Notes under the pieces: generated by a model | The model's database searches: none | What the model was told of the DNA's origin: nothing | Seen by the model: the letters and a program-made list of their open reading frames with translations, nothing else | Shown: positions 1 through 64,000 of the stretch, one piece after another | Numbering within the stretch: the first letter of the stretch is position 1 | Layout of the letters: each line of letters begins with the position of its first letter | Position numbers and translations under genes: made by a program | NCBI RefSeq assembly: GCF_019740355.2 | Contig: NZ_CP091819.1 | Coordinates: 3,658,001 to 3,722,000, forward strand | Length of the DNA: 64,000 nucleotides | Reading direction: 5' to 3' | Origin: Paracrocinitomix mangrovi | GTDB taxonomy: Bacteria > Bacteroidota > Bacteroidia > Flavobacteriales_D > Crocinitomicaceae

Positions 1-465
1 GAATTAGAGAAGTTGTTCATTGTCGTGGAAGAAGGCAAGCAAATCAATGAAAAACATGTTGAGAAACATATAGGAATCTCAAAAGATTACAATGTGTTTG
101 AGTTGACTAATGCTATTCTTGAAAAAGATATTGTTAAGGCTTATCGCATTGTGAAATACTTTGGAGAAAATCCGAAGGCTACTCATATAACTGTTGTTTT
201 AGGAAGTTTGTATTCACTTTACCAAAGGTTGTTTAAAGCTCATTTTGCCAAGACAGATGATCCCGGAAAACTTGCCAGCATACTTAAAATTCATCCGTAT
301 CCTGCTAAAGAGTTGATCATGAATAAGAGAAAGCATCCTGCTAAAATTATTTCTCGAAATTTCACCATCCTTAGGGAGTATGATCTCATGGCAAAAGGTG
401 TGAATAATGGAGGTGCAACAGATGCCGAATTAATGAAGGAGTTGGTGTACAAATTGTTGCATTGA
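1..465 (+). CDS. holA: DNA polymerase III subunit delta, C-terminal part (5' end outside window)
   Basis: The reading frame is open from base 1 to a TGA at 463-465, so only about the last 154 residues are present and the true start lies upstream. The segment GISKDYNVFELTNAI and the following helical C-terminal collar region (YLGS/LGSLYSLYQRLF-like helices) match the delta clamp-loader subunit, which opens the sliding clamp by binding it together with the gamma/tau complex. The window shows only the lid/collar part, not the N-terminal clamp-binding domain. Identification is by family recognition from this fragment. Confidence 0.8.
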   Translation, partial: ELEKLFIVVEEGKQINEKHVEKHIGISKDYNVFELTNAILEKDIVKAYRIVKYFGENPKATHITVVLGSLYSLYQRLFKAHFAKTDDPGKLASILKIHPYPAKELIMNKRKHPAKIISRNFTILREYDLMAKGVNNGGATDAELMKELVYKLLH

Positions 466-596
466 TTTTCATTTACAAACTTTAATCTTCAAATTACAAA
501 TCCAATCAATTCATTGACAAAAATCTGTCATTAAGATAGTTGTGTTTTTATAATCTTTGAGTGGTATTTAACCTGCCAAACCAAAACAGAAAGATT

Positions 597-1079
597 ATGA
601 AAAGACTTTTTAAGATTCTTTGTTTGTTTATTTTACTGACCTCAATAACACATTCATCCTTTGGCCAATCTTATAAAAACATTAGATACTTCAGAAGGTT
701 TGGTATAGAGGCAACATCTTTTGGACCTGCAACATATTGTAGTTTAAATTTTAGTTATTTCATTTCAAAAAATGTCAATATAGATGCCGGTTTCGGTATG
801 TTAGGTGCATTTGCCGGACTTAGATTTTTTCCGGGAACATTTAGTAAACCTCACCACTGGTCGCCTTATTTAGGGTTTTATTTCACCAATATTATTTGGA
901 TTTCACCATTTGCACCTGAAGATTATAGTAAGGGGCTTTACATGCCGCTTGGTATTCAATATTTAGGAAATAAAGGGTTTTCTTTCAGTGTAGAGGCTGC
1001 CTATATAAGTATCAAAAATGATCTTACACCAATATGGGGATCACTTAAATTAGGATACTATTTTCCAATAAAGGAATAA
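597..1079 (+). CDS. small secreted outer-membrane beta-barrel-like protein
   Basis: This gives a 160-residue protein with a clear signal peptide (about residues 1-24, ending SSFGQ). An earlier in-frame start at 561 would place 12 polar residues before the signal peptide, so ATG 597 is chosen. The rest is rich in alternating aromatic and glycine residues and ends in a beta-strand with terminal aromatics (KLGYYFPIKE), as in small outer-membrane barrels. It resembles the protein at 3733-4305: both share an FGP/LGP motif, an early AG(F/A)G(M/L) strand, a PY.G.Y strand, an SLY/GLYMP strand, a SxExAY strand and a K.GY.F end. Function is unknown. Confidence 0.6.
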   Translation: MKRLFKILCLFILLTSITHSSFGQSYKNIRYFRRFGIEATSFGPATYCSLNFSYFISKNVNIDAGFGMLGAFAGLRFFPGTFSKPHHWSPYLGFYFTNIIWISPFAPEDYSKGLYMPLGIQYLGNKGFSFSVEAAYISIKNDLTPIWGSLKLGYYFPIKE

Positions 1080-1194
1080 GGTTTTAACACCCTGATTTAA
1101 TAAATATAAACCAGTGTGGCATACAGCTTAATTTCAAAAATCAACACTTTAGTAAGCAATTAGAACATTTTCGCACATTTCAGCTTAAATATCT

Positions 1195-1202
1195 TATCTT
1201 TG
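1195..1202 (+). promoter_or_regulatory. -7 promoter box TATCTTTG upstream of the TonB-dependent receptor gene
   Basis: TATCTTTG fits the Bacteroidota -7 consensus TAnnTTTG exactly and lies 18 nt before the ATG at 1221. No convincing TTG/TTTG -33 element was seen at the usual distance. Confidence 0.5.
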
Positions 1203-1220
1203 GCGTGCTAAAATTACAAT

Positions 1221-3548
1221 ATGCTTCGAAATCTACTTACGTTAACCTTATTGCTGGCAGTGTCCATTGTTTTTGGACAAGAAGGAACCTTGAGAGGAGT
1301 TGTTAAAAGTGATGCGGATGGAAACGGTGTGCCTTTTGCCAAAGTTGTGGTGATGGGGGCTGAAAAATTTGCCAGTACAGACGTAGATGGATTATACTCG
1401 ATTCCGAAAATTCCGGTTGGAACATATACTGTTAGAATTACAGCATCTCAATTTACTGATTTTACAAAAGAGATTACCATTATTGAGGGGAAGATTACTA
1501 CCCTGAATGTGGAATTGGAAACAGGAAAACAGTTAGACGTAATTGAAGTTGTACATGAAGACAAAGACAGAAAAATTGATCCAAGAACTTCTGTTGTAAA
1601 AATCACACCTAAAGATATTTTAAGAGTTCCTGTTACTGGAGGGGTATCTGATATCGCGGGATATTTTCAAACTGTACCGGGTGTTGTTTCTACTGGAGAC
1701 CAGGGAGGTCAGGTTTATGTGCGTGGTGGTACACCAATCCAAAATAAAATCTTGTTAGACGGAATGACTATTTACAATCCATTCCACTCAATTGGTTTTT
1801 TCTCAGTATTTGAAACTGATCTAATTAAATCAGCTGACATTTACACCGGAGGATTTAATGCTAAATATGGAGGAAGAATATCTTCAATCATGGATATCAC
1901 TTACAGAGATGGAAATGCAAAGCGTTTTGCCGGAGCAGTTGGAATTTCCCCTTTTACATCTAACTTGTTGTTAGAAGGACCAATTTCTAAAGCGAATAAC
2001 ATATCATTTGTTGTTTCAGGTAAAGCTTCATTGCTAGAGCAAACATCAAAAGCATTGTATCCTTACATCAATCAGGATGAAAATGGTGTAACACAAGGAT
2101 TACCATTCAATTTTTGGGATTTATACGGAAAAGTAACAGTACAGGGAAATGCTGCCAATAAAATTTCATTCTTCGGATTTTCATTTAATGACAACGTTAC
2201 TTATCAAGCAGTTTCAAACTTAAACTGGAAAAGTTTTGGTGGTGGATCTAACTTCATCTTTGTACCTGAGAATTCAGAGTTATTCATGAAAGGAAGATTA
2301 AACTTCTCATCTTATGATATTGCATTGGAAGAAGAAAATCTTGAACCTAGAACATCAGGAATATTTGGAGGAGAATTAGCCTTTGATTTCACTTATTATT
2401 TGGCTAGAAAAACCAAATTAGATTATGGATTTGGATTCAGTTATTTCAGAACAGAGTTCCAAACTTTCAATGAGGTAAACAGAAAAATTGAACAAAACGA
2501 TAATACAATTGAAGCGGGGGCTTACGTGAGCTATCGTTATGTTTCAAAAAGTAAAAGATTAATCTTAGAACCTAGCTTTAGATTTCAAGCATATTCATCA
2601 GTTGGTCAGGTTACGGCTGAGCCAAGATTCGCAGGTAAGTTTAACATCACGGATATCTGGAGAGTTAAAGTGGCAGGTGGATTTTACACGCAAAACTTTA
2701 CAAGTACAACATCAGATCAGGACGTAGTGAATTTATTTTATGGATTTATTACTGCTCCAAGTAACATTCCTTCAGATTTTCAATTGCAAAATTCAAGTGA
2801 AATTCAAATTAAAAACGGATTGCAAAAAGCATGGCATGGTGTAGGAGGTATTGAGATTGATCTTTCTAAAACCTTAAAATTAAACCTTGAAGGATATTAT
2901 AAATTCTTCAATCAGCTTACCAACGTGAACCGTAACAAGATTTATGAAGACAATGCTGAGAATTCTCAAATTGATGACGTGTTCAAAAAAGACTTCATTA
3001 TTGAAAATGGTAGAGCCTGGGGAGGAGACATTGTATTGACATTTAAAACTAAGCACCTTTACATCTGGACAGCTTATTCATTAGGTAAAGTTGTTAGATG
3101 GGATGGTTTTGACGAATACGCTCCTGTATTTGATAGAAGACACAATGTTAACTTAATAGCAACTTACACTTTCGGAAAAAATGAAAGTTGGGAAATTACA
3201 TCTCGTTGGAATTTAGGTACAGGTTTACCATTTAAACAAACAGTTGGTGTGTATGAGCAACCGGTAATTAACAATATTGATGATGACTACGTTGCCGGAA
3301 ATGCTAATGAGTTAACGTTTATCTATGAAAATGGTAACAATGGTCGTCTTCCAACTTATCACCGTTTAGACTTGAATGTGAAAAAGACATTGTCATTTGA
3401 GAATAATAAGAACTTGAAAATTGAATTTATCGCAGGTGTTACAAACGTTTATAGTAGAAATAATATCTTCTATGTAAATAGAGTAACAAATGAGAAAGTT
3501 CATCAGCTTCCTATTATGCCTTCTTTGGCTGTTAACTTCAAATTCTAA
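1221..3548 (+). CDS. TonB-dependent receptor with N-terminal carboxypeptidase-regulatory domain
   Basis: This 775-residue outer-membrane receptor has a signal peptide (1-20, ending VFGQ). A CarboxypepD_reg-like beta-sandwich follows (about 22-95, GTLRGVVKSDADGNGVPFA). Next is a plug domain (about 120-225) with VPGVVSTGDQGGQVYVRGG and LLDGMTIYNPFH, then a long 22-strand-type barrel ending in LAVNFKF with a C-terminal Phe. The family imports substrates energised by TonB-ExbBD. No SusD partner lies next to it, so it is not a classical glycan PUL pair and the substrate cannot be told. It sits between two paralogous small barrel genes, which may be accessory proteins. Confidence 0.85.
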   Translation: MLRNLLTLTLLLAVSIVFGQEGTLRGVVKSDADGNGVPFAKVVVMGAEKFASTDVDGLYSIPKIPVGTYTVRITASQFTDFTKEITIIEGKITTLNVELETGKQLDVIEVVHEDKDRKIDPRTSVVKITPKDILRVPVTGGVSDIAGYFQTVPGVVSTGDQGGQVYVRGGTPIQNKILLDGMTIYNPFHSIGFFSVFETDLIKSADIYTGGFNAKYGGRISSIMDITYRDGNAKRFAGAVGISPFTSNLLLEGPISKANNISFVVSGKASLLEQTSKALYPYINQDENGVTQGLPFNFWDLYGKVTVQGNAANKISFFGFSFNDNVTYQAVSNLNWKSFGGGSNFIFVPENSELFMKGRLNFSSYDIALEEENLEPRTSGIFGGELAFDFTYYLARKTKLDYGFGFSYFRTEFQTFNEVNRKIEQNDNTIEAGAYVSYRYVSKSKRLILEPSFRFQAYSSVGQVTAEPRFAGKFNITDIWRVKVAGGFYTQNFTSTTSDQDVVNLFYGFITAPSNIPSDFQLQNSSEIQIKNGLQKAWHGVGGIEIDLSKTLKLNLEGYYKFFNQLTNVNRNKIYEDNAENSQIDDVFKKDFIIENGRAWGGDIVLTFKTKHLYIWTAYSLGKVVRWDGFDEYAPVFDRRHNVNLIATYTFGKNESWEITSRWNLGTGLPFKQTVGVYEQPVINNIDDDYVAGNANELTFIYENGNNGRLPTYHRLDLNVKKTLSFENNKNLKIEFIAGVTNVYSRNNIFYVNRVTNEKVHQLPIMPSLAVNFKF

Positions 3549-3732
3549 TAATTTTACTGGACATTCTTCTTTTTGTTCAGTACATTTTAGTCACTGATTA
3601 CTACAATTTACTCAGCAGTTTATCGTATTGATCTTAAAAATCTGTTTTTGGCAGCATGTTTGTTTTTGTATGCTAAAACTTATAAATCATGGACCGTGCA
3701 AGATTCATGATCTATATTAAAACTATTAAGTC

Positions 3733-4305
3733 ATGAAAAAAGCAGTAGTAATAATCGCACTAATACTTATTGGCCAGATGGTATTTGGCTTTGATAAGAA
3801 ACAAAACTTTCAAACAATTACTGTTTCTAAAAAGACAGATTTATTAAATCCAATAAATCCTTTTGGAGAAGATTTATTTGGAAATAAAGACAAAGATAAA
3901 AGACCGGGAAAGAACAGAAGAATTCAAAGACCGGTGGGAATCAATATCGGAGCTTTAGGTCCTGGAGGTATAGCAAGTGCTTCATTGGATGGATTCATCA
4001 CTCCTAAAATAGCGATAGAAGCAGGAGCAGGATTGCAAAGTTTTGAAGGAGATTTGAGTTATTTTTTAGGTGGTAGATACCACTTTTTTGGAAAAAGCAG
4101 ATTGAATTTAACGCCTTATGTTGGTGCCTATACTGCCTTTCATTATAATGGTAGAGATGTACAAAATCACAGTTTATATGTGCCATTTGGATTACATAAA
4201 ATCAAAAAAAGTGGTTTTAACTGGTCTGCAGAAATAGCTTACCAAAGAAGTACATTAACCGATAAAAATTTACACGGTGCATTCAAAATAGGATACAGAT
4301 TTTAG
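3733..4305 (+). CDS. small secreted outer-membrane beta-barrel-like protein (paralogue of 597-1079)
   Basis: This 190-residue protein has a signal peptide (about 1-19, ending MVFGF). A basic, charged linker follows (about 38-60, rich in K, D and R), then a beta-rich domain ending KIGYRF with a terminal Phe typical of outer-membrane barrels. The barrel-like part shares its strand pattern with the protein at 597-1079. It is followed by a strong terminator at 4353-4388, so it is probably the last gene of its unit. The extra charged linker is the main difference from the paralogue. Function is unknown. Confidence 0.6.
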   Translation: MKKAVVIIALILIGQMVFGFDKKQNFQTITVSKKTDLLNPINPFGEDLFGNKDKDKRPGKNRRIQRPVGINIGALGPGGIASASLDGFITPKIAIEAGAGLQSFEGDLSYFLGGRYHFFGKSRLNLTPYVGAYTAFHYNGRDVQNHSLYVPFGLHKIKKSGFNWSAEIAYQRSTLTDKNLHGAFKIGYRF

Positions 4306-4352
4306 CCAATCATTTAATTCCTACAATTTACAATAGGTTGAAATATACCAGG

Positions 4353-4388
4353 GTGTGGTTTGATAAGTATCGAACCACACTTTTTTTT
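4353..4388 (+). terminator. Rho-independent terminator after the small barrel gene
   Basis: GTGTGGTTTGAT (4353-4364) pairs with ATCGAACCACAC (4369-4380), including one G-T pair. This makes a 12-bp stem with a 4-nt loop, followed by eight T residues (4381-4388). It lies 47 nt after the stop at 4305. Confidence 0.9.
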
Positions 4389-4430
4389 GAAATGTGAATA
4401 AAAAATCTTCGATTAAAAGGTTTGAGTGAT

Positions 4431-4438
4431 TATATTTG
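4431..4438 (+). promoter_or_regulatory. -7 promoter box TATATTTG upstream of the LuxR-type regulator
   Basis: This is an exact TAnnTTTG match 28 nt before the GTG start at 4467 and downstream of the terminator at 4353-4388, a layout that makes sense for a new transcription unit. No good -33 element was recognised. Confidence 0.5.
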
Positions 4439-4466
4439 TAACACTATTTAAAACCATTCTAAATAA

Positions 4467-5141
4467 GTGATCGATCTAATACTTGCAGATAGTAACGAAT
4501 TAATTCGCGTTGGCCTTAGAACAATCTTCAAGGACGAAGAGTTTAGAATCATAGGTGAAGCTGAAAGTACAGAAGAATTATTAGATCAAATCAAAACATT
4601 TAAACCTCAAGTTGTATTAATTGATTACACTTCAGATGGTTTTACAATTGACGCAGTTCCGGCAGTTAAAGCATTAGATCCACAAGTGCAAATAGTAGGA
4701 ATCACGCCACTTCAAACCGCTCAAACTTTGGTGCATGCAATTAAGTCAGGAGTAACATCTTACATTAAAAAGGATTGCAGTCTTGAGGAAATAAAAAATG
4801 CTGTAGTTGAAACGGCGAATAACAATACTTTTTTTTGCGGGACTATTTTGGAAACTATCAGAACTGAAGGAATCAATATTGAAAGTATTGAGGAAGTTGA
4901 TTTTAGTTGTGATCCGGTAATGTTATCAGATAGAGAAAGAGAGATTATTACATTAATTGCGGAAGGGCATACAAATGCAGCGATCTCTGAAAAACTTTTT
5001 TTAAGTAAGCATACGGTTAATACCCACCGCAAGAATATTATGGCCAAATTAGGTGTTAAAAATACCGCAGGAATTGTTATGTACGCGGTGAAAGAGAAAT
5101 ATACTTCTCCTAATAAGTACTTGTTTTCAGCTGATTCTTAA
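4467..5141 (+). CDS. NarL/FixJ-type response regulator with LuxR HTH
   Basis: This 224-residue protein starts at GTG 4467, which gives the usual receiver N-terminus MIDLILADSNELIRVGL. The receiver domain (about 1-120) has the acidic pocket at D8, the phospho-acceptor D53 (VVLIDYTS) and the conserved Lys in TSYIKKD. A LuxR-type DNA-binding helix-turn-helix follows at about 150-212 (LSDREREIITLIAEGHTNAA, HTVNTHRKNI). It is a DNA-binding response regulator. No cognate kinase is adjacent, so it is an orphan here. Its stop codon overlaps that of the convergent lipoprotein gene within the shared TTAA at 5138-5141. Confidence 0.88.
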   Translation: MIDLILADSNELIRVGLRTIFKDEEFRIIGEAESTEELLDQIKTFKPQVVLIDYTSDGFTIDAVPAVKALDPQVQIVGITPLQTAQTLVHAIKSGVTSYIKKDCSLEEIKNAVVETANNNTFFCGTILETIRTEGINIESIEEVDFSCDPVMLSDREREIITLIAEGHTNAAISEKLFLSKHTVNTHRKNIMAKLGVKNTAGIVMYAVKEKYTSPNKYLFSADS

Positions 5142-5566
5142 TATTGCTCTGCAAATTGCTCAACAACTGATTCATCCGGATTAATAGCAACAGCTAATAC
5201 CTTATATCCATCATCTGTTTTAGACATCACTAACCTTTCATGCATTGGTTGCTCTTGAATGTCTACTGTATAACTGAGCTTAACAGTGCTAATTCCATTG
5301 TGATACCCTCTATTAAATCCACCGGTAGAAACTCTGTTTTTATGTTCGCCCCAGCTGTGCATTAGAACTAAAACATTTCTAAAATTGCTTAATTCTGCCT
5401 CAGTAGCATATTCAGTGTCTACCAAATTGTCCATGATATATTCAATATCTCCATCATTTAATTTATTGTGAAATACTTCTGCAGCCTTTTCAGCTTCATC
5501 ATTGGAACATGATATAAATACAAAAGGAATGAATAATAGCAGCAATCCGAATTTTTTCATTTTCAA
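5138..5566 (-). CDS. hypothetical lipoprotein
   Basis: This 142-residue protein has a lipoprotein signal peptide (MKMKKFGLLLLFIPFVFISC, lipobox FISC with Cys20). After a charged spacer it has a compact alpha+beta domain (residues about 29-142) of the cystatin/NTF2-like kind often seen in DUF4019/DUF3887-type proteins. That resemblance is an impression only. It is predicted to be anchored in the inner or outer membrane. It is a single gene convergent with the LuxR regulator. Function is unknown. Confidence 0.6.
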   Translation of the reverse strand: MKMKKFGLLLLFIPFVFISCSNDEAEKAAEVFHNKLNDGDIEYIMDNLVDTEYATEAELSNFRNVLVLMHSWGEHKNRVSTGGFNRGYHNGISTVKLSYTVDIQEQPMHERLVMSKTDDGYKVLAVAINPDESVVEQFAEQY

Positions 5567-5627
5567 TTGGTTTTGTATAAATGTAAAAATTATTTTCTCT
5601 TCTCCCGGATTTCAATTATTTTTCAAA

Positions 5628-5654
5628 AATGAACCTTTTTAAACTAAAGGTGTA
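5628..5654 (+). promoter_or_regulatory. candidate ECF-sigma promoter/operator before the 5676-8431 operon
   Basis: TGAACC at 5630-5635 and TGTA at 5651-5654 are spaced like an ECF -35 (AAC-type) and -10 element, with 16 nt between GAAC and TGTA. The interval also carries arms ACCTTT and AAAGGT. The 27-bp block matches 25 of 27 positions with 22599-22625, upstream of the giant repeat gene. It lies 21 nt before the ATG at 5676, and the operon encodes an ECF sigma factor, so autoregulation is plausible. Promoter activity is inference. Confidence 0.55.
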
Positions 5655-5675
5655 ATCAATTACAAAGAGACATAA

Positions 5676-6686
5676 ATGAAGAGAGCATTAGCTGTCATAT
5701 TATTAATAGTGAGCACTTTTGGAATGGCCCAGGTTCAAGAAGGATCTAAGCTGGATATTCCGGGAACTGCGGATGAAGCGCTGAGCCAATTCATTTCTAA
5801 AAGAAACGGATTTAAGCGAAGCGGGACCAAGATGTTTAGCAAAACAGAGCAGGAGTCTTTAGAAGATTGGTGCTATGCAATGAATGATAAGTATCCGGAT
5901 ACATGGCAAACAAATTATGCCTGGTATTTGTGTGATGGACATTATTTAGCAAATGGTAAAAGAATTAAGGATGCTTATAACAAGGCAACTAGTGAAAGCC
6001 AGGTTGTAAAATCGCTTTTTGGATATTACAGCTTAACTGGAGATGCTGCAGGACAAAAACAACTGTTAAGTAAAGTAGCATCATATTACTCCAAAGATGT
6101 ATTGTCTTATTATGAAGACATGTTGCCATCATCAGGTAGTTTGATAGTGAGTTCAGAAGAAGAAGCAATTCCTCTTTATGTATTGCAATTAAAGGGAAAA
6201 GGTAGCGGTGTTACAATTGTCAATTTGGATTATTTGGTCAATGACAGTTACAGACAAAAAATGAATGCCAAATTGGGCTTGGGAAGTACAATTTTTAATC
6301 ACAATGAGGCTACTTATGTTGCGGCTGTAATGGGAAGTAAGTCAAGCTATGTTGCCACTACAGTTCCTCAGTCTTATTTGAATAATGTAAAGCCAACCTC
6401 TTATGTCACAGGATTGTGTTATCAGTTAAATATTGCAGATCAAAAAAGTGTTTTAAATGAGTTTTGGATGCAATTAGCAAATAGAGACTTTTCAGGTTTA
6501 AGTCTTAATAGTACAGAACGAAGACTTTACACCAATTACTTGCCTCCACTTTTAACGCTTTATAAACTTAAATTGAAGGGAGGAGAAAAAGATGAATTGC
6601 TACGCAAAGCTATTGTAGGGATTGCGGACAAAGTACAACAAACCAATACAGTAAAAAATATTTTAGAAACATATGAAAAAGGCTAG
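5676..6686 (+). CDS. secreted protein of unknown function, first gene of an ECF sigma operon
   Basis: This 336-residue protein has a signal peptide (1-19, ending GMAQ), so it is probably periplasmic or surface-exposed. No recognised domain was seen. The middle looks helical, with a few aromatic-rich segments (WQTNYAWYLCDGHYL at about 78-92) and two Cys residues. It is followed after 33 nt by the sigma factor gene and then the anti-sigma gene in the same direction, so it may be a sensor, a partner or simply a product of the same regulon. It starts 21 nt after the candidate ECF promoter at 5628-5654. Confidence 0.6.
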   Translation: MKRALAVILLIVSTFGMAQVQEGSKLDIPGTADEALSQFISKRNGFKRSGTKMFSKTEQESLEDWCYAMNDKYPDTWQTNYAWYLCDGHYLANGKRIKDAYNKATSESQVVKSLFGYYSLTGDAAGQKQLLSKVASYYSKDVLSYYEDMLPSSGSLIVSSEEEAIPLYVLQLKGKGSGVTIVNLDYLVNDSYRQKMNAKLGLGSTIFNHNEATYVAAVMGSKSSYVATTVPQSYLNNVKPTSYVTGLCYQLNIADQKSVLNEFWMQLANRDFSGLSLNSTERRLYTNYLPPLLTLYKLKLKGGEKDELLRKAIVGIADKVQQTNTVKNILETYEKG

Positions 6687-6719
6687 ATAGATTTTAACCA
6701 TAAAGTCGGGGTATTGGCC

Positions 6720-7331
6720 ATGCTTCGCAAACATTTACACGGAATGCGGCTTTTTAAGAAAGATTACTCAACATACACGGACGAAGACCTGATGCGCTCT
6801 TTTATTGAGGGTGACAAGGTAGCCTTTGAGCATATTTATGCTCGGTATGAGAGCTTTATGGTGAATTTTTTCTATCGAAAATTGTGGAGTGATAGAATTA
6901 AAGCAGAGGATTTTACGCATGATTTATTTACAAAGATTATTGACAAACCGGATGCATTTGACTTGAGTAGAAACTTTAAAACTTGGTTGTTTTCGGTAGC
7001 TAATAACATGTGTAAAAATGAATATAAGAAACAAGAAGTAAGAAAAAATACAGGATATGACGTCCCTGAAGGTGTACAGGCAAAAGATGAAACAATCTTA
7101 CCTGATATGGCGGTCGACAAATCCAATTTTGCCGCTCAGTTAAAAGTTGAATTAGATAAACTGAACGAAAAACACAGAGAGGTATTTATGATGCGGCATT
7201 TTGAAGGCCTCTCATTAAACGAAATAGCAGACGCGCTGGAGATCAATGCAGGCACGGTAAAGTCAAGGTTACATCATGCAACTAAGGCTTTAGCAGAGAA
7301 ATTAGCGGTTTTCAGAAAAACAATGATATGA
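6720..7331 (+). CDS. ECF-type RNA polymerase sigma-70 factor
   Basis: The protein has 203 residues from ATG 6720; a TTG at 6714 and an ATG at 6744 are alternative starts. Region 2 (about 20-95) has the expected YARYESFMVNFFYRK, DFTHDLFTKII and FKTWLFSVANNMCKNEYKK segments. Region 4 (about 130-195) has KLNEKHREVFMMRHFEGLS followed by the recognition helix NAGTVKSRLHHATKAL. It should direct RNA polymerase to a dedicated promoter set. Its stop overlaps the next start (ATGA at 7328-7331), implying translational coupling with its anti-sigma partner. A candidate target promoter is described at 5628-5654 and 22599-22625. Confidence 0.88.
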   Translation: MLRKHLHGMRLFKKDYSTYTDEDLMRSFIEGDKVAFEHIYARYESFMVNFFYRKLWSDRIKAEDFTHDLFTKIIDKPDAFDLSRNFKTWLFSVANNMCKNEYKKQEVRKNTGYDVPEGVQAKDETILPDMAVDKSNFAAQLKVELDKLNEKHREVFMMRHFEGLSLNEIADALEINAGTVKSRLHHATKALAEKLAVFRKTMI

Positions 7332-8431
7332 TTAAAGACGCAGAAAATATCATCCTGGCTAAAGAGTATTTCGAGTTGACAGCAGAAGAACTGGAACAAG
7401 TAAGTGAATTGGTTCAAAATGCTGAAGAATACGAGGAGATGAAGTGGTTTTTAATGAGCACGCAGCAAACACTTGCAAATGAAAAAATTCAGGCAAGTCC
7501 TGAGTTGAAGAAAAGTGTGATGGATCATCTCAATCAACAAAAAGACAACAGAAAATTCTGGTTGAATGGAGTAGTAGTGTTCATGTTTCCGGAGGACAAG
7601 AAGTTACATCAAAAACCTGCTTTTCAAATGGCGATTGCAGCCCTATTGATAGTTGGGTTTTTATTCATCTATAATCGTCCAATTGACGATCAACAAATGG
7701 CATTAAATGATACCATTGAACAACCAATTGCAGATGTACCGGTTGGTGATGCTGAGTTGAAAGATCTTGAAAAAGATGTGGATGATCTTTCAAAAGAAGG
7801 TGAAATCAGTGTGGGTGAAGAACAAGTAGTAAGTGGAGATTTAGCAACAGAAGAACCATTAATGGTAACGGATGAATTATTGGCACCAGAAAATGAAGAT
7901 GCCGGTGTTGACTATTTTTCACATCCTGATGGCGTTTATGGTCAGCCATTGGAAAGTACAGTTGATCAGCCAGTATTGCTAAGAGATGAAAGTAATGTTA
8001 CTAGTAATGCGCAAAATAGAGAAACCAATATGGGAGGATCAATTGAACTTGATAGCAAAGTGGAGACTAAAACTACTATTGTAGGAACTTCTGATAAAAC
8101 TGTTGCATCTTATGATGGTAATAAGAAAAAGGATCGCAATCAGTTGTATAAAGAACGCAAAAAAGTAGCTCAAAAAATGGAGATGGATGAATTGGCTGAA
8201 GAAGAAAGATTGGTTGATTTAGATGCAATGGAAGATGAAAAAGCTAATAATCCTTCAGGTAATGGGGTGACCACTGCAAATAACAATTCAGCTAATACTA
8301 TGAATTTTTCAGTGCAACCTTCAATGGCGGATGATGTTTCAGGAGGAGCAACAGCTTATGAAATAATGCCTACTTCTTTATCTATAAGTCAAAATAAAGA
8401 ATTGAATACTTTGTTCAGAACCTTTAAATAG
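7328..8431 (+). CDS. probable membrane-bound anti-sigma factor with long disordered periplasmic region
   Basis: This 367-residue protein has a cytoplasmic helical N-terminus (1-98, rich in E and L), one transmembrane helix (about 99-116, FQMAIAALLIVGFLFIY) and a roughly 250-residue acidic, low-complexity C-terminal part. That part contains a lysine/glutamate-rich stretch near residues 262-302. It is co-translated with the ECF sigma factor (4-nt overlap), the usual arrangement for an anti-sigma factor. It has no zinc-finger motif and, unlike the anti-sigma protein at 44133-45800, no recognisable outer-membrane barrel. Assignment rests on position and topology. Confidence 0.65.
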   Translation: MIKDAENIILAKEYFELTAEELEQVSELVQNAEEYEEMKWFLMSTQQTLANEKIQASPELKKSVMDHLNQQKDNRKFWLNGVVVFMFPEDKKLHQKPAFQMAIAALLIVGFLFIYNRPIDDQQMALNDTIEQPIADVPVGDAELKDLEKDVDDLSKEGEISVGEEQVVSGDLATEEPLMVTDELLAPENEDAGVDYFSHPDGVYGQPLESTVDQPVLLRDESNVTSNAQNRETNMGGSIELDSKVETKTTIVGTSDKTVASYDGNKKKDRNQLYKERKKVAQKMEMDELAEEERLVDLDAMEDEKANNPSGNGVTTANNNSANTMNFSVQPSMADDVSGGATAYEIMPTSLSISQNKELNTLFRTFK

Positions 8432-8444
8432 CTTGAATAATAAA

Positions 8445-8496
8445 GTATTTATAACTTAAAATGCGTATTTATACGTTTTTATTATACGTATTTATA
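8445..8496 (+). repeat. three copies of GTATTTATA upstream of the receiver/kinase pair
   Basis: GTATTTATA occurs at 8445-8453, 8465-8473 and 8488-8496, with starts 20 and 23 nt apart, roughly two helical turns. The middle copy sits in the palindrome CGTATTTATACG (8464-8475). All lie in the 126-bp gap before the receiver gene at 8558. They may be operator sites. The region is very AT-rich, so some similarity could be chance. Confidence 0.45.
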
Positions 8497-8557
8497 CTAG
8501 TGTTTATTTTTTCAATTATTTGTAGGTTGTGCAATTCATTGGAATATACATTGAAAA

Positions 8558-8926
8558 ATGCGCATTGGGATAGTAGAAAATGAATTTGTAACGCAGTTGC
8601 ATCTTGAAAATTTGATTTTAAATTTAGGATTTGAAGTGGTTGGCTGTGCTAGAAATTATAATGAAGGATTAATTATTCACGACGAGAATTTACCTGATCT
8701 AATGCTTGTTGATATATATCTAGAAAGTGAAAAAACTGGAGTAGACCTAGTAAAAGAAATAGGTGATACCAATACTGCATTCATTTTTATTTCAGGTAAT
8801 CTTGATGAGAGAACAATGGAATTAGTTTCAGAGGTTTCATTCCATGCATTTTTGTCCAAACCATTTATTAATAGTGAGTTTGATAGCCTACTCTCAGAAT
8901 TCGAGAAATCCTATTTAAAAGTTTGA
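8558..8926 (+). CDS. stand-alone receiver-domain response regulator
   Basis: This 122-residue protein is a CheY-like receiver domain with no output domain. It has acidic pocket residues E7 and E9, a phospho-acceptor D52 (LMLVDIYLES), the conserved Ser in FIFISGN and the Lys in FLSKPF. The TGA stop is followed after 3 nt by the TTG start of the histidine-kinase-like gene, so the two are surely co-transcribed. Such pairs with HisKA_2-type kinases are common in Bacteroidota signalling. The direct repeats at 8445-8496 may control it. Confidence 0.85.
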   Translation: MRIGIVENEFVTQLHLENLILNLGFEVVGCARNYNEGLIIHDENLPDLMLVDIYLESEKTGVDLVKEIGDTNTAFIFISGNLDERTMELVSEVSFHAFLSKPFINSEFDSLLSEFEKSYLKV

Positions 8927-8929
8927 TTA

Positions 8930-9718
8930 TTGAGAAATGAAGGTCTTAAATATCTATTGGATATAATCTCGGGTAATTCAGATATTACTGACGAATTAAT
9001 CAATGAAAATGAGTCAAGTCCTGATGTTCAAATGTTATTAACAACATTAAAAGCGGTTCAGGATTTAATCATCAGAAAAGATCAAAAAATTCTTCAGCTT
9101 GAAGAAGATAATAAGGCGTTGTTAGCTGAACTTTATGACAGAGTCAATAATAACATGCAAATAATTAGTAGTCTTCTAAGTTTGCAGTCTGATTATGTAG
9201 AAAATGAAGAAACTAAATCATTAATTAGGTATTGCCAGTACAGGTTAAAGTCAATGTCTTTAGTTCATGAAGTTTTGTATAAATCAAAAGATCTTGCGAA
9301 AATTGAGTACGGAAAGTATATTGAAATGTTGGCAAATCATTTGGCCATAACAATGAAAGGACATGATAACAAGGTTCATTTCCATTTTGATATATCTCCA
9401 ATCTTGCTGAATATTGAAACAGCTATTCCTTTAGGTCTTTTGCTAAACGAAATTCTTACCAACTCTCTAAAATATGGTATTAAAGATCAAAATAAAGGGA
9501 ATATTTATATCAAACTACAAGAATCAAAGTATCCAAATTATGTACTTCATATAAAAGATGATGGAGAAGGGTTTGATAATGATAAAGATTTTAGGTCAAG
9601 TGAGTCTTTGGGGCTTTTACTTATTCATAAATTGACGTTACAGCTTAAAGGAAATATTGAAAAAGTCAATCAAGAAAAAGGAACATATTACATTATTTCA
9701 TTTCGGAGAATTGGATAA
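8930..9718 (+). CDS. HisKA_2-type sensor histidine kinase lacking the phospho-acceptor His
   Basis: This 262-residue soluble protein starts at TTG 8930. It has an N-terminal helical segment (1-60) but no sensor or membrane domain. The dimerisation helix reads ELYDRVNNNMQIISSLLSLQ (about 67-86), where family members normally have a HHRVKNNLQ motif. The phosphorylated His is replaced by Asp at residue 70 (GAC at 9137-9139). The ATPase domain (about 155-260) is intact: N box LLNEILTNSLKYG, G1 DDGEGF and G2 SLGLLLI. It may be an ATP-binding regulator, an inactive partner or a pseudokinase. It is co-transcribed with the receiver at 8558. Confidence 0.75.
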   Translation: MRNEGLKYLLDIISGNSDITDELINENESSPDVQMLLTTLKAVQDLIIRKDQKILQLEEDNKALLAELYDRVNNNMQIISSLLSLQSDYVENEETKSLIRYCQYRLKSMSLVHEVLYKSKDLAKIEYGKYIEMLANHLAITMKGHDNKVHFHFDISPILLNIETAIPLGLLLNEILTNSLKYGIKDQNKGNIYIKLQESKYPNYVLHIKDDGEGFDNDKDFRSSESLGLLLIHKLTLQLKGNIEKVNQEKGTYYIISFRRIG

Positions 9719-9726
9719 TCTTTGAA

Positions 9727-10425
9727 TTACTTTAGAGGATACTCCTTGTAAACTTTTTCTTGATAATATTCTGTATTGTGTTTGGACCAAATAATATTAC
9801 TAGGAGGGATGCCCTGATAAGGGTGAAAAACAGCCAGGTGTTGGTCTGAGTTTAAGTAGTGAATATCCCAAATACTATTTTTACCATTGTTTGTGACCTT
9901 AACTTCCTTTTTTTTCTTCCACAAATTATGTCGCTCATCAAAGTGGTATTCTTCACAATAACCTCTACCATAAGGAATATAAAATCCGGTAATTTTCTTT
10001 TGATTTGGGTAATATGATGGATTTACAATTTCAGATAAAACAGTGTCTCTATAAAATCCGTTCAGCTCAGGTTTGCTAATGTATACTTCCCAACCATTTT
10101 TTAAACCGTTGCCGCACATATAATAGAAGTTAATAACATAATCAGCTATGCCATCATAATTGATATCAAAAACGGAATCACTTGTTGGGTAATTTGGTGA
10201 ATTGTCAATCACCCACTGATTGAATATTTTTTCTCTTTCCCCTTCAGGTGTTTTTGGATATTCAATAGACAATAAACTGTCTATATAATTGTCCTTAACA
10301 GGTTCAGGAGATATACTTACATTATTTGATGCTGAAGGAATGTTTTTAGAAACGGTTTCTTCATTTTTATCGCATCCAATTAATGAAAATATTAAAATGA
10401 TACTAAGATAATTTTGGGCTTTCAT
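9727..10425 (-). CDS. hypothetical lipoprotein
   Basis: This 232-residue protein has a lipoprotein signal sequence (lipobox LIGC, Cys18) and a polar linker. A domain then begins with DINYDGIADYVINF, a Ca-binding/FG-GAP-like D-x-N-x-D-G motif. It includes several Cys (MCGNG, GRGYCEEYH). It resembles in style the lipoprotein at 40194-40892, which has DVEGDGVDEL at the matching place, but homology was not established. It ends 8 nt from the end of the convergent kinase gene. Function is unknown. Confidence 0.55.
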   Translation of the reverse strand: MKAQNYLSIILIFSLIGCDKNEETVSKNIPSASNNVSISPEPVKDNYIDSLLSIEYPKTPEGEREKIFNQWVIDNSPNYPTSDSVFDINYDGIADYVINFYYMCGNGLKNGWEVYISKPELNGFYRDTVLSEIVNPSYYPNQKKITGFYIPYGRGYCEEYHFDERHNLWKKKKEVKVTNNGKNSIWDIHYLNSDQHLAVFHPYQGIPPSNIIWSKHNTEYYQEKVYKEYPLK

Positions 10426-10524
10426 GCTCCAAAAATGAGAACTTAATAATAGAATTTCAAGACAGTATTTTTATTCGCTATTGGTGCAAAGGAATACTGA
10501 TTGTCTGTTTTATTTTTTGTTGAT

Positions 10525-11265
10525 TTAAATATTCCAGATGTCTTTTTTCTGAATCCAACCTTTATTGTCATTGAGGTTGATTTGAACCCAGTCATCAGAG
10601 TCAGATACTATTGAAACCTTTGCACCTTCACTTAATTTATAACTTGTTTTGGCGCCTTCTTGAGGTGAAACCAATACGTCTACCTGTTCTGTTATAACAA
10701 CCCCTTGTGATTTTGAAGTGATAAGGTTTTTATGATAACTGGCTCCAACTATGCTAACAATTAAACCTATCAGTAAAATACTCGTTGACAAAAGACTAAA
10801 GTTTCTGTATTTTCTTAATCTGGATTTTACAAAAACAGTCAAAGCCAGTGATAAAAGTATAGAACAGATTATACTGATGATTGCCCAAAAGTTAATCTTA
10901 TCACTAAAGGCTAATCCTTGAACCCAGTGACCTAAACCATGTCTTTGGGTATCTAATTTGTCAATAGTTTGTGCATTAGCAAATTCAAGATTAAAATTGG
11001 CATCTTCATGATCAGGGTCAATTTTAAGTGCGGATTCGTACGCCCAAATTGATTTACCTAAATCTCCATTTCTATAGTATGCATTCCCTAAATTGTAATA
11101 CAATTCAACACTGTATTCACCATTGGCAATGTGCTTTGAATATGCTTCAATTGCTTCCTCGTATTTTTCACTGTTATACAGTTCATTGCCTTCTGACAAT
11201 ACATTTTCTTGTCCAATTGAAATTAGACTTAAAAACAGGGCAATATGTAATACAAACCACTTCAC
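10525..11265 (-). CDS. batE: BatE-like TPR/SH3 membrane protein
   Basis: This 246-residue protein is the last gene of the moxR-bat operon. It has a signal peptide (1-18) and TPR units (about 22-100, including YYNLGNAYYRNGDLGKSIWA). Two membrane segments follow (about 125-146 and 155-176). A C-terminal bacterial SH3 domain (about 188-246) has VDVLVSPQEG and KGWIQKKDIW. This is the standard BatE layout; Bat proteins are linked to aerotolerance and envelope integrity in Bacteroides, with uncertain biochemical role. Its ATG overlaps the batD stop by 1 nt (TAATG), which indicates coupled translation. Confidence 0.85.
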   Translation of the reverse strand: MKWFVLHIALFLSLISIGQENVLSEGNELYNSEKYEEAIEAYSKHIANGEYSVELYYNLGNAYYRNGDLGKSIWAYESALKIDPDHEDANFNLEFANAQTIDKLDTQRHGLGHWVQGLAFSDKINFWAIISIICSILLSLALTVFVKSRLRKYRNFSLLSTSILLIGLIVSIVGASYHKNLITSKSQGVVITEQVDVLVSPQEGAKTSYKLSEGAKVSIVSDSDDWVQINLNDNKGWIQKKDIWNI

Positions 11266-12986
11266 TAAATGAGTTTATTCAAGTTTTTAATCAGTTCAGC
11301 TGTTTCATCAAAAATCTCGGTAGTATTCTTATCACTCAATGGCGCATATTGGGCAATTTCAAGTTGATCCCAAATATTTTGGAAAGATGAAATGTGTGAA
11401 TCATCCACATTTTGAGATTTTAAATTTTGTGTAATGCTACTTTTTGATAAGGCTGATCTTCCTATTTGAAGATGCTTCATAAAATACTCTTCAATTAGGT
11501 TTTTTAATTGTCTTAATCCTTCTTTATTGTCAAGGGTTTTTAGTTTCGGAATCTCTTTTATTACTGTCTTTTTCGTATTCTTTTGTTCTGATTTAATCAG
11601 TTCTTCATCTGATACCTTTGATTTTTTTCTACTTACAATGATCAAGAAAAAAGGAACGGCAAAAGGTCCTAGAACTAATAGCCAATAATACCATCTTCCA
11701 AAAATAAAGTCGCTATTGTCAAAAACAGTTGTTTCCCCGGTTGAAATGTGATGTATATCTTGTTCAACTTCCTGAACTTCCACTTCACCATTTGGGTTTT
11801 CAATTTTAGGCGCTTTACCTTCTTTTATTTTTAAGTCAAATTCATGTGTAGTGACAGATTTCATTGATCTTGAATCCCAGTCATAATAACTAAAAGCAAA
11901 TGGCTTTACATGATAATTTCCTGCAACTTTAGGGGTGATAACGTAAGAGAATTCAATCCAACCGTCTAGTCCTTTTTCAGTAATTGCTAATTGATCATTG
12001 ATACTGTCCAGGGCGCACAAAAATGTATCTGCTGAAAAGAAATAATCCGGTTCAGGTGCTTTCAAAATATTAAAATTACCCAATCCTGAAACCTTTATTT
12101 TCATGTCAAAAGCATGACCTACTTTAACATCTGTATCGCTAATTGAATGAGTAATTTCAAACTTACCTGCCATACCGTTGTAGTTTTCGGGCTTACTTAC
12201 AGGAACTTCTTTTACTTTAATATCTAAGCTATTTGAATAACCCTCTCTGTACCTAGTGTTAAAGATGTCATAACTTTCTACAGCATTTCCATAGTATGGA
12301 GATATGTGAATTGTTCCCGCTTGATCGGCAAAACAAAGTTCCTGTGTCAGCACAATCACACTATAGTCTTTCCCTTTTACTTTTGTATGATATTGTTCAA
12401 AAACATGTTGCGGATCTCTTTCATCAAATAGTGGTTGTCTCCATAATGCAATTGCATCACCTTTCATTAAGTTTACAATTTCAGAAACATTCTTATCTGT
12501 ATAAAGGGAAAAAGTAATGGTGAATGGCTCTCCAACAAATACTTCATCTTTACTGCTTTTTACTTCATAAAAATACGGAGCTACACCCTTACTGGCATTA
12601 AAGGCTTCTTCTGCATCAACTACATTAATTTGAATTCCATCTGCTTTACTTTTTTCGCCATCACAATTGGCTGATGCAGATTCAATGGATAAAGTACCTT
12701 TTTTCTTTGCTCTAAGGTTATAAGTGATCGTTCTAGTGCAAGTGTTGGTTTGTTTACCATTAATGATGGTAGTGCTTTGCATGCTTCCTTCATTCTGCCC
12801 CAAAACATCAAAATCTATGAATGCAGGAGGATTTAAATCGCATTTACATCCAACTGAAATTTGGTATTGAAAAATGTCATTATTGGTCACAGTATTACCA
12901 CTTACTGCAACCTGAATGCTTTCAGATTGAGCAAAAACAAAATTGCTTAGCAATAGTAGTAATATGTAAAAGTGTTTAATCACCAA
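11265..12986 (-). CDS. batD: BatD family protein
   Basis: This 573-residue protein has a signal peptide (1-19, ending VFAQ) and a long periplasmic part of Ig-like beta-sandwich domains. Typical BatD features include VGEPFTITFSLYTDKNVSEI and VGHAFDMKIKVSGLGNFN. One transmembrane helix (about 435-455) and a cytoplasmic helical tail follow. The family length is about 550-600 residues, so it is complete. BatD is required with the other Bat proteins for aerotolerance in Bacteroides. It overlaps batC by 7 nt and batE by 1 nt. Confidence 0.9.
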   Translation of the reverse strand: MVIKHFYILLLLLSNFVFAQSESIQVAVSGNTVTNNDIFQYQISVGCKCDLNPPAFIDFDVLGQNEGSMQSTTIINGKQTNTCTRTITYNLRAKKKGTLSIESASANCDGEKSKADGIQINVVDAEEAFNASKGVAPYFYEVKSSKDEVFVGEPFTITFSLYTDKNVSEIVNLMKGDAIALWRQPLFDERDPQHVFEQYHTKVKGKDYSVIVLTQELCFADQAGTIHISPYYGNAVESYDIFNTRYREGYSNSLDIKVKEVPVSKPENYNGMAGKFEITHSISDTDVKVGHAFDMKIKVSGLGNFNILKAPEPDYFFSADTFLCALDSINDQLAITEKGLDGWIEFSYVITPKVAGNYHVKPFAFSYYDWDSRSMKSVTTHEFDLKIKEGKAPKIENPNGEVEVQEVEQDIHHISTGETTVFDNSDFIFGRWYYWLLVLGPFAVPFFLIIVSRKKSKVSDEELIKSEQKNTKKTVIKEIPKLKTLDNKEGLRQLKNLIEEYFMKHLQIGRSALSKSSITQNLKSQNVDDSHISSFQNIWDQLEIAQYAPLSDKNTTEIFDETAELIKNLNKLI

Positions 12987-13777
12987 TCTTTCTTTTGCGG
13001 TTGTCCTGTACCAACTTTTCTTTTCTGATTTATTTTTTTCTGTAGTTCTTTTTCTTTTCGGTAATAAGCATCCATGATGTTTTCAATTTGCTCCTTACTT
13101 AATTTAGGGCTCATCCCCTGACCACTTCCGTCTTGGTCTTTTTGCTCAGGTTTGTCACCTTTGTTTCCTTCAGATTCTTTATCCCCATTATCTCCTTCGT
13201 TTTGATCTTGATTCTGTTGGTTATCATTTCCTTCTTCGTCTTGATTGTCCTGATTGTCTTGTGATTCATCCTGGTTTTGGTTTTGATTGTCACCCATGTT
13301 TTGACCACCATTGCCATTTGAATTTTGTTGCTGATTTTGTTGTTGTTCCTTACTCTTTAAAAACTGTGCGTATGCCAAATTATAACGAGTTTCTTCATCA
13401 GAAGGATTCAATCTAAGGGAACTTTTATAGGCATCAATCGCCTTGTCCAATTCCTGCTTTTGCATATAAGCATTGCCCATATTGTGAAAAGCCTTTGATT
13501 TGTCATATGAAGTAGGAGCAAGATTGATGACGTTCGAGATGTGCTCAATTGCCTTGTCCGCTTGATTCATTCTGTAGTATGCATTTGCCAAATTATAGTT
13601 GGCCTTAAAATTTAATGGTGCCAAATCAACTGCTTCCAGGTAAAATCCAATTGCTCTTTCGTAGTCTGAATTTAGGTAAGCTTCGTTACCATAATACATC
13701 TTCTTTTTTACTTCATCCTGTCCAAAGGCAGGAGCTGTAAAAGCAAGTAACAATATGAAGACTATTCTATATTTCAT
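12980..13777 (-). CDS. batC: BatC-like TPR protein
   Basis: This 265-residue protein has a signal peptide (1-19), then three to four TPR units (about 22-145, with NYNLANAYYRMNQADKAIEH and HNMGNAYMQKQELDKAIDAY). A Q/N/D/G-rich low-complexity stretch covers about 146-218, and a basic C-terminal tail includes the segment KLSKEQIENIMDAYYRKEKE. It is likely periplasmic or membrane-associated and a protein-interaction partner of BatA/B/D. The low-complexity region is a common, poorly conserved feature of BatC. It overlaps batB by 11 nt and batD by 7 nt. Confidence 0.85.
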   Translation of the reverse strand: MKYRIVFILLLAFTAPAFGQDEVKKKMYYGNEAYLNSDYERAIGFYLEAVDLAPLNFKANYNLANAYYRMNQADKAIEHISNVINLAPTSYDKSKAFHNMGNAYMQKQELDKAIDAYKSSLRLNPSDEETRYNLAYAQFLKSKEQQQNQQQNSNGNGGQNMGDNQNQNQDESQDNQDNQDEEGNDNQQNQDQNEGDNGDKESEGNKGDKPEQKDQDGSGQGMSPKLSKEQIENIMDAYYRKEKELQKKINQKRKVGTGQPQKKDW

Positions 13778-14921
13778 AATCTTGTAATTTATGTACTACA
13801 CCTGATCTGCTTTCTGTGATAAAGAATTCACCTATCAACAAAATCAAACCAAGTGCAAGAAACCAGTGATATTGATCTTCAAAATCTGAGTAAAGATCAC
13901 TCTCCATCTCAGTTTTCTCCAATCTTTTAATGGTCTCTAACAATTCTTCCATATTAACAAAATTGCCTTCTGCTTTGGTGTATCTTCCACCTCCTGCATT
14001 AGCAATTCCTCTTAACATATCTTCATTTAACTTGGTGAAAACGGTATTGCCGGCATAGTCTTTTTTCAGGCCAATCACTTTTCCGTTTTTATATTCAGGG
14101 ATAGGAGTTTCGTTGGTTGTTCCCATTCCAACAGTACTTACTATTATACCCAGCTCCTTAGCTGCGGCTGCTTTTTCCTCTGCTTCACCTTCATGATCTT
14201 CCCCATCTGACATAACAATGATGGCCTTGTTGACACCATTTTCCATATCAAAGTTTTCAATGCATTTGTCTATAGCAAGTGAAATAGATGTTCCCTGATT
14301 GGTCATCATTTCAGGTGTGATGGATTGTAAAAACATTCTAACTGCTCTGTAATCTTGTGTTAGCGGAACCTGCAAAAAGGCATCTCCGGCAAATACAAGA
14401 ATGCCTATTTTATCTCCGTGTAAGTTGTGAAGCAACCTGTCTATAGACATTTTAGCAACGGTAAGTCTATCTCTACTCGGATCCAAATCCATGGCGTGCA
14501 TTGAGTTTGAAATGTCTAATGCAATCAATATTTCAATTCCTTCTGCCACCATTTTATTTTTGCTTTTACCGTACTGCGGATTCGCCAAAGCAATTATCAA
14601 CAAAGCCAATCCATTTCTCAATAAAAAGAACTTGAAAAATGACTTCACTTCTGAAACAGGAGTGGTTAAATATCTAAGAAGTTTGTTGGGTGCTAATTGA
14701 GAAAGGGTTTTGTTTTTCCATTGCAAAACAACAAAGTATCCCATAACCAACAGCGGTATTATTACTAATCCCCATAAAAAGAATTGATTTTCAAATCTCA
14801 ATACTTCTTTATCGGCTATGTAGTAATAAAAGCTGCCCAATAATGCCCAAAAGATAACTTCCCAAATAACTACTGCTATAAGGATGTGTTTAATGTTGTA
14901 TTTGTGCAAATTGTTGTCCAT
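13767..14921 (-). CDS. batB: BatB, von Willebrand A-domain membrane protein
   Basis: This 384-residue protein has two N-terminal membrane helices (about 13-34 and 43-66), a third hydrophobic stretch near 95-113, a vWA domain (about 125-330) and a C-terminal membrane helix (about 349-368). The MIDAS motif is intact: DISNS (ALDISNSMHAMDLDP), a Thr in PLTQD and MSDGED. It probably forms a complex with BatA and the MoxR ATPase. It starts within the batA stop (1-nt overlap) and overlaps batC by 11 nt. Confidence 0.9.
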   Translation of the reverse strand: MDNNLHKYNIKHILIAVVIWEVIFWALLGSFYYYIADKEVLRFENQFFLWGLVIIPLLVMGYFVVLQWKNKTLSQLAPNKLLRYLTTPVSEVKSFFKFFLLRNGLALLIIALANPQYGKSKNKMVAEGIEILIALDISNSMHAMDLDPSRDRLTVAKMSIDRLLHNLHGDKIGILVFAGDAFLQVPLTQDYRAVRMFLQSITPEMMTNQGTSISLAIDKCIENFDMENGVNKAIIVMSDGEDHEGEAEEKAAAAKELGIIVSTVGMGTTNETPIPEYKNGKVIGLKKDYAGNTVFTKLNEDMLRGIANAGGGRYTKAEGNFVNMEELLETIKRLEKTEMESDLYSDFEDQYHWFLALGLILLIGEFFITESRSGVVHKLQDYEI

Positions 14922-15943
14922 TAAGGAATGCTTTTCAAAGCTGTATTTTCTATTACTCTGTTCAATAAAATCAATATGATTCCCATCAATAGAAATCCAT
15001 AATATTTTTCAGGCGGATTTACTTTAAAATCAAGTACTTTAACTTTAGATTTTTCTAGTTGATCAATCTCTGAATAAATATTCTTAAGCTCATCTTTGTT
15101 GCGCGCTCTAAAGTATTTCCCACCGGTCATGATGGCGATATCTGTCAATAATTCTTCGTCAATTTGGACAGGGATATTAGTGGTTAAATTCCCAATAAAA
15201 GGGTAGGGTGCAGAACCTTCTTGTCCAACTCCAATGGTATATACACAAATTCCTAATTCCTTAGCAACTTCAGCCGCTTCAGTAGGTTGAATTTGTCCTG
15301 AGTTGTTGAGTCCGTCTGTCATTAAAATGATGACTTTGCTCTTGGCGTCACTTTCACTTAAGCGGATAGCAGCGGTTATTAAACCAACTCCAATTGCTGT
15401 TCCGGGAGTTACCATTCCGGGTTTAACTTCTGATAGTTGTTGCAGTAAAAGTTCATGATCTGTTGTCATGGGTGATTGTGTATAAGCTTCAGCCTCATAC
15501 ACCACCAAGCCAATTCTGTCAGTTGGTCGGTCTTCAATAAAATCTTTGGCAACATCTTTAGCAGCTTCTAATCTGTTTGGTTTTAGATCTTGCGCCAACA
15601 TACTTTCAGAAACATCCATTGAAATAACTATGTCTATTCCTTCAATATTTTTTTTGCGGTATTCATCAACGTCAATAGGAGCATGTGGTCTTGCTAGAGC
15701 CAATATGACATATGCAATTCCAATCATTAAAATGGATAAATTAATGTATCTGAATACAGATATCCAATTGATTTTTGCTTCACCAAAATTCCCGGTAGAA
15801 GAGATGTTTATGTGCTTAAAGTCTTGTTTTTGTTTGTAGATATACCAAACAACCATTCCTGGAATCACTAAGAGCATCCAAAAAACATGAGGGTAATCAA
15901 ACTCCATGTCAAAGGGCCATATGTTAAAAGCACTAACTTTCAT
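14921..15943 (-). CDS. batA: BatA, von Willebrand A-domain membrane protein
   Basis: This 340-residue protein has two N-terminal membrane segments (about 17-34 and 62-84), a vWA domain (about 100-300) and a C-terminal membrane helix. The MIDAS residues are present: DVSES (VISMDVSESMLAQ), MTTDHE and MTDGLNNSG. It is a close relative of batB by position and fold. The pair is probably a metal-dependent adhesion module acting with the MoxR chaperone-like ATPase. It overlaps its upstream neighbour by 11 nt and batB by 1 nt. Confidence 0.9.
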   Translation of the reverse strand: MKVSAFNIWPFDMEFDYPHVFWMLLVIPGMVVWYIYKQKQDFKHINISSTGNFGEAKINWISVFRYINLSILMIGIAYVILALARPHAPIDVDEYRKKNIEGIDIVISMDVSESMLAQDLKPNRLEAAKDVAKDFIEDRPTDRIGLVVYEAEAYTQSPMTTDHELLLQQLSEVKPGMVTPGTAIGVGLITAAIRLSESDAKSKVIILMTDGLNNSGQIQPTEAAEVAKELGICVYTIGVGQEGSAPYPFIGNLTTNIPVQIDEELLTDIAIMTGGKYFRARNKDELKNIYSEIDQLEKSKVKVLDFKVNPPEKYYGFLLMGIILILLNRVIENTALKSIP

Positions 15944-16889
15944 TTTCTTCTTTTGGCTCTTCAGTTTCTTCCTCCAATTTTGTCTTGTTTACAAAATCAA
16001 TTGATTTCTCTAGCGAATCTTCTCCGTGTTGCGAGTCGGGTTTCATTTTGGCAAATTTTACCATATCCGCTTCGCTCAATATTTTTCTTAGATATACCTT
16101 ATCCTCTTCACTAATATCTGCATATCTCAAGTCATTAATGATTTCTCTGGTGGTATGCTCAATGGCTTGAATTTTAAATCGTTGCTCTAGATATCTTCTT
16201 ATAGTATAGGTGAGTTCAGAGTAATATTCTTTTTTGTTTTCTGTTTTCCAGGCCTCTCGTTTTTTCATCTCAATTAGAGATTTTAATGCTGTAATGTGAG
16301 CAGGTATTGGTGGAGGAGGAGGGGCCACTTTTTCTTCAGATTTATTGCGTTGCATCAATCTAACTATGAAGAACAATGCAATAAAGCCGGCAACAATTAC
16401 AAACCAATGCCAGTTTTTTCTGAACCAATCTTCTAACTTTTCTCCAAATGAATAATCAACACCGTAATTCCCCTTAATGTCTTTAATGGTTTGGGTAGTG
16501 TCTACTTCAACAGTGTGTACAATTAGTTCGGTAGGATTTGTTAGATAAGTTGAATCATTCAATTCAACAGGTAGTGGTTTTAATTTATGAATACCTGCAT
16601 CAAAACAAGTTACCGTAAACTCTTGTTGATGAACATAAATCCCTTTAGCTGAATCAACAATTTTAGTGTGGTCAACAGTGCGGTCTAATATTTCAATGTA
16701 TTCAGTAAGATTTTCATCAAATTGTGGCCAGGCTATCCTTGCTTTTTGTTCAGGATCCTGAAATTCCATGCTTAAAACAAAGGTTGTTTGTTCTCCAATT
16801 TTCAACTCAGGTTGACGAAAAAGCATAGAAGCTTTTTGTCCCATTGAAAAGGAAGGTAAAACCAGTAATATGTATAAAAGCCACTTCAT
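15933..16889 (-). CDS. Bat-operon membrane protein (DUF4381-like)
   Basis: This 318-residue protein has a signal peptide (1-17, ending SMGQ) and a periplasmic beta-rich part (about 20-150, PELKIGEQTTFVLSM). One transmembrane helix (about 161-180) is followed by a proline run (PPPPPPIP). The helical cytoplasmic tail contains YYSELTYTIRRYLEQRF and TTREIINDLR, typical of the small protein encoded between the DUF58 and batA genes. The N-terminal half looks like a short BatD. It overlaps the DUF58 gene by 1 nt and batA by 11 nt. Confidence 0.75.
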   Translation of the reverse strand: MKWLLYILLVLPSFSMGQKASMLFRQPELKIGEQTTFVLSMEFQDPEQKARIAWPQFDENLTEYIEILDRTVDHTKIVDSAKGIYVHQQEFTVTCFDAGIHKLKPLPVELNDSTYLTNPTELIVHTVEVDTTQTIKDIKGNYGVDYSFGEKLEDWFRKNWHWFVIVAGFIALFFIVRLMQRNKSEEKVAPPPPPIPAHITALKSLIEMKKREAWKTENKKEYYSELTYTIRRYLEQRFKIQAIEHTTREIINDLRYADISEEDKVYLRKILSEADMVKFAKMKPDSQHGEDSLEKSIDFVNKTKLEEETEEPKEENES

Positions 16890-17752
16890 TAACGGTTCTT
16901 AAATAGATTCATTAGTGGCTTTATATACCCTTCATCAGTATAAATTTCTGCGAAATCTGTTTTTGATCTTCTGAAGAGTTTGCGGCTGGCTTCATTTTTT
17001 TCTTCAGCTGCTTTTTTATAATTGTCCCTCACTTTTTTAGAAGAGGTATTGATCCATTTAACTTCTCCTGTTTCCAGATCTTTGAATTGAGCAACTCCAA
17101 CATTTGGTAGTTCTTGCTCCGCTTTATCCTGAACCTTTAACGCAACAACATCATGTTTGCGGGATGCAATTTTAATAGCGTCCGAGAAGTCATCAGATAA
17201 AAAGTCGCTTACCACAAAAGCAATACTTTTCTTTTTTACCATTTTAGAAAAGTACTTGAGCGCTTCAGAAATATTAGTCCCTTTGTGTTTTGGTTCGTAG
17301 TTAATAAGTTCTCTAATTATTCTAAGAATATGAGATTTACCTTTTTTTGGCGGGATAAACATCTCTATTTGTTCAGAGAACATTATTAAACCAATTCGAT
17401 CATTGTTAGATACAGCCGAGAACGCTAGTACTGCGCAAAGTTCGGTAATGGTTTCTCGTTTTATTTGATTTCTAGTACCAAACATTTCTGAACCTGAAAC
17501 ATCTACAATTAACATCACTGTTAATTCACGTTCTTCTTCAAAAACCTTTACAAAAGGCTCATTAAATCTGGCAGTTACGTTCCAATCTATAGTTCTAATT
17601 TCGTCTCCAACTGCATAATCTCTAACTTCACTAAAAGCCATTCCTCTTCCTTTAAAGGCAGAATGGTACTCACCAGAAAAAATCTGATTACTGAGACCCT
17701 TAGTTTTGATCTCAATCTTACGTACTTTTTTTATGAGTTCTTTAGTATCCAA
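16889..17752 (-). CDS. DUF58 domain protein
   Basis: This 287-residue soluble protein has the DUF58 signature near the N-terminus (YHSAFKGRGMAFSEVRDYAVGD then RTIDWNVTARFNEPFVKVF). A vWA-like core follows with DVSGS (about residues 94-98) and FVVSDFLSDD. DUF58 proteins regularly accompany MoxR ATPases and act with them in envelope or cofactor-related processes, often without a known substrate. It starts 26 nt after moxR and overlaps the next gene by 1 nt, so it belongs to the same operon. Confidence 0.9.
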   Translation of the reverse strand: MDTKELIKKVRKIEIKTKGLSNQIFSGEYHSAFKGRGMAFSEVRDYAVGDEIRTIDWNVTARFNEPFVKVFEEERELTVMLIVDVSGSEMFGTRNQIKRETITELCAVLAFSAVSNNDRIGLIMFSEQIEMFIPPKKGKSHILRIIRELINYEPKHKGTNISEALKYFSKMVKKKSIAFVVSDFLSDDFSDAIKIASRKHDVVALKVQDKAEQELPNVGVAQFKDLETGEVKWINTSSKKVRDNYKKAAEEKNEASRKLFRRSKTDFAEIYTDEGYIKPLMNLFKNR

Positions 17753-17778
17753 TTGACGCTCGTTATCCTTAATGCTAA

Positions 17779-18795
17779 TTATGGTACTTCAACAAAATCC
17801 ATGATTTTATTTACCAAATCAGCTTGTGTTACATCTTCTGCTTCTGCTTCATAAGTCAAACCAATTCTGTGTCTTAAAACATCAGGACAAACTGCACGAA
17901 CATCTTCAGGAATCACAAATCCTCTTCTATTGATAAAAGCGTAAGCTTTGGCTGCAAGGGCCATATTGATAGATGCTCTTGGAGATGCGCCAAAACCAAT
18001 AAGTGGACTTAAGTCACTTAAACCATAATCTCCGGGAATTCTTGTAGCGTAAACCAGGTCAACAATGTATTTTTCAATTTTTTCATCCAGGTAAACTTCC
18101 TTAACCAAGTCTTTTGCCTTTAAGATTTGATCAATGTTTACAACCGCATTCGCTTTAGGAAAACCTTGAGATGAAATATTTTGACGCACAATTAATTGCT
18201 CCTCTTCTTTTGAAGGGTAATCCAGATAAACCTTTAACATAAAACGGTCAACCTGCGCTTCAGGCAAAGGATAAGTCCCTTCTTGCTCAACCGGATTTTG
18301 AGTTGCCATTACTAAAAATGGTTTTGGCAATTCATATGTAGTGTCGCCTAAAGTAACTTGTCTTTCTTGCATTGCTTCAAGAAGGGCTGATTGTACTTTT
18401 GCCGGAGCTCTATTGATCTCATCTGCCAAAATAAAATTGGCAAATATTGGTCCTTGTTTAACAGTAAAATCTTCCTGTTTTTGATTGTAGATCATAGTTC
18501 CGACAACGTCAGCAGGCAACAAGTCAGGTGTAAATTGAATCCTGTTAAAGTTTCCGCCTATGGTATCAGATAATGTTTTAATGGCCAATGTTTTTGCAAG
18601 TCCAGGAACACCTTCTAATAAGATGTGTCCATTTGCTAACAAACCGATCATTAATCTGTCGATCATGTAAGTTTGCCCAACAATTACTTTGCTAATTTCT
18701 TGGTTCATCAGGTCGATAAAGGCACTACCTTCCTGAATTTTTGCGTTGATCTGCTCAATACTGGCAGACGACTGATTAGTTGGCATTTCTTCCAT
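17779..18795 (-). CDS. moxR: MoxR family AAA+ ATPase
   Basis: This 338-residue protein is the first gene of the bat operon. Walker A is EGVPGLAKT (about 61-69) and Walker B FILADEINRA (about 121-130). Sensor 1 lies in VMATQNPVEQEGTYPLPEAQ, and sensor 2/arginine-finger elements in GFGASPRASI. MoxR ATPases work as chaperone-like partners of vWA proteins, here the DUF58 protein, BatA and BatB. A -7-like box on this strand lies at 18844-18851. The operon runs seven genes further without a gap longer than 26 nt. Confidence 0.92.
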   Translation of the reverse strand: MEEMPTNQSSASIEQINAKIQEGSAFIDLMNQEISKVIVGQTYMIDRLMIGLLANGHILLEGVPGLAKTLAIKTLSDTIGGNFNRIQFTPDLLPADVVGTMIYNQKQEDFTVKQGPIFANFILADEINRAPAKVQSALLEAMQERQVTLGDTTYELPKPFLVMATQNPVEQEGTYPLPEAQVDRFMLKVYLDYPSKEEEQLIVRQNISSQGFPKANAVVNIDQILKAKDLVKEVYLDEKIEKYIVDLVYATRIPGDYGLSDLSPLIGFGASPRASINMALAAKAYAFINRRGFVIPEDVRAVCPDVLRHRIGLTYEAEAEDVTQADLVNKIMDFVEVP

Positions 18796-18843
18796 TTTTC
18801 TTTGGTTTTGGTTGAATTCCTAAAGGATATCCCGGTTGTTCTA

Positions 18844-18851
18844 CAAATTTA
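18844..18851 (-). promoter_or_regulatory. -7 promoter box TAAATTTG for the moxR-bat operon
   Basis: Read on the minus strand, this is an exact TAnnTTTG match 48 nt before the moxR ATG (18795). No convincing -33 element was found, so support is limited. Confidence 0.4.
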
Positions 18852-18977
18852 ACCAGAGTATACGCCTAATCTTTGCACATGATTGTTAAGAATTGTTAAC
18901 AGGCTTAAATCCAGTAAAGACAAAGCTTTCAGTTGGTAAAAAACTGTTAAAAAAATGCAAGATTTAACAAAAGTTAA

Positions 18978-20402
18978 TTAGCAGTCGGCAAGAGCAACTT
19001 TGATGGCTAAACCTCCTTGAGAAGTTTCTTTGTATTTGGCATTCATGTCTTTAGCGGTATCCCACATGGTATTGATTACCTGATCTAAAGTTACTTTGAC
19101 ATTTTTTGGATCTGAGTCAATGGCAAGTTCAGCAGCATTAATTGCTTTTATTGCTCCCATTGAATTTCTTTCAATGCACGGAACCTGTACAAGTCCTCCA
19201 ATTGGATCACATGTTAGGCCAAGATGGTGTTCCATGGCAATTTCTGCCGCTATTAATACTTGATCCGGAGTTCCGCCTAAAAGCTCAGTAAGTGCACCTG
19301 CAGCCATTGCAGATGAAACACCAATTTCTGCCTGACATCCACCCATGGCAGCTGATATAGTTGATCCTTTTTTGAAGATGGATCCAATTTCACCGGCCAC
19401 AAGTAAAAATCGCTTGATTTCTTCCATGCCGGCTTCGTGATTTTCAATTGTTAGGTAATACATTAACACAGCCGGAATTACACCTGCACTTCCATTAGTT
19501 GGTGCAGTTACAACTCGCCCCAATGATGCGTTAACTTCATTTACAGCAAGCGCATAACAACTCACCCATTTTAGTATTTGTCTAAATTTTACTTCTGTTT
19601 TTCGGATTGAATCCAGCCATTCCTGTGGTGTATTGTATTGTACATCCCCAATTAGGTTTTTATGACTGTCGTAAGCTCTTCTTCTTACATTTAATCCTCC
19701 GGGTAAGGTTCCTTCAGTATGACATCCAATATACATGCACTCAAGCATGGTGTTCCAAATTCGTTCTAATTCACTATGAATTTCTGCGGGTTGTCTAAGT
19801 ACTTTTTCATTTTCAAAAACTATATCAGAGATATTTTTATTTTGCTCTGCACAGTATTTTTTCAAATTTTCACCTGTGGCTATTGGGAATGGATATTCGG
19901 CAGCATTTTGAATTTCTACTGCTTCTTCATCATGTCTTTCTTGTACTATGAATCCTCCACCAATGGAATAGTAAAATTCCATGCGATCTGATCCGTCAAT
20001 AAAATGAGCAGTAAAGCGCATTCCGTTAGCATGAAAAGGAAGGAAATCTGCGTTAAAAATGATGTCTTTATCGGGATCAAAATCTATTTCATTGATTCCT
20101 CCCATTTTTAACTTTTTATGCTCTTTCAGTTTTAATATGATTCCGCTAATATCTTCTACAGGAACATATTCAGGATCTGCACCTGACAAACCTAGCATAA
20201 TAGCCAAATCTGTAGCGTGCCCTTTGCCTGTTAATGAAAGTGAACCGTATAAATCTATTGTCAGCGATTTAATACTGTCAATCTGTTGATCTTGAATGAG
20301 GGTATGAATGAATTTTTCAGCAGCTCTCCACGGTCCTAAAGTGTGAGAACTTGAAGGTCCCACACCAATTTTTAGCATATCAAAAGTGCTGATGTATTCC
20401 AT
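18978..20402 (-). CDS. sdaA: L-serine ammonia-lyase, single-chain iron-sulfur type
   Basis: This is 474 residues from ATG 20402, giving [20 protein letters not shown] as in family members. An ATG at 20435 and a TTG at 20447 upstream are alternatives. The beta domain is N-terminal and the alpha domain C-terminal, with [35 protein letters not shown] and the catalytic-tail Cys at the very C-terminus (VALADC). These Cys residues fit the [4Fe-4S] cluster and tail-in-active-site arrangement. It deaminates L-serine to pyruvate and ammonia. It is a single gene with its own 110-bp upstream gap. Confidence 0.92.
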
Positions 20403-20520
20403 ATTCGCCGGCAAAGGTAATCTACTTTTTGTCATGTAAAACCCCAATGGTTAAATCAATTACACAACAGATGAAGAAATGTTAAGAATCAAATATTAAT
20501 CAATCGTTAAATTCAGTTTT

Positions 20521-21336
20521 TTATTTATTTGAAGCCTCAATTGCTTTTCTAACTGAACCGTGTTTTAAGAGTAAGTCCTTGGCAACTTCATAATCTACAT
20601 TTAATTCATGCATAATCATTTTTGTACCTCTATCTACTAGTTTGTTGTTGCTCAATTGCATGTCTACCATCTTGTTTCCTTTCACTCTTCCCAGGCCAAT
20701 CATAATTGAAGTAGAAATCATGTTAAGAACTAGTTTTTGGGCTGTGCCTGATTTCATTCTTGTGCTTCCTGTTACAAATTCAGGTCCTACAATAGGGGTG
20801 ATTGGGTACGTGGAAAAAGCTGCCAGGTCACTTTCCGGATTCATGGTGATACAAGCTGTTAGAATATTATTTTTATTGGCATGCTGAATAGCACCAATCA
20901 CATATGGTGTGCTACCTGAGGCTGCTATTCCAACTAGAGAATCAAGATCATTTATGTTGTGTTCCTGTAAGTCTTTCCAGCCTTGCTCTGTGTCGTCTTC
21001 AGCAAATTCCACAGCCTTTCTCATGGCTTTATCTCCACCAGCCATTAATCCGATTACAATTCCATGATCAACTCCGAAAGTTGGAGGACATTCTGATGCA
21101 TCAACAATTCCCAATCTGCCTGAAGTTCCCGCCCCTATGTAAAAAAGTCGTCCTCCCATTTCCATTCTATCTAAAGCTTTTTCTACAAATGCTTCTATTT
21201 GAGGAATCACTTTTTCAACAGCTTTTGGCACTAACTGGTCTTCTTTATTAATGTTGACCAATAACTCATTTATGCTCATGTCCTCTAACTTGTCATAGTT
21301 AGAATTGCTTTCCGTGATTTTTTTTGAATAATTCAT
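20521..21336 (-). CDS. murQ: N-acetylmuramic acid 6-phosphate etherase
   Basis: This 271-residue SIS-domain protein has LFYIGAGTSGRLGIVDASEC with the catalytic Glu in ASECPPTFG, a second key acidic stretch EFAEDDTEQG, and GSTRMKSGTAQKLVLNM. It cleaves the lactyl ether of MurNAc-6-phosphate, giving GlcNAc-6-phosphate and D-lactate in cell-wall sugar recycling. The length is slightly short of the usual ~300 but includes the C-terminal helices. It overlaps the upstream FAD oxidoreductase gene by 1 nt (TAATG), so the two are translationally coupled. No murK or nagA lies nearby. Confidence 0.93.
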   Translation of the reverse strand: MNYSKKITESNSNYDKLEDMSINELLVNINKEDQLVPKAVEKVIPQIEAFVEKALDRMEMGGRLFYIGAGTSGRLGIVDASECPPTFGVDHGIVIGLMAGGDKAMRKAVEFAEDDTEQGWKDLQEHNINDLDSLVGIAASGSTPYVIGAIQHANKNNILTACITMNPESDLAAFSTYPITPIVGPEFVTGSTRMKSGTAQKLVLNMISTSIMIGLGRVKGNKMVDMQLSNNKLVDRGTKMIMHELNVDYEVAKDLLLKHGSVRKAIEASNK

Positions 21337-22469
21337 TAATCTTCTAAAATTAATTTTGCCAGCTCTTTTCCTACTAAACTTCCAATTGCTACTCCCATTC
21401 CGCCTAATCTAATTCCGCAATAAATATTGTTGTCCAGTTTTTGAATAATAGGAGATTTATTTTGACCAACACCCATGGTTCCAGCCCATTGATGTTCGAT
21501 TTCAAAAGGTGTGTTCGGAATTATTTTTTCGCTTAGCAGTTTTTTGAGATGAGATATGATTTTATCTGTGGTATTCATATCTGTGGTAGTTTCTCCTTCA
21601 AAATCAAGGTTTCTTCCCCCACCAAATAGTATCCTCTTTCCAATATTTCTGAAATAATAATATCCTTGATCAAAATGATAGATGCCTTCAAACTTTAAAT
21701 CCGGAATTTCATTGGTGACAACTACCTGGGCCCTTGCTGGTTCTACATCCATGTTGGGAAAAAACCTTTTGGAAAACCCATTTGTACAGACAATTAACTT
21801 GTCATATGGGAATTTGCCAAAATTCGTCTCTATGGCCTTTTCTGATAGATCTTTTACTTCGATTCCGTTTAATATGTTGATTTCAAGTGAACAGGCTTTA
21901 TTGAGCAACGTTTTCATCATTTTTCCTGTATCTATTTGACCTTCTGCAGCATGACTAATTGCCCTATTAAATCCTCCAAATCCTGAATTTTCACAAATTG
22001 AATCATTTTTTTGAAAAACAATAGGCTTACCCGTGACTTGTTCTAATTGTTTGTTTAAATAATTCAGATTACCCAGACATTTTTCGTAAAGTTCAGCTGA
22101 TCCATCATCAAAAAGTTCATATGAACCTAAAGCCTGGTAGCCAATATTGTCTTTTCCTAATAGATCATTTAAGTTTAAAAGGCCTTTCCATCTTTTTGCT
22201 ACAGTAGCAAATACTTCTTCTTCACTATTTTTGGTAAGGTCATCTAATAATTCAGATGGACTTCCAATACATGAAAAACCTGCATTTTTAGTACTGGCAC
22301 CAGAAGGTAAAAATCCTCTCTCTAAAACTGTTACTTTTTTATCAGGTTCGCGTTGTTTTAAGTAGATAGCGGTAGAAAGTCCAACAATACCTGATCCGAT
22401 AATTAGAAAGTCGGAATGGAAAGCAAAGGATTCTTTTTCCCAGTAACTTAAATTGTGTACATCTATCAT
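21336..22469 (-). CDS. FAD-dependent oxidoreductase (DAO family)
   Basis: This 377-residue protein has a Rossmann nucleotide-binding motif after a short N-terminal stretch (FLIIGSGIVGLSTAIYLKQ, about 22-40) and a second FAD motif ending KKVTVLERG. The DAO-type substrate region includes YYFRNIGKRILFGGGRNLDF, and the C-terminus has CGIRLGGMGVAIGSLVGKEL. It oxidises an amine or amino acid, but the substrate cannot be inferred. Coupling to murQ could suggest amino-sugar or D-amino-acid recycling, which is speculative. It is the first gene of the two-gene unit. Confidence 0.8.
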   Translation of the reverse strand: MIDVHNLSYWEKESFAFHSDFLIIGSGIVGLSTAIYLKQREPDKKVTVLERGFLPSGASTKNAGFSCIGSPSELLDDLTKNSEEEVFATVAKRWKGLLNLNDLLGKDNIGYQALGSYELFDDGSAELYEKCLGNLNYLNKQLEQVTGKPIVFQKNDSICENSGFGGFNRAISHAAEGQIDTGKMMKTLLNKACSLEINILNGIEVKDLSEKAIETNFGKFPYDKLIVCTNGFSKRFFPNMDVEPARAQVVVTNEIPDLKFEGIYHFDQGYYYFRNIGKRILFGGGRNLDFEGETTTDMNTTDKIISHLKKLLSEKIIPNTPFEIEHQWAGTMGVGQNKSPIIQKLDNNIYCGIRLGGMGVAIGSLVGKELAKLILED

Positions 22470-22598
22470 ATCGATAATTTGCTCATTTATCTCGGTTTTT
22501 TTTGAGATATTTGTAAGAATAGAGCAACTTTTAAAGATAAAGGGATATGGGACAGGATTTGTTTGGATATTTTGATAGTTGCAAACAGTTAAATGTTA

Positions 22599-22625
22599 AA
22601 TGAACCTTTTTTAATTAAAGGTGTA
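22599..22625 (+). promoter_or_regulatory. candidate ECF-sigma promoter before the giant repeat gene
   Basis: This block matches 25 of 27 positions with 5628-5654. TGAACC lies at 22601-22606 and TGTA at 22622-22625, with arms ACCTTT and AAAGGT in between. It lies 87 nt before the ATG at 22713. If it is the promoter, the giant gene belongs to the regulon of the ECF factor at 6720-7331. Confidence 0.55.
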
Positions 22626-22712
22626 TAATAGATAAATTAAGGGGTTACCTTTTGTAATCTCTTACATCTTAAAGAGATGGATAAACCAAAAATGACAATA
22701 GTCAAATAGAGA

Positions 22713-25700
22713 ATGAAAGGATTTTTATTATCCATATTGCTTCTCTTTACCGGTCTTGTATACTCACAGGATCCGGTTATTTCTTTGACTATTACCACCA
22801 GAGATGATGACAGTGGTAAAAAATTAGCAGGAGCAACAGTTATTGTAAAATCCGGTGGAAGTGTTTTTACAACTAAGACTTCAGCTTCTAACGGTAAAGT
22901 TCCTCCTATTGATTTGCCTTTGGGTCAAAATTATGTGGTAGAAATCAAGAAAGATGGTTATGTAACTAAAGTGGCAAATATTGATGGTCACTTTGATTAT
23001 CCTGAAGATTTACCTCCATTTGTTCCTTTTCCAATTGAAACATCATTGTTTCAGAAGGTTGAAGGTGTCGATTTTGCATGGTTAGAGACTACTCCAATGA
23101 TTAAGTTTGAGCTAGATCAATACGGTAATCAAAGTTGGGATCAGGCTTATACAAAGCAAATGCTTGATAAAATTGAGAAGCTTAAAAAGCAGTTAGCTGA
23201 GAAAAAAGAAGAAGAAGAAAAGAAAAGAATAGAGTTCGAACAGTATGTAGCGTCTGGAGACAAAGCAGTTGAAAAACAAGAGTATCAAGAAGCTATAGAT
23301 AATTATGATAAAGCACTTGCTTTATTTGATGATGCGGACGTAAAAAAGAAAAAAACTGACGCCCAAAAAGCTTGGGATGCATTAAAAGCTTCAGAAGAAA
23401 CTGAGAAGCAATTTGCGCTTAAAATGGAGGCTGCAAAGGTGGCATATTCCGGTGAACAGTATGATGAAGCAATTAAATTGTACAAAGAAGCAAGCGGAAT
23501 TAAACCCAATGAGCAATTACCTAAGGATAGGATTGCTGAGATTGAGAAAATTCTAGCCGATCAAAAAGCGAAAGAAGCGGAATTTAATAAGCTAGTAAAG
23601 GATGGTGATGCAGCAGTTGGTTCTGAAGATTACGACATAGCAATTGGCAATTATGAAGCTGCATTGGTGATCAAGAAAGACAATGCTGTTCAGGTTAAAT
23701 TGGATGATGCCAGAAAGAAAAAATCTGACAAAGAAGAAGCGGAGCAAGCAGCAAAAGAGAACGAGCAAAAATACAATGACTTAATTGCAAATGCAGATAA
23801 AGCATTTGATGGAAAAAGCTATCAGGATGCCAGAGATAAATATGAAGAGGCATTAAAGTTGAAGCCAAATGAATCGCACCCTTCTGCTAGAATATCTCAG
23901 ATAGATGATATCCTTAAAAAACAAAAAGAAGCTGAAGAGGCAGCAGAAAAACTAGAAGCTGATTACAGGAAAGCAATTGAGCAAGGAGACAACGCTTTTC
24001 AGTCCAAAGATTGGGATCAAGCAATTAAGTATTATGAAGAGGCTTTAGGGATTAAACCGGATGAAAAATATCCAAAAGATCAATTGGCTAAGTCCAAAGA
24101 AGGTCAGGCAAATGAAGCAGAACAGGCAGCACTTGATGAGAAGTACAACAAGTTGATGTCTGAAGGAAAAAGCTTGAGAGAATCTGAAAAGTTTCAAGAT
24201 GCTTTAGCTAAATACAAAGAGGCTCAAAGCATGAAGCCTGATGAGTCTGAACCAAAAGACAGAATTGCAGAATTAGAAAAACTTATTGCAGAGCAAGCAG
24301 ATGCTGCTGAGAAAGAAGAGCAATATAAGAAGTTGATGCAAGAAGGAGCTGATTTGTTGGCTGCAGATAAGCTAGAAAATGCGCTTGAAAAGTATGAAAG
24401 TGCATTGAATGTTAAGCCTAAAGATGAGCCTGCTCAAGCTAAAATTAATGAAATCAATACCTTAATTCAGGACAGAAAAAATGCAGCAGAATCTGATGCT
24501 AAGTTCAAAGAGTATGTTGATAATGGAGATAAAGCTTTTGGAAACGAGAAGTACACTGACGCTAAGGCGAATTATGAAAAAGCACTAGAGATTAAAGATG
24601 ATCAAGCTGTAAAAGATAAAATCAAACAGATTGAAGAGTTAGTTGCTAAAGATGCTGCGGCTAAGGAATTAGAGGAAAAATATCAAGCTGCAATTAAGGA
24701 AGCAGATCAGGCATTTGATGCTTCAAACTGGGATAGTGCAATTGAAAAATATGAGGCAGCTCTTGCTATTAAACAGGATAGTTATCCAGAGAAAAGAATT
24801 GCTGAAGCAAAGAAAAACAGAGATGATATGGCGGCTGAGGCTGAAAAAGATACTCAGTTTAAAAATCTGGTTGCGGCAGGAGATGAATTAGCAGGAAATC
24901 AAAAGTATCAAGAGGCAATTAATAAGTACGAAGAAGCGCTGAAAATAAAATCGGACGGTGATGTTTCTCAGAAAATAAAAGAATTAAAAGTCATGATGGA
25001 AGAGGTTGCAGATCAGGCAGCCAAAGAACAAGCTTATAAGGATAAAATTGCTGAGGCTGATGAAGCTTTTAACGGTGAAAACTGGAATACAGCAAAAGCC
25101 TTGTATAAGGAAGCGATTGCTATAAAATCAGAACAATATCCAAAAGATCAAATACTGGCCATTGAGAAAAAGATTCAGGATGCGGCTCAAAATGAAAAAG
25201 AAGCAGAATATCAGGCGGCAATAAAAGTGGCAGATGATTTAAGGGATGCTAAAAAATATAAAGAGGCCATTGCTGCCTATGAATCGGCTAAGAGTATTAA
25301 GCCTACGGATAGTTACCCTGATGAGCAAATCAATAAAATTCAAGGGATAATTTCTACTCAAGAGCAAGAAGCTCAACAGAAGGAGGCTATTGATAGAAAG
25401 TACAAAGATCTAATGGCAGAGGGAGAAAAAGAGTTAGGAAGCAAATCGTATGAAGTAGCCTTGGATAAGTTTCAGCAAGCTTCTGATTTGAAGCCTGAAG
25501 AGGAATTGCCTAAAGAAAAGATCAAAGAAATTAATGAGATTCTTGGAGAACTAAATGAACAAGCTGCCATTGACAAGAAGTATGATGAAGCACTTAAAAA
25601 AGCTGATCAATTATTCAATGATGAGGAGTATAAGGATGCCAAAGCCGCTTATGAGAATGCCTTAACAATTAAGCCAAGTGAAGGTTATCCAAAAGCTCAG

Positions 25701-28700
25701 ATTGCCAAATGTGAAGAAGGCATGAAAAATGAAACTGCTAATGAAATTGAAGAGCAGTATGATAAAATATTAAAAGCAGCTCAGAAAAAGACTGATGAAA
25801 AAGAGTATGACGCAGCCATTGATTATTACGAAAGAGCATTAAAAATAAAACCGGATGATGCTTTTCCTAAGACAAAAATTGCTGAGATTAAAAAGTTGAT
25901 TGAAGAGGAAAAAGCAGCCAAAGAGTTGATGGAAAAGTATCAAGCTGCAGTAAAGAAAGCAGATGACCTTTTTGCTTCTGAGGATTTTGTAGCAGCAAAA
26001 TCTGCTTATCAAGACGCATTGGATATTAAATCAGATGAAGTTTATCCAAAAAATCAAATTCAGGCATGTGAGCAAAAAATGCTTGAAAATACTGTTGATG
26101 AAGAAGAAGCGCAGTATCAAAAAATTCTGGCTGCAGCAGCAAAAAAGTTTGATGAAAAAGACTATGAAGGAGCCCTGGATTATTATAAACGCGCAAAAAC
26201 TGTAAGAGCTGCTGATCCATTTCCGCAACAAAAGATTGATGAAATTACTCAGCTATTAAAGGATCTTAAAGATCAGGAAGCGCAAGAGGCTATACAAGCA
26301 AGATATGATGCTGCCATTAAAAGAGCAGATGATCTTTTCAATTCAGAAGAATTTAAAGATGCAAAAACAGCTTATCAAGATGCCTTAGATATTAAGTCAA
26401 ACGAGCAGTATCCTAAAGATAGAATTGTATTGTGTGAAGAGAAGATGAAAGAAAATACTGTTGATGAACTAGAAGAACAGTATCAAAAGATTCTTAAAGC
26501 TGCACAAAAGAAGTTTGACGCTAAAGAATATGAATCCGCTCTAGATTATTATGAAAGAGCTAAAGGAATTAGGCCATCAGATCCGCTTCCTCAAAATAAG
26601 ATTGATGAAATCAACCAAATTTTAAAGGACCTTGCTTCTGAAAAAGATAAAAGAGACAGGTTTAATCAGTTAGTTCAAACAGCAGATAACCAGTTTGAGA
26701 AAGGTAAATGGCAAGACGCAATGCAGAACTACATGAGTGCATTGGATATATTTAAGGAACAGTATCCAGAGGACCAGGTAGCTAAATGTAGAGAGGAATT
26801 AAAGAAAAAACCAGGGGCTGATGATGCTTACAATAAGTTGATTTCAAAAGCAGATGAGTATTTTGATGCTACTAATTATGACAAGGCTAAAGGGCTGTAT
26901 AAAAGAGCAATCAAATTAAAGCCGTCAGATCAATATCCAAAAGACAAATTAGCTGAGATTGATAGAATATTAAATCCGCCGGCTGATTTAGTTGAGAAAA
27001 GCAATGATTTAAAGGATCCTGGGACCAGAGTGAATGAGAATTCAATTGACATTGAAGCAATGTTGATGGAGGCTAAAGAACAGTCTAGAGAATATGAAAT
27101 TCAACAAATTTATAAGCAAGGAGAAGATGCGGATTCTGCTTTGATGGTTTGGACAGATGAAAATAAAGAGGAGACTTTTAAAGCGAAAGAGGAGATCAAT
27201 ACAATTGAAGAAGATATTTCAGAGGATCAGGTAGAAGCAGATGAAAAAAGACAAGAAGTTGTTTTAGAAGTAGAAGAATGGGTTGAGGATATCAATAAAG
27301 AAGAGGAGAAAAATGTAGCTACTCAAGAAGATGATATTTTTTATCAGGAGAAAAAGGTGGTTGCAATGGTAGAAGAAATTGAAGAGAATGATCTAGAAGC
27401 GGAGTATGATCGTCAAAAAGTTGAAGTGGAAGTAGAAAATCAAACCGTTTCCTACTATGAAAGGGAAGAAAGTGATAGTAAGGCTCAGTATGAAACCAAT
27501 ATGGAAGCTAAAAACTACACAAATGAAATGGTTGAAACTATTGAGGAGCAAGAGTATGAAGATGACCAGGCAAGAGTTGAATATCTTGGAGATGTAGAGC
27601 AGATCAAAGATGAGAATATTGAAAGAGAGAGAGTAGATGCTAATAGTCAGGAGAACTCAAATTTTGAAACAAAAGATTATACTACTGAAGTTGTTGAAGA
27701 GATTGAAGCTAATGATTTGGAAGCAGAATACGATCGTCAAAAAGTGGAGATTGAGGTAGAGAATCAGACAGTTTCTTATTATGAAAGAGAAGAAGAAGAT
27801 AGAAGAAATCAAAACAATTCAAACCTTGATATTAAAGATTACACTGAAGATGTAATTACAGAGATCAATGAAAATAATCTGGAGGCAGAATATGATCGTC
27901 AAAAAGTTGAGGTTGCTGTAGAGAATCAAACTGTTGCTTATAATGAAAGAGAAGAAAGTGATAGTAAAGCCCAGTATGAAACAAATATGCAGGCAAAAGA
28001 CTATACAAATGAAATGGTGGAAATTATTGAAGAGCAAGAGTATGATGATGATCAAGCTAGAGTAGAGTATTTGGGAGATGTTGAAAAAATCAAAGATGAA
28101 AATATAGAAAGAGAGGAAGAAGATGTTACTCAGCAAACAAACAACAACTTCAGAACTGTAGACTATAGAGAAGAAATAGTTGAGGAAATTGAAGAAAATG
28201 ATTTGGAGGCAGAATATGATAGACAGGCCGTAGAAGTAGAAGTAGAGAATCAAACAGTAGCATATTATGAGCGTGAAAATCTAAATGCAAAAAGCCAGGA
28301 GGATAATAATATGGCTGTGAAAAATTATACTGAAGATGTAGTAGATGAAATTGAAGAAAATGATTTAGAGGCAGAATATGACAGACAAGCTGTGGAAAAG
28401 GAAGTAGAGAATCAGGTTGTTGAATGGGAGAAAAGAGAAGGAGAAAATAGAGATGATCAGTATGATAACAATATGGACGCCAAAGATTATACTGAAGATG
28501 TTGTTGATAAGCTTGAAGAAGATAAGGGAGTGATGCAAGAAAAGTCTGATGTAAACAATGATAAAACAGAAGACCAACTGGAAGAATACATTGAAATAGT
28601 GAATGAAACTGCTGAACAAACGGATGAGGCTTTAATTGACAGTGAATCTGAAATTGACCAACAAAAAGAATTAATCAATGTTGAACAGCAAGGAATTGAA

Positions 28701-28946
28701 TCAAAGAATGAATTAGGTGAAAAATATCCTGAAGGAGTAACAGAAGAATCATTTACACTGAATGATGCAAGGGGATTAATGAAATCATATGTGATTAGAA
28801 GAATTGTGGTTATTGATGGTAGAGGAATGGTGTATGAAAAAACACAAACCAGACACGGGACCATTACTTATACCAGAGATGGTGAGCCGATTTCTGAGTT
28901 CATGTGGAATGACGAAACTAACGATCCTAAATTGACACGAAACTAA
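22713..28946 (+). CDS. giant secreted TPR/acidic-repeat protein
   Basis: This 2077-residue protein has a signal peptide (1-18, ending LVYS). An N-terminal CarboxypepD_reg/PEGA-like beta domain covers about 20-85. A TPR-like array (about 176-1423) holds about 21 units of the type GD.AF...YQ.AI..YE.AL.IKP.E.YPK.RI.EI. A strongly acidic coiled-coil-like region (about 1452-1937) consists of exact 54-residue repeats. The C-terminal domain (about 2002-2077) contains YPEGVTEESF and RRIVVIDGRGMVYEK. It is probably envelope-associated. Its C-terminal domain recalls proteins of Flavobacteriales repeat families, by memory only. The apbE gene follows after 7 nt. The candidate ECF promoter lies at 22599-22625. 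Confidence 0.85.
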   Translation: MKGFLLSILLLFTGLVYSQDPVISLTITTRDDDSGKKLAGATVIVKSGGSVFTTKTSASNGKVPPIDLPLGQNYVVEIKKDGYVTKVANIDGHFDYPEDLPPFVPFPIETSLFQKVEGVDFAWLETTPMIKFELDQYGNQSWDQAYTKQMLDKIEKLKKQLAEKKEEEEKKRIEFEQYVASGDKAVEKQEYQEAIDNYDKALALFDDADVKKKKTDAQKAWDALKASEETEKQFALKMEAAKVAYSGEQYDEAIKLYKEASGIKPNEQLPKDRIAEIEKILADQKAKEAEFNKLVKDGDAAVGSEDYDIAIGNYEAALVIKKDNAVQVKLDDARKKKSDKEEAEQAAKENEQKYNDLIANADKAFDGKSYQDARDKYEEALKLKPNESHPSARISQIDDILKKQKEAEEAAEKLEADYRKAIEQGDNAFQSKDWDQAIKYYEEALGIKPDEKYPKDQLAKSKEGQANEAEQAALDEKYNKLMSEGKSLRESEKFQDALAKYKEAQSMKPDESEPKDRIAELEKLIAEQADAAEKEEQYKKLMQEGADLLAADKLENALEKYESALNVKPKDEPAQAKINEINTLIQDRKNAAESDAKFKEYVDNGDKAFGNEKYTDAKANYEKALEIKDDQAVKDKIKQIEELVAKDAAAKELEEKYQAAIKEADQAFDASNWDSAIEKYEAALAIKQDSYPEKRIAEAKKNRDDMAAEAEKDTQFKNLVAAGDELAGNQKYQEAINKYEEALKIKSDGDVSQKIKELKVMMEEVADQAAKEQAYKDKIAEADEAFNGENWNTAKALYKEAIAIKSEQYPKDQILAIEKKIQDAAQNEKEAEYQAAIKVADDLRDAKKYKEAIAAYESAKSIKPTDSYPDEQINKIQGIISTQEQEAQQKEAIDRKYKDLMAEGEKELGSKSYEVALDKFQQASDLKPEEELPKEKIKEINEILGELNEQAAIDKKYDEALKKADQLFNDEEYKDAKAAYENALTIKPSEGYPKAQIAKCEEGMKNETANEIEEQYDKILKAAQKKTDEKEYDAAIDYYERALKIKPDDAFPKTKIAEIKKLIEEEKAAKELMEKYQAAVKKADDLFASEDFVAAKSAYQDALDIKSDEVYPKNQIQACEQKMLENTVDEEEAQYQKILAAAAKKFDEKDYEGALDYYKRAKTVRAADPFPQQKIDEITQLLKDLKDQEAQEAIQARYDAAIKRADDLFNSEEFKDAKTAYQDALDIKSNEQYPKDRIVLCEEKMKENTVDELEEQYQKILKAAQKKFDAKEYESALDYYERAKGIRPSDPLPQNKIDEINQILKDLASEKDKRDRFNQLVQTADNQFEKGKWQDAMQNYMSALDIFKEQYPEDQVAKCREELKKKPGADDAYNKLISKADEYFDATNYDKAKGLYKRAIKLKPSDQYPKDKLAEIDRILNPPADLVEKSNDLKDPGTRVNENSIDIEAMLMEAKEQSREYEIQQIYKQGEDADSALMVWTDENKEETFKAKEEINTIEEDISEDQVEADEKRQEVVLEVEEWVEDINKEEEKNVATQEDDIFYQEKKVVAMVEEIEENDLEAEYDRQKVEVEVENQTVSYYEREESDSKAQYETNMEAKNYTNEMVETIEEQEYEDDQARVEYLGDVEQIKDENIERERVDANSQENSNFETKDYTTEVVEEIEANDLEAEYDRQKVEIEVENQTVSYYEREEEDRRNQNNSNLDIKDYTEDVITEINENNLEAEYDRQKVEVAVENQTVAYNEREESDSKAQYETNMQAKDYTNEMVEIIEEQEYDDDQARVEYLGDVEKIKDENIEREEEDVTQQTNNNFRTVDYREEIVEEIEENDLEAEYDRQAVEVEVENQTVAYYERENLNAKSQEDNNMAVKNYTEDVVDEIEENDLEAEYDRQAVEKEVENQVVEWEKREGENRDDQYDNNMDAKDYTEDVVDKLEEDKGVMQEKSDVNNDKTEDQLEEYIEIVNETAEQTDEALIDSESEIDQQKELINVEQQGIESKNELGEKYPEGVTEESFTLNDARGLMKSYVIRRIVVIDGRGMVYEKTQTRHGTITYTRDGEPISEFMWNDETNDPKLTRN
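23240..26980 (+). repeat. TPR-like tandem repeat array within the giant gene
   Basis: About 21 degenerate units were counted by eye, each with a helix-turn-helix signature such as ADDLFNSEEFKDAKTAYQDA followed by DIKSNEQYPKDRI and a charged linker helix. From 25602 the units form dimers (starts about 25602, 25959 and 26325; 357 and 366 nt apart) in which an ADDLF-type unit alternates with an AQKKFD-type unit. Protein and DNA similarity are both high between the last two dimers, which suggests recent duplication. Confidence 0.8.
27066..28523 (+). repeat. nine 162-bp (54-residue) acidic repeat units in the giant gene
   Basis: Unit starts are exactly 162 nt apart: 27066, 27228, 27390, 27552, 27714, 27876, 28038, 28200 and 28362. 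The first two are degenerate. The consensus opening is DLEAEYDRQKVEVEVENQTV and the closing motif is V.EIEEN. Units at 27552 and 28038 are a divergent type (EQEYEDDQARVEYLGDVE), so the pattern from 27390 is A-B-A-A-B-A-A. This implies duplication of a 486-bp three-unit block. Confidence 0.9.
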
Positions 28947-28953
28947 ACTTTGA

Positions 28954-30033
28954 ATGAAGTATGCAGTTTATATGCTGTCAGTCATTTTTTTGACAGCTTG
29001 TTCGGGAGAACAAAAACAAAATTCAACCAACACCCAAGATTCCCAATCAATTGAAATTTACGGAAACACTCAAGGGACCACTTATGGAATAATTATCAAT
29101 GATGAAATTGAAATTGATAAAGACGAAGTAGATGATGTTTTATCCGAATTTGACAAAGCATTATCATCTTATATTCCTAATTCGATATTGACAGAATTGA
29201 ATAATGCACCGGCGGGGAATTTTGTTTATTCTGACACACACAATTACTTCAACAGATGTTATCAGTTATCTCAGGAGGTATTCCATTTAACAGATGGTTA
29301 TTTTGAACCTACCATTTATCCTTTGGTTGATGGTTGGGGATTTATGAAAAATGTTGAGCAGGTTCCTGATTCATCAGTTGTAGATTCTTTAAGAGCTTTG
29401 TTAGGATTTGGTGACGGATATCACTTCACTTTTCTAATGCAGGAAATTGAAGGGGATACATTGCCAAAGAATACAATCTTTAAAAGAACTCCTCAAGCGA
29501 AATTAGATTTTAATGCCATAGCTCAAGGTTTAGCTGTGGATGTTATAGCAGAGTTAATTGAATCAAAAGGTGGTAAGAATTACTTCGTTGAAATTGGTGG
29601 AGAAATTAGGGTTAAAGGAAAAAATAAGGATGGTGTATTTTGGAGGATTGGAATTGATAAACCAATTGAAAATTCAAGTGCTGAGACAAGAGAAATTTAT
29701 GAAATTGTTGAGTTGGATAACCTAAGTATCGCTACTAGTGGTTCGTACCGTAAATTTTATGAAAAAGGCGGGCAGAAGTATTCACATACACTTAATCCTA
29801 AAACTGGATACCCTGTAAGTCATAACCTATTGAGCGTTTCTGTTGTAGCTGAAAATTGTGCTTTGGCAGATGCACTCGCAACTGCTTTTATGGTGATGGG
29901 AGTAGATAAGACTAAGGAATTTGTAAAGTCACACCCTGATTTAAATATTGAAGTTTATTTGATATTTAACAACAGTAAAAATAGACTTGAGACATTTTAT
30001 ACAGCTGGCATGGCTGAAATGATAACTGAATAG
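28954..30033 (+). CDS. apbE: ApbE-type FAD:protein FMN transferase lipoprotein
   Basis: This 359-residue protein has a lipoprotein signal peptide (MKYAVYMLSVIFLTAC, Cys16). The ApbE domain has GTTYGI near the start, KLDFNAIAQGLAVDVIAE, FVEIGGEIRVKGKNKDG and the active-site SHTLNPKTGYPV, followed by ALADALATAFMVMG. It transfers FMN from FAD to a Thr in flavoprotein partners, normally on the outer face of the inner membrane. No Na+-NQR or Rnf genes lie in the window. It sits 7 nt after the giant gene, so it is probably co-transcribed. It abuts the convergent DinB gene with no gap. Confidence 0.9.
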   Translation: MKYAVYMLSVIFLTACSGEQKQNSTNTQDSQSIEIYGNTQGTTYGIIINDEIEIDKDEVDDVLSEFDKALSSYIPNSILTELNNAPAGNFVYSDTHNYFNRCYQLSQEVFHLTDGYFEPTIYPLVDGWGFMKNVEQVPDSSVVDSLRALLGFGDGYHFTFLMQEIEGDTLPKNTIFKRTPQAKLDFNAIAQGLAVDVIAELIESKGGKNYFVEIGGEIRVKGKNKDGVFWRIGIDKPIENSSAETREIYEIVELDNLSIATSGSYRKFYEKGGQKYSHTLNPKTGYPVSHNLLSVSVVAENCALADALATAFMVMGVDKTKEFVKSHPDLNIEVYLIFNNSKNRLETFYTAGMAEMITE

Positions 30034-30561
30034 TTATTGCTCAATTAAAGGAAAATATCTTTCTTTTATTACATTAAAATGATGGATAGCATGGCCTACT
30101 TGAATGTACCCTAATGCAAGTACAGATATTTCCTGATCATTGGCAAATCCGGTTCTCAATAACTCTTCTCTGTTGAAATTGGCATAAGTTGCCAAAGTGG
30201 CACTTCTAATAGTGATAAATTGAAGTAATAAATTTTTCAAGGATATTTCATTTGACCTTGCTGCCGCAACATATTGATTTTCATCAAATCCTGGCAGTTC
30301 AGTTTTGTCATTTCTAGCAAATCGCAGTGCTCTATTCATGAAAATTCTTTCAGTGTCCATTAAGTGTTCCACAATTTGCCTAACTGTCCATTTACCTGGA
30401 GCATAAACTTTATCACCTATTTTTTCAAGATACAAGGCATGATCCATATACAATTTAATGCCACCTTCTGGTAAAGCGTCAATTAATGGAATATCAGGTG
30501 CAAGTTGAATGTATTTGAGGTAATATTCGGGAACAACGGTAATATCAGTTTTAGTCAACAT
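30034..30561 (-). CDS. DinB-like superfamily protein
   Basis: This 175-residue protein is a predicted four-helix DinB/YfiT bundle. The metal-binding His triad is visible as H66 (RQIVEHLMDTE) and the H157/H160/H161 cluster (VGHAIHHFNVIKERY). The N-terminal KWTVRQIVEHL segment is typical of the DinB_2 group. Members include thiol-dependent metalloenzymes and damage-related proteins, and no specific substrate can be assigned. Its start overlaps the end of the acetyltransferase gene by 11 nt. Confidence 0.85.
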   Translation of the reverse strand: MLTKTDITVVPEYYLKYIQLAPDIPLIDALPEGGIKLYMDHALYLEKIGDKVYAPGKWTVRQIVEHLMDTERIFMNRALRFARNDKTELPGFDENQYVAAARSNEISLKNLLLQFITIRSATLATYANFNREELLRTGFANDQEISVLALGYIQVGHAIHHFNVIKERYFPLIEQ

Positions 30562-31066
30562 AGTTTTTGCTTAGTTCATAATAATAGTCATTTGTTTGGG
30601 ATTCTTCATTCCAAAAAGCCTTTACTTTATTCATTGTAGCATCTAAGATTTTAATGGAAGGAGCATTTCGTTGGTCCACTTCGGCATAAACAGAAGATAA
30701 ATTTAATGTGCTAAAAGCATGGTCAATTAAGCCTTTGGTAATTTCAACTCCATATCCATTGCCCCAATGTTTTTCTCTGAATCTATAACCGATTTCATTG
30801 CCTGATTGATTAATTAAAATCGCTGCGGTTCCTAATAATTCATTCGACTCTTTTGAGCAAACTGCCCAAACCCAAAATTTATTTTCCACTTCACTATAGC
30901 GATTGATTACACTGTAAAAGTCTCTTTCACATTCTCCAAGACCCATTGCTTCTTGTCCTGTATAAAGCATGACCTTTGGATTTGATTGTAAATCATAAAA
31001 GTCAGGAAAATCAGAATGGATCAATTGTCTGGCAATTAATCTTTCTGTACTAAATACAATATCCAT
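30551..31066 (-). CDS. GNAT-family N-acetyltransferase (RimJ/RimL-like)
   Basis: This 171-residue protein starts with FSTERLIARQLIHSDFPDFY, characteristic of RimJ/RimL-like acetyltransferases. It contains the acetyl-CoA region GNEIGYRFREKHWGNGYGVE and the conserved VDQRNAPSIKIL near the C-terminus. It would acetylate an amine acceptor, possibly a protein N-terminus or a small molecule. It shares the unit with alkaline phosphatase (1-nt overlap, TAATG) and the DinB gene (11-nt overlap). Confidence 0.88.
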   Translation of the reverse strand: MDIVFSTERLIARQLIHSDFPDFYDLQSNPKVMLYTGQEAMGLGECERDFYSVINRYSEVENKFWVWAVCSKESNELLGTAAILINQSGNEIGYRFREKHWGNGYGVEITKGLIDHAFSTLNLSSVYAEVDQRNAPSIKILDATMNKVKAFWNEESQTNDYYYELSKNYVD

Positions 31067-32235
31067 TAATGATCTTCTAGTTTCTGATCTAACACAGGTT
31101 TCATTTTTTGGTCTTTTGGTTCAAGATCATCTTCATTCCAGTGAGTTAGCTGCATTATTTTGTGGAAGATATCTGTGTTTTGATAAATACCGGCAAATTT
31201 TTCTGCTCCTTCTCCAAAGGCAAAAACGGGAATAAGAGTAGTTGTATGCGCTGCATAAGAAACTCCCGGATCATCTGCTCCTTTGTAGAAAGTAGGGGCG
31301 ATTTCATTATCGTTCCATCCATCTCCGTCTCTAGCCGGAGCTAATGCAAATCCTCCTGTCTCATGGTCAGCTGTTACAATGACTAGGGTGCCTTCGTGCG
31401 TTTCTGCAAAATCTAGGGCTACACCAATGGCTTTGTCAAAGTCCTTAACTTCTTCAATTATTCCTTTAGCATTGGCATCATGACCTTCCCAGTCAATTTG
31501 AGATCCTTCCACCATTAAAAAAAATCCATCTTCCCATAATTGAAGATAATCCAGGGCATGTTGAGTGGCGTTTGGTAAAAAGTCATCTCTACCTTCTAAT
31601 TTTGATTTTAAGCCATTTTCTGCTAATAGATAACCATACTTTTTATGCACTTTCATTTTTTTATCAAGGTTCAGGCTAACTGTGTCCAATTCAAAACCTT
31701 TTTTTATTAGTTCGGTATAGAAATCAATATTGTCGGATCTTTTGTTAAAGAATTTCAATCCTCCACCTGCAAAAAAGTCAACTCCCGATTTTGGTAAATA
31801 CTCAGCAATTTTTTCAGCATCACTTCTTGACTTTGCATGAGCATAAAAACATGCCGGAGTTGCGTGAGTAATACTTGAAGTTGCTACTAATCCTGATTTA
31901 ATTTTTTTTCTTTCAAGGATTTCAACCACGTTCATTATGTACCTTCCATTTGTATCAACGCTAATGGCTCCATTATAACTTTTGGCACCACAAGCAAATG
32001 CTGTAGCTCCTGCTGCCGAATCAGTGATTTTTTGTTTGGCAGATGAGGTATTAATTAAACCAATGTGTTTAAATCTGCTAAAGTTTGGCGTTTTGTTGTC
32101 ATTGTAATAGTAAATAGTTGACATCTGAGATAGTCCCATTCCGTCTCCAATTAACAGTATTACATTTTTGATAGGTGTTTCTTGTCCAAAAGAAATAGCA
32201 GGTAAAATGCTCAACAAAAAAAATATCTTTTTCAT
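31066..32235 (-). CDS. alkaline phosphatase (PhoA family)
   Basis: This 389-residue secreted protein has a signal peptide (1-18, ending SFGQ). The metal/nucleophile set of PhoA is present: D31 in LLIGDGMG, the TDSAAGATAF motif with the nucleophile S73, EGSQIDWEGHDANA and VTADHETGGFA. It hydrolyses phosphomonoesters in the periplasm. A 16-bp perfect palindrome sits about 17 nt upstream of its start (32252-32267) and may be a regulatory site. It heads a three-gene minus-strand unit with the acetyltransferase and DinB genes. Confidence 0.92.
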   Translation of the reverse strand: MKKIFFLLSILPAISFGQETPIKNVILLIGDGMGLSQMSTIYYYNDNKTPNFSRFKHIGLINTSSAKQKITDSAAGATAFACGAKSYNGAISVDTNGRYIMNVVEILERKKIKSGLVATSSITHATPACFYAHAKSRSDAEKIAEYLPKSGVDFFAGGGLKFFNKRSDNIDFYTELIKKGFELDTVSLNLDKKMKVHKKYGYLLAENGLKSKLEGRDDFLPNATQHALDYLQLWEDGFFLMVEGSQIDWEGHDANAKGIIEEVKDFDKAIGVALDFAETHEGTLVIVTADHETGGFALAPARDGDGWNDNEIAPTFYKGADDPGVSYAAHTTTLIPVFAFGEGAEKFAGIYQNTDIFHKIMQLTHWNEDDLEPKDQKMKPVLDQKLEDH

Positions 32236-32251
32236 CTGTTATAATGTTTAT

Positions 32252-32284
32252 GTCCTAAAGTTAGGACTATTCAAATATTAGTCC
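32252..32284 (-). promoter_or_regulatory. palindromic operator-like sequence before the phosphatase gene
   Basis: GTCCTAAAGTTAGGAC (32252-32267) is a perfect 16-bp palindrome. GGACTA (32264-32269) can also pair with TAGTCC (32279-32284), giving three related half-sites. It lies 17 nt before the phosphatase ATG and could bind a regulator or fold in the leader RNA. Confidence 0.45.
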
Positions 32285-32285
32285 A

Positions 32286-32320
32286 TAAAAAATCCCGGCC
32301 TTCTTTAAAGAAAACCGGGA
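32286..32320 (-). terminator. Rho-independent terminator of the YceI gene
   Basis: TCCCGG (32293-32298) pairs with CCGGGA (32315-32320), with a further TTCTTT/AAAGAA pairing in between. On the minus strand it is followed by a run of seven T (complement of 32286-32292). It lies 43 nt after the YceI stop. Confidence 0.85.
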
Positions 32321-32362
32321 CATTATTGTATTCTGACGAATGAAACCTATGAAAAAGAATAA

Positions 32363-32893
32363 TTATTCTCCTTGCTTAATAAATTGTGCGTCTATAACCA
32401 ATTTAACTTTATCAGATACAACAATATTTCCTGCTTCTGTTACTGCACTCCAGCTCAATCCGAAGTCTTTTCTGTTGATTTCTCCTGAAATTTCAAAACC
32501 GGCTTTAGTTTGTCCATAAGGATCTACTGCCGCTCCGTTAAAATCTACGTCTAAAACAACTTCTTTAGTGATGTCTCTAATTGATAATTCACCAGTCATT
32601 TTCTCTCCATCAAATGAGGTAGATTTAAATGTAATGTTTGGAAATTCTGCTGCATTAAAGAAATCATCAGACTTTAAATGACCGTCTCTATCAGCATTTT
32701 TTGTACTGATTGAATTTACATCAATACTCACATTCACTTTTGCATCAGAAAAATCTTCATTTGATGATTCCACAGTTGCGTCAAAGTTATCAAAATGACC
32801 TTTTACAGTTGAGATCATCATGTGTTTTACTTTGAATCCTATTTCAGAGTGAGTAGGATCTATTTTCCAGCTAGTTTTTGTTAAAGTTTCCAT
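32363..32893 (-). CDS. YceI family lipid-binding protein
   Basis: This 176-residue protein has the YceI/lipocalin-like fold signature: WKIDPTHSEIGFKVKHMMIS at the start, SISTKNADRDGHLKSDDFFN, FPNITFKSTSF and YGQTKAGFEISGEINRKDFG. No signal peptide is visible, so it is probably cytoplasmic, unlike E. coli YceI. The family binds polyisoprenoid or amphiphilic molecules. It has a near-consensus promoter (32929-32958) and its own terminator, so it is monocistronic. Confidence 0.92.
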   Translation of the reverse strand: METLTKTSWKIDPTHSEIGFKVKHMMISTVKGHFDNFDATVESSNEDFSDAKVNVSIDVNSISTKNADRDGHLKSDDFFNAAEFPNITFKSTSFDGEKMTGELSIRDITKEVVLDVDFNGAAVDPYGQTKAGFEISGEINRKDFGLSWSAVTEAGNIVVSDKVKLVIDAQFIKQGE

Positions 32894-32928
32894 ATCTATA
32901 AATTTTATTTTGTTTCAATTTTATAGAA

Positions 32929-32958
32929 CAAAGTTAATAAATTTGTTGCAACAAACAA
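32929..32958 (-). promoter_or_regulatory. promoter of the YceI gene (TTG ... TAACTTTG)
   Basis: On the minus strand a TTG at 32956-32958 is followed after 19 nt by TAACTTTG (32929-32936). This matches the Flavobacteriia consensus TTG-N17-23-TAnnTTTG. The -7 box ends 35 nt before the ATG. This is the best promoter match seen in the window. Confidence 0.65.
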
Positions 32959-33065
32959 TGTCTAAACAAATAAAAAATATCTATGTGCAAATAAATAACA
33001 TCAATAACTCAGTATTTACAGTATATAGGAGAAGAAATTAAATTGAAAAAAAAATTGAATTATCC

Positions 33066-35045
33066 TTAATAAATGACAATTCGTTCAGTATGTGACGTTG
33101 TTTCACTAAAAATTTTGATCAAATAGGTGCCACTTTTCCATTTGAGGGTAGAAATTTCATTTGTTCCTTCATTGAGTTCTTTTGACAGGATCAATTTGCT
33201 GCTCATATCGTAGCATAAAAAATGGCATTTATCAGGAGTAGAAACATAGAACTTATCTCTGGAAGGATTAGGGAATACTTTAGTGTCTAATTCGCCTAAC
33301 ATATCAATTCCTGCATTGTTAATTGCATTTCCACTAACATGAAAAACAAAAGGATTAATATTGTCATTGGAAATAATGGAATAGGAGTTTGTATAAGTTC
33401 CCTCAGTTGGTGGGGTCAATATCAACAGCATTTTTTTGCTGCTGTCAGGTGCTATAATATATGAAGGGTTGTTAATCAGATTAAATGCTTGATTGGAGCC
33501 TTCGATAATATGGGTAATATTTATAAAGGAAGAACCTGAATTGTACATATTTACATACTTACCAATGGATGTGTTGATGGGATGATTTTGGTAATATATA
33601 GTATCATTATTATAAATGGTATCATTTTCAACTACAATAAACAAATGATTTTGATCATCTAGCCCCAAAAGTTCTTTTCTTGAAATGGCAATTGCCGTTG
33701 ACTTATTCCAGTATTTTGTTGAATCAAATTCATCTAGCTGCGTAATTGCCGAAGTTGGATGCTGTATTGATAAAAAAGCATAATTATAGTCGGGGGTAAA
33801 AGTCATACCGGTAGGTTCTGATCCTGCAGGTGTTTTGAGAAAAACATTAATTTTATTTAAAGAATCGTGTATATGGTCATGGGTTGCGAACCAAATATGA
33901 TTCTGTCCACCATCTTGTAGCATGTATAAATTACCTTTGTCATCAAAGGTCAAATTGTCCATACCCAAATCAATTATTACAGTTTGTGTATCAGTTTCAC
34001 TAATAATTGTGTAAGGATAATCGTTAGCGACAAAAATTTTAAAATTATTTACAGAATCTGTCATATCTGTAAATCTGTAGACAGCCCCTGGAGCTGTTGT
34101 ATATTTTGAGGAAAAGAATACGTCTCCACTTATCGGGTCAACATCAACATCTTCTATGTAGTAAAAATTCGTTGCACCTGCAGAAATTGTGTTGGCAATA
34201 CAATTATTTCTATCGGCGATTGAAGAGTTTGGAATTTGGATCCAGGATCCCGTAAGTGGAACAGGGGTTGTTCCTAAAAGTTGGGTGAGATTACCTATTC
34301 TTAATACATATAAATTGCCATCTTTAACATTTTGAGGAGAGGCCATTACATATTTATACAAATATCCATTTGATTGATCGCTTCCAAAATATGCCACGGA
34401 GTCATTAGCAAATACTATATTTTCATGTGCCATTCTTCCCATTGCCCACACTTTATCTTGTAATCCATCACTTTCGTAATCCGCTACAGAAGCAGTTTGA
34501 GGATCAACTTCTACTATCCATCCATAATCCAAGTAACCATCCCCATTATTGTCAGTGGTTGAATTAGAAACTTCTTCACCAAAAAAAACCGTTCCCCAAG
34601 GACTAAGCGTACCAGAACAAGGTCTTGATGTTCCTGAAATTCCTGAATTGGTAAAATCAACTAATTGACCATATAAAATATCCCATTGATTATCTATAGA
34701 ATCTAATTCTATTTCTAGAACACTCATTTTACCAGTTGTCGTTTCGTGGTTTACTGTTAAATAGCCGTGTGTTGAAGAACCATTAATAGGTACAAAACAG
34801 GTGAAATCAAAATAACTACCCATCACTTGTGTACCATTTAATAGAGGGTCATTGTCTTGTGCGATAAATTGAAAAGCATGTGTTGTCGGAATAACCATCT
34901 CATTTCCTTGATTTTCTGAAAACAATCCCGGAAAACACGAAAAGTGTAAACTATCTGCCGGATCACATCCCAAATTTAGTTGTGAGTACAATTGATTAAC
35001 ACTTAGCATCATTACATATGCAAGTATGAACTTTACCTTTCCCAT
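33066..35045 (-). CDS. DUF839/PhoX-like secreted protein with type IX sorting domain
   Basis: This 659-residue protein has a signal peptide (about 1-21). The DUF839 beta-propeller region (about 30-450) contains GYLTVNHETTTGK, PWGTVFFGEEV, MGRMAHENI and FSSKYTTAPGAVYRFTD. A spacer/Ig-like region then leads to a C-terminal T9SS type-A sorting domain (about 580-659; VFPNPSRDKFYV ... SGTYLIKI). DUF839 proteins include PhoX-type phosphatases, but the full PhoX active site was not checked. It is likely secreted by the Por/T9SS system and fixed on the surface. The neighbouring alkaline phosphatase suggests a phosphate theme. Confidence 0.85.
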   Translation of the reverse strand: MGKVKFILAYVMMLSVNQLYSQLNLGCDPADSLHFSCFPGLFSENQGNEMVIPTTHAFQFIAQDNDPLLNGTQVMGSYFDFTCFVPINGSSTHGYLTVNHETTTGKMSVLEIELDSIDNQWDILYGQLVDFTNSGISGTSRPCSGTLSPWGTVFFGEEVSNSTTDNNGDGYLDYGWIVEVDPQTASVADYESDGLQDKVWAMGRMAHENIVFANDSVAYFGSDQSNGYLYKYVMASPQNVKDGNLYVLRIGNLTQLLGTTPVPLTGSWIQIPNSSIADRNNCIANTISAGATNFYYIEDVDVDPISGDVFFSSKYTTAPGAVYRFTDMTDSVNNFKIFVANDYPYTIISETDTQTVIIDLGMDNLTFDDKGNLYMLQDGGQNHIWFATHDHIHDSLNKINVFLKTPAGSEPTGMTFTPDYNYAFLSIQHPTSAITQLDEFDSTKYWNKSTAIAISRKELLGLDDQNHLFIVVENDTIYNNDTIYYQNHPINTSIGKYVNMYNSGSSFINITHIIEGSNQAFNLINNPSYIIAPDSSKKMLLILTPPTEGTYTNSYSIISNDNINPFVFHVSGNAINNAGIDMLGELDTKVFPNPSRDKFYVSTPDKCHFLCYDMSSKLILSKELNEGTNEISTLKWKSGTYLIKIFSETTSHTERIVIY

Positions 35046-35293
35046 TATACATGCAATTTACGAATAAATAGCTTATTTAAAGTGACAATAGTCACCTCAA
35101 AATGAGTTTTTTAATAAATCAATAAATTATTTAAAGAATTGATTGTCAACTATAAAAACATATACAAACGTATAATAATCGTAAACAAACGAAAGATAAA
35201 CGAATCTTGTTTTTTACCCTCATCAACTTTGCACCGTCGATTTAAATGACAAGTCTGGGCCGCTAGAAAAGCCTGATAATGAAGAACAAACAC

Positions 35294-35323
35294 GCATCTG
35301 ATTCAAACTATAATTACAGATGC
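35294..35323 (+). promoter_or_regulatory. inverted repeat in the leader of the first ssb gene
   Basis: GCATCTG (35294-35300) and CAGATGC (35317-35323) form a perfect 7-bp inverted repeat with a 16-nt loop, 19 nt before the ATG at 35342. It may be an operator or a leader hairpin. No trailing T-run makes it a terminator. Confidence 0.35.
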
Positions 35324-35341
35324 ACAAAACACAAACACGTT

Positions 35342-35683
35342 ATGAAAAATTTAAGAAACAAAGTACAATTGATTGGACACCTAGGACAAGCACCTGAAAT
35401 TATCTCTTTTGAAAATGGAAACAAATTGGCTAAAGTTAGGCTCGCTACTAATGAGTTTTACAAAAACGCAAAAGGTGAAAAAGTACAGGAAACTCAGTGG
35501 CACTCACTTTTCTGCTGGGGTCCGAAAGCTGACATTTTTGAAAAGTTTGTAAAAAAAGGGCAAGAGATTGCCGTTGAAGGAAAATTGATTACCAGATCTT
35601 ATGAAACCAAAGACGGTGAAAAAAGATATCGTACTGAGGTACAGGTAGAGGATCTGTTGTTGTTAGGCTCAAAAGAGGCCTAA
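35342..35683 (+). CDS. ssb: single-stranded DNA-binding protein, first of two
   Basis: This 113-residue OB-fold protein starts at ATG 35342; upstream residues from an alternative start at 35279 are unlike SSB. Key SSB segments are NKVQLIGHLGQAPEI, NGNKLAKVRLATNEF, ETQWHSLFCWGPKADIFEKF and VEGKLITRSYETKDGEKRYR. It lacks the usual Gly-rich linker and acidic C-terminal tip (it ends LLLLGSKEA), so it may not recruit the standard SSB partners. It is followed by a strong hairpin (35697-35746) and a second ssb-like gene. Confidence 0.88.
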   Translation: MKNLRNKVQLIGHLGQAPEIISFENGNKLAKVRLATNEFYKNAKGEKVQETQWHSLFCWGPKADIFEKFVKKGQEIAVEGKLITRSYETKDGEKRYRTEVQVEDLLLLGSKEA

Positions 35684-35696
35684 TTTAATGTGGGTA

Positions 35697-35746
35697 GGAA
35701 GTGTACGTTTTGTATGTTCCTTGTGCTGGCGTACACTTCCGTTTTT
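35697..35746 (+). terminator. hairpin with T-run between the two ssb genes
   Basis: GGAAGTGTACG (35697-35707) pairs perfectly with CGTACACTTCC (35730-35740), an 11-bp stem with a 22-nt loop. It is followed by G and six T residues, so it should act as a Rho-independent terminator, or as an attenuator in front of the second ssb gene (ATG 35775). Confidence 0.8.
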
Positions 35747-35774
35747 TCAATTTTCAATCTCAAATTTTAATAAA

Positions 35775-36182
35775 ATGCAAAATCTAAAAAATACAATCAA
35801 TTTAATTGGTAGGGCCGGAATCAATCCGGTAATAAGAACTTTTAAAAATGGAGTTAAACTGGCCAAATTCTCTTTGGCAACTAGCGAAACTGTTATCGAA
35901 GTAAATGGAAGAAAAGTAACGACACAATGGCACAATATTGTTGCTTGGGGCAAAAAAGCTGAGTTAGTAGAAAAGTACATAAAGCAAGGTCAATTAATGG
36001 CTGTAGATGGTAAGCTGATTAATCGAATCTATTTTGACGCATCCGGGAATCAAAGAAAACTAACAGAAATCCAGGTGAACGAAATTCTGTTGATCAATCC
36101 AAATAATGATAAAAAACAACAAACTGTTGTCAAGAAATTACCTGTACAAAACAATGGTGCAAGTGTGAAAAAAGCGAGTTAG
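35775..36182 (+). CDS. ssb: single-stranded DNA-binding protein, second of two
   Basis: This 135-residue protein starts at ATG 35775, since the upstream residues from a start at 35688 overlap the terminator hairpin. The OB-fold segments parallel the first copy: NTINLIGRAGINPVI, NGVKLAKFSLATSET, TQWHNIVAWGKKAELVEKYI and VDGKLINRIYFDASGNQRK. It has a basic, Lys-rich C-terminal tail (PNNDKKQQ through VKKAS) instead of the acidic tip. Its sequence differs clearly from the first copy, so the duplication is not recent. Function beyond ssDNA binding is unclear. Confidence 0.85.
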   Translation: MQNLKNTINLIGRAGINPVIRTFKNGVKLAKFSLATSETVIEVNGRKVTTQWHNIVAWGKKAELVEKYIKQGQLMAVDGKLINRIYFDASGNQRKLTEIQVNEILLINPNNDKKQQTVVKKLPVQNNGASVKKAS

Positions 36183-36189
36183 GTTCTGG

Positions 36190-36224
36190 GGACCCGATAC
36201 TAAAACTAAAATATAATCGGGTCC
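36190..36224 (+). other. inverted repeat downstream of the second ssb gene
   Basis: GGACCCGAT (36190-36198) pairs with ATCGGGTCC (36216-36224) over 9 bp, extendable with a G-T and a G-C pair, with a 17-nt loop. No T-run follows, so it may be the first stem of a structured transcript that ends at the terminator 36288-36345. Confidence 0.45.
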
Positions 36225-36287
36225 TCAATGAATCTAATCAACCCCGGGAGTGAACGGTATCCAGCCCTGAGTTGAAATATTTTGGTG

Positions 36288-36345
36288 AATCCTCTCCGCT
36301 CAATGATTTGGTAGAAGTATACAAATTGGGTGGAGGGGATTTTTG
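36288..36345 (+). terminator. long hairpin terminator downstream of ssb
   Basis: AATCCTCTCCGC (36288-36299) pairs with GTGGAGGGGATT (36330-36341) over 12 bp with two G-T pairs. Inner pairing continues (TCAA with TTGG), then a bulge and ATTTG with CAAAT. It is followed by four T. It closes a roughly 160-nt non-coding region that starts at 36183. Confidence 0.75.
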
Positions 36346-36348
36346 TTA

Positions 36349-36793
36349 AGAGCCAAGAAGTAAGAATCAAGAATCAAGACTTTTAATGCTTAAGTCAAAT
36401 AAAATAGTCTGATATGCATAATTATAAAAAATTGGAAATTTGGAAGAAAGGAATGAAAATTACTAGTGAAGTGATTCAACTTATTAATAATTTACCCCCA
36501 GAGCATAAATTTGGATTGTATCAACAAATTTTACGTTGCGCGGTTTCCGTACCATCTAATATAGCAGAAGGGTCTGCAAGAAAAAGCAGTAAAGAATTCG
36601 CTCATTATCTAAGTATCTCATTAGGGTCATTGTTTGAACTTGAAACACAGCTCATTATTTTAAATGATAGCATCTATGAGATTGACAATAAAATTCTAGT
36701 GGATGTAAATGAATTGCAAAAAATGACTTACGCATTTATTAAACGAATTAGAAATAGTAGTGTCTAGATTCTTGGCTCTAAATTCTTGACTCT
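36349..36793 (+). mobile_element. IVP element: four-helix-bundle gene between 32-bp inverted repeats
   Basis: A left repeat (36349-36380, starting AGAGCCAAGAA) and a right repeat (36762-36793, reverse complement starting AGAGTCAAGAA) match at 26 of 32 positions. They also contain a perfect 11-bp pair at 36349-36359 and 36769-36779. The repeats bracket the gene at 36414-36767, whose stop codon lies in the right repeat. The total length is 445 bp. Four-helix-bundle (S23/IVP) genes occur within inserted sequences in other bacteria. Mobility of this unit is inference, and no target duplication was found. Confidence 0.55.
36414..36767 (+). CDS. four-helix bundle protein (23S rRNA-intervening-sequence type)
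   Basis: This 117-residue protein has the family hallmarks: an N-terminal YKKLEIWKKGMKI, then QQILRCAVSVPSNIAEGSAR, and SKEFAHYLSISLGSLFELET, followed by a helical C-terminus. The family (TIGR02436) was first met in 23S rRNA intervening sequences, and its biochemical role is unknown. It lies inside the inverted-repeat element at 36349-36793, and its TAG stop falls within the right repeat. It converges on the SpoIID gene with a 30-nt gap. Confidence 0.88.
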   Translation: MHNYKKLEIWKKGMKITSEVIQLINNLPPEHKFGLYQQILRCAVSVPSNIAEGSARKSSKEFAHYLSISLGSLFELETQLIILNDSIYEIDNKILVDVNELQKMTYAFIKRIRNSSV

Positions 36794-36797
36794 AATC

Positions 36798-37979
36798 CTA
36801 TAATCCAACCATCTCCTCTTGTCTCAAAAACAGCCAATGGAAATAATCAAAAAGTTGAATATCTGTAAAGTAAAACTTAAGTATCTGCTCATAAGAATAA
36901 CCTAGCTTGGCCATGCTCATGGCGCCTTCTTGACAAAGACCAACTCCGTGCCCAAAACCCTTACCTTCCAGCACAACATTGTCTCCTTCTAAATGACAAT
37001 CAAACCATGTAGATTTTAGTTTAAATTCAGTACGGATGTCTCTAAGTGGAATTCCTAACCTGGGATCTATGTAAAAGGCCTTTCTGTTGGGTTGTGAGAA
37101 AGCGTATAAGTATTGCCCAAAAATGGAATCATTAACAGGATACCCGAATTGTTGAACCAGATAATTTTTCCAACTTGATTTTGGTATTTTCTTGGTCCAG
37201 TTTGCTTGCCATGACCTAATGCAAAAAGTATCTACAATACTTCTGCAATATGGAACAGGGTTATTCCAAACAAAGTCCGACTCAGAAGTTTGACCTCCAC
37301 AATTGGCAAAGAAATAGCCATCAGCCAGTTCCAATTGATGATCTAACATAATGATACCCGCGGTTTCGTTTACTGCTTTTTGAATGTCAGGAGTAAATCG
37401 CATCATATTATGATAAGCTTGACAATGCTGTCTGTCACATAAATAAAAACCATCTTTTCTATGCTTACTTAAATGATCCAAAACATAAGTTCTACTTAGA
37501 ATTGCCTGCACCTTGTAATATTCGATATGTTTACCTCCACCTCCTTCGCTCTCAATCACACCGGGAAGGTAATTCTCCATCATCACTTCGTTGATTACTG
37601 TGATTTCTGTATTCCCAGATGGAATAAGCATGATATTGTCTTTGTATTTCCTTTCTTTTTTGCTGTAAGGTGAAGTTGGTCTTATTCTAAAACTATTTCC
37701 GGATTCAACCCCTCTGAAATAAACAGTATCAAAAGTTCCTAATGTCTTATCGTCTTTAACAAGTTTAATTTTGTCTCCACTTCTCTTACATTCAATTGAT
37801 TGACCACTCCATATACTTGTTAATTCAGTTGAATCTCCATAAACATTGTAAGTTCCTTCGTTATATGAAATGCGGACAGCTGATAAATCATATGCACGCA
37901 AGATTCCAACTTTCAGTTCCTGTGTTTGAGCTGAAAATGAGAATATTAATGCTATGTAAAACAACAGTTGTTTCATCAA
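36798..37979 (-). CDS. SpoIID/LytB-domain protein
   Basis: This 393-residue secreted protein has a signal peptide (1-20, ending TQEL). The SpoIID domain (about 110-350) has ENYLPGVIESEGGG, YYKVQAILSRTYVLDHL, GYFFANCGGQTSESDF and GKGFGHGVGLCQEGAMSMA. In spore-formers SpoIID is a lytic transglycosylase, and here it probably acts on peptidoglycan or its stem-denuded strands. It overlaps lpxB by 4 nt (ATGA), so it is coupled to lipid A synthesis. Confidence 0.87.
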   Translation of the reverse strand: MMKQLLFYIALIFSFSAQTQELKVGILRAYDLSAVRISYNEGTYNVYGDSTELTSIWSGQSIECKRSGDKIKLVKDDKTLGTFDTVYFRGVESGNSFRIRPTSPYSKKERKYKDNIMLIPSGNTEITVINEVMMENYLPGVIESEGGGGKHIEYYKVQAILSRTYVLDHLSKHRKDGFYLCDRQHCQAYHNMMRFTPDIQKAVNETAGIIMLDHQLELADGYFFANCGGQTSESDFVWNNPVPYCRSIVDTFCIRSWQANWTKKIPKSSWKNYLVQQFGYPVNDSIFGQYLYAFSQPNRKAFYIDPRLGIPLRDIRTEFKLKSTWFDCHLEGDNVVLEGKGFGHGVGLCQEGAMSMAKLGYSYEQILKFYFTDIQLFDYFHWLFLRQEEMVGL

Positions 37980-39091
37980 TCTTTTAAAATAAGTGCAGCC
38001 GTTTTGGCAGAAGCACCACCACCTCCTAATTTCTGAGCCAAATTTTTGTAGTCTTCTAACATCTGAATTCTCTTTTCATTCGACTCAACTACAAGTGCAT
38101 CCATTTCTGCCTGAATGTTTTTAGCTGTTAATTCCCCTTGAATTAACTCCTTAACACAAGGCTTGTCCATTATTAAATTAACCAGTGAAATGTACGGTAC
38201 CTTGATCAGTCTTTTGGCTATTTGATAAGAGGCATTACTTCCTTTATAACAAACAACTTGCGGAATGTTAAACAATGCAGTTTCTAAAGTTGCAGTTCCG
38301 GATGTTACCATAGCGGCTTGAGAGTGCAATAGGATGTCATAAGTTTTATTTGAAATCCATGTCATTGGTTGGGTACCTGCAATTTCTAAATAAAAAGATG
38401 AGGGTAAGTTAGGAGCTCCGGCAACAATCACTTGCATTTGATCATATTTTTTTGCCGCTTCTAACATGATGGGAAGTTTGATTTTTATTTCTTGTTTCCT
38501 ACTTCCGGGTAACAGAGCCAGGATGGGTTTGTCCTCTAATTGGTGTTCATTTAAAAATGAAGCTCTATCGGGTGAATTACTTTTGTAATCTTCTATAGCG
38601 TCAAGCAAAGGATGCCCCACATAATGCACCTCCATGTCAAACTTCTTGTAAAATTCTTTTTCAAAAGGCAGGATGCAATACATTTCATCTACAAATCGTT
38701 TGATTTTAAATCCGCGTTTTTGTTTCCACGCCCAAATTTGTGGTGAAATGTAATAGTGAACGTTGATTCCTTTTGACTTTGCAAATTCAGCAATTCTTAA
38801 ATTGAAACCGGGATAATCAACTAAAACCAACCTGTCAGGTTTAAAAGCTAAAATATCTTTCTTACAATAATCAAGATTTCCTAGAATCGTTCTTAGATTC
38901 ATTAAAACTTCAACAAATCCCATAAACGCAAGATCACTGATATGTTTAACCGGCTCACCTTGTATGGCAGACATACGATCTCCTCCCCAATACCTAAACT
39001 CAGTGTCGGGTGCATCTTTAAGTATAGCTTTCATCAGGTTACTGGCATGTAAATCACCAGATGCTTCACCTGCAATAATGTAAATTTTCAA
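37976..39091 (-). CDS. lpxB: lipid-A-disaccharide synthase
   Basis: This 371-residue GT-B glycosyltransferase starts MKIYIIAGEASGDLHASNLM, with FRYWGGDRM, ALLPGSRKQEIKIKLPIMLE, MVTSGTATLETALFNIPQVV and VPYISLVNLI. It joins UDP-2,3-diacylglucosamine and 2,3-diacylglucosamine-1-phosphate to make the lipid A disaccharide at the inner membrane. The length is typical. A minus-strand promoter candidate lies at 39111-39137. It is the first gene of a two-gene unit with the SpoIID gene. Confidence 0.94.
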   Translation of the reverse strand: MKIYIIAGEASGDLHASNLMKAILKDAPDTEFRYWGGDRMSAIQGEPVKHISDLAFMGFVEVLMNLRTILGNLDYCKKDILAFKPDRLVLVDYPGFNLRIAEFAKSKGINVHYYISPQIWAWKQKRGFKIKRFVDEMYCILPFEKEFYKKFDMEVHYVGHPLLDAIEDYKSNSPDRASFLNEHQLEDKPILALLPGSRKQEIKIKLPIMLEAAKKYDQMQVIVAGAPNLPSSFYLEIAGTQPMTWISNKTYDILLHSQAAMVTSGTATLETALFNIPQVVCYKGSNASYQIAKRLIKVPYISLVNLIMDKPCVKELIQGELTAKNIQAEMDALVVESNEKRIQMLEDYKNLAQKLGGGGASAKTAALILKD

Positions 39092-39110
39092 ATCTGCCCG
39101 GTTTAATCCG

Positions 39111-39137
39111 CAAAATTACATGAAAATTAGCCTGCAA
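39111..39137 (-). promoter_or_regulatory. promoter candidate of lpxB (TTG ... TAATTTTG)
   Basis: On the minus strand a TTG at 39135-39137 is followed after 16 nt by TAATTTTG (39111-39118), close to the consensus TTG-N17-23-TAnnTTTG. It ends 19 nt before the lpxB ATG. Confidence 0.5.
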
Positions 39138-39220
39138 CCATTGCGTTATATAGATACAAATTAACAGCTACTTGTGGACACTTGGTGAAGAATTAACATC
39201 AAGATGCAGAGATTAGCATT

Positions 39221-39228
39221 TACTTTTG
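39221..39228 (+). promoter_or_regulatory. -7 box TACTTTTG directly before the NlpC/P60 gene
   Basis: TACTTTTG fits TAnnTTTG and ends only 4 nt before the ATG at 39233. A transcript starting at the normal distance would have almost no leader, as also suggested for 40194 and 40966. Confidence 0.45.
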
Positions 39229-39232
39229 TAAT

Positions 39233-40123
39233 ATGAAGTGGATAATGGCCATATTAACAGTTGTTTGCTTACAACAATATGCCCTTGCGCAGGATAAGAA
39301 AATAGACCAATTAGAAATTCTCTATGATCAGGCCTATTACAGGAAAGTACTGCGTCAGTCTAACAAAATGTTGGCTGATCCTGAATTTGATTATAGCGGT
39401 TTACCTTCTTATTATAAGTCTCTTGCATTATTTAGATTGGCAGATGAACCAAAATGGTTTAAAAGACATGAAAAGGCTATTCCTGAAGCAATAGAGGCGT
39501 ATAAAGTTTTTGCTGAACACGGTTCTTATGAAGATTATGTTCATGCTCATTACTATGAATTGGCTGCATTTAAGCATTTTTTGAATGGTTTTGGCAAGAA
39601 AATGAGCGATTTAGGTTATAAGGAAAATGCTGATTTAGTTTTTGATTTTAAAATGGAATATCTTTTAAATATCAAGGCTAAATCTGAATCGCAAAAACCT
39701 GATGAAAATGATCCTTTAGTAAATACTGACAATGTAAGTAATAGTCAAAGAGATCAAATAGTTGCCTATGCAAAAACACTTATTGGCATTAAGTACGTTT
39801 GGGCCGGATCAGATGAAAAAGGTTTTGATTGTTCAGGCTTCACAAGTTATGTGATGAAGAAATATGGAATTCTGCTTTCAAGAACTGCTTCCGGTCAAAT
39901 GGCAGAAGCTAAAAAAGTAAAAGTAGGAAGCGCAGATAAGGCTGATTTGGTGTTTTTTGGTCCTGGAGCCAATATTACTCATGTTGGAATGGTAGTGAGC
40001 GAAAAAGGAAAACCGCTTACCATGATTCATGCATCTACTAGCAAAGGAGTAATCATTACAAATGTGGAGGAATCTACATACTGGAAGCCAAAATTGAAAA
40101 GTGCCGGAAGCTATTTGAGCTAA
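39233..40123 (+). CDS. NlpC/P60-family cell-wall peptidase
   Basis: This 296-residue secreted protein has a signal peptide (1-19, ending ALAQ), a helical N-terminal half (about 20-165) and a C-terminal NlpC/P60 domain. The catalytic Cys is C200 (GFDCSGFTSY) and the His is H250 (NITHVGMVV). H266 (MIHASTS) may be the third polar residue. It should cut D-gamma-glutamyl bonds in peptidoglycan stem peptides. It lies beside SpoIID and LpxB in an envelope-related cluster but is transcribed away from them. Confidence 0.88.
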   Translation: MKWIMAILTVVCLQQYALAQDKKIDQLEILYDQAYYRKVLRQSNKMLADPEFDYSGLPSYYKSLALFRLADEPKWFKRHEKAIPEAIEAYKVFAEHGSYEDYVHAHYYELAAFKHFLNGFGKKMSDLGYKENADLVFDFKMEYLLNIKAKSESQKPDENDPLVNTDNVSNSQRDQIVAYAKTLIGIKYVWAGSDEKGFDCSGFTSYVMKKYGILLSRTASGQMAEAKKVKVGSADKADLVFFGPGANITHVGMVVSEKGKPLTMIHASTSKGVIITNVEESTYWKPKLKSAGSYLS

Positions 40124-40190
40124 TTCTATTTTTTGACATTAACGCCTTATTATTTGGTAGTGCTTGAATTAAGGTCTATTCATAGATTTG
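40123..40190 (+). promoter_or_regulatory. duplicated promoter region, copy 1 (before 40194)
   Basis: A 34-nt block (40123-40156, ending TTATTATTTG) matches 28 of 34 positions with 40895-40928, and both end exactly 38 nt before an ATG. Downstream, TAGATTTG (40183-40190) fits TAnnTTTG and is 3 nt before the start codon. The same layout precedes the next gene. Confidence 0.5.
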
Positions 40191-40193
40191 AGC

Positions 40194-40892
40194 ATGTCAA
40201 AAATTCAAGTACTTTATTTCGTTTTAGCGTTCGCGATATTTTCATGTGAAGCAGAGAAAATTACAAAAAATGAAAAGCCATTTTATAATTATTCTAATGA
40301 AGATTGGAAGAAGAGGGCATTGTCTGATGCAGCTGAAATCATTCTTCAAAAAGAGAATATTGAGACGGTATGGAATTTCAATGAAATAGCTGAGGAAGAC
40401 TCGGTAAGTTTTCATTATGCAAATGCTTTTAAAGAAATTGAAAACGAGAAAATCATTTCTGTTTATGGGTACACCGGATGTTCCTTTGGATGCTCAGGAA
40501 ACTTGTTATTGATTTATGATAGTATTAGTATGGATCTCAAGTTTGTACAACAAGTGCCTGTTGTATTTGAATTTGTAGATGTAGAAGGAGATGGCGTGGA
40601 TGAATTATTTACAGAAAATTATGTCCTCTGGATGGGGTATTGCACCCAGTATTTGCGTTTATACAATTTGGAAAGTGAGCAGAGATTCTTTTACAGGGAA
40701 AATGAGTCACCGGATTTTTGCGGAGACGATAAAATGAATTATCCCAATCCTTCCTTGTTTCCAGATACAACTCACAAATATTCGTCATACAGTTTTAAAA
40801 GAAATGAAGGTAGACTTCAGTTGATTTTGAATTCTGAATTTAGGATTCATCACGGAGCTTTAGATTCAATACAAGAAGTAATTAACCTTTAA
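40194..40892 (+). CDS. hypothetical lipoprotein
   Basis: This is 232 residues from ATG 40194; a TTG at 40188 is an alternative. A lipoprotein signal ends AIFSC. A domain with SVYGYTGCSFGCSGNLL, two close Cys pairs and a DVEGDGVDELF motif, like a Ca-binding FG-GAP loop, follows. Function is unknown. Together with 40966-41691 it seems to be a pair of small lipoprotein genes, each behind its own similar promoter. It is not closely similar to that neighbour in protein sequence. Confidence 0.55.
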   Translation: MSKIQVLYFVLAFAIFSCEAEKITKNEKPFYNYSNEDWKKRALSDAAEIILQKENIETVWNFNEIAEEDSVSFHYANAFKEIENEKIISVYGYTGCSFGCSGNLLLIYDSISMDLKFVQQVPVVFEFVDVEGDGVDELFTENYVLWMGYCTQYLRLYNLESEQRFFYRENESPDFCGDDKMNYPNPSLFPDTTHKYSSYSFKRNEGRLQLILNSEFRIHHGALDSIQEVINL

Positions 40893-40894
40893 AC

Positions 40895-40962
40895 ATTCTA
40901 TTTTTTGACCCCGGCGCTTTATTATTTGAAAGCAATTTTTGGAACGTTCCAACTTAACTTTG
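40895..40962 (+). promoter_or_regulatory. duplicated promoter region, copy 2 (before 40966)
   Basis: The block 40895-40928 matches copy 1 at 28 of 34 positions. A perfect palindrome GGAACGTTCC lies at 40941-40950 and the -7 box TAACTTTG at 40955-40962, 3 nt before the ATG at 40966. Confidence 0.5.
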
Positions 40963-40965
40963 AGT

Positions 40966-41691
40966 ATGGCCAATAAACTTTTATTAAACGCAGTTTTTTT
41001 CATTCTTATTCTTATTGGTTGTAGGGGAGAAGATCAGGAGATTGCCGAAGCTAAAAGGCAGTCTTCTGAATCTGATCAATACGATTTGGGTTTATATGAA
41101 CCCGTTCCTGAGGAAGTAGAAGAGTACGAGTATAAGTATGTAAATGAACCGTATCCGTATGACACATCTTTATCAGGTGGTTACCACTTGTCATACCGAG
41201 TAGATACTTTGTATGAAGAGTCCATGCAATATCTTTTACTGATGAAAAATAATAAACTTGTTGATACTATAAGTGGAATGAGTTTGGGTTTAATTTTCAG
41301 AAATTTAGGCTTCATTATTGCGGATTATAACGATTTTTTTCTTTTTGGAAATTCATTCAGTTTTGGTTCGCAAAACAATTGTAGCTTAATTCAAAAATCA
41401 AATGGAAAAACTGTTTGCAGTGGTTTCTTTCTTGAAAATTCAGTTGAAGATAATTGGTTTATGTACACCAGTGATGATGTTATGGATGGATTGGATACGT
41501 TATTTTATATTGACATGACAACCTTAAAAGCTGAGTATTTTCCTGTTCCGGAAATTTTATGGGGAAATTCTGAAGCATGGTCTGATGTTGATTCAATAGT
41601 CTTCTCACCTTCTGAAATACGCATGTACACTTATGATGACAGAGGTTCAATCATCTCCAGAAGGAGTGAAAATCGTTTCCGTTTAAGATAA
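40966..41691 (+). CDS. hypothetical lipoprotein
   Basis: This is 241 residues from ATG 40966; an upstream TTG at 40939 would add 9 residues. The signal peptide ends in lipobox LIGC. The mature protein begins with an acidic, Tyr-rich spacer (PVPEEVEEYEYKYVNEPYPY), then a beta-rich domain with no recognised family. It is probably membrane-anchored and surface- or periplasm-facing. Its promoter region resembles that of the preceding gene. Confidence 0.55.
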   Translation: MANKLLLNAVFFILILIGCRGEDQEIAEAKRQSSESDQYDLGLYEPVPEEVEEYEYKYVNEPYPYDTSLSGGYHLSYRVDTLYEESMQYLLLMKNNKLVDTISGMSLGLIFRNLGFIIADYNDFFLFGNSFSFGSQNNCSLIQKSNGKTVCSGFFLENSVEDNWFMYTSDDVMDGLDTLFYIDMTTLKAEYFPVPEILWGNSEAWSDVDSIVFSPSEIRMYTYDDRGSIISRRSENRFRLR

Positions 41692-41763
41692 ATTAGCACC
41701 TTTTAACACTTTTATAACGTTACCAAATAGTTTCTATCACGTTCTTTGTGCACACCAAAGTTT

Positions 41764-44136
41764 ATGAAACATACACTAGCCATTATATTAGTTGTGCTTT
41801 CGTCTATTTCATTCGGACAGCAACTGAGAGTAACAGGGATTTTAGCTGCAGATGATCTTTCTGCCAAACTGGGTCAAATAACAATACACTCATTACCGGA
41901 TTCATCACTAAGAAAAGGAACCTACATTGATAGTTCAAATTTTTCTTTATTAATGGACAGAAATGGTGGTACAGAATTTTATGCTAAACTAAAATTAGAC
42001 GGTTATTCTGATACCATTATCAACTTCTCAACATCTGATTCAATCCACAATCTGGGAATGATTGTAATGAGTAAAAATCTTGAACTGGAAACTTTTGAAT
42101 TTGTTTACAGACAGCCAACTTTTGAAAGAACCATGGATGGGATTAAAGTCAATGTTGAAGGAACAACTTTAGAAACCATGGATAACCTTTTTGAGATTCT
42201 AAAAGCATCCCCTAAGTTAAGTTCACCGGATGACGAGTCGATTGAAATAATTGGAAAAGGTGTTCCGCTTATTTTAGTGGATAGACAACCTATCCTAACC
42301 AATGACGAATTAAAAGCAATTCCGGCTGAGATGGTGGAGAAAATTGAAATCATTACCAATCCATCTGCAAAGTATAGAACACAGGGCAGAGGTAGTGGAG
42401 TAATTGAAGTCTATACCAAGAATTTTAGATTACAGGGATATAACATGAATGTCTCAGGTAATGGAGGTATCAATACACAGTTAAAGCCTACAGGTAGACT
42501 AGGAATTGGATTGAGCTTAAAAAAGAAGAAATTCAGCATGAATATGTATGCAAGTGGAAATTACAGATCAAGTAATTCTTTTGGAAGTACCACTACCGAA
42601 ATTTTTGACACAACAAACAGAACAACAACTTCCAATTACACAGATGAAAATCAAAGTATCTGGCAGCACTTTAGCATCAAATCGGCTTATCAGATAAATG
42701 ATAAACAAAAAATTACTGCAGGAGTAAATGGCGGAGGAAGTATATATAAGTCTATTTCAGAATCTAATAAAATGTATTTTGAAGGTGATGAGTTACAAAC
42801 TACAAATGACAAGTTAGGTTCAGATGGATTTACATGGTTAAACAGTAGTGCCTTTTTAAACTATACTGTTGAAACAGATACATTCAATAGTAATTTTGAA
42901 GTTAACCTGAATTACCAGTATAAAATAAGAGAAGGTAAAGCAACTTTTTACAATGATTTTATAGATACAACTGGTGCTGTTTTTAAAAATGATATTCAAA
43001 ATCAAAACAGAAACCGTCCAAATGTTACCGAAGTAAGAGTAACATATGAACACGTTTTTGATACAAGTGGATGGAAATTAAGTGGAGGTGGTGCCTACAG
43101 TATTATCTTAAACGGGATGCGTTTTGATCAATCTAATTTAATTGATGATCAATGGGTAAATGATCCGGTTTATTCTAATTCGTATGACTACATAGAGCAG
43201 AACGGATCTGCATTTTTAGAGACTACTAAAAATTGGGATAAAGTTAGCTTGCGTGCAGGTGTAACTGCTGAGTATACAGATTTGAATGGTTTCAGTAATT
43301 CACTTAATAAACAGTTTATTGATTCTAATTATGTGATGCTTTTTCCTTCTGGAAGTATCATGATTAATCCAAAGGACAATTTTAGCATGACGCTTAGATA
43401 TAGTTCAGGAATTGATAGACCTTCTTTTTCAAATTATGATCCATTTGTGCGCATTCAGGATAGCTTAAATATATCATACGGAAATCCATATTTAAGACCA
43501 TCAGTTTATCACTCTACAGGAGTAAGTTTTGACTTTTTTAATGCCTACAGTTTAAGTGTGGATTATTCTTATAATCACAGGCCAACATCTCAATTGACTT
43601 TTATTGATTCGAATTTTGTCAGTAACTCAACACCATGGAATTCAGATAATGATCAGTCTTTGAATGTTTATATATCTGCTCCCGTAAAAACTAAATGGAT
43701 GTCAGGATGGAATTCATTGTGGATGACATATACAATGACACAATTTACTCCTGAATTTCAAAGAGCTGATATTTCTTATTTAACATTTGGTTTATGGTCT
43801 AACCTAAATTTTTACTTACCAGGTGATTTTACATTAACTAATAGATTACATGCAAGTAGATGGGGATCAGAGAACTTTTTGGGTAATTTCAGAGCAAGTT
43901 GGAGTATGCGTCTTACTAAGAAGTTACTGGACAACAACCTTAGAATTTTCGTAGAAGTGCAGGATATCGTTCCGCCTAAAAACAAGAATTATAATTACGC
44001 AAATAATTATACCAGCTACACTGAAGCGCAATATGCTTTTACTTCATTTAGATTGGGAATCTATTACAAATTTGGTAGGTTGAGAAGTGAAGCTCAAATT
44101 CAGGAATCTAAATCAAACCAGTCAGGAAGGATTTAG
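41764..44136 (+). CDS. outer-membrane beta-barrel family protein, TonB-receptor-like
   Basis: This is 790 residues from ATG 41764; the in-frame GTG at 41746 would add residues before the signal peptide. It has a signal peptide (ends SFGQ), a short beta domain, a plug-like region (about 115-220; SIEIIGKGVPLILVDRQPI and MVEKIEIITNPSAKYRTQG) and a long barrel of the PF14905 type. It lacks a classical TonB box that can be seen by eye. It converges on the anti-sigma barrel gene with stop codons overlapping in 4 nt, which hints that the two may be functionally related. Confidence 0.82.
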   Translation: MKHTLAIILVVLSSISFGQQLRVTGILAADDLSAKLGQITIHSLPDSSLRKGTYIDSSNFSLLMDRNGGTEFYAKLKLDGYSDTIINFSTSDSIHNLGMIVMSKNLELETFEFVYRQPTFERTMDGIKVNVEGTTLETMDNLFEILKASPKLSSPDDESIEIIGKGVPLILVDRQPILTNDELKAIPAEMVEKIEIITNPSAKYRTQGRGSGVIEVYTKNFRLQGYNMNVSGNGGINTQLKPTGRLGIGLSLKKKKFSMNMYASGNYRSSNSFGSTTTEIFDTTNRTTTSNYTDENQSIWQHFSIKSAYQINDKQKITAGVNGGGSIYKSISESNKMYFEGDELQTTNDKLGSDGFTWLNSSAFLNYTVETDTFNSNFEVNLNYQYKIREGKATFYNDFIDTTGAVFKNDIQNQNRNRPNVTEVRVTYEHVFDTSGWKLSGGGAYSIILNGMRFDQSNLIDDQWVNDPVYSNSYDYIEQNGSAFLETTKNWDKVSLRAGVTAEYTDLNGFSNSLNKQFIDSNYVMLFPSGSIMINPKDNFSMTLRYSSGIDRPSFSNYDPFVRIQDSLNISYGNPYLRPSVYHSTGVSFDFFNAYSLSVDYSYNHRPTSQLTFIDSNFVSNSTPWNSDNDQSLNVYISAPVKTKWMSGWNSLWMTYTMTQFTPEFQRADISYLTFGLWSNLNFYLPGDFTLTNRLHASRWGSENFLGNFRASWSMRLTKKLLDNNLRIFVEVQDIVPPKNKNYNYANNYTSYTEAQYAFTSFRLGIYYKFGRLRSEAQIQESKSNQSGRI

Positions 44137-45800
44137 AAGTAATACCCCACTCCAAATACCGTTTGAAAAGTATTGTATTTGACGCTAAATGTTCCGTCTG
44201 TAGCAACATTTGTAAATCTCATTCTATATCCTGGTCTAACATATACATGGAAGTTTCCTAAGTTCCTTTGTATTTGCGTTTCAATTGCGAATGAAAAACC
44301 AAATTTGGTACTAGTAAGGTTATATGGAACATTGGTTCCGTTACTAAATACCGGATAAGTAGAAGAAGAGGTAGCTCTAATGATTTCTAAAATTCCGCTT
44401 ACTTGAGGACGAATAGCCCAGTTTTTAAACTTAATTGTATATCCTAATGTCAGTGGTATCATGATCATTTTGTATTCGTTTATCACTGAATTGTTAGATG
44501 TTGTGGTATCAATTCCGGAAACTTGTACACTGTCAGGATAAGTATAGGTAATTGTGTCTATTGGGTTTTGAAGTGTGTCATAAATAATAGAATCAACTGA
44601 TACAGTGAAAGTTGAATCGTAAGTGTAAGGTGTGTAAACTTCTGTGGTATAATCAATTTGATCTTTGTACTTGTTCATGCTTACTCCCAATCCCGTATAG
44701 AAGTTCTTAATGTTAAAGTTGATTCCTGCACCGTAGTGTCCTGTTGTTTGGAGTTTTTTATTGGAATTAAAGGTGTTGCTTTCAGTTGTTGTGTTTGCTA
44801 ATAACTTAGAGTTTCCAAAATCAATTCCTGCATAAAGGTGTGGCTCAATGCTAAAGATTTTTGGTTTTGGATCATTATTGATTTCATTGTTTGCCGTGCT
44901 ATCCGAATCTGTGTTTTCAGTAAGTGTTGAATCTACAGCATCATTTTCAACCAAATTACTGTCTATTTCCGTATTGTTCAATGAATCAATATTGCTATCA
45001 GTATTAATTGTGTCACTGCTGTCTATGTTAGTCGAATTGTTATTGGCTAAGTTATTGTCTGGCTGTTTTTCATCTTCTTGATTTGAATCAGAATCTGAAT
45101 CTGAACTATTGGTTCCTGATTCAGTTTTTCGTTCACTATTTTCAGTAGTTAAATCTTCGCCATCTTTTTCATCTTTTTGTTGATTCTGTTCAATTTTTAG
45201 ATTTGAATCAATGGATGATTTATCATCAACCTTATTAGATTTTTGGGAATTTACATTACCATTTAAAATTGAACTTTTGTCAACTTCAGTTTTGTCTACA
45301 GTTAATTTGTCGTTTTGAATGGTGCTGTTTTTTACTGTTTTGGTTGAGTTGAATTGATTTTTATTGGTAGTGTTTTCGGATTTTAAATTTGAATTTACTT
45401 CATTTTTATCCGTTGAATAATCATTGTTGTTTACTTGGTTTTTAAGATTTTCATTTTCGGTATTTGAATTCAAATCAGTCTGATTATCTGAGTTTAGGGG
45501 GGAGATGTCAGCTAATTCATTGTTGTTTGCATTATTAGTGGAATGATGAGGGTCAGCTAGTTCAGAGTGATTTTCGTTTTTAGATGAGGAGTCAAATCCG
45601 TTCATAAAAAACGCAGTTGCTGTAATTCCAAAAAGCACAAAGATGAGGATGAAGAAATACAATTTCTTGTTGTTTCCTCCCTTTCTTTTGGCAAGACGAT
45701 TCTGCAAATCCTCGGTGTAACTATCCGGAATTTCAAAATGACGATCTTCGCCTAGCTTTTGCTTGAAAAGTTGGTCAATATTATCAGTTTGCTCTTTCAC
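44133..45800 (-). CDS. dual membrane-spanning anti-sigma-like protein with outer-membrane barrel
   Basis: In this 555-residue protein residues 1-46 are polar and likely cytoplasmic (RLAKRKGGNNKK just before the membrane) and 47-66 form one membrane helix (LYFFILIFVLFGITATAFFM). Residues 67-314 are an Asn/Ser/Asp/Thr-rich disordered linker. Residues 315-555 form a beta-barrel of the PorT/outer-membrane type (EPHLYAGIDFG, YRMRFTNVATDG) ending VFGVGYYF. The 5' end overlaps the ECF sigma gene by 17 nt. This matches the recently described dual membrane-spanning anti-sigma factors of Bacteroides, as I recall them, which control vesiculation. The barrel would sense the outer membrane while the N-terminus binds sigma. 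Confidence 0.75.
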   Translation of the reverse strand: MKEQTDNIDQLFKQKLGEDRHFEIPDSYTEDLQNRLAKRKGGNNKKLYFFILIFVLFGITATAFFMNGFDSSSKNENHSELADPHHSTNNANNNELADISPLNSDNQTDLNSNTENENLKNQVNNNDYSTDKNEVNSNLKSENTTNKNQFNSTKTVKNSTIQNDKLTVDKTEVDKSSILNGNVNSQKSNKVDDKSSIDSNLKIEQNQQKDEKDGEDLTTENSERKTESGTNSSDSDSDSNQEDEKQPDNNLANNNSTNIDSSDTINTDSNIDSLNNTEIDSNLVENDAVDSTLTENTDSDSTANNEINNDPKPKIFSIEPHLYAGIDFGNSKLLANTTTESNTFNSNKKLQTTGHYGAGINFNIKNFYTGLGVSMNKYKDQIDYTTEVYTPYTYDSTFTVSVDSIIYDTLQNPIDTITYTYPDSVQVSGIDTTTSNNSVINEYKMIMIPLTLGYTIKFKNWAIRPQVSGILEIIRATSSSTYPVFSNGTNVPYNLTSTKFGFSFAIETQIQRNLGNFHVYVRPGYRMRFTNVATDGTFSVKYNTFQTVFGVGYYF

Positions 45801-46347
45801 TTGCTTCGGTTTCGTTTAATTCGCTTGTTTTAAAAACTGCACGTAGTTTTTTTCTAGCTTCTTTTAAGTGCCATTTAAATGTTTCATATTTTATATCTAG
45901 TTGTTCACATACTTCTTGACTTGTATATCCGTCAATTACGTATAGGTTAAATACCATTTTTCCCGCCGGAGGAAGCATGTTTAAATAATACTCTAATTGT
46001 TCACTTGCAATCTCTTCTTCTACTTCCGGCATTTGAATTGAACCATAAAGATCTTCTTGATAAGAAATGGTTTCATTCAGCTTTTTATTTCTTCTGAAAT
46101 CGTCGATAATTTCGTTTCTCATTATTTGACGAATCCAGGCTTTGTAATTGGTGTTTAAATCGTACTGATCTATTTTATCAATGATCTTGATAAAAGTGTT
46201 GTTAAGCAGTGTTCTCCTGTCTTCATCATTGATTTTATATCTGGCTACCTGACTCATAAGTACATCAAAAGAGTATCGGTACAGTTCGTTAATTACACGA
46301 CTGTCGTTCTTTTTAATCTTTTTTATATCCTTTTGGGTCAGCTGCAA
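45784..46347 (-). CDS. ECF-type RNA polymerase sigma-70 factor
   Basis: This 187-residue protein starts at TTG 46347, the best candidate because no in-frame ATG precedes region 2. Region 2 (about 15-90) has INELYRYSFDVLMSQVARYK and YKAWIRQIMRNEIIDDFRRN. Region 4 (about 120-180) has YLNMLPPAGKMVFNLYVIDG and TSQEVCEQLDIKYETFKWHL. It should form a sigma/anti-sigma pair with the downstream 17-nt-overlapping gene. No clear own promoter was recognised in the 339-nt region upstream. Confidence 0.85.
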   Translation of the reverse strand: MQLTQKDIKKIKKNDSRVINELYRYSFDVLMSQVARYKINDEDRRTLLNNTFIKIIDKIDQYDLNTNYKAWIRQIMRNEIIDDFRRNKKLNETISYQEDLYGSIQMPEVEEEIASEQLEYYLNMLPPAGKMVFNLYVIDGYTSQEVCEQLDIKYETFKWHLKEARKKLRAVFKTSELNETEASERAN

Positions 46348-46686
46348 ACAGGGAATACTTTTATGTACAGTTAATAAGTACTACATTAACAATTTTAGAA
46401 TTGATTTATTTCTTTGAATATCAATTGTATAAATATACACCTGATTATCTGAAAGAATCAAATCTAATTCATTATAATAATTTCCTCCTGTTAGTTAAAA
46501 CGAAAACGGAATCTGAAAAGGGGGGGTCAGATAATTTTTTTTCTAAAATTAATGATTTGACTTACCAAAACCATTGCTAAAACAGCCATTGCTGCCACAA
46601 TAGTTTTAAGATTTTGGTCTATGAATGTAGGAATATCCTCTCCAATCGAGGTAATTGATAAACAGTGTTTTAAATAAAAGAAAAAA
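46348..46686. other. intergenic region (339 nt) with a possible small membrane ORF
   Basis: This is the only gene-free stretch above 300 nt. It contains a run of seven G (46521-46527). On the minus strand an open frame ends with TGA at 46527-46529 and encodes a membrane-helix-like stretch (IVAAMAVLAMVLVSQIINF). It lacks an ATG near its apparent beginning, so it is either started at a rare codon or a remnant of a gene. The rest is AT-rich with no clear sites. Confidence 0.3.
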
Positions 46687-46926
46687 TTAAACTTCTCTGG
46701 CCGGAGGTAGGTCGTTGTCTTGTTCCTGACTCTCAGATTGCTCTTTGGGTTTTAGCCAACTGTACATTCCGGTCCACACAGCAATAGTTAAAAAGGCAGC
46801 TGTATAGGTAAACCAGTTTTTAGATGCGTCAATTTCCAAGACTAATGCAAGAAATACAGAGATACCAACAACGAATACTAATGCTACAAGGGTTGCAATT
46901 AAACCCGCTAAGAATTTTGTTTTCAT
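46687..46926 (-). CDS. small two-helix membrane protein
   Basis: This 79-residue protein has two hydrophobic segments (about 5-28 and 41-60; LVALVFVVGISVFLALVLEI and TAAFLTIAVWTGMYSWL) and an acidic/polar C-terminal tail (PKEQSESQEQDNDLPPAREV). Its start lies 1 nt after the stop of the fused E1 gene, so it is likely co-translated with it. No family was recognised. Its role near a central metabolic gene is unknown. Confidence 0.55.
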   Translation of the reverse strand: MKTKFLAGLIATLVALVFVVGISVFLALVLEIDASKNWFTYTAAFLTIAVWTGMYSWLKPKEQSESQEQDNDLPPAREV

Positions 46927-46927
46927 A

Positions 46928-49045
46928 TTAGTAATTTAGGGTATTTTTTAATCCCTCAGCTACTTTGTCTGCATTTGTTAGCAATTCAGCTTCCAAAATT
47001 GAATTCAACGGAATAGCAGGTGTATCAACAGATCCTATAATTTCAATAGGAGCATCAAGACTTTCAAAACAGTTTTTCTGAATTTTACCGGCAACTCCTA
47101 ATGTGAAGCTCGCTTCCCTAGATTCTTCAGTAACCAAAACCACTTTATTATGTTTTCTTACTGATTTGTAAACAGTTTCCTCATCCCACGGACTTAAAGT
47201 TCTCAAGTCAATAATTTCAACTTGTCCTGGGAATTGTTCAGCAGCTTCTAATGTCCAATAAACACCTCTACCGTAGGTTATTACAGTTACACTTTCTCCT
47301 GCATTGATTTTATCATTATCAGCTTCCTGAACTATGCGTGCTTTTCCAAAGGGAACCACATAGTCTTCATCAGGCTCTATGGTCATAGCCTTTTCTGTTC
47401 CTTTAATTTTAGACCAGTAAAGACCTTTGTGCTCTAGCATTACAACAGGATTTGGATCATAGAAAGCGGCTTTCATCAATCCTTTTAAATCTGCACCAGT
47501 ACTTGGATATGCAACTTTAATTCCTCTTATATTGGTTACTACAGACTCTACAGATGAAGAGTGATAAGGACCACCTGAGCCATAAGCCCCAATAGGTACT
47601 CTAACAATTGAACTAACCGGCCATTTACCGTTAGAAAGGTAGTATGATCTGCTTACCTCAGTAAATAACTGATTCAATCCCGGCCAAATGTAATCGGCAA
47701 ACTGAACTTCTACAATTGGTTTTAATCCAACAGCAGACATACCAACGGTAGAACCAATAATAAAAGCTTCTTGAATTGGTGTATTAAAAACTCTTGCGTC
47801 TCCAAATTGTTGCGCCAAAGTTGCTGCTTCACGGAAAACTCCTCCTAATCTTCCTCCAACATCCTGTCCATATAACAGGGCTTCAGGGTGTTTTTCCATT
47901 ATCTCTCTAATTCCGAATAGCGCAGAATCTACCATTACAGTTGGTTTTTTACCTGCTGGTTCTCTTTCTCCTTTTTCTTCAGTGATTGGAGTAGGAGCGA
48001 AGTAGAAATCCTGGATACTTTTCGGATCCGGCTCTTCGGCGTTCATTGCCTTTTCAAATTCTTCGTCAATAAACGCTCTAATATCTTTCTCAATCTGAGT
48101 AATATCCTTTTTTGCAATACCTGCATCTTGTGCAAGTTTTGTCATTTTTGGATAAGGATCTCTCAACGCATGCTCGTCTAAATCATCACGATACCATTCT
48201 TTTCTTACTCCTGAAGTATGGTGTCCTAGCAAAGGAACTTTAGCGTGAATTAAAAATGGACGTCTTTCTTTTCTAATAGTATCTATTACCTCTTTTACAG
48301 TTTGGTAAGCTTCGTCAAAGTCACTACCGTCAATGGTTCTAACTTCAATCCCTTTAAAACCTTTCATGTAATGAGTAATATCCTGCGCACGTGTTTCTTT
48401 CGCATTTGCAGAAATATCCCACTCATTGTCCTGTACTAGATAAAGAATTGGGAATTGCTTTAAAGCAGCCATTTGAAAGGCTTCTGAAACTTCCCCTTCA
48501 GTGCATGATGCGTCACCTAATGAGCAAACCACTACCGGTTTTTCATCTCCATAATCTTCATCAATTCCTGTAATCTCTTTATATTGAATCCCCATTGCAA
48601 CTCCGGTAGTTGGAATGGCTTGCATTCCGGTTGCCGAAGACTGGTGAGGTATTTTTGGCATGTCATCCCTGTTCAAACTTGGGTGACTGTAATAAGTTCT
48701 TCCTCCAGAGAATGGATCATCTTTTTTAGCAAAAACTTGCAACATCACTTCATAAGGCTCCATTCCGATTCCAAGCAAAATACTGTCATCTCTGTAATAT
48801 GGAGCAACCCAATCTTGTGGTTTCAGTTGCATTCCAACTGCCAATTGAATGGCTTCGTGTCCTCTTGAAGTAGCATGTACATATTTGGATGTTACTTTCG
48901 CATTCTCCTCATACTTTTCAGCCATGGTTTTGGCCGTACACATCAATTTTAACCCTTCTTCAATAACTGATTTAGGTGTTTTAACTTTTGATTTTGAAGA
49001 TTTTTTAGTGGACACACTGTTCTTTTTTGTAGCTGTTTCTGCCAT
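46928..49045 (-). CDS. 2-oxoacid dehydrogenase E1 component, fused alpha and beta subunits
   Basis: This 705-residue protein has an E1-alpha half (about 20-330) with the thiamine-diphosphate motif GDASCTEGEVSEAFQMAALK and a YYRDDSILL segment. An E1-beta half (about 365-705) has ALLYGQDVGGRLGGVF, IQEAFIIGSTVGMSAVG, SGGPYHSSSVES and IDLRTLSPWDEETV. It decarboxylates a 2-oxoacid (branched-chain or pyruvate type) and passes the acyl group to E2. The fused single-chain form is common in Bacteroidota. A -7 promoter box lies at 49069-49076. E2/E3 genes are not in the window. Confidence 0.9.
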   Translation of the reverse strand: MAETATKKNSVSTKKSSKSKVKTPKSVIEEGLKLMCTAKTMAEKYEENAKVTSKYVHATSRGHEAIQLAVGMQLKPQDWVAPYYRDDSILLGIGMEPYEVMLQVFAKKDDPFSGGRTYYSHPSLNRDDMPKIPHQSSATGMQAIPTTGVAMGIQYKEITGIDEDYGDEKPVVVCSLGDASCTEGEVSEAFQMAALKQFPILYLVQDNEWDISANAKETRAQDITHYMKGFKGIEVRTIDGSDFDEAYQTVKEVIDTIRKERRPFLIHAKVPLLGHHTSGVRKEWYRDDLDEHALRDPYPKMTKLAQDAGIAKKDITQIEKDIRAFIDEEFEKAMNAEEPDPKSIQDFYFAPTPITEEKGEREPAGKKPTVMVDSALFGIREIMEKHPEALLYGQDVGGRLGGVFREAATLAQQFGDARVFNTPIQEAFIIGSTVGMSAVGLKPIVEVQFADYIWPGLNQLFTEVSRSYYLSNGKWPVSSIVRVPIGAYGSGGPYHSSSVESVVTNIRGIKVAYPSTGADLKGLMKAAFYDPNPVVMLEHKGLYWSKIKGTEKAMTIEPDEDYVVPFGKARIVQEADNDKINAGESVTVITYGRGVYWTLEAAEQFPGQVEIIDLRTLSPWDEETVYKSVRKHNKVVLVTEESREASFTLGVAGKIQKNCFESLDAPIEIIGSVDTPAIPLNSILEAELLTNADKVAEGLKNTLNY

Positions 49046-49068
49046 GTTTCAGATTTCTCTTGGGCTCA

Positions 49069-49076
49069 CAAATATA
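49069..49076 (-). promoter_or_regulatory. -7 promoter box TATATTTG for the fused E1 gene
   Basis: On the minus strand this is an exact TAnnTTTG match ending 23 nt before the ATG at 49045. No clear -33 element was found. Confidence 0.5.
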
Positions 49077-49200
49077 CGAATTTAAAAGGAAGAAATCGTG
49101 ACTTTATCCCCTCATCAAACCTTTTGTCAAGTAATTTTCAAACCAAAGCAGCTATTTCTTAATTTAGGGCAATCTATATATTGTCACAAAAAATATTCAC

Positions 49201-51321
49201 ATGAATTTTAAACTACTTTTTACTGCACTTATTGGATTTGTAAGTATTGCTTCAATTGCACAGGCTGATTTGACCCTTGAAGATGCTGTTATGAATCAGT
49301 ACAGAAGGTATTATCCTGCGCATACTCCAATGGTAAATTGGATACCTAATACAAAGAATTATACTTATCTGTCTGCAGATTATCAAACGTTAAAGATGAG
49401 TGATGCTAAAAAGAAAACAGTTTCTGATTTAATTTCAACTGCCACTTTGAAAGATTTAACTAATGAGACTTTCAGATATGTGAATGTTTTAGAGTGGAAA
49501 AATGGAAATAGTTTTTACACTGCAAGTGGATCCAAATATTACTTGATTAATCCTGCTTTGAAAACATCTAAAGAATTGGGTGTTCTTCCTGAGGGAGCTG
49601 AAAACGGAACCTTGTGCAGTGGTAACGATCATATCGCTTATACAATTGACAATAATCTATATGTTCAAACTCCCAAAAATGAACAATTACAAGTAACAAA
49701 TCTTGACAAGTCTATTGTTTCAGGGCAAGCAATTGCGAGAAGTGAGTTTGGAATTACCAACGGAATATTTTGGTCTAATTCTGGAAAATATCTGGCTTTT
49801 TATCAAAAAGATGAATCAGAAGTAGCAGATTATCCATTGTTAGATATTACAACAAGAACTGGAAGCTTAAACTCAATTAAGTATCCAATGGCCGGAACAA
49901 GTTCAGAAAAATCTGCAGTTGGAATATACAATGTTGAAAACGGTAAAACAGTGTACATCAAACCTAAAGGAAATGCAGATGATTACCTAACAAATGTTGG
50001 ATGGGGACCAAATGACAAATTTGTGTACATAGCTGAGTTGAATAGAGGACAGGATCACATGAAATTGCAAAAGTACAGTGCAGAAACAGGTGAGTTTGTA
50101 AAAACATTGTTTGAAGAGAAAGCCAAAGAATGGGTTGAGCCTGAGCATCCTGTATATTTTGTGAATGACAATCAGTTCGTATGGATTTCTGAAAGAGATG
50201 GGTTCATGAATTTATACCTGTATGATGCAGAAGGGAATTTAGTTAAGCAATTGACAAACAATAAATGGGTAGCACAAGGTGTTGTTGGACACAACGGCAA
50301 TGTAGTTTATTATCAAGGGACAGGTGAAAGCCCATTAGAGACCAACTATTTTTCAGTTGATATTAATTCTGGTGAGCAAAAAACTTTGACAAAAGGAGGA
50401 ACTCATTCAGCTGTTTTTAGTTCAGACTGTAAGTACATGTATGTAACCATGGAAAACAGAGAGACACCAAACATTGAAACTGTTAGAGACAATACCGGTA
50501 AAGAGTTAAAAGAAGTATTGAATGCAGCTAATCCTTATAAAGAGACCAAACTAGGTATTTCTGAATATGGAACAATTAAAGGTGGAGATGATAAAACTGA
50601 TTTGTATTACAGAATGATAAAACCGGCTGATTTTGATGCCAATAAAAAATACCCTGTTTTGGTATACGTGTATGGAGGTCCTCATGCTCAATTAGTGACT
50701 GATTCGTGGTTAGGGGGAGCAAGTTTATGGATGCACTGGATGGCAAATCAAGGATACATAGTGTATACTGTTGACGGAAGAGGTTCAGCTAACAGAGGGT
50801 ACGCATTTGAAAGTGTAATCCATAGAAATTTGGGAACTGCAGAAATGGAAGATCAGTTGAAAGGAGTAGAATATTTAAAATCTCTTCCTTATGTTGATGC
50901 CAATAGATTGGCAGTTCATGGATGGAGTTTTGGTGGTTTTATGACTACTTCTTTGATGTTAAGACAAGCAGGAGTATTTAATGTAGGAGTAGCAGGAGGA
51001 CCTGTAACGGATTGGCAATATTATGAGGTGATGTACGGCGAAAGATACATGGATCGTCCTGAAGAAAACGAAGAGGGTTATAAAGAAAACAGGTTGATGG
51101 AATACGTTAAAAACTTGAAAGGGAAATTATTGTTGATTCATGGTACTGTAGATGATGTTGTTGTGATGCAACATAATTTAGCTTTGGTAAAAGCCTTTGT
51201 TGAAGAAGGAGTACAGGTTGATTTTTTTCCATATCCAATGCATAAACACAATGTTAGAGGTAAAGATAGAGTACACCTAATGGAGAAAGTTCTTACTTAC
51301 GTCATTGAAAACAACAAATAG
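49201..51321 (+). CDS. S9 family prolyl oligopeptidase, dipeptidyl peptidase IV-like
   Basis: This 706-residue secreted protein has a signal peptide (1-20, ending SIAQ), a DPP-IV N-terminal beta-propeller (about 90-440) and an alpha/beta-hydrolase domain (about 480-706). The catalytic set is S576 (GWSFGGF), D651 (GTVDDVV) and H683 (MHKHNV). The distances (75 and 32 residues) match human DPP-IV (78 and 32). It should release dipeptides with Pro or Ala in position 2 from periplasmic or external peptides. It lies 26 nt upstream of the 7TM-SpoIIE gene in the same direction. Confidence 0.9.
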   Translation: MNFKLLFTALIGFVSIASIAQADLTLEDAVMNQYRRYYPAHTPMVNWIPNTKNYTYLSADYQTLKMSDAKKKTVSDLISTATLKDLTNETFRYVNVLEWKNGNSFYTASGSKYYLINPALKTSKELGVLPEGAENGTLCSGNDHIAYTIDNNLYVQTPKNEQLQVTNLDKSIVSGQAIARSEFGITNGIFWSNSGKYLAFYQKDESEVADYPLLDITTRTGSLNSIKYPMAGTSSEKSAVGIYNVENGKTVYIKPKGNADDYLTNVGWGPNDKFVYIAELNRGQDHMKLQKYSAETGEFVKTLFEEKAKEWVEPEHPVYFVNDNQFVWISERDGFMNLYLYDAEGNLVKQLTNNKWVAQGVVGHNGNVVYYQGTGESPLETNYFSVDINSGEQKTLTKGGTHSAVFSSDCKYMYVTMENRETPNIETVRDNTGKELKEVLNAANPYKETKLGISEYGTIKGGDDKTDLYYRMIKPADFDANKKYPVLVYVYGGPHAQLVTDSWLGGASLWMHWMANQGYIVYTVDGRGSANRGYAFESVIHRNLGTAEMEDQLKGVEYLKSLPYVDANRLAVHGWSFGGFMTTSLMLRQAGVFNVGVAGGPVTDWQYYEVMYGERYMDRPEENEEGYKENRLMEYVKNLKGKLLLIHGTVDDVVVMQHNLALVKAFVEEGVQVDFFPYPMHKHNVRGKDRVHLMEKVLTYVIENNK

Positions 51322-51347
51322 AGTAGTTTATTGTTATCTTTAGTAGT

Positions 51348-53528
51348 ATGGGAAAAATACTACTTTGGGTATCTCTTTTTCTAAGTACTTATACTTTTGG
51401 TCAAAAAGGTGTAATTACATTGACAGATGAAAATCTTGGAAATTCATTTGCTAAAGATGTTTTATTGATTGAGGATCAAGAGCATCAATATGAATTAGCA
51501 GATGTCCAAAATTTGCCTGATTCTTCATTTAGTAGTCCTTCTAATGATATTCCAAATTTGGATTTTACCACTTCATCATGGTGGATGAAGTTCAGTGTAA
51601 CCAACAACAGTTCGTTTTCCTATTTTATTTTAGAAACTGCTCGTCCAATCACAAACAAAGTTGAGTTTTATGAAGTAAGGGGAGAAAATGTTGAGAATGC
51701 TTTTGTTTCCGGTGACGATTTGCCTTATGAAAATAGGGTTGTTCCTCATAATTTGAATCTGTTTCCAATAACCATTTATCCAACCCAAACTAAGCACTAT
51801 TATGTGCGAATGGTAAGTGATGGCGAGGTAATTACTTTGCCAGTAAAAATCCAGGATAAAATGAGCTATTTTGAAAGAGATGCGACTCAGCAGTATGGTC
51901 ACGGATTCTACTATGGAATGATGTATCTCATCACTGTGATTTACTTCTTTTTCTTCTTGATTTTACGCGATAGAACTTTTCTGTTTTACATAATTTATGT
52001 AGCAACACAGGCTTTTTTGCAGTTAGGATTGGATGGGTATGCTTATCGATACCTATTTCCTTCCGGTGGATACATGGCAAATCACTTTATTCTTTTGATT
52101 GCAGGAGTCACTGTTTTTTCACTTTTCAATTATGTGATAAGCTTTTTAAACCTGGCTGAGAAAGATCCTAGAATGAACAAGGTGTTACGTGGATTGCAGG
52201 TGGTAGTTGCAGCCGTTACATTGATGTCATTGATTCCGGGAAAAACATATGAAATTGGATTTCCGGTAATTAACGGGATTTCTCTTTTAAGTATGATTGC
52301 AAGTGTGTTTGTGATTTTCAGGTTGATTTACAGAAAAGAGAAAGTAGACATTTCTTTTGCCATTGCATTTATCATATTGATCTTGGGAGCAATTGTATTC
52401 ATTTTGGGAAATTTCAACATAGTTGGAGATGCAGTAATAGCACAGAATGCATTGAAAATTAGCTCAGCCTTGGAGGTGACAATTTTGAGTTTATCTATGA
52501 GTAATAAATACCGTAGATTACAGGAAGAGAAAGAAGAAGCTCAAAAAGAATCATTAAAGCAATTACAAGAGAAGAATGAATTGATGGATGACATCAATAT
52601 CAAACTGGAAAAACAAGTAAAAGATCGTACGGCTGAAATAGAAAGACAAAAAGAAGAATTAGCAACTAGTAATGAAGAGATTTTGAGTAGTATTCATTAT
52701 GCAAAGCGAATTCAAGAAGCCATTTTACCATCTGATCAGCATGTAAAGAATTTATTGCCAGAGTCCTTTGTGTTATATACACCAAAAGATGTAGTAAGTG
52801 GAGATTTTTACTTTGTAGAAAAAACTACGACATCTACTAGTGAAACTGAATTGGTAATTGCTGCTGCTGTTGATTGTACTGGACATGGAGTGCCGGGTGC
52901 TTTTATGAGTATTGTTGGAAACAATTACTTAACTGCCAGTTTAACAGAAGCTAAAGTTAATGATGTGGCGGCTGCGCTTAATTTTTTGAATGAAGGAGTT
53001 GTTAATTCTTTAAGACAAAATAAAGGCAATAAGGAAAAGGTGCGAGATGGGATGGACATTGCGCTTGTGGCATATGATAAAAAAGGAAGTCAACTTTATT
53101 TTGCCGGGGCAAAGAATCCTGTTTATATCGTAAGAGAAGTTGTTGGAGAGGACGAAGATTTCAAACCTGATCCTGAAAATAAAAATCCGCTTAAAGCAGA
53201 AGATTCAAATTTATTTTTGAAAGAAATTAAAGGAGATTCACATCCAATTGGTGCTTATATAGGAGAAGAGTTAAAGCCATTTAATTATCATGCAATTAAT
53301 GTACAGAAAGGAGATATGATCTATATTTTCTCAGACGGTTATGCAGACCAATTCGGAGGTCCTGATGGCAAAAAGTACAAGTACAAAAACTTTAAAAAAT
53401 TCTTGTTGTCAATCGCCAATGAAAGTGCGGATGTTCAAAAGGAAAAACTTCAACAAGAATACGAGCGTTGGAGAAGTGATTTTGAGCAAATAGATGATGT
53501 GCTGGTAATGGGATTTAGAGTGGTTTAA
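51348..53528 (+). CDS. 7TM-DISM receptor with SpoIIE-type PP2C phosphatase
   Basis: This 726-residue protein has a signal peptide (1-19), an extracellular 7TMR-DISMED2 beta domain (about 35-180) and seven hydrophobic helices (about 190-395). A coiled-coil linker (about 395-455) is followed by a SpoIIE/PP2C phosphatase (about 456-726). The last includes HYAKRIQEAILPSD, PKDVVSGDFYFV, VDCTGHGVPGAFMSIVGNN and IFSDGYADQFGG with metal-binding Asp residues. It likely turns a periplasmic ligand signal into dephosphorylation of a serine-phosphorylated regulator. No anti-anti-sigma partner is adjacent. Confidence 0.9.
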   Translation: MGKILLWVSLFLSTYTFGQKGVITLTDENLGNSFAKDVLLIEDQEHQYELADVQNLPDSSFSSPSNDIPNLDFTTSSWWMKFSVTNNSSFSYFILETARPITNKVEFYEVRGENVENAFVSGDDLPYENRVVPHNLNLFPITIYPTQTKHYYVRMVSDGEVITLPVKIQDKMSYFERDATQQYGHGFYYGMMYLITVIYFFFFLILRDRTFLFYIIYVATQAFLQLGLDGYAYRYLFPSGGYMANHFILLIAGVTVFSLFNYVISFLNLAEKDPRMNKVLRGLQVVVAAVTLMSLIPGKTYEIGFPVINGISLLSMIASVFVIFRLIYRKEKVDISFAIAFIILILGAIVFILGNFNIVGDAVIAQNALKISSALEVTILSLSMSNKYRRLQEEKEEAQKESLKQLQEKNELMDDINIKLEKQVKDRTAEIERQKEELATSNEEILSSIHYAKRIQEAILPSDQHVKNLLPESFVLYTPKDVVSGDFYFVEKTTTSTSETELVIAAAVDCTGHGVPGAFMSIVGNNYLTASLTEAKVNDVAAALNFLNEGVVNSLRQNKGNKEKVRDGMDIALVAYDKKGSQLYFAGAKNPVYIVREVVGEDEDFKPDPENKNPLKAEDSNLFLKEIKGDSHPIGAYIGEELKPFNYHAINVQKGDMIYIFSDGYADQFGGPDGKKYKYKNFKKFLLSIANESADVQKEKLQQEYERWRSDFEQIDDVLVMGFRVV

Positions 53529-53574
53529 TATTGATTGCTTGATAGTTATCACTATTCTTAATAACTTCACCTTA

Positions 53575-53582
53575 TAACTTTG
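53575..53582 (+). promoter_or_regulatory. -7 promoter box TAACTTTG before the TapB-like gene
   Basis: This exact TAnnTTTG match ends 17 nt before the ATG at 53600. No -33 element was found at the ideal distance. The gene could thus be transcribed separately from the upstream phosphatase gene. Confidence 0.45.
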
Positions 53583-53599
53583 AACAAAATCAATCTAAA

Positions 53600-54313
53600 A
53601 TGAAAACAAGAATTCTGGCCATTGTTGCCGTATTTATTTTAATTACCTCTTTTACCTATCAAGTTCAAAATGACTGTAGTCCTTATTTTCCGTTAAAGAA
53701 AGGAACGTCATGGGAATATGAAAATTTTGATAAAAAAGGAGAGCTGGAGGGTACAGACAAAACGACTGTTTTGGATATAATCGCAGAAGGTGAAAAAATA
53801 ATTTACAAGTTAAAAGGGGAGCATGACGGTGCAAAGAAAAAAGAAAAAGATCACTTTGAAAGAGACTTTGAGTATACCTGTGAAGATGGGCAGTTAAAGA
53901 TGAGCGTTGATCATTTAATTCCACAAGAAACCAGAGATGGAATGAAAGACATGGATATTGTGATGGAGCAATCTGAAATGTCTTTTCCAAAAGAGTTGAA
54001 AGTTGGTGACGCCTTGCCTGATTCATGGGTCACAATGAAAGTATCTACCAATGGGATGCAAATTATGTCTATGAGAGTAGATGTAACTAACAGAAAAGTA
54101 GTGAAAGAAGAAGAAATCACAACAAAGGCAGGAACTTTTAAATGTTTACTTATTTCTTATGACAGTAAAACTGATATGGGAATGATGAAAACAGAAAGTT
54201 CAACCAAAGAGTGGTATTCTCCTAAAGTAGGAATGGTTCAGTCTGAATTCTACGATAAAAAAGGTGAATTAAGTTCAACTAGAAAGCTCCTTAAGTTTAC
54301 TGAAGGAAGTTAA
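53600..54313 (+). CDS. secreted TapB/DUF3108-like protein
   Basis: This 237-residue protein has a signal peptide (about 1-24) followed by PYFPLKKGTSWEYENFDKKG. That opening is characteristic of TapB-like/DUF3108-type beta-barrel-like proteins in Bacteroidota, which also carry KAGTFKCLLISY and EWYSPKVGMVQSEFY as here. It is probably periplasmic or surface-located, and family function is unknown. Its stop overlaps the convergent lipoprotein gene in 4 nt. Confidence 0.7.
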   Translation: MKTRILAIVAVFILITSFTYQVQNDCSPYFPLKKGTSWEYENFDKKGELEGTDKTTVLDIIAEGEKIIYKLKGEHDGAKKKEKDHFERDFEYTCEDGQLKMSVDHLIPQETRDGMKDMDIVMEQSEMSFPKELKVGDALPDSWVTMKVSTNGMQIMSMRVDVTNRKVVKEEEITTKAGTFKCLLISYDSKTDMGMMKTESSTKEWYSPKVGMVQSEFYDKKGELSSTRKLLKFTEGS

Positions 54314-54774
54314 ATTCTAACGTACACCTGTCTGGTATAAACAGATATGGTTCCGTATTCATTATTACCGGTGAAGCAGAATTCATCATCAGAATAGGTG
54401 AGTTCTTCTTCACTTCTAATGGTGTCATTTTTATATTCGAAATTCCCTGTATATTCTTCACTTTCAATGTAAAATGTAAAGTGATTAATATCCCCATCAA
54501 CATTTATAAAATCGGTTTTTGATTTGCTGGTTTCTTCTCCGTTATAATATGCTCTTAACCAATACCTTTTTTCAAATTTCATTCTTCTAATTCCATTGGC
54601 TTCAGAAATGTATGAAGTATCTACTTTGTTAGGACAGGTGTAATAGGTATTGTTTTCAACTGCTACAAATGACCAGTCACCTATTAATTTGTCGTAATAG
54701 CTGTTATAAGAATTGTCATGCTTACTGCAGGATAAAAGTATGATGGTAACTGCAAGGGTAAGGGTCACTTTCAT
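54310..54774 (-). CDS. hypothetical lipoprotein
   Basis: This 154-residue protein has a lipoprotein signal peptide (MKVTLTLAVTIILLSC, Cys16) and a beta-rich domain beginning LIGDWSFVAVENNTYY, in the manner of lipocalin-like small proteins. It has a Cys pair (CPNKVD and FCFTGN) but no recognised domain name. Its 5' end lies 18 nt from the stop of the OmpA-family gene, so the two probably form one transcript. Function is unknown. Confidence 0.55.
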   Translation of the reverse strand: MKVTLTLAVTIILLSCSKHDNSYNSYYDKLIGDWSFVAVENNTYYTCPNKVDTSYISEANGIRRMKFEKRYWLRAYYNGEETSKSKTDFINVDGDINHFTFYIESEEYTGNFEYKNDTIRSEEELTYSDDEFCFTGNNEYGTISVYTRQVYVRI

Positions 54775-54792
54775 GGATTACAATATACTTAT

Positions 54793-55965
54793 TTATTTTC
54801 GTATAACTATGATTTCAGTTCGGCGATTGAGTGCCATATTTGACTCATTTTTATTCTCTACAGCCGGAGATAAAGAACCAAAATAGCTGTGCTTAAATCG
54901 GTTAGAGGAAATTCCTTTTGAAACTAAATAGTTGATAACAATTTGGGCCCGTTCATTTGACAAAATCAAATTTCTGGCATTGCTCATGCTATTATCAGTA
55001 TGACCTTTTATCTCAAATTTAAGAGAAGGGAAGTCTTTTAAAAATTGTCCAAATTTATCCAGCTTGTTTTTTGATTCAGCTGATAATTCTGAACTGTTAT
55101 GATTAAAATATATAGTAGGGATTACGTAATGATCAAGATTGTAATCACCTCCGTTTTTCAATACTTGAGGATCATTGCATTGATTACCTATTTTCTCCAT
55201 GTACCAATAACCGTCCAGCTGATCACAATTAATGATTTTAGATTTGTAGATGCCATTTAAAACCAAACCACTTCCGCTTATTATTTCATTTTCATAAAAG
55301 TACACCTGCCCGTTTTTTATTTCGCCTTCTAATGTTGATCTGCTGTCCTCTGCATACTGCATGTCTGTCCAAATGAACATTCCCTTGAATTTTAATCCAT
55401 TTACTTCTTGTATCCAAACTACCATTGGGTAAGTGGCATTAACATTACAGGCGTGTTGTTTAAACTTACCTGTCCATGCGCCAAGTAAAAAGTCTGCAGT
55501 AGTAATTTTGTCACAATTGTCTTTTTCAGAAATCGCCTTGGATACATTGATTTTTCCTCCACCACAATTGCCTCCAGCTGTCCAAGTGCCTATTAACTTA
55601 TAAGCTTTGTCCTCCTTGTTTAGCGTTAATTGACATTTTTTAATGCACCAATAAAAATTGTTTGAGGGAAAGTAACCATCCTTGCTTTTGTCTTCTTTTA
55701 AAATTTCTTTCTCTTGAAAATTGAGTTGGCCATCTTTATAAGTTCCCAGGAAAGTGATGGTTCCAAAGTTGCCAGACTGTGTTTCTTTGATGAATGTTGT
55801 GCCTTTAGCTATCCCATTAGATTCAATCGTGTCGAGTCTGATTTCAAAGTAGAATTTTTGCTTACCGTTTTGCGTAAGTTCACCAGTATAAGTTCCTGTC
55901 TCAACATCTTGCTGTGCTAAAACAGTTTTACCTAGTAAAATAAATAGCAAAAAATAGTAACGCAT
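54793..55965 (-). CDS. OmpA-domain envelope protein
   Basis: This is 390 residues from ATG 55965; a TTG at 55977 would add four residues before the signal peptide. It has a signal peptide (ends VLAQ) and two lipocalin-like beta repeats (about 20-150 and 155-270, each starting near a GTYTGEL or GAWTGKF motif). A C-terminal OmpA domain (about 275-390) has FNHNSSELSAESKNKLDKFG, IKGHTDNSMSNA and LNRRTEI, which bind peptidoglycan. It should link an outer-membrane or surface component to the cell wall. Confidence 0.8.
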   Translation of the reverse strand: MRYYFLLFILLGKTVLAQQDVETGTYTGELTQNGKQKFYFEIRLDTIESNGIAKGTTFIKETQSGNFGTITFLGTYKDGQLNFQEKEILKEDKSKDGYFPSNNFYWCIKKCQLTLNKEDKAYKLIGTWTAGGNCGGGKINVSKAISEKDNCDKITTADFLLGAWTGKFKQHACNVNATYPMVVWIQEVNGLKFKGMFIWTDMQYAEDSRSTLEGEIKNGQVYFYENEIISGSGLVLNGIYKSKIINCDQLDGYWYMEKIGNQCNDPQVLKNGGDYNLDHYVIPTIYFNHNSSELSAESKNKLDKFGQFLKDFPSLKFEIKGHTDNSMSNARNLILSNERAQIVINYLVSKGISSNRFKHSYFGSLSPAVENKNESNMALNRRTEIIVIRK

Positions 55966-55995
55966 TTTAGGGTTCAATTAAGCAAAGAAAGATAC

Positions 55996-56026
55996 AAAAA
56001 AACCCGATCTGTATTAGACCGGGTTT
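55996..56026 (-). terminator. Rho-independent terminator of the TPR/OmpA operon
   Basis: On the minus strand AAACCCGGTCT pairs with AGATCGGGTTT over 11 bp with one G-T pair and a 5-nt loop (plus-strand 56000-56026). It is followed by five more T (complement of 55996-56000 region). It lies 21 nt after the stop at 56048. Confidence 0.85.
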
Positions 56027-56047
56027 ATAGTGATATTATGAATTGGA

Positions 56048-58114
56048 TTAGTTCGCTGTAATCTCAAATTCAGTACGTCTGTTTAATTGACGTCCCTCTG
56101 CAGAATCATTGGTTGCAACAGGTTTGTCTGAACCATATCCTTTAGCAGTTAATCTACTTTTGTTGATTCCTTTTCCAACAAGGTAAGCCATTACCGCATC
56201 TGCTCTGTCTTGAGATAAGGTAATATTTCCCTGTGCTGAACCTGTATTATCAGTGTGTCCTGATAATTCAATTTTAAGAGATGGAACATCTTTAAGTAGT
56301 TTAACCAATCTGTCCAACTCAGCATTGGATTCAGGTCTTAAGTTTGATTTTCCCGTATCAAAGAACACATTTCTAAGTGCGATTTTTGATCCCACTTTAA
56401 TGTTCTTCAACTCAATTGTTTTGTTTACAAGGTTGTACGCAGATCCTTCTGGAATGTCAAAGTTTTCTGAATGGAAAAGGTATCCGTCAGCCTTAACCGC
56501 AATTCCGTAGTTGGCACCTGAATTCAATGATAAAAGGAATTTTCCACTGGCAGAGTTAGTTGTAAAATTTTCAACTGATTCACCAGTTTGGTTGTTGATG
56601 ATTTCAATAACAGCTTCAACCGGTTTTTTGGTTAATGCATCTACCGTTTTACCTTTAAATACTGTAAGGTTTGCAGATGTAGTTACTTTTACTTCAGATG
56701 CTAATTCAGGATCTTGAATAGGCTTGGCTACTGAAGCCAATAAATAATCCTGTGTAGCAAGAGCAGGTTCTTTTTCAGGACCCCAGAAAGTAACTTTGTA
56801 GATATCAAATCCGCCTTCACCACCTTCTCTGTTTGAAGCGATATAGGCAAATTTTCCATTTGCAGTTGCAGCAAAAAAGAAATCATCATAAGGAGTATTA
56901 ATTGGATATCCCATGTTTACTGGTTTTGACCAGTATCCACTTTTCTCTTTTGTAGACATAAAAATGTCGTATCCTCCCATACTATTATGCCCTTCAGAGG
57001 CAAAGTACATTGTTTTACCATCAGGGTGAAGATAAACTGGTCCGTCATTGAAAGTTGTACTAGTTGCCATTTCTCTATTTGGTAATCCCCACTCTCTGGT
57101 TCTAACATTTACAACTCCTGAAACCATGATTTCGTAACCATTGTTTTCAGATGATTTTGAATAATAAATCAATTTGTCATTGAAGTTATATGCTGCATAA
57201 ATATCATCTGATTTCAAGTTGATATTTCTTGAAAAAGATACAGGCTCTGTCCACTCATCTCCTTTTTGAAAAGATTCGTAAATATCAAAGTGACCTGCTG
57301 GTGTAATTTGATTCAACAATAACTTAGTTCCATTGTACGAGAAGTTATTTGAGATATCATCTTTCTCTGTATTGATTTTATTTCCTTTGATAGGTTTTGG
57401 AGTACTCCATTTTCCATTTTCAAAAGTAGAAGTGTAGATATCATCATCATATTTACCCACTTCATTAGGGCTGTGACTATTAGGTCTGTCAGATGTAAGT
57501 ACCATTTCACTTCCATCCATTGTAATAGAAGGTGCATAATCGTTGTATTCAGTACTTACTTCAGGAACCTGATCAACCCAAGCTCTAACAGGGCTTGCGT
57601 GCAGTGTTTTTCCTGATTGACATTCTTTATAACGCTGTTTTACGAATTTGCCGAATCTGTCTGCTTTTTTATATTCATTTTCAAATTTTTGATAAAATTT
57701 TAAAGCTTCGTCAAATTTGTACTCTAACTGTCTCGCAAATCCCATATAGTAGTTCATGAAGTGATGAACTTCAGGGTTCAATTCGTAAGCAGTTTCAAAG
57801 TATTTTGTGCATTTAACTTTGTAACTAGAGTGTGCGTAACAAACCCCCATCATAAAGTTTAACTCAGCACTTTTAGGATTGAATTTGAATGCTTTTTCAA
57901 ATTGCTCCAATGCCTTCCAGTAATGTAACTCAGGATCTTTGGTAGCGAAAACCTCTTGATTTCCTAATTCCCAACTTTCTTTCCCTTTTTCATATGCTTC
58001 AAAGGCCGTTTTAAAACCGTCTTTGTCTTCAAAATTCTTTGCTTTCCATTCTACATCTTGTCCAAAAACTGTAAAACCAAAAGCTATTAATGATATTGCA
58101 ATTAAATTTTTCAT
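56048..58114 (-). CDS. PorE-like TPR-PD40-CRD-OmpA protein
   Basis: In this 688-residue protein a signal peptide (1-18) is followed by TPR units (about 55-150) and a PD40/beta-propeller (about 175-450). Examples in the propeller are YAPSITMDGSEMVLTSDRPN and GGEGGFDIYKV. A carboxypeptidase-regulatory domain (about 485-570; FKGKTVDALTKKPVEAVIE) and a C-terminal OmpA domain (about 578-688; NVFFDTGKSNLRPES, LSGHTDNTGSA, LNRRTEF) complete it. This order is that of PorE, a type IX secretion-associated protein that contacts peptidoglycan. Unlike the P. gingivalis protein as I recall it, no lipobox Cys is seen. It lies 17 nt downstream of a TPR gene. Confidence 0.82.
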   Translation of the reverse strand: MKNLIAISLIAFGFTVFGQDVEWKAKNFEDKDGFKTAFEAYEKGKESWELGNQEVFATKDPELHYWKALEQFEKAFKFNPKSAELNFMMGVCYAHSSYKVKCTKYFETAYELNPEVHHFMNYYMGFARQLEYKFDEALKFYQKFENEYKKADRFGKFVKQRYKECQSGKTLHASPVRAWVDQVPEVSTEYNDYAPSITMDGSEMVLTSDRPNSHSPNEVGKYDDDIYTSTFENGKWSTPKPIKGNKINTEKDDISNNFSYNGTKLLLNQITPAGHFDIYESFQKGDEWTEPVSFSRNINLKSDDIYAAYNFNDKLIYYSKSSENNGYEIMVSGVVNVRTREWGLPNREMATSTTFNDGPVYLHPDGKTMYFASEGHNSMGGYDIFMSTKEKSGYWSKPVNMGYPINTPYDDFFFAATANGKFAYIASNREGGEGGFDIYKVTFWGPEKEPALATQDYLLASVAKPIQDPELASEVKVTTSANLTVFKGKTVDALTKKPVEAVIEIINNQTGESVENFTTNSASGKFLLSLNSGANYGIAVKADGYLFHSENFDIPEGSAYNLVNKTIELKNIKVGSKIALRNVFFDTGKSNLRPESNAELDRLVKLLKDVPSLKIELSGHTDNTGSAQGNITLSQDRADAVMAYLVGKGINKSRLTAKGYGSDKPVATNDSAEGRQLNRRTEFEITAN

Positions 58115-58131
58115 GTTTCTTTCAGTTTATA

Positions 58132-59229
58132 TTAGTTTGAACAATTAGTTGAATGATAATTTTTAGCTAGTTCAGAACCTAATTCTCTAGCCTTGTGCCA
58201 ATCTTCGCATGCCCCTTCCATGTCACGTAACATTTCTTTTGCATTTGCTCTATTTACATAAGCATCTGCTAAATTTTTGTCTAATGAGATTGCTTTGTCT
58301 GCATCTTTTTTAGCTTTTTCATACTCTCCATTTTTGAAGTAAGCTCCAGAACGGTTGCTGTATGCAGGTGCATATGAACTGTTGATCTCAATTGCTTTTG
58401 TAAAATCATTAACTGCATCTGAATATCTCTCCATTTGCATTTCAGTAACCCCACGGTTGTTGTATGCTAAATAGAATTTAGCATCTACCGACAATGCTCT
58501 ATTGAAAGCTTTAAGTGCTTCATCATAAAGCTTCATTCTTGTTTTGGTAGTACCTATATTATTTAAAACAAAAGCAAGGTTTGCATTTTTTCTAGCAGCT
58601 TCTTCGTAGTCTTTTACTGCTTGAGCATATTTTTCTAACATTCTGTAGCATGAACCACGATCATTGTATGCATATGCATCTTCCGGACGCAATTCAATCA
58701 CTTTTGTAAACTGCTCAATAGCCGATTCGTAATCTTTTTGCATGAATTTCAATGTCCCAAAGTTGTAATAAGCAAGCGGGTTTTTAGGATCTAATTCAAT
58801 AGATTTTAAATAATCTTTCTCCGCGCTTAAATACTCTTTCATTCCTTGATAAGCCCAGCCTCTTTGGAAGTACCCTTTTGCGTATCCAGGCTTTTTTTGC
58901 AATAAAACATCCATTGTTTTTACCGCTTCTTTAAACTTTAAAGCTTTGTTTTCTGCAATGGCCTTATTGTAATAAGCTGGTGTAAAATTTGGATCTGCTG
59001 AAATAGATTCAGAGAATTTGTTGATTGCTCCTTCGTACTTTTTTTGGTTGAACAATTCAATCCCGGCATTATATGCTTTTTGGGATTTTTCGATTGCTGC
59101 ATTAGTTTCGTTTAAGTTAGCGATCGAGTCTCTATAAGCTTTCTCTTCCGGTGTCAACTCATCCTCAATTTGAGCAAAAGTTGATAAACACAGGAAAGAA
59201 GCTGCAAGGGTAAACAGTATTCTTTTCAC
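58132..59229 (-). CDS. TPR-repeat periplasmic protein
   Basis: This 365-residue protein has a signal peptide (1-19, ending TFAQ) and about eight TPR units covering 50-350. Examples are NAGIELFNQKKYEGAINKFS, YYNKAIAENKALKFKEAV, YYNFGTLKFMQKDYESAIEQ and YNNRGVTEMQMERYSDAVND. It is the first gene of the two-gene unit with the PorE-like gene (17-nt gap), so it is a good candidate partner or scaffold for that OmpA-family protein. Other TPR genes in the window are structurally different. Confidence 0.8.
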   Translation of the reverse strand: MKRILFTLAASFLCLSTFAQIEDELTPEEKAYRDSIANLNETNAAIEKSQKAYNAGIELFNQKKYEGAINKFSESISADPNFTPAYYNKAIAENKALKFKEAVKTMDVLLQKKPGYAKGYFQRGWAYQGMKEYLSAEKDYLKSIELDPKNPLAYYNFGTLKFMQKDYESAIEQFTKVIELRPEDAYAYNDRGSCYRMLEKYAQAVKDYEEAARKNANLAFVLNNIGTTKTRMKLYDEALKAFNRALSVDAKFYLAYNNRGVTEMQMERYSDAVNDFTKAIEINSSYAPAYSNRSGAYFKNGEYEKAKKDADKAISLDKNLADAYVNRANAKEMLRDMEGACEDWHKARELGSELAKNYHSTNCSN

Positions 59230-59390
59230 AACGATTTAATTTTTAGAATGGAGCATGAAAATAATTGAATTTCCTTAAAAATCAAGGATTATCAATGATT
59301 TGAGTTATTAACAATTGTTGATAACTACGACATGTTCCCGGTTAACTAGTTCTAGCTCATTGAGAAAATCGTGCCAAACAAAAAAACATG

Positions 59391-60104
59391 TTACGTTGAA
59401 AGTCCAATTTTTAATCCAATTGTATATAGGTATTCTCTAATCGGTGCATCAATGGCAGTTGTTATGCCCATTTTGAATTCTGGACCAATTTCGAAATGCG
59501 CATTTCTTGCATGAAGCAGATAAAATTGAAAATTAGGATTAAAGTTAAGCCCTAAAAAATAACGATCAAATATGGATGTTTTATCCTTGCCCTCAAAAAT
59601 TGAAGATGGATTGGTTGATAAGTAATTTGTAGAGTTTAAGTATAAATTATTAGAAATACCTGCATTCAGTTCTATTCCAAACCGTCTAGAGTCACTGGGA
59701 AAACTACTTTGATAAGTAATCATAAGAGGGATTTCAATAAAGTGATGAAATTCTTTTTGTTTGAATTCCAATACTTGCATTTGTCCTGATGGTACTGCAG
59801 AAATAAAAGTTCCTTGGAATGTGTAGCCTAACATTCTGTAATTAATAGCTGAACTGAGACCAAACTTATTGCAAAAAAAATAAGTAAAGTCAATACCAAT
59901 TTCATTTCTGAAAGCAGCATTTTCCATACTGTCTCTATTAGATACAATTGTTTCATATATGCCGGAAGTATCTTGTTGGTAAGTTAAATGTCTATAAGAA
60001 TAACTGTGAGCAGAATGTATACCAAATTCAAACTTATAACTCCTTTGTGAGTACAAGGTGTGACCCATTAGAAATATGGTTACTATTGAAATGAAATATC
60101 TCAT
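59391..60104 (-). CDS. PorT-like outer-membrane beta-barrel protein
   Basis: This 237-residue protein has a signal peptide (about 1-19, ending LYSQ). A run of alternating beta strands includes FCNKFGLSSAINYRMLGYTF, EFHHFIEIPLMITYQSSF and FEIGPEFKMGI, and it ends YTIGLKIGLST. Length and pattern fit the PorT/OMP_b-brl group. It is a single gene between the TPR unit and glmM with no recognised promoter. Substrate and role are unknown. Confidence 0.7.
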   Translation of the reverse strand: MRYFISIVTIFLMGHTLYSQRSYKFEFGIHSAHSYSYRHLTYQQDTSGIYETIVSNRDSMENAAFRNEIGIDFTYFFCNKFGLSSAINYRMLGYTFQGTFISAVPSGQMQVLEFKQKEFHHFIEIPLMITYQSSFPSDSRRFGIELNAGISNNLYLNSTNYLSTNPSSIFEGKDKTSIFDRYFLGLNFNPNFQFYLLHARNAHFEIGPEFKMGITTAIDAPIREYLYTIGLKIGLST

Positions 60105-60176
60105 TGAAGAAATTTTTAAATCAATTCTTAATGTTTGAAGATAACCGAAGTAACCTTAAAATAGATAAAAATGGCT

Positions 60177-61565
60177 TTACGCTAACGCTCTAATCTTATC
60201 CATTATTGTATTTGCCAACTCATTAGCTTTTGATTCAGAGGCGCTTTCTGAGTAAATTCTAATAATTGGTTCAGTATTAGATTTTCTCAAATGAACCCAT
60301 TCAGAACCGAAGTAAATTTTTACTCCGTCTGTTGTATCAACCTCATTTTCACTATAAGCTTTGGCAACATTGTTAAGAATTCCATCCACATCCATACCGG
60401 CTTCTAGTTCGATTTTGTTTTTAGAAATATGATAATTTGGATAGGTAGCTCTTAATTGACTTGATGTCATTCCTGATTTTGCTAAATGAGTCAGAAATAA
60501 TCCTATTCCTACTAAAGCATCTCTACCGTAATGAACTTCAGGGTAAATAACACCTCCATTCCCCTCTCCGCCAATAATGGCATTGGTTTCTTTCATTTTA
60601 TTTACAACATTAACCTCGCCTACGGCAGATGCTGCATATGAACAACCATTATATCTTTCAGTTACTTCTCGCAAAGAAATAGTACTTGATAAGTTTGACA
60701 CTGTATTTCCTGGAGTGTGCTTTAATACGTAATCAGAAATGGCAACCAGCGTATACTCTTCACCAAACATGCTCCCGTCTTCACAAACAAAAGCCAATCT
60801 GTCAACATCCGGATCAACCACAATTCCTAAATGCGCTCCCTCTGACTTTATTTTAGCCGAAATTTCAGTTAAATTTTCGGGTAAAGGCTCAGGGTTGTGT
60901 GGGAAATGGCCTGTAGGATCGCAGTATAATTGAATAATGTCCTTTACACCTAATGCGCGAAGCAATGCAGGTACAAAAATCCCCCCTGTTGAATTAACGG
61001 CATCAACGGCAATTTTAAAATTTGCTTTTTCTATTTCCGATTTATCAACCAAAGGCAAATCTAAAACTGCCTGAATATGTGCTTCTAAATAAGACGAATT
61101 GTAAGTTGTTGTTCCTAAATCATCTACCTCTGCATAATTATAAGCGTCATCTTCCGCTATTTTTAGGATAGCTTTTCCATCTGCATCTGAGATAAATTCA
61201 CCTTTTTCATTTAATAGTTTTAATGCATTCCATTGTTTTGGATTATGACTTGCGGTGATGATTATTCCACCTTGAGCCTTTTCCATAGGTACTGCAATTT
61301 CTACCGTTGGGGTAGTAGAAAGATCAAGATCAATAACATCAATACCTAATCCATTTAAGGTAGATGTAACAATATTACTGATCATTTTGCCAGATAACCT
61401 GGCATCTCTACCGATAACTACTTTTGTTTTGTTGCCGCCATTTCTATCAATTAACCAACTTCCGTAAGCGGATGAAAATTTAACTGCATCTAAAGGTGTT
61501 AATGCATCTCCTGGTTGTCCACCAATAGTTCCTCTGATACCTGAAATGGATTTGATTAAAGTCAT
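60177..61565 (-). CDS. glmM: phosphoglucosamine mutase / phosphohexomutase
   Basis: This 462-residue protein has all four motifs of the alpha-D-phosphohexomutase family. The phospho-Ser is S106 (TASHNPKQWNA), the metal loop D251-D253-D255 (DPDVDR), the sugar loop GGEGNGG and the phosphate-binding loop RKSNTEPIIRIYSES. GlmM converts glucosamine-6-phosphate to glucosamine-1-phosphate for UDP-GlcNAc, hence peptidoglycan and lipid A. Activity on mannose or glucose phosphates cannot be excluded by sequence alone. It has a -7 box at 61592-61599 on the minus strand. Confidence 0.88.
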   Translation of the reverse strand: MTLIKSISGIRGTIGGQPGDALTPLDAVKFSSAYGSWLIDRNGGNKTKVVIGRDARLSGKMISNIVTSTLNGLGIDVIDLDLSTTPTVEIAVPMEKAQGGIIITASHNPKQWNALKLLNEKGEFISDADGKAILKIAEDDAYNYAEVDDLGTTTYNSSYLEAHIQAVLDLPLVDKSEIEKANFKIAVDAVNSTGGIFVPALLRALGVKDIIQLYCDPTGHFPHNPEPLPENLTEISAKIKSEGAHLGIVVDPDVDRLAFVCEDGSMFGEEYTLVAISDYVLKHTPGNTVSNLSSTISLREVTERYNGCSYAASAVGEVNVVNKMKETNAIIGGEGNGGVIYPEVHYGRDALVGIGLFLTHLAKSGMTSSQLRATYPNYHISKNKIELEAGMDVDGILNNVAKAYSENEVDTTDGVKIYFGSEWVHLRKSNTEPIIRIYSESASESKANELANTIMDKIRALA

Positions 61566-61591
61566 AAGTAGTTATTTTGTTGGTAAAGCTT

Positions 61592-61599
61592 CAAATATA
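61592..61599 (-). promoter_or_regulatory. -7 promoter box TATATTTG for glmM
   Basis: This is an exact TAnnTTTG match on the minus strand, ending 26 nt before the ATG at 61565. No -33 element was seen at the usual spacing. Confidence 0.45.
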
Positions 61600-61797
61600 A
61601 ATGAAAAGAAAGTTTTGTTTAACGTTATTACATATTGTTGATGAACATTAATAAGTGAAATAATTATTTTTTATTGACGTTAGTAGGAATTGAATATTAT
61701 TTTTTAATATTGCAATACATTCGGAGGTGACTTCTCGGTTACCAAAGTATTATCAGATTATTTCTAGGAAAACAGAATTCTATTATCAAATCATTTT

Positions 61798-63402
61798 ATG
61801 AATAACAATCCTGATTTATCCTCAAAAAAGATTGAGGAACTTAAGCAAATTGCTACTCAACTGGGTATTAAAAATGTAGCTAAAATGAAAAAAGCTGAAC
61901 TTATTGCTGCTATTAGTGGTGGTGAGAATAAAGCGGATTCAACTGAAGCTACAACTGCAACAGAGAGCGGTGAAGAATCAACACAGAATAAACGTCCGCG
62001 TAAAAGAGTAGAGGCTACCGAAGAAAAAGGTGAAGCTGATTTGTTTAGTGGATCTACAGATGACAAACCAGCTGCAGAGAAATCTGAGGGAGGTGAGCAA
62101 CATAAATCTCATCACAAAGATCAGGGTGCTAAAAGAAGACCGGAGAGAAATCAACGTAAAGAGCAGAATGATAGTAGTCAGGGGAATAATCAAGGAAGTA
62201 ATCAAGGAAACAATCAGGGAAATAATCATCATCACAAAAAACAAAACAAAAGAAATCCTCAAGAAGAATTTTACGGATATAATTTTGATGGGTTAATTGT
62301 TAGTGAAGGTGTGTTGGATATGATGCAGGATGGATATGGCTTCCTAAGATCATCAGATTATAACTATTTGCCTTCACCGGATGATATTTATGTATCTCAA
62401 TCTCAAATCAAACTTTATGGGTTGAAAAAAGGAGATACTGTAAAAGGAGCAATACGTCCACCAAAAGAAGGAGAAAAATACTTCCCGCTTATTCAGGTTG
62501 AAAGTGTAAATGGACGTGAGCCTAGTTATGTAAGAGATAGAGTTCCTTTTGAATATTTAACGCCTTTATTTGCACAAGAGAAATTCAAGCTTACCGGACA
62601 CGATAAGGAGACAATGTCTACACGTGTTATGGATTTGTTTGCACCAATTGGAAAAGGGCAAAGGGGAATGATCGTTGCCCAACCTAAAACGGGTAAAACA
62701 GTTTTGTTAAAGGATGTGGCTAATGCGATTGCCGCAAATCACCCTGAGGTATATTTAATTGTGTTGTTGATTGATGAAAGACCTGAAGAGGTAACAGATA
62801 TGGCACGTTCAGTAAATGCAGAAGTTGTTGCTTCAACATTTGATGAGCCGGCAGAAAAGCACGTGAAATTGGCCAATATTGTTTTAGAGAAATCTAAAAG
62901 GATGGTTGAATGTGGACATGATGTAGTTATCTTGTTAGATTCAATTACCAGATTGGCTAGAGCATATAATACGGTTCAACCAGCATCAGGTAAAGTATTG
63001 TCTGGAGGGGTTGATGCAAATGCATTACATAAACCAAAAAGATTCTTTGGTGCTGCTAGAAAAATTGAAAACGGTGGATCTTTAACCATATTAGCAACCG
63101 CTTTAACTGAAACTGGTTCTAAAATGGATGAGGTGATCTTTGAAGAATTTAAAGGTACCGGTAACATGGAGCTTCAGTTAGATAGAAAAATCTCTAACAG
63201 AAGAATTTATCCGGCTATTGATATACTTGCATCTGGTACCAGACGTGAAGATTTATTGATGTCAAAAGATGCCTTGACAAGAATTTGGGTGTTGCGTAAA
63301 TATCTTGCAGATATGAATCCTGTAGAAGCTATGGAATTCATTAAAGAAAGAATGGAGCAAACACAATCTAACGAGGAGTTTTTGATTTCAATGAATGGGT
63401 AA
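61798..63402 (+). CDS. rho: transcription termination factor Rho with Asn/Gln-rich insertion
   Basis: In this 534-residue protein residues 1-40 form the Rho N-terminal helix bundle ([20 protein letters not shown]). Residues 41-160 form a low-complexity insertion, first charged and then [15 protein letters not shown]-like with a HHH run. The cold-shock/RNA-binding domain lies at about 165-255 ([14 protein letters not shown]) and the ATPase from 285 on. Walker A is AQPKTGKT (294-301) and Walker [17 protein letters not shown]. It ends transcripts by 5'-3' RNA translocation. Related insertions in Bacteroides Rho are linked to condensate formation and gut fitness. Confidence 0.95.
62176..62230 (+). 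repeat. Asn/Gln-rich tandem sequence within rho
   Basis: Repeats of the type GGAAATAATCA and GGAAGTAATCAA occur about five times in succession, encoding [16 protein letters not shown]. They form part of the disordered insertion of Rho and are the most repetitive DNA in the gene. Confidence 0.8.
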
Positions 63403-63771
63403 TTACTTGGCTACGGCTAGTAAAATTCCAATTCCTAAGGCCAAACTTATCAGTATGTTTAAAATACCATACAGATAAAGTTGGTTTTTTATCAAAGCGA
63501 CAGTTTCAAAACTAAATGTGGAGAATGTAGAAAATCCTCCGCAGAATCCAATGATTACTAGGTATTTAATCCATAATTGTTGGCTCAATTTGTCTTTGTA
63601 AAAGTGAACTACTAATCCTAGTACTAAACAGGCTAAGAAGTTTGTAATAACAGTTCCAAAAGGAAATTCACTTTTAATCATTTTAAGCGATATTTCAGAA
63701 ATTCCAAACCTGGTTAGGCCGCCTAAACCGCTACCAATAAAAACTAATATGATCATTTGAAATACGCTCAT
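63403..63771 (-). CDS. crcB: CrcB/Fluc fluoride channel
   Basis: This 122-residue protein has four hydrophobic helices and the family signatures GSGLGGLTRFGISEI, GTVITNFLACLVLGL and GFCGGFSTFSTFSFE, of normal length. CrcB/Fluc dimers let fluoride leave the cell. It abuts rho with no gap between stop codons. It starts 8 nt after the stop of the PAP2 gene on the same strand, so the two may share a transcript. No fluoride riboswitch was looked for beyond the window. Confidence 0.9.
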   Translation of the reverse strand: MSVFQMIILVFIGSGLGGLTRFGISEISLKMIKSEFPFGTVITNFLACLVLGLVVHFYKDKLSQQLWIKYLVIIGFCGGFSTFSTFSFETVALIKNQLYLYGILNILISLALGIGILLAVAK

Positions 63772-63779
63772 GTTCTTAT

Positions 63780-64000
63780 TTACGCAGCTTTGGGTGAATT
63801 TGTTTTTAGTCTGATTCTTTTGCGAACACTTTTTGTGCTGTAGAAAAGTAGAAATGCAATAGATGTACCCAACAATGCTCCGCCCAAAATATCTGCAGGA
63901 TAGTGGACTCCTAAATAAATTCTACTATACATGATCAGTAATGCGTAAAATATCAACGTCCACCACCATTTGTTCATTTTTCTGAAGTTAAACAAGATAA
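63780..64000 (-). CDS. phosphatase PAP2 family protein, C-terminal part (5' end outside window)
   Basis: The frame stays open to the window edge, so only the last 73 or so residues are seen. They hold the third PAP2 motif [16 protein letters not shown] with its catalytic His and Asp, followed by a hydrophobic helix and a basic tail. The family removes phosphate from lipid phosphates such as undecaprenyl pyrophosphate or phosphatidate. The other two motifs would lie upstream of base 64000. It precedes crcB by 8 nt. Confidence 0.85.

Follow-up and report, generated by a model that had tools for sequence, protein, structure and literature searches.

A probable Dma-type sigma/anti-sigma pair in Paracrocinitomix mangrovi and its predicted surface-protein promoters

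Introduction

What would a sigma factor control if its anti-sigma partner reached from the cytoplasm to the outer membrane? This question is raised by a gene pair of Paracrocinitomix mangrovi (assembly GCF_019740355.2, contig NZ_CP091819.1, positions 3,658,001-3,722,000; this whole stretch of 64,000 nt is called "the window" here). The published Dma-type work that we found concerns, as far as its available text goes, gut Bacteroides and Phocaeicola, and deals with vesicles, glycan use, and stress. In the available part of one report, Dma1/Das1 and Dma2/Das2 of Bacteroides thetaiotaomicron act on vesiculation and also on nigD1 (Dma1) and glycan loci (Dma2) (PMC13088901).

Our answer, to which we give a probability of about 70%, is that the two genes encode a Dma-type sigma/anti-sigma switch that would link the state of the outer membrane to a small set of surface proteins, through promoters with a run of C. 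The pairing, the layout, the promoter, and the target set have sequence comparison as their basis.

The Gene Pair and Its Protein Layout

The ECF sigma factor gene (45784-46347, minus strand, 187 aa, TTG start) was assigned from its ORF and Pfam; the product scores above the cut-offs of Sigma70_r4_2, Sigma70_r2, and Sigma70_ECF, and far below that of the Sig70_bacteroi1 model (64.6, cut-off 126.4). The gene of the putative Dma-type anti-sigma protein (44133-45800, minus strand, 555 aa, GTG start) was assigned from its ORF, homologues, and structure prediction. As the original prediction stated, the end of the sigma gene and the start of the anti-sigma gene overlap by 17 nt (45784-45800, minus strand, from the ORFs).

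All four parts of the anti-sigma protein are encoded on the minus strand. Residues 1-46 (45663-45800) form a putative sigma-binding segment, placed in the cytoplasm, on the evidence of two predicted helices and of a shared N-terminal motif (46 positions, 37 bits). Residues 47-66 (45603-45662) are the single predicted inner-membrane helix; hydropathy gives one such helix, at residues 47-65, and structure prediction agrees. Residues 67-314 (44859-45602) are a tether predicted to be disordered from pLDDT and composition. This linker of 248 aa consists of 21% N, 15% S, and 13% D (48% for N+S+D), compared with 6% N, 6% S, and 7% D in the other window ORFs of at least 300 aa, and by a crude measure it is the longest of 74 (250 vs. 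a median of 145.5), so its length deserves the attention first drawn to it. Residues 315-555 (44136-44858) are a predicted 8-stranded outer-membrane beta-barrel, from AlphaFold2, Foldseek, and the related C-terminal regions of other proteins (L053, L055, L063, L054, L062, and L059).

The AlphaFold2 model was built on an alignment of 6 sequences and is low in confidence as a whole (pLDDT 52.6, pTM 0.39). It places helices at residues 7-16 and 26-38, then one at 46-68; residues 67-311 have pLDDT <50, and eight long strands lie within 316-554, with pLDDT up to 95 in blocks of ten. A Foldseek search of the PDB returned 45 matches at E ≤0.001, nearly all of them outer-membrane barrels, and the best target-normalised TM-score among the 50 matches listed was 0.60. 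The C-terminal barrel had been proposed from the letters alone; the eight strands and these matches speak for it.

Relatives and Known Systems

Is this layout found elsewhere? A search for orthologues of the same layout had been suggested, and five relatives (L053, L054, L055, L057, and L059) carry complete anti-sigma homologues with a sigma gene directly upstream; for this reason the layout is not a matter of chance. The sigma ORF of L055 is chimeric.

A scan of genome contigs for sigma loci gave at least 571 confirmed hits, and the loci analysed are the best 80 of these. In that set of the best 80 of 571, a same-strand partner ORF stands beside the sigma gene in 80/80, most partner genes have the N-terminal motif, helix, and linker of the window protein, and the annotated loci in the tree are all from Bacteroidota, as fits Dma proteins, which are described as restricted to that phylum. 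None of the best 80 of 571 is titled Bacteroides; the nearest named ones are an uncultured Flavobacteriales bacterium, a Crocinitomicaceae bacterium, and Brumimicrobium, which suits the assignment to Flavobacteriales made at the outset. As judged from these sequences, the predicted layout is common in Bacteroidota. In one locus (L095) the N-terminal motif occurs in tandem, and the model, of low overall confidence (pTM 0.37), shows short helices together with a TM helix, and strands towards the C-terminus.

By published description, in the available part of the report, Dma/Das and the window pair are alike in having an N-terminal sigma-binding segment (putative here), one TM helix, a disordered tether, a C-terminal barrel, and an adjacent ECF sigma gene (PMC13088901). 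The single TM helix and long disordered tether that mark Dma proteins are present in the modelled window protein, and their C-terminal outer-membrane beta-barrel is present as a prediction. The Dma partner is an ECF21 sigma factor; the window partner is the adjacent sigma factor, ECF by Pfam. Similarly, the available text on EcfO-Reo of Bacteroides fragilis and Phocaeicola vulgatus describes a sigma gene upstream of a large anti-sigma protein for which a course across the periplasm and a C-terminal outer-membrane barrel are predicted (PMC9308784, PMC13114119). Prediction and conservation back the Dma-type architecture and the sigma pairing of the original prediction. The window pair is a further example of the published Dma/Reo layout, and what is added here is a predicted regulon.

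Promoters and Predicted Targets

Motif comparison places a predicted sigma-dependent promoter at 46499-46526 (minus strand), about 150 nt upstream of the TTG start of the sigma gene. It consists of CCCCCCC (46526-46520), a spacer of 17 nt, and CGTT (46502-46499). The form CCCCCCC-N17-CGTT has 1 match in the window and 0 in 100 shuffles. The whole genome holds 4 exact sites, plus one place at one mismatch, in which the -10 element is altered; a reversed control gave 0 exact sites and 8 when up to one mismatch was allowed. Because the control exceeds the genome's own count at that level (8 vs. 5 places), only the exact sites stand out.

The three other exact sites lie 30, 36, and 81 nt from the starts of their targets; the site of the sigma gene itself is farther away, which counts against the proposed switch. 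These three targets are genes for an SprB-repeat protein (1042 aa), a PKD-repeat protein (776 aa), and a lipoprotein (333 aa). Both repeat proteins have type IX secretion tails. The SprB-repeat protein is conserved (56% over 1046 columns), as is the lipoprotein (32-56% identity, 4 relatives). Weaker targets may be missed, since this look at the genome covered exact sites only.

Eight genomes combine a sigma factor of the window type with exact sites (P. mangrovi, G028, G029, G034, G037, G059, G060, and G061). At a spacing of 17-18 they hold 13 distinct sites, and all 13 precede the sigma gene or operon, the lipoprotein, or a type IX protein. The lipoprotein gene lies between site and sigma gene in L063, which is Brumimicrobium mesophilum JCM 14063, and in G034, and a type IX gene does so in L061, G037, and G048. 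In G048 (sigma match E 2.6e-41) the site is CCCCCC-N17-CGTC, about 47 nt before the type IX gene that directly precedes the sigma gene, and the exact CCCCCCC-N17-CGTT form is absent from the genome. In G024 the DNA before the sigma gene shows no site of this kind, and the genome has no exact one. In a scan of 59 genomes, another 10 exact sites, spread over 9 genomes, fall inside ORFs, and the reversed-control sites number 9; a lone site therefore proves nothing. The comparative data support the prediction that the freed sigma factor reads CCCCCCC-N17-CGTT promoters, including that of its own operon (autoregulation).

The SM6 ECF promoters of Flavobacterium psychrophilum resemble the window sites, in the available text of their report, in the CGT of the -10 box, a sigma/anti-sigma pair among the targets, and a link to type IX secretion (PMC9723704). 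As described there, SM6 drives genes of the type IX machinery, whereas the window sites are predicted to drive type IX cargo (PMC9723704).

Proposed Mechanism and Alternatives

How might such a switch work? The signal, the manner of release, and sigma binding are inferred in what follows. At its N-terminus the anti-sigma protein has a predicted helical hairpin that would retain the ECF sigma factor in the cytoplasm, and the inner-membrane helix and 248-residue tether would join this hairpin to the 8-stranded barrel, which the general barrel-insertion machinery would deliver to the outer membrane. If the outer membrane or the cell surface changed, the tether would transmit the change, either as a pull or by way of regulated proteolysis, and the sigma factor would be freed to transcribe from the four CCCCCCC-N17-CGTT promoters. 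In this way a perturbed outer surface could lead to the renewal or change of a small set of surface proteins.

A possible, though doubtful, alternative takes its model from EcfO-Reo of Phocaeicola vulgatus, for which a general outer-membrane stress response has been proposed: the barrel would report membrane damage or failed barrel assembly. EcfO-Reo, with an anti-sigma protein of the same layout, is strongly raised by BcpT toxin and bacteroidetocin A in the available text (PMC9308784, PMC13114119), but the exact-site target set in P. mangrovi is small and includes no chaperone, protease, or barrel-assembly gene. In that text the EcfO-Reo output comprises, among other things, NigD proteins and a longer O-antigen (PMC9308784, PMC13114119); neither turned up among the exact-site targets of the window pair.

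We consider it unlikely that the pair mainly controls the production of outer-membrane vesicles, as reported for Dma1/Dma2 of B. thetaiotaomicron; the surface proteins would then be side targets. Dma proteins are described as restraining vesiculation, which rises through the sigma factor when the protein is lost. The layout equals that of Dma2 in the available part of the report (PMC13088901), and a change in the envelope could come from an SprB-like protein or a lipoprotein; surface proteins, however, make up the predicted targets. Neither Pfam nor NCBIfam gives the lipoprotein a NigD match, yet NigD1 is the Dma1 route given in the available part of the report (PMC13088901). Likewise, the vesicles, nigD1, and glycan loci described there as Dma/Das outputs differ from the type IX surface proteins and the lipoprotein predicted here (PMC13088901). 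A NigD regulon, judged on the exact-site targets only, was rejected for want of that match. The DNA evidence suggests that few surface proteins are controlled, rather than mainly vesicle release.

It is improbable that the protein is an ordinary one-helix anti-sigma whose C-terminal region forms a beta-rich domain in the periplasm: Pfam gives no family match for the window barrel at E 1, and among 73 members OMP_b-brl_2 is matched in 28/73 and OMP_b-brl in 13/73 (two counts that may overlap), but the eight strands are mostly confident and outer-membrane barrels top the fold search.

The convergent barrel gene (41764-44136) had been thought a possible functional partner. We rejected this tie, as the gene has no exact promoter site and shares no neighbourhood with the pair in the relatives inspected. 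For the same two reasons FecI/FecR/TonB-receptor-type cell-surface signalling with this gene as receptor is most improbable, and it was rejected because the anti-sigma protein has no FecR match (Pfam, E 1); the convergent product is a barrel of the OMP_b-brl_3 family whose TonB-receptor and plug matches do not reach the cut-offs, but the anti-sigma protein has its own barrel and the sigma factor lies far under the Sig70_bacteroi1 cut-off.

Wider Reading and the -35 Element

Returning to the preferred Dma-type switch, we offer the hypothesis that switches of this trans-envelope kind govern surface proteins exported by type IX secretion. Its basis is the promoter form, together with a target list that is short and conserved among relatives not belonging to gut Bacteroides and Phocaeicola.

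More tentatively, hairpin, helix, and tether may be a modular trans-envelope reporter with an exchangeable distal module, which would read surface delivery and convey it to the transcription of type IX cargo; the window clade may have recoded the -35 element from CCAAC to a C run, together with the recognition helix, and so gained a private regulon. If true, such a reporter would let the cell sense surface delivery itself, and the joint shift of -35 element and recognition helix would show an ECF sigma family recoding its promoters in nature. The distal module is a predicted barrel in the window protein and probably also a barrel in four paralogues in its own genome; two own-genome paralogues, L035 and L036, have distal PKD domains and a type IX sorting domain. 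In a limited literature search, no publication on type IX-tailed anti-sigmas was found.

The region 4.2 helix of the window sigma factor reads YETFKWH. Glu stands in the -35-reading helix of 10/10 clade members (a count that takes in G028, G048, and G024, with the G028 residue read from a separate sequence result), and Gly, Asn, or Ser in 86/86 others. When region 4 is removed, the branch that holds the window clade persists in the tree (98/92), and G024 lies inside the clade on a long branch. The V/F change does not extend to the whole clade, since two members, G048 and G024, keep ETSKW in the helix. Among the other sigma factors of the family, 45/78 have CAAC-N17-CGT in place of the C-run form.

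Gene pair and predicted protein layout

Both genes of the original prediction were found where it had placed them, on the minus strand. The ECF sigma gene (46347-45784; 187 aa, TTG start) scores above the Pfam cut-offs for region 2, region 4, and the ECF model, and it overlaps by 17 nt the downstream gene for a putative Dma-type (dual membrane-spanning) anti-sigma protein (45800-44133; 555 aa, GTG start). No Pfam family matches the 555-aa protein at E 1. Its linker of 248 residues consists of N, S, and D to 48%, compared with 19% in the other window ORFs of at least 300 aa.

The proposed Dma layout of this protein is borne out by prediction. Hydropathy gives a single helix (residues 47-65), and an AlphaFold2 model built on six aligned sequences has two short helices (7-16 and 26-38), a further helix (46-68), and eight long strands within 316-554, with several blocks at pLDDT ≥90; pLDDT is <50 across residues 67-311, and the overall values are pLDDT 52.6 and pTM 0.39. 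A Foldseek search of the model against PDB gave 45 matches at E ≤0.001, which by description are outer-membrane barrels nearly throughout and include OpcA, NspA (target TM 0.60), and OmpX (0.52). As modeled, the Dma layout is present.

A predicted promoter and its putative targets

The form CCCCCCC-N17-CGTT (the C-run site) was noted 5' of the sigma genes of the window and of two other loci, L062 and L054. The predicted C-run promoter at 46526-46499 (minus strand) is the sole match in the window at spacings of 16-18, against 0 of 100 shuffles. The own genome contains four distinct exact sites, every one with a spacing of 17, and the reversed control has none; with up to one mismatch, there are five places in total versus eight in the reversed control. 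Because chance near misses should far outnumber exact ones, it is only the exact sites that stand out in this sequence count.

The remaining three own-genome sites sit 30, 36, and 81 nt 5' of ATG codons. Three predicted targets have these exact sites upstream. One is a lipoprotein of 333 aa (L148, 2508-3509). Another, of 1042 aa (L147, 2474-5602), combines six stretches of SprB repeats with DUF7619 and a type IX tail, and the third, of 776 aa (L149, 5289-7619, minus strand), has eight stretches of PKD and likewise a type IX tail. An SprA homologue was found in the own genome, which makes type IX secretion plausible there. In the reverse-complement reading of L149, two short ORFs (4801-4980 and 6600-6770) have a repeated stretch in common, perhaps a small repeat element.

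Conservation of the sites in relatives

Exact sites with a spacing of 17 occur in 14 of 59 genomes (20 sites, 16 of them beyond the own genome; reversed control, 9). Six of these 16 are intergenic and lie 5' of a sigma gene (in G029), of the gene for a same-family lipoprotein (in G029, G033, and G034), of the SprB-repeat homologue (in G029), or of a PKD type IX protein (in G037). The lipoproteins of relatives are 32-56% identical to that of the own genome, and the SprB-repeat proteins 56% across 1046 columns. The other ten sites, in nine genomes, fall within ORFs, one of them (L154) of just 111 aa, and look like chance.

A sigma search of the 59 genomes gave E <1e-40 in five: the own genome, G034, G037, G029, and G048. 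In each of these four relatives, a site lies in the right place; G034, G037, and G029 have the exact form, and G048 has a near form that the exact search overlooked. There CCCCCC-N17-CGTC stands ∼47 nt 5' of a 475-aa gene that immediately precedes the sigma gene and whose product, judged by eye, has the appearance of a PKD type IX protein. In G028, the window-type sigma ORF is truncated and the C-run site has a spacing of 18. G033 carries the site before the lipoprotein gene, together with a fragment of the anti-sigma where a contig ends; no window-type sigma was recovered from it in the search of the 59 genomes. Sites are likewise carried by G059-G061, the genomes of L061, L062, and L063.

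Within a hand-chosen set of 13 genomes, sites were present in all eight with the sigma (13 distinct sites, all correctly placed) and in none of the five others (G001, G002, G003, G025, and G031). Gene order independently supports the same targets, since the lipoprotein gene (L063, G034) or a type IX gene (L061, G037, G048) stands behind the site and before the sigma gene.

The −35 element and the recognition helix

Across 78 sigma upstream regions (300 nt; scan loci L061-L140), the commonest two-part motif is CCAAC-N17-CGTT. CCAAC-N17-CGT occurs in 34 of them (average over 200 letter shuffles, 0.14; antisense, 0), and CAAC-N17-CGT in 45 (shuffled mean, 0.77; antisense, 1); the other spacings tried (8-15 and 19-26) reached at most four regions. 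By these counts, CCAAC-N17-CGT is a widespread predicted promoter form upstream of the scanned sigma genes. The window clade keeps the spacing and CGT and has a C run at −35.

In a tree of 93, the seven full-length clade sigmas group on a single branch (100/100). With region 4 removed, a smaller tree of 32 has a branch of nine (98/92), comprising those seven, G048, and G024. Region 4.2 of the nine reads ETVKW (six), ETFKW (window), or ETSKW (G048 and G024), and that of G028 reads ESVKW. Glu thus occupies the recognition-helix position in 10 of 10 clade members; in the other 86 sigmas, the residue there is Gly, Asn, or Ser. Only the eight sigmas with exact sites also show the V/F change. Since ECF sigmas recognize the −35 element through region 4.2, this pattern ties the predicted C-run promoter to the window-type sigma. 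G024 is the exception: it falls inside the clade on a long branch and has a partner gene of the matching type, and no C-run or CAAC site was seen upstream of its sigma gene.

Occurrence of the layout

A search of the own genome and 58 relatives with the anti-sigma matched eight of the 59 at E 0.001, own included; this search was insensitive, missing G034 and G037 (both with the pair) and G048 (sigma and split partner). In all five relatives with complete partner genes (L053, L054, L055, L057, and L059), the sigma gene lies directly upstream. The L055 sigma ORF carries a foreign N-terminus: in this locus of G028 (7863-8495, plus strand), a secreted PKD-like N-terminus replaces region 2, a chimera or a rearrangement. 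In G048, the partner is spread over three ORFs (L226, 5438-7424, plus strand) and looks broken, or else reflects assembly errors. G031 has one 248-aa ORF (L058, 5274-6020, plus strand) with a sigma-like start, a barrel-like end, and no linker, either a deletion remnant or an assembly error.

A sigma-alignment scan with one genome per species was evaluated for the best 80 of 571 confirmed hits. All 80 loci have a same-strand ORF starting −120 to +300 nt from the sigma stop, and 72 of these ORFs are closed and at least 350 aa long. A helix begins within the first 190 residues in 64 of the 72 at a strict hydropathy cut-off and in all 72 at a looser one. Among the 120 residues past it, N, S, T, D, E, K, Q, G, and P together make up a median of 68% (71 proteins; range, 48-78%), versus 54% in other window ORFs; by a crude measure, the window protein has the longest linker among 74. 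An N-terminal motif of 46 positions, derived from 63 proteins, scores >0 bits in 92 of 92 proteins searched and at least 15 bits in 86, partly by construction. With OMP_b-brl_2 matching 28 and OMP_b-brl 13 of 73 (the 72 partners and the window protein; the sets may overlap), the predicted barrel end is backed by a Pfam family match in a part only. Judged from these features, the layout is ordinary in Bacteroidota.

Proposed mechanism and known systems

The comparisons establish, at the sequence level, the pairing, the layout, a predicted autoregulatory site, and conserved predicted targets. The N-terminal hairpin of the anti-sigma would bind the sigma, the C-terminal barrel would be seated in the outer membrane, and a surface event would release the sigma through tension or proteolysis. 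By layout, the window protein is likened to Dma and to Reo, the similar protein paired with EcfO, and is predicted to work alike. Published pairs built this way are reported to respond, in P. vulgatus, to antibacterial toxins (PMC9308784, PMC13114119) and, in B. thetaiotaomicron, to influence vesicles and glycan loci (PMC13088901).

General envelope stress as the signal is the main rival. We favor a switch for surface renewal or adhesion, because the predicted output consists of surface proteins. We file the window pair as a member of the already known Dma/Reo kind, set apart within it by a predicted clade-specific promoter and regulon. A literature search, with incomplete coverage of subscription papers, found nothing on the C-run promoter or its regulon.

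Other sigma partners in the own genome

A partner ORF was identified at 20 of the 23 sigma loci of the own genome. The N-terminal motif is clear in seven partners (the window protein and six others) and weak, at 6 bits, in L041/L019. Four of the six others (L033, L034, L037, and L038) have barrel-like ends. L034, L037, and L038 exceeded the OMP_b-brl_2 cut-off (27 bits) in the genome search; as whole proteins, only L037 passes (31.3), L038 and L033 score 25.3 and 17.8, and L034 has no OMP_b-brl_2 match at 0.01.

Two anti-sigma-like partners, L035 (3088-4497) and L036 (3413-4519), both on the minus strand, share the N-terminal motif and a linker with the window protein; where that protein has its predicted barrel, they end in PKD plus a CHU_C type IX sorting domain. 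Two to four motif copies of at least 10 bits each occur in 8 of 92 proteins, before the TM helix (L065, L071, L083, L085, L095, and own L033, L034, and L035); these putative sigma-binding repeats could hold several sigma molecules or provide avidity. The PKD/CHU_C ends and the motif repeats suggest a modular scaffold.

A CHU_C-like motif was also seen in relatives (L184, L187, L188, L194, and L195). The window has a second ECF sigma gene (6714-7331, plus strand) followed by a 367-aa one-TM partner (7328-8431, plus strand), in which the N-terminal motif was searched for and not found. The ECF sigma partner at L041 (5345-7327, plus strand) has one TM helix and a C-terminal region of the von Willebrand/YfbK type.

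Follow-up and report, generated by a model that had tools for sequence, protein, structure and literature searches.

Bacteroidota carry multiple copies of PorE-like proteins, and which of these serve secretion, anchor adhesins or stabilise the envelope is at issue. A two-gene locus of Paracrocinitomix mangrovi condenses this question into a single case: is a four-domain protein with the domain order of PorE, encoded next to a TPR protein, the PorE of its organism? An earlier note had pointed to PorE from the domain order, and had suggested the TPR protein as a partner. We analyzed the locus within the window, that is, the whole stretch of 64,000 nucleotides under study, from whose first letter the positions of its genes are counted. 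The architecture and the guess at a partner hold but the name PorE does not. The larger protein represents a separate branch of the PorE-like family, and a four-domain TPR/propeller/CRD/OmpA protein is not automatically PorE.

In the available portions of the published work, PorE is described as a lipoprotein, the OmpA domain of which was solved with a peptidoglycan fragment (structure 6TOP; PMC7192894), and which forms a complex with PorP and type B cargo (PMC9143113). In F. johnsoniae, six porP-like genes adjoin porE-like genes (PorE literature, PMC7192894, PMC9143113 and PMC12618676 among it). Homologues of PG1058, the PorE of Porphyromonas gingivalis, number 2 to 13 in some species, and porE of P. 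gingivalis is co-transcribed with queD and queE (PMC5053529). PorE has been proposed to be a CpoB-TolB-Pal fusion and its role is debated, type IX secretion being set against Tol-Pal-like tethering (PMC12204202).

Architecture of the gene pair

Both open reading frames were found where the earlier note had placed them, with a 17-nt gap. The features of the locus are:

58132..59229, minus strand, TPR partner gene (365 aa, GTG start; open reading frame, 40-row alignment and AlphaFold model)
58115..58131, minus strand, spacer of 17 nt from the TPR stop codon to the ATG of the next gene
56048..58114, minus strand, TPR-propeller-CRD-OmpA gene (688 aa, ATG start)
57596..58024, minus strand, N-terminal TPR-like helical domain (residues 31-173; model, TPR_2 below cut-off)
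56786..57583, minus strand, beta-propeller (PD40; residues 178-443; Pfam above cut-off and model)
56408..56668, minus strand, carboxypeptidase-regulatory-like beta domain (residues 483-569; Pfam below cut-off and model)
56054..56386, minus strand, predicted OmpA-like peptidoglycan-binding domain (residues 577-687; Pfam 86.8 bits)
56000..56026, minus strand, terminator-like hairpin 3' of the second gene (11 pairs and a T run)

In the 688-aa protein, the Pfam models for OmpA (86.8 bits, cut-off 27.2) and PD40 (54.7 bits) pass their cut-offs, and those for TPR_2 (23.8 versus 27 bits) and CarboxypepD_reg (22.9 versus 32.3 bits) remain below. An AlphaFold2 model built from a 44-row alignment (mean pLDDT 86.2, pTM 0.77) contains helices at residues 31-173, propeller strands at 178-443, a beta domain at 483-569 and an OmpA domain up to residue 687, with a disordered linker at residues 452-480 (pLDDT <50). 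Counting strands on the model gives a propeller of about five blades. Since the four domains follow one another along the model, the order TPR, PD40 propeller, CRD and OmpA previously read at 56048-58114 is correct. The OmpA domain carries an LSxxRAxxVxxxL motif at residues 633-645, and H620, D622, N630, L633, S634 and R637 are invariant in alignments of 29 and 44 rows. From this conserved motif and the PorE structure 6TOP (PMC7192894), we infer that the domain probably binds peptidoglycan.

The TPR partner was modeled with a pLDDT of 94.0. Counting its helices gives nine TPR pairs capped at the C-terminus; the product of 58132-59229 thus is a TPR protein, but with nine repeats instead of the eight counted before. 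Its cysteines C341 and C363 are nearly invariant in a 40-row alignment. By eye, the signal peptide of the larger protein ends at ...VFGQ and that of the partner near ...FAQ, and no lipobox is seen in either window protein. Foldseek searches against the PDB (best 50 rows per query) returned OmpA domains, general TPR superhelices and a few matches that were long but of low TM score or were to propellers. The OmpA part lies near Capnocytophaga gingivalis OmpA, the PorE C-terminal domain (6TOP) and Pal, and the matches listed among these best 50 hold no further clue to function.

Judging from their spacing, the two genes are probably co-transcribed. The strong terminator claimed at the gene end is present as a terminator-like hairpin (56026-56000), the one such site directly after the 688-aa gene; shuffles of the region average 3.0 such sites, so the hairpin is informative solely by its position right after the gene. 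The downstream OmpA gene (54793-55977) was considered as a third member and rejected. It follows the terminator-like site and has a full-length counterpart only in L059 and L060 among 29 relative loci, which extend no more than about 1.5 kb beyond the pair. Elsewhere in the window, 33066-35045 encodes a PhoX-like protein; its T9SS type A sorting domain (37.3 bits, cut-off 27) agrees with the T9SS-sorted protein noted there before.

Scores and phylogeny separate the larger protein from PorE

Against the NCBIfam PorE model (NF052230), the 688-aa protein scores 210.5 bits, far from the curated cut-off of 600. It scores 242.1 bits against the CHU_0125 model (NF053607, cut-off 620), which rules out membership of that family as well, and the best protein of its own genome on that model (424 bits) is encoded at a different locus. 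In this genome (a single contig of 4.37 Mb, 99.97% complete), 43 stretches match the PorE model. Better candidates for PorE than the protein put forward earlier thus exist by score, 437 bits at 871672-873558 and 436 bits at 3302413-3304536 versus 210 bits. Four more proteins also exceed it (366, 349, 278 and 267 bits), and the cut-off of 600 is reached by no protein of this genome.

As PorE reference we used 15 fetched loci from genomes with a PorE-model match over the cut-off. Such a match occurs in 109 out of 198 genomes of the order to which the genome of locus L197 belongs, and in 0 out of 296 genomes of a phylum-level draw; the reference was therefore sampled in another order. The tree is a quick one of 70 rows in which several of the organism's own paralogues are long-branched and from which one own protein without an OmpA domain was left out. 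In it, 29 pair-type proteins, including that of the window, are split from the 15 PorE proteins by a branch with support 100, counting those two groups. The own protein 3906147-3908318 falls within the pair side of this tree.

Forcing the window protein together with PorE costs 320 log units and is rejected (AU p 3e-150). The own protein 3302413-3304536 and its relative L198 adjoin true PorE (support 91, not starred). Placing 3302413-3304536 with PorE in the absence of L198 is likewise rejected (AU p 2e-7); we therefore call this protein the nearest own relative of PorE rather than a proven orthologue.

Gene neighborhoods differ as well. No partner-like TPR gene was found upstream of PorE in any of the 15 reference loci (1.3-1.5 kb of upstream DNA). 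A weak fragment of a TPR gene (77 bits) occurs at reference locus L215, downstream and on the opposite strand. Synteny alone can mislead: the own protein 3820185-3822245 has a QueE-like neighbor, which recalls the P. gingivalis porE operon, yet falls outside the PorE branch. Taken together with the lipobox comparison below, score, tree, AU test and neighbors lead us to reject PorE orthology for the 688-aa protein.

Lack of a lipobox as a trait of the branch

The absence of a lipobox, read earlier from the window, was extended to 140 pair-type loci (130 distinct, 4 of the 140 without a 5' end). With one loose pattern, a lipobox-like cysteine near the mature start is found in 14 out of 15 PorE proteins versus 3 out of 136 pair-type proteins. 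The three cysteine-bearing proteins keep a normal cleavage site after the cysteine, and in the single unread PorE, L217, the frame was taken too far upstream. A strict pattern gives 4 out of 15 and 1 out of 136, respectively. Given the loose-pattern counts, the predicted lack of lipidation is a trait of the pair branch as a whole, beyond the window protein alone.

The pair is conserved as a unit

The TPR gene lies directly upstream of the scaffold gene in 30 out of 30 loci, the window's own included, in 76 out of 80 loci from named genomes (Hymenobacter, Salinivirgaceae, Bacteroidales and one Candidatus Delongbacteria MAG among them, some falling within the window's family), and in 29 out of 30 best matches of each of two further draws, sets that share genomes and are not to be summed. 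Misses coincide with contig ends at L137, L142, L174, L226 and L254 or with a fused frame at L139; both misses of the two further draws are contig ends, and the four of the named genomes comprise three contig ends and the fusion. At L139, a single open frame spans both proteins. As this is one MAG and the internal signal peptide is retained, the fusion may be a sequence error or its product may be cut in two. Over 81 neighborhoods, the TPR family occurs 76 times and the next commonest family 15 times; the pair is therefore constant while its surroundings vary.

Within the GTDB family (60 genomes; full length defined as >700 bits for the larger protein and >350 bits for the TPR protein), each of the two proteins has full-length orthologues in 43 genomes. 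Both full genes are present in 42 genomes, neither in 16 and one only in 2, namely G036, where the PD40 match starts at base 436 of a contig, and G056, with a partial PD40 match. A TPR fragment occurs in G016, one of these 16. Wherever both genes are present (42 genomes), they share contig and strand, and 10-70 nt separate the ends of their matches. At 3909472-3912717 the organism itself has a further, diverged pair, after which come one more TPR-like and one more PD40-OmpA gene.

A class-level survey gave matches at E<=1e-150 in 132 out of 295 genomes, adjacency being taken from the best 30 loci, and the weaker matches may belong to other branches. The evolutionary distances of the two proteins correlate (r 0.82, 37 loci), as expected from shared ancestry. 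The suggestion that the TPR protein is a partner is thus borne out at the level of gene linkage, where it is a constant upstream neighbor, and no further; linkage of this kind can come from co-regulation alone.

Relation to type IX secretion

SprA, the type IX translocon, is present in 59 of the 60 family genomes, the miss being G016 (79% complete). The SprA matches of G031, G043 and G033 share their coordinates with those of a Crocinitomix MAG, a Fluviicola MAG and Taishania pollutisoli, respectively, which points to Crocinitomicaceae as the family. SprA is retained in 15 of the 16 genomes lacking both full genes. A genome can therefore have a type IX system without the pair, and a required role of the pair in type IX secretion finds no support. 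Five of these 15 genomes (G015, G019, G035, G041 and G050) encode a second-type relative scoring 464-504 bits, which might stand in for the missing pair. The other ten, among them G021 (59% complete), contain no match better than about 1e-42.

Conversely, SprA is found in 48 of 50 pair-bearing genomes, hand-picked from the 80 named-genome loci, with the two misses in assemblies of 2.4 and 1.5 Mb. Among the 198 genomes of the other order, pair-type matches at E<=1e-100 occur in 90 out of 186 SprA-positive and 2 out of 12 SprA-negative genomes (p 0.04), and at E<1e-175 in 81 out of 186 and 2 out of 12 (p 0.08). As a yardstick, PorE-like matches in the same genomes number 183 out of 186 and 3 out of 12 (p 4e-11); all these p values ignore descent and assembly gaps. 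Because SprA is present in 59/60 and 186/198 genomes anyway, the nesting of the pair within SprA-bearing genomes is weak. PorE and the pair coexist: a pair-type match at E<1e-175 is found in 51 of the 109 genomes with PorE (adjacency from 30 loci of this draw).

PorP-like genes were searched with a model built from nine of the organism's own PorP-like proteins, which, as a one-genome model, may miss distant PorP; as a control, it recovered two PorP-like genes from 11 loci encoding other PorE-like proteins. It detected none in 80 pair loci (flanks up to 5 kb), none in 60 (1.5 kb) and none among the open reading frames of the window. One of 30 pair loci (1.5-kb flanks), L066, has such a gene directly downstream on the same strand (TIGR03519, 158 bits, cut-off 91), and this single locus does not make PorP a standing neighbor of the pair. 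Beside PorE, none was found in 15 loci (1.5-kb flanks). Of 17 related proteins encoded in the organism's own genome, seven are neighbors of a PorP/SprF gene, in every case above the TIGR03519 cut-off.

Proposed function

A literature search, with subscription papers and supplements mostly outside its scope, found no description of a TPR and PorE-like pair. The pair is most likely best viewed as a non-lipidated PorE-like branch with a fixed TPR partner, forming a putative wall-anchored periplasmic scaffold. Our main reading, to which we assign a probability of about 0.5, is that the two genes constitute a conserved module for a non-lipidated, wall-anchored periplasmic complex like PorE or Tol-Pal. 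To the architecture, the linkage, the separate branch and the missing lipobox, this reading would add complex formation, wall binding and a function.

Given their signal peptides, both proteins would be exported by Sec. The conserved motif suggests that the OmpA domain of the larger protein would hold peptidoglycan, like PorE and Pal, while its propeller and N-terminal TPR could serve as a platform. The nine-repeat partner, in view of the near-invariant gene linkage, may dock on this platform or on a client. Such a complex might couple a machine of the outer membrane or periplasm to the wall, much as PorE probably does with PorP. With no lipid anchor, its contact with the outer membrane would need partners, and a direct outer-membrane tether is less likely than for PorE or Pal.

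Other explanations fit parts of these data. It is highly improbable that the 688-aa protein is the genome's PorE, an essential part of the type IX core, to which the TPR protein would add a subunit. The domain order is indeed shared with PorE and 210 bits are scored on its model, but this stays below 600 and six own proteins score higher (267-437 bits); moreover, tree and AU test reject the grouping, the lipobox is missing, 15 out of 15 PorE loci have no partner-like TPR gene upstream, SprA persists in 15 of the 16 family genomes in which neither gene is full, and 51 out of 109 genomes with an over-cut-off PorE also hold a pair-type match (E<1e-175). An accessory role in type IX secretion, in which a PorP/SprF-type barrel and its type B cargo, both products of other loci, are fastened to the wall by the pair, in line with the role suggested for PorE-like proteins of F. 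johnsoniae, would agree with SprA in 48 out of 50 pair-bearing genomes, with the excess of pair-type matches in SprA-positive genomes (p 0.04, or 0.08 at the stricter E), with the binding of PorP by PorE (PMC9143113) and with the PorP/SprF-family gene at L066. We nevertheless regard it as unlikely, as PorP-like genes accompany 0/80, 0/60 and 1/30 pair loci versus 7/17 related own proteins, 96 of the 186 SprA-positive genomes of the other order have no pair-type match, and the nesting, descent being ignored, is weak where SprA is near-universal (59/60 and 186/198).

A third view, of a general stabilizer of outer membrane and wall, equates the pair with Tol-Pal: a CpoB-like TPR protein, a TolB-like propeller and a Pal-like OmpA domain in taxa without TolB. 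As for canonical TolB, its N-domain (PF04052) was found in none of 20 genomes of relatives, the own genome included, with 3 out of 14 control genomes positive. A Tol-Pal idea has already been published for PorE (PMC12204202), and in Cytophaga hutchinsonii a deletion mutant of CHU_0125, which is related, has impaired outer-membrane integrity (PMC5891637). On the other hand, 16 out of 60 family genomes are without both full genes, so the pair is not universal; it has no lipid anchor, the outer-membrane architecture of a P. gingivalis porE mutant is reported as normal (PMC5053529), and the 688-aa protein stays under the CHU_0125 cut-off (242 versus 620 bits). This view therefore seems doubtful to us.

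Returning to the preferred reading of a conserved wall-anchored module, we tentatively extend it, at somewhat less than even odds, to a widespread Bacteroidota system: a soluble wall-anchored scaffold whose obligate TPR partner would replace the lipid anchor of PorE, forming a second wall-coupling complex of the PorE or Tol-Pal type beside PorE in the same cells. Being recognizable by sequence, without a lipid anchor and with a fixed partner gene, the pair branch offers a clean two-gene target.

Comparison with known systems

PorE (PG1058, P. gingivalis, NF052230) resembles the window protein in domain order, in its similar length and in the conserved wall-binding motif of the OmpA domain. The window protein differs by its separate branch (AU p 3e-150), its 210 out of 600 bits, the missing lipobox and the TPR gene before it, whereas P. 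gingivalis porE sits with queD/queE instead of a TPR gene (PMC5053529). CHU_0125 (C. hutchinsonii, NF053607) has TPR, PD40 and OmpA in common with the window protein, which scores higher here (242 bits) than on PorE (210 bits) but far under 620 bits. CHU_0125 carries a lipoprotein annotation, and the outer-membrane role is known, in the available portion of the source, for CHU_0125 alone (PMC5891637). The PorE-like proteins beside PorP/SprF, in F. johnsoniae and for 7 out of 17 here, have the same general architecture, but the window pair has no PorP/SprF neighbor.

SprE/PorW provides a TPR scaffold like the window TPR protein and belongs to type IX secretion. The lipoprotein SprE is described as having 13 TPR units and an insertion of 160 residues (PMC10994853), whereas the window TPR protein has nine repeats in 365 aa and no lipobox. 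Tol-Pal (TolB, Pal, CpoB), finally, uses the same three folds, a propeller, an OmpA-type wall binder and TPR; in the window system, which has no lipid anchor and lies in a genome without a TolB N-domain match, propeller and wall binder are joined in one chain.

Features of the window and its own genome

In the window, two further genes stand out besides the pair formed by the TPR gene and the PorE-like TPR/PD40/CRD/OmpA gene.

54793-55977 (-): OmpA protein of 394 aa, just downstream of the terminator-like site
22713-28946 (+): protein of 2077 aa with many weak TPR matches and one weak CarboxypepD_reg match

The sole domain matched in the 394-aa product is a C-terminal OmpA domain (75 bits), its N-terminal portion having no assignment, and a counterpart of its gene occupies the same position at two relatives' pair loci, L059 (58%) and L060 (50%). 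Next after the gene for the 2077-aa protein comes an ApbE-family gene.

Near the C-terminus of the TPR partner encoded at 58132-59229 (-), cysteines 341 and 363 hardly vary when 40 such partners are aligned, and these residues may form a disulfide.

Pair loci and PD40-OmpA matches in other genomes

L139:3897-7076: TPR and PD40-OmpA fused in a single open frame of 1059 aa, one Flavobacteriales MAG
L066:119-1126 (-): PorP/SprF-family gene directly downstream of the pair, on the same strand

The fused frame contains an internal signal peptide. Among the pair loci scanned, L066 is the sole one with a PorP/SprF-family gene. In five genomes of a single family, f94 (G672, G639, G777, G821 and G800), the PD40-OmpA match contains a single in-frame stop, all three stop codons being represented.

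Further PD40-OmpA loci in the own genome

G000:C1:3906147-3912717 (L048): tandem TPR and PD40-OmpA genes
G000:C1:3820185-3822854 (L044): PD40-OmpA protein and QueE-like gene

The L048 tandem consists of a second TPR and PD40-OmpA pair, then a further TPR-like gene and a further PD40-OmpA gene; the product of this final gene carries a possible lipobox (LIGC). The L044 PD40-OmpA protein has a lipobox (IASC) and falls outside the PorE branch of the tree despite its QueE-like neighbour, a feature common to L044 and Porphyromonas gingivalis porE.
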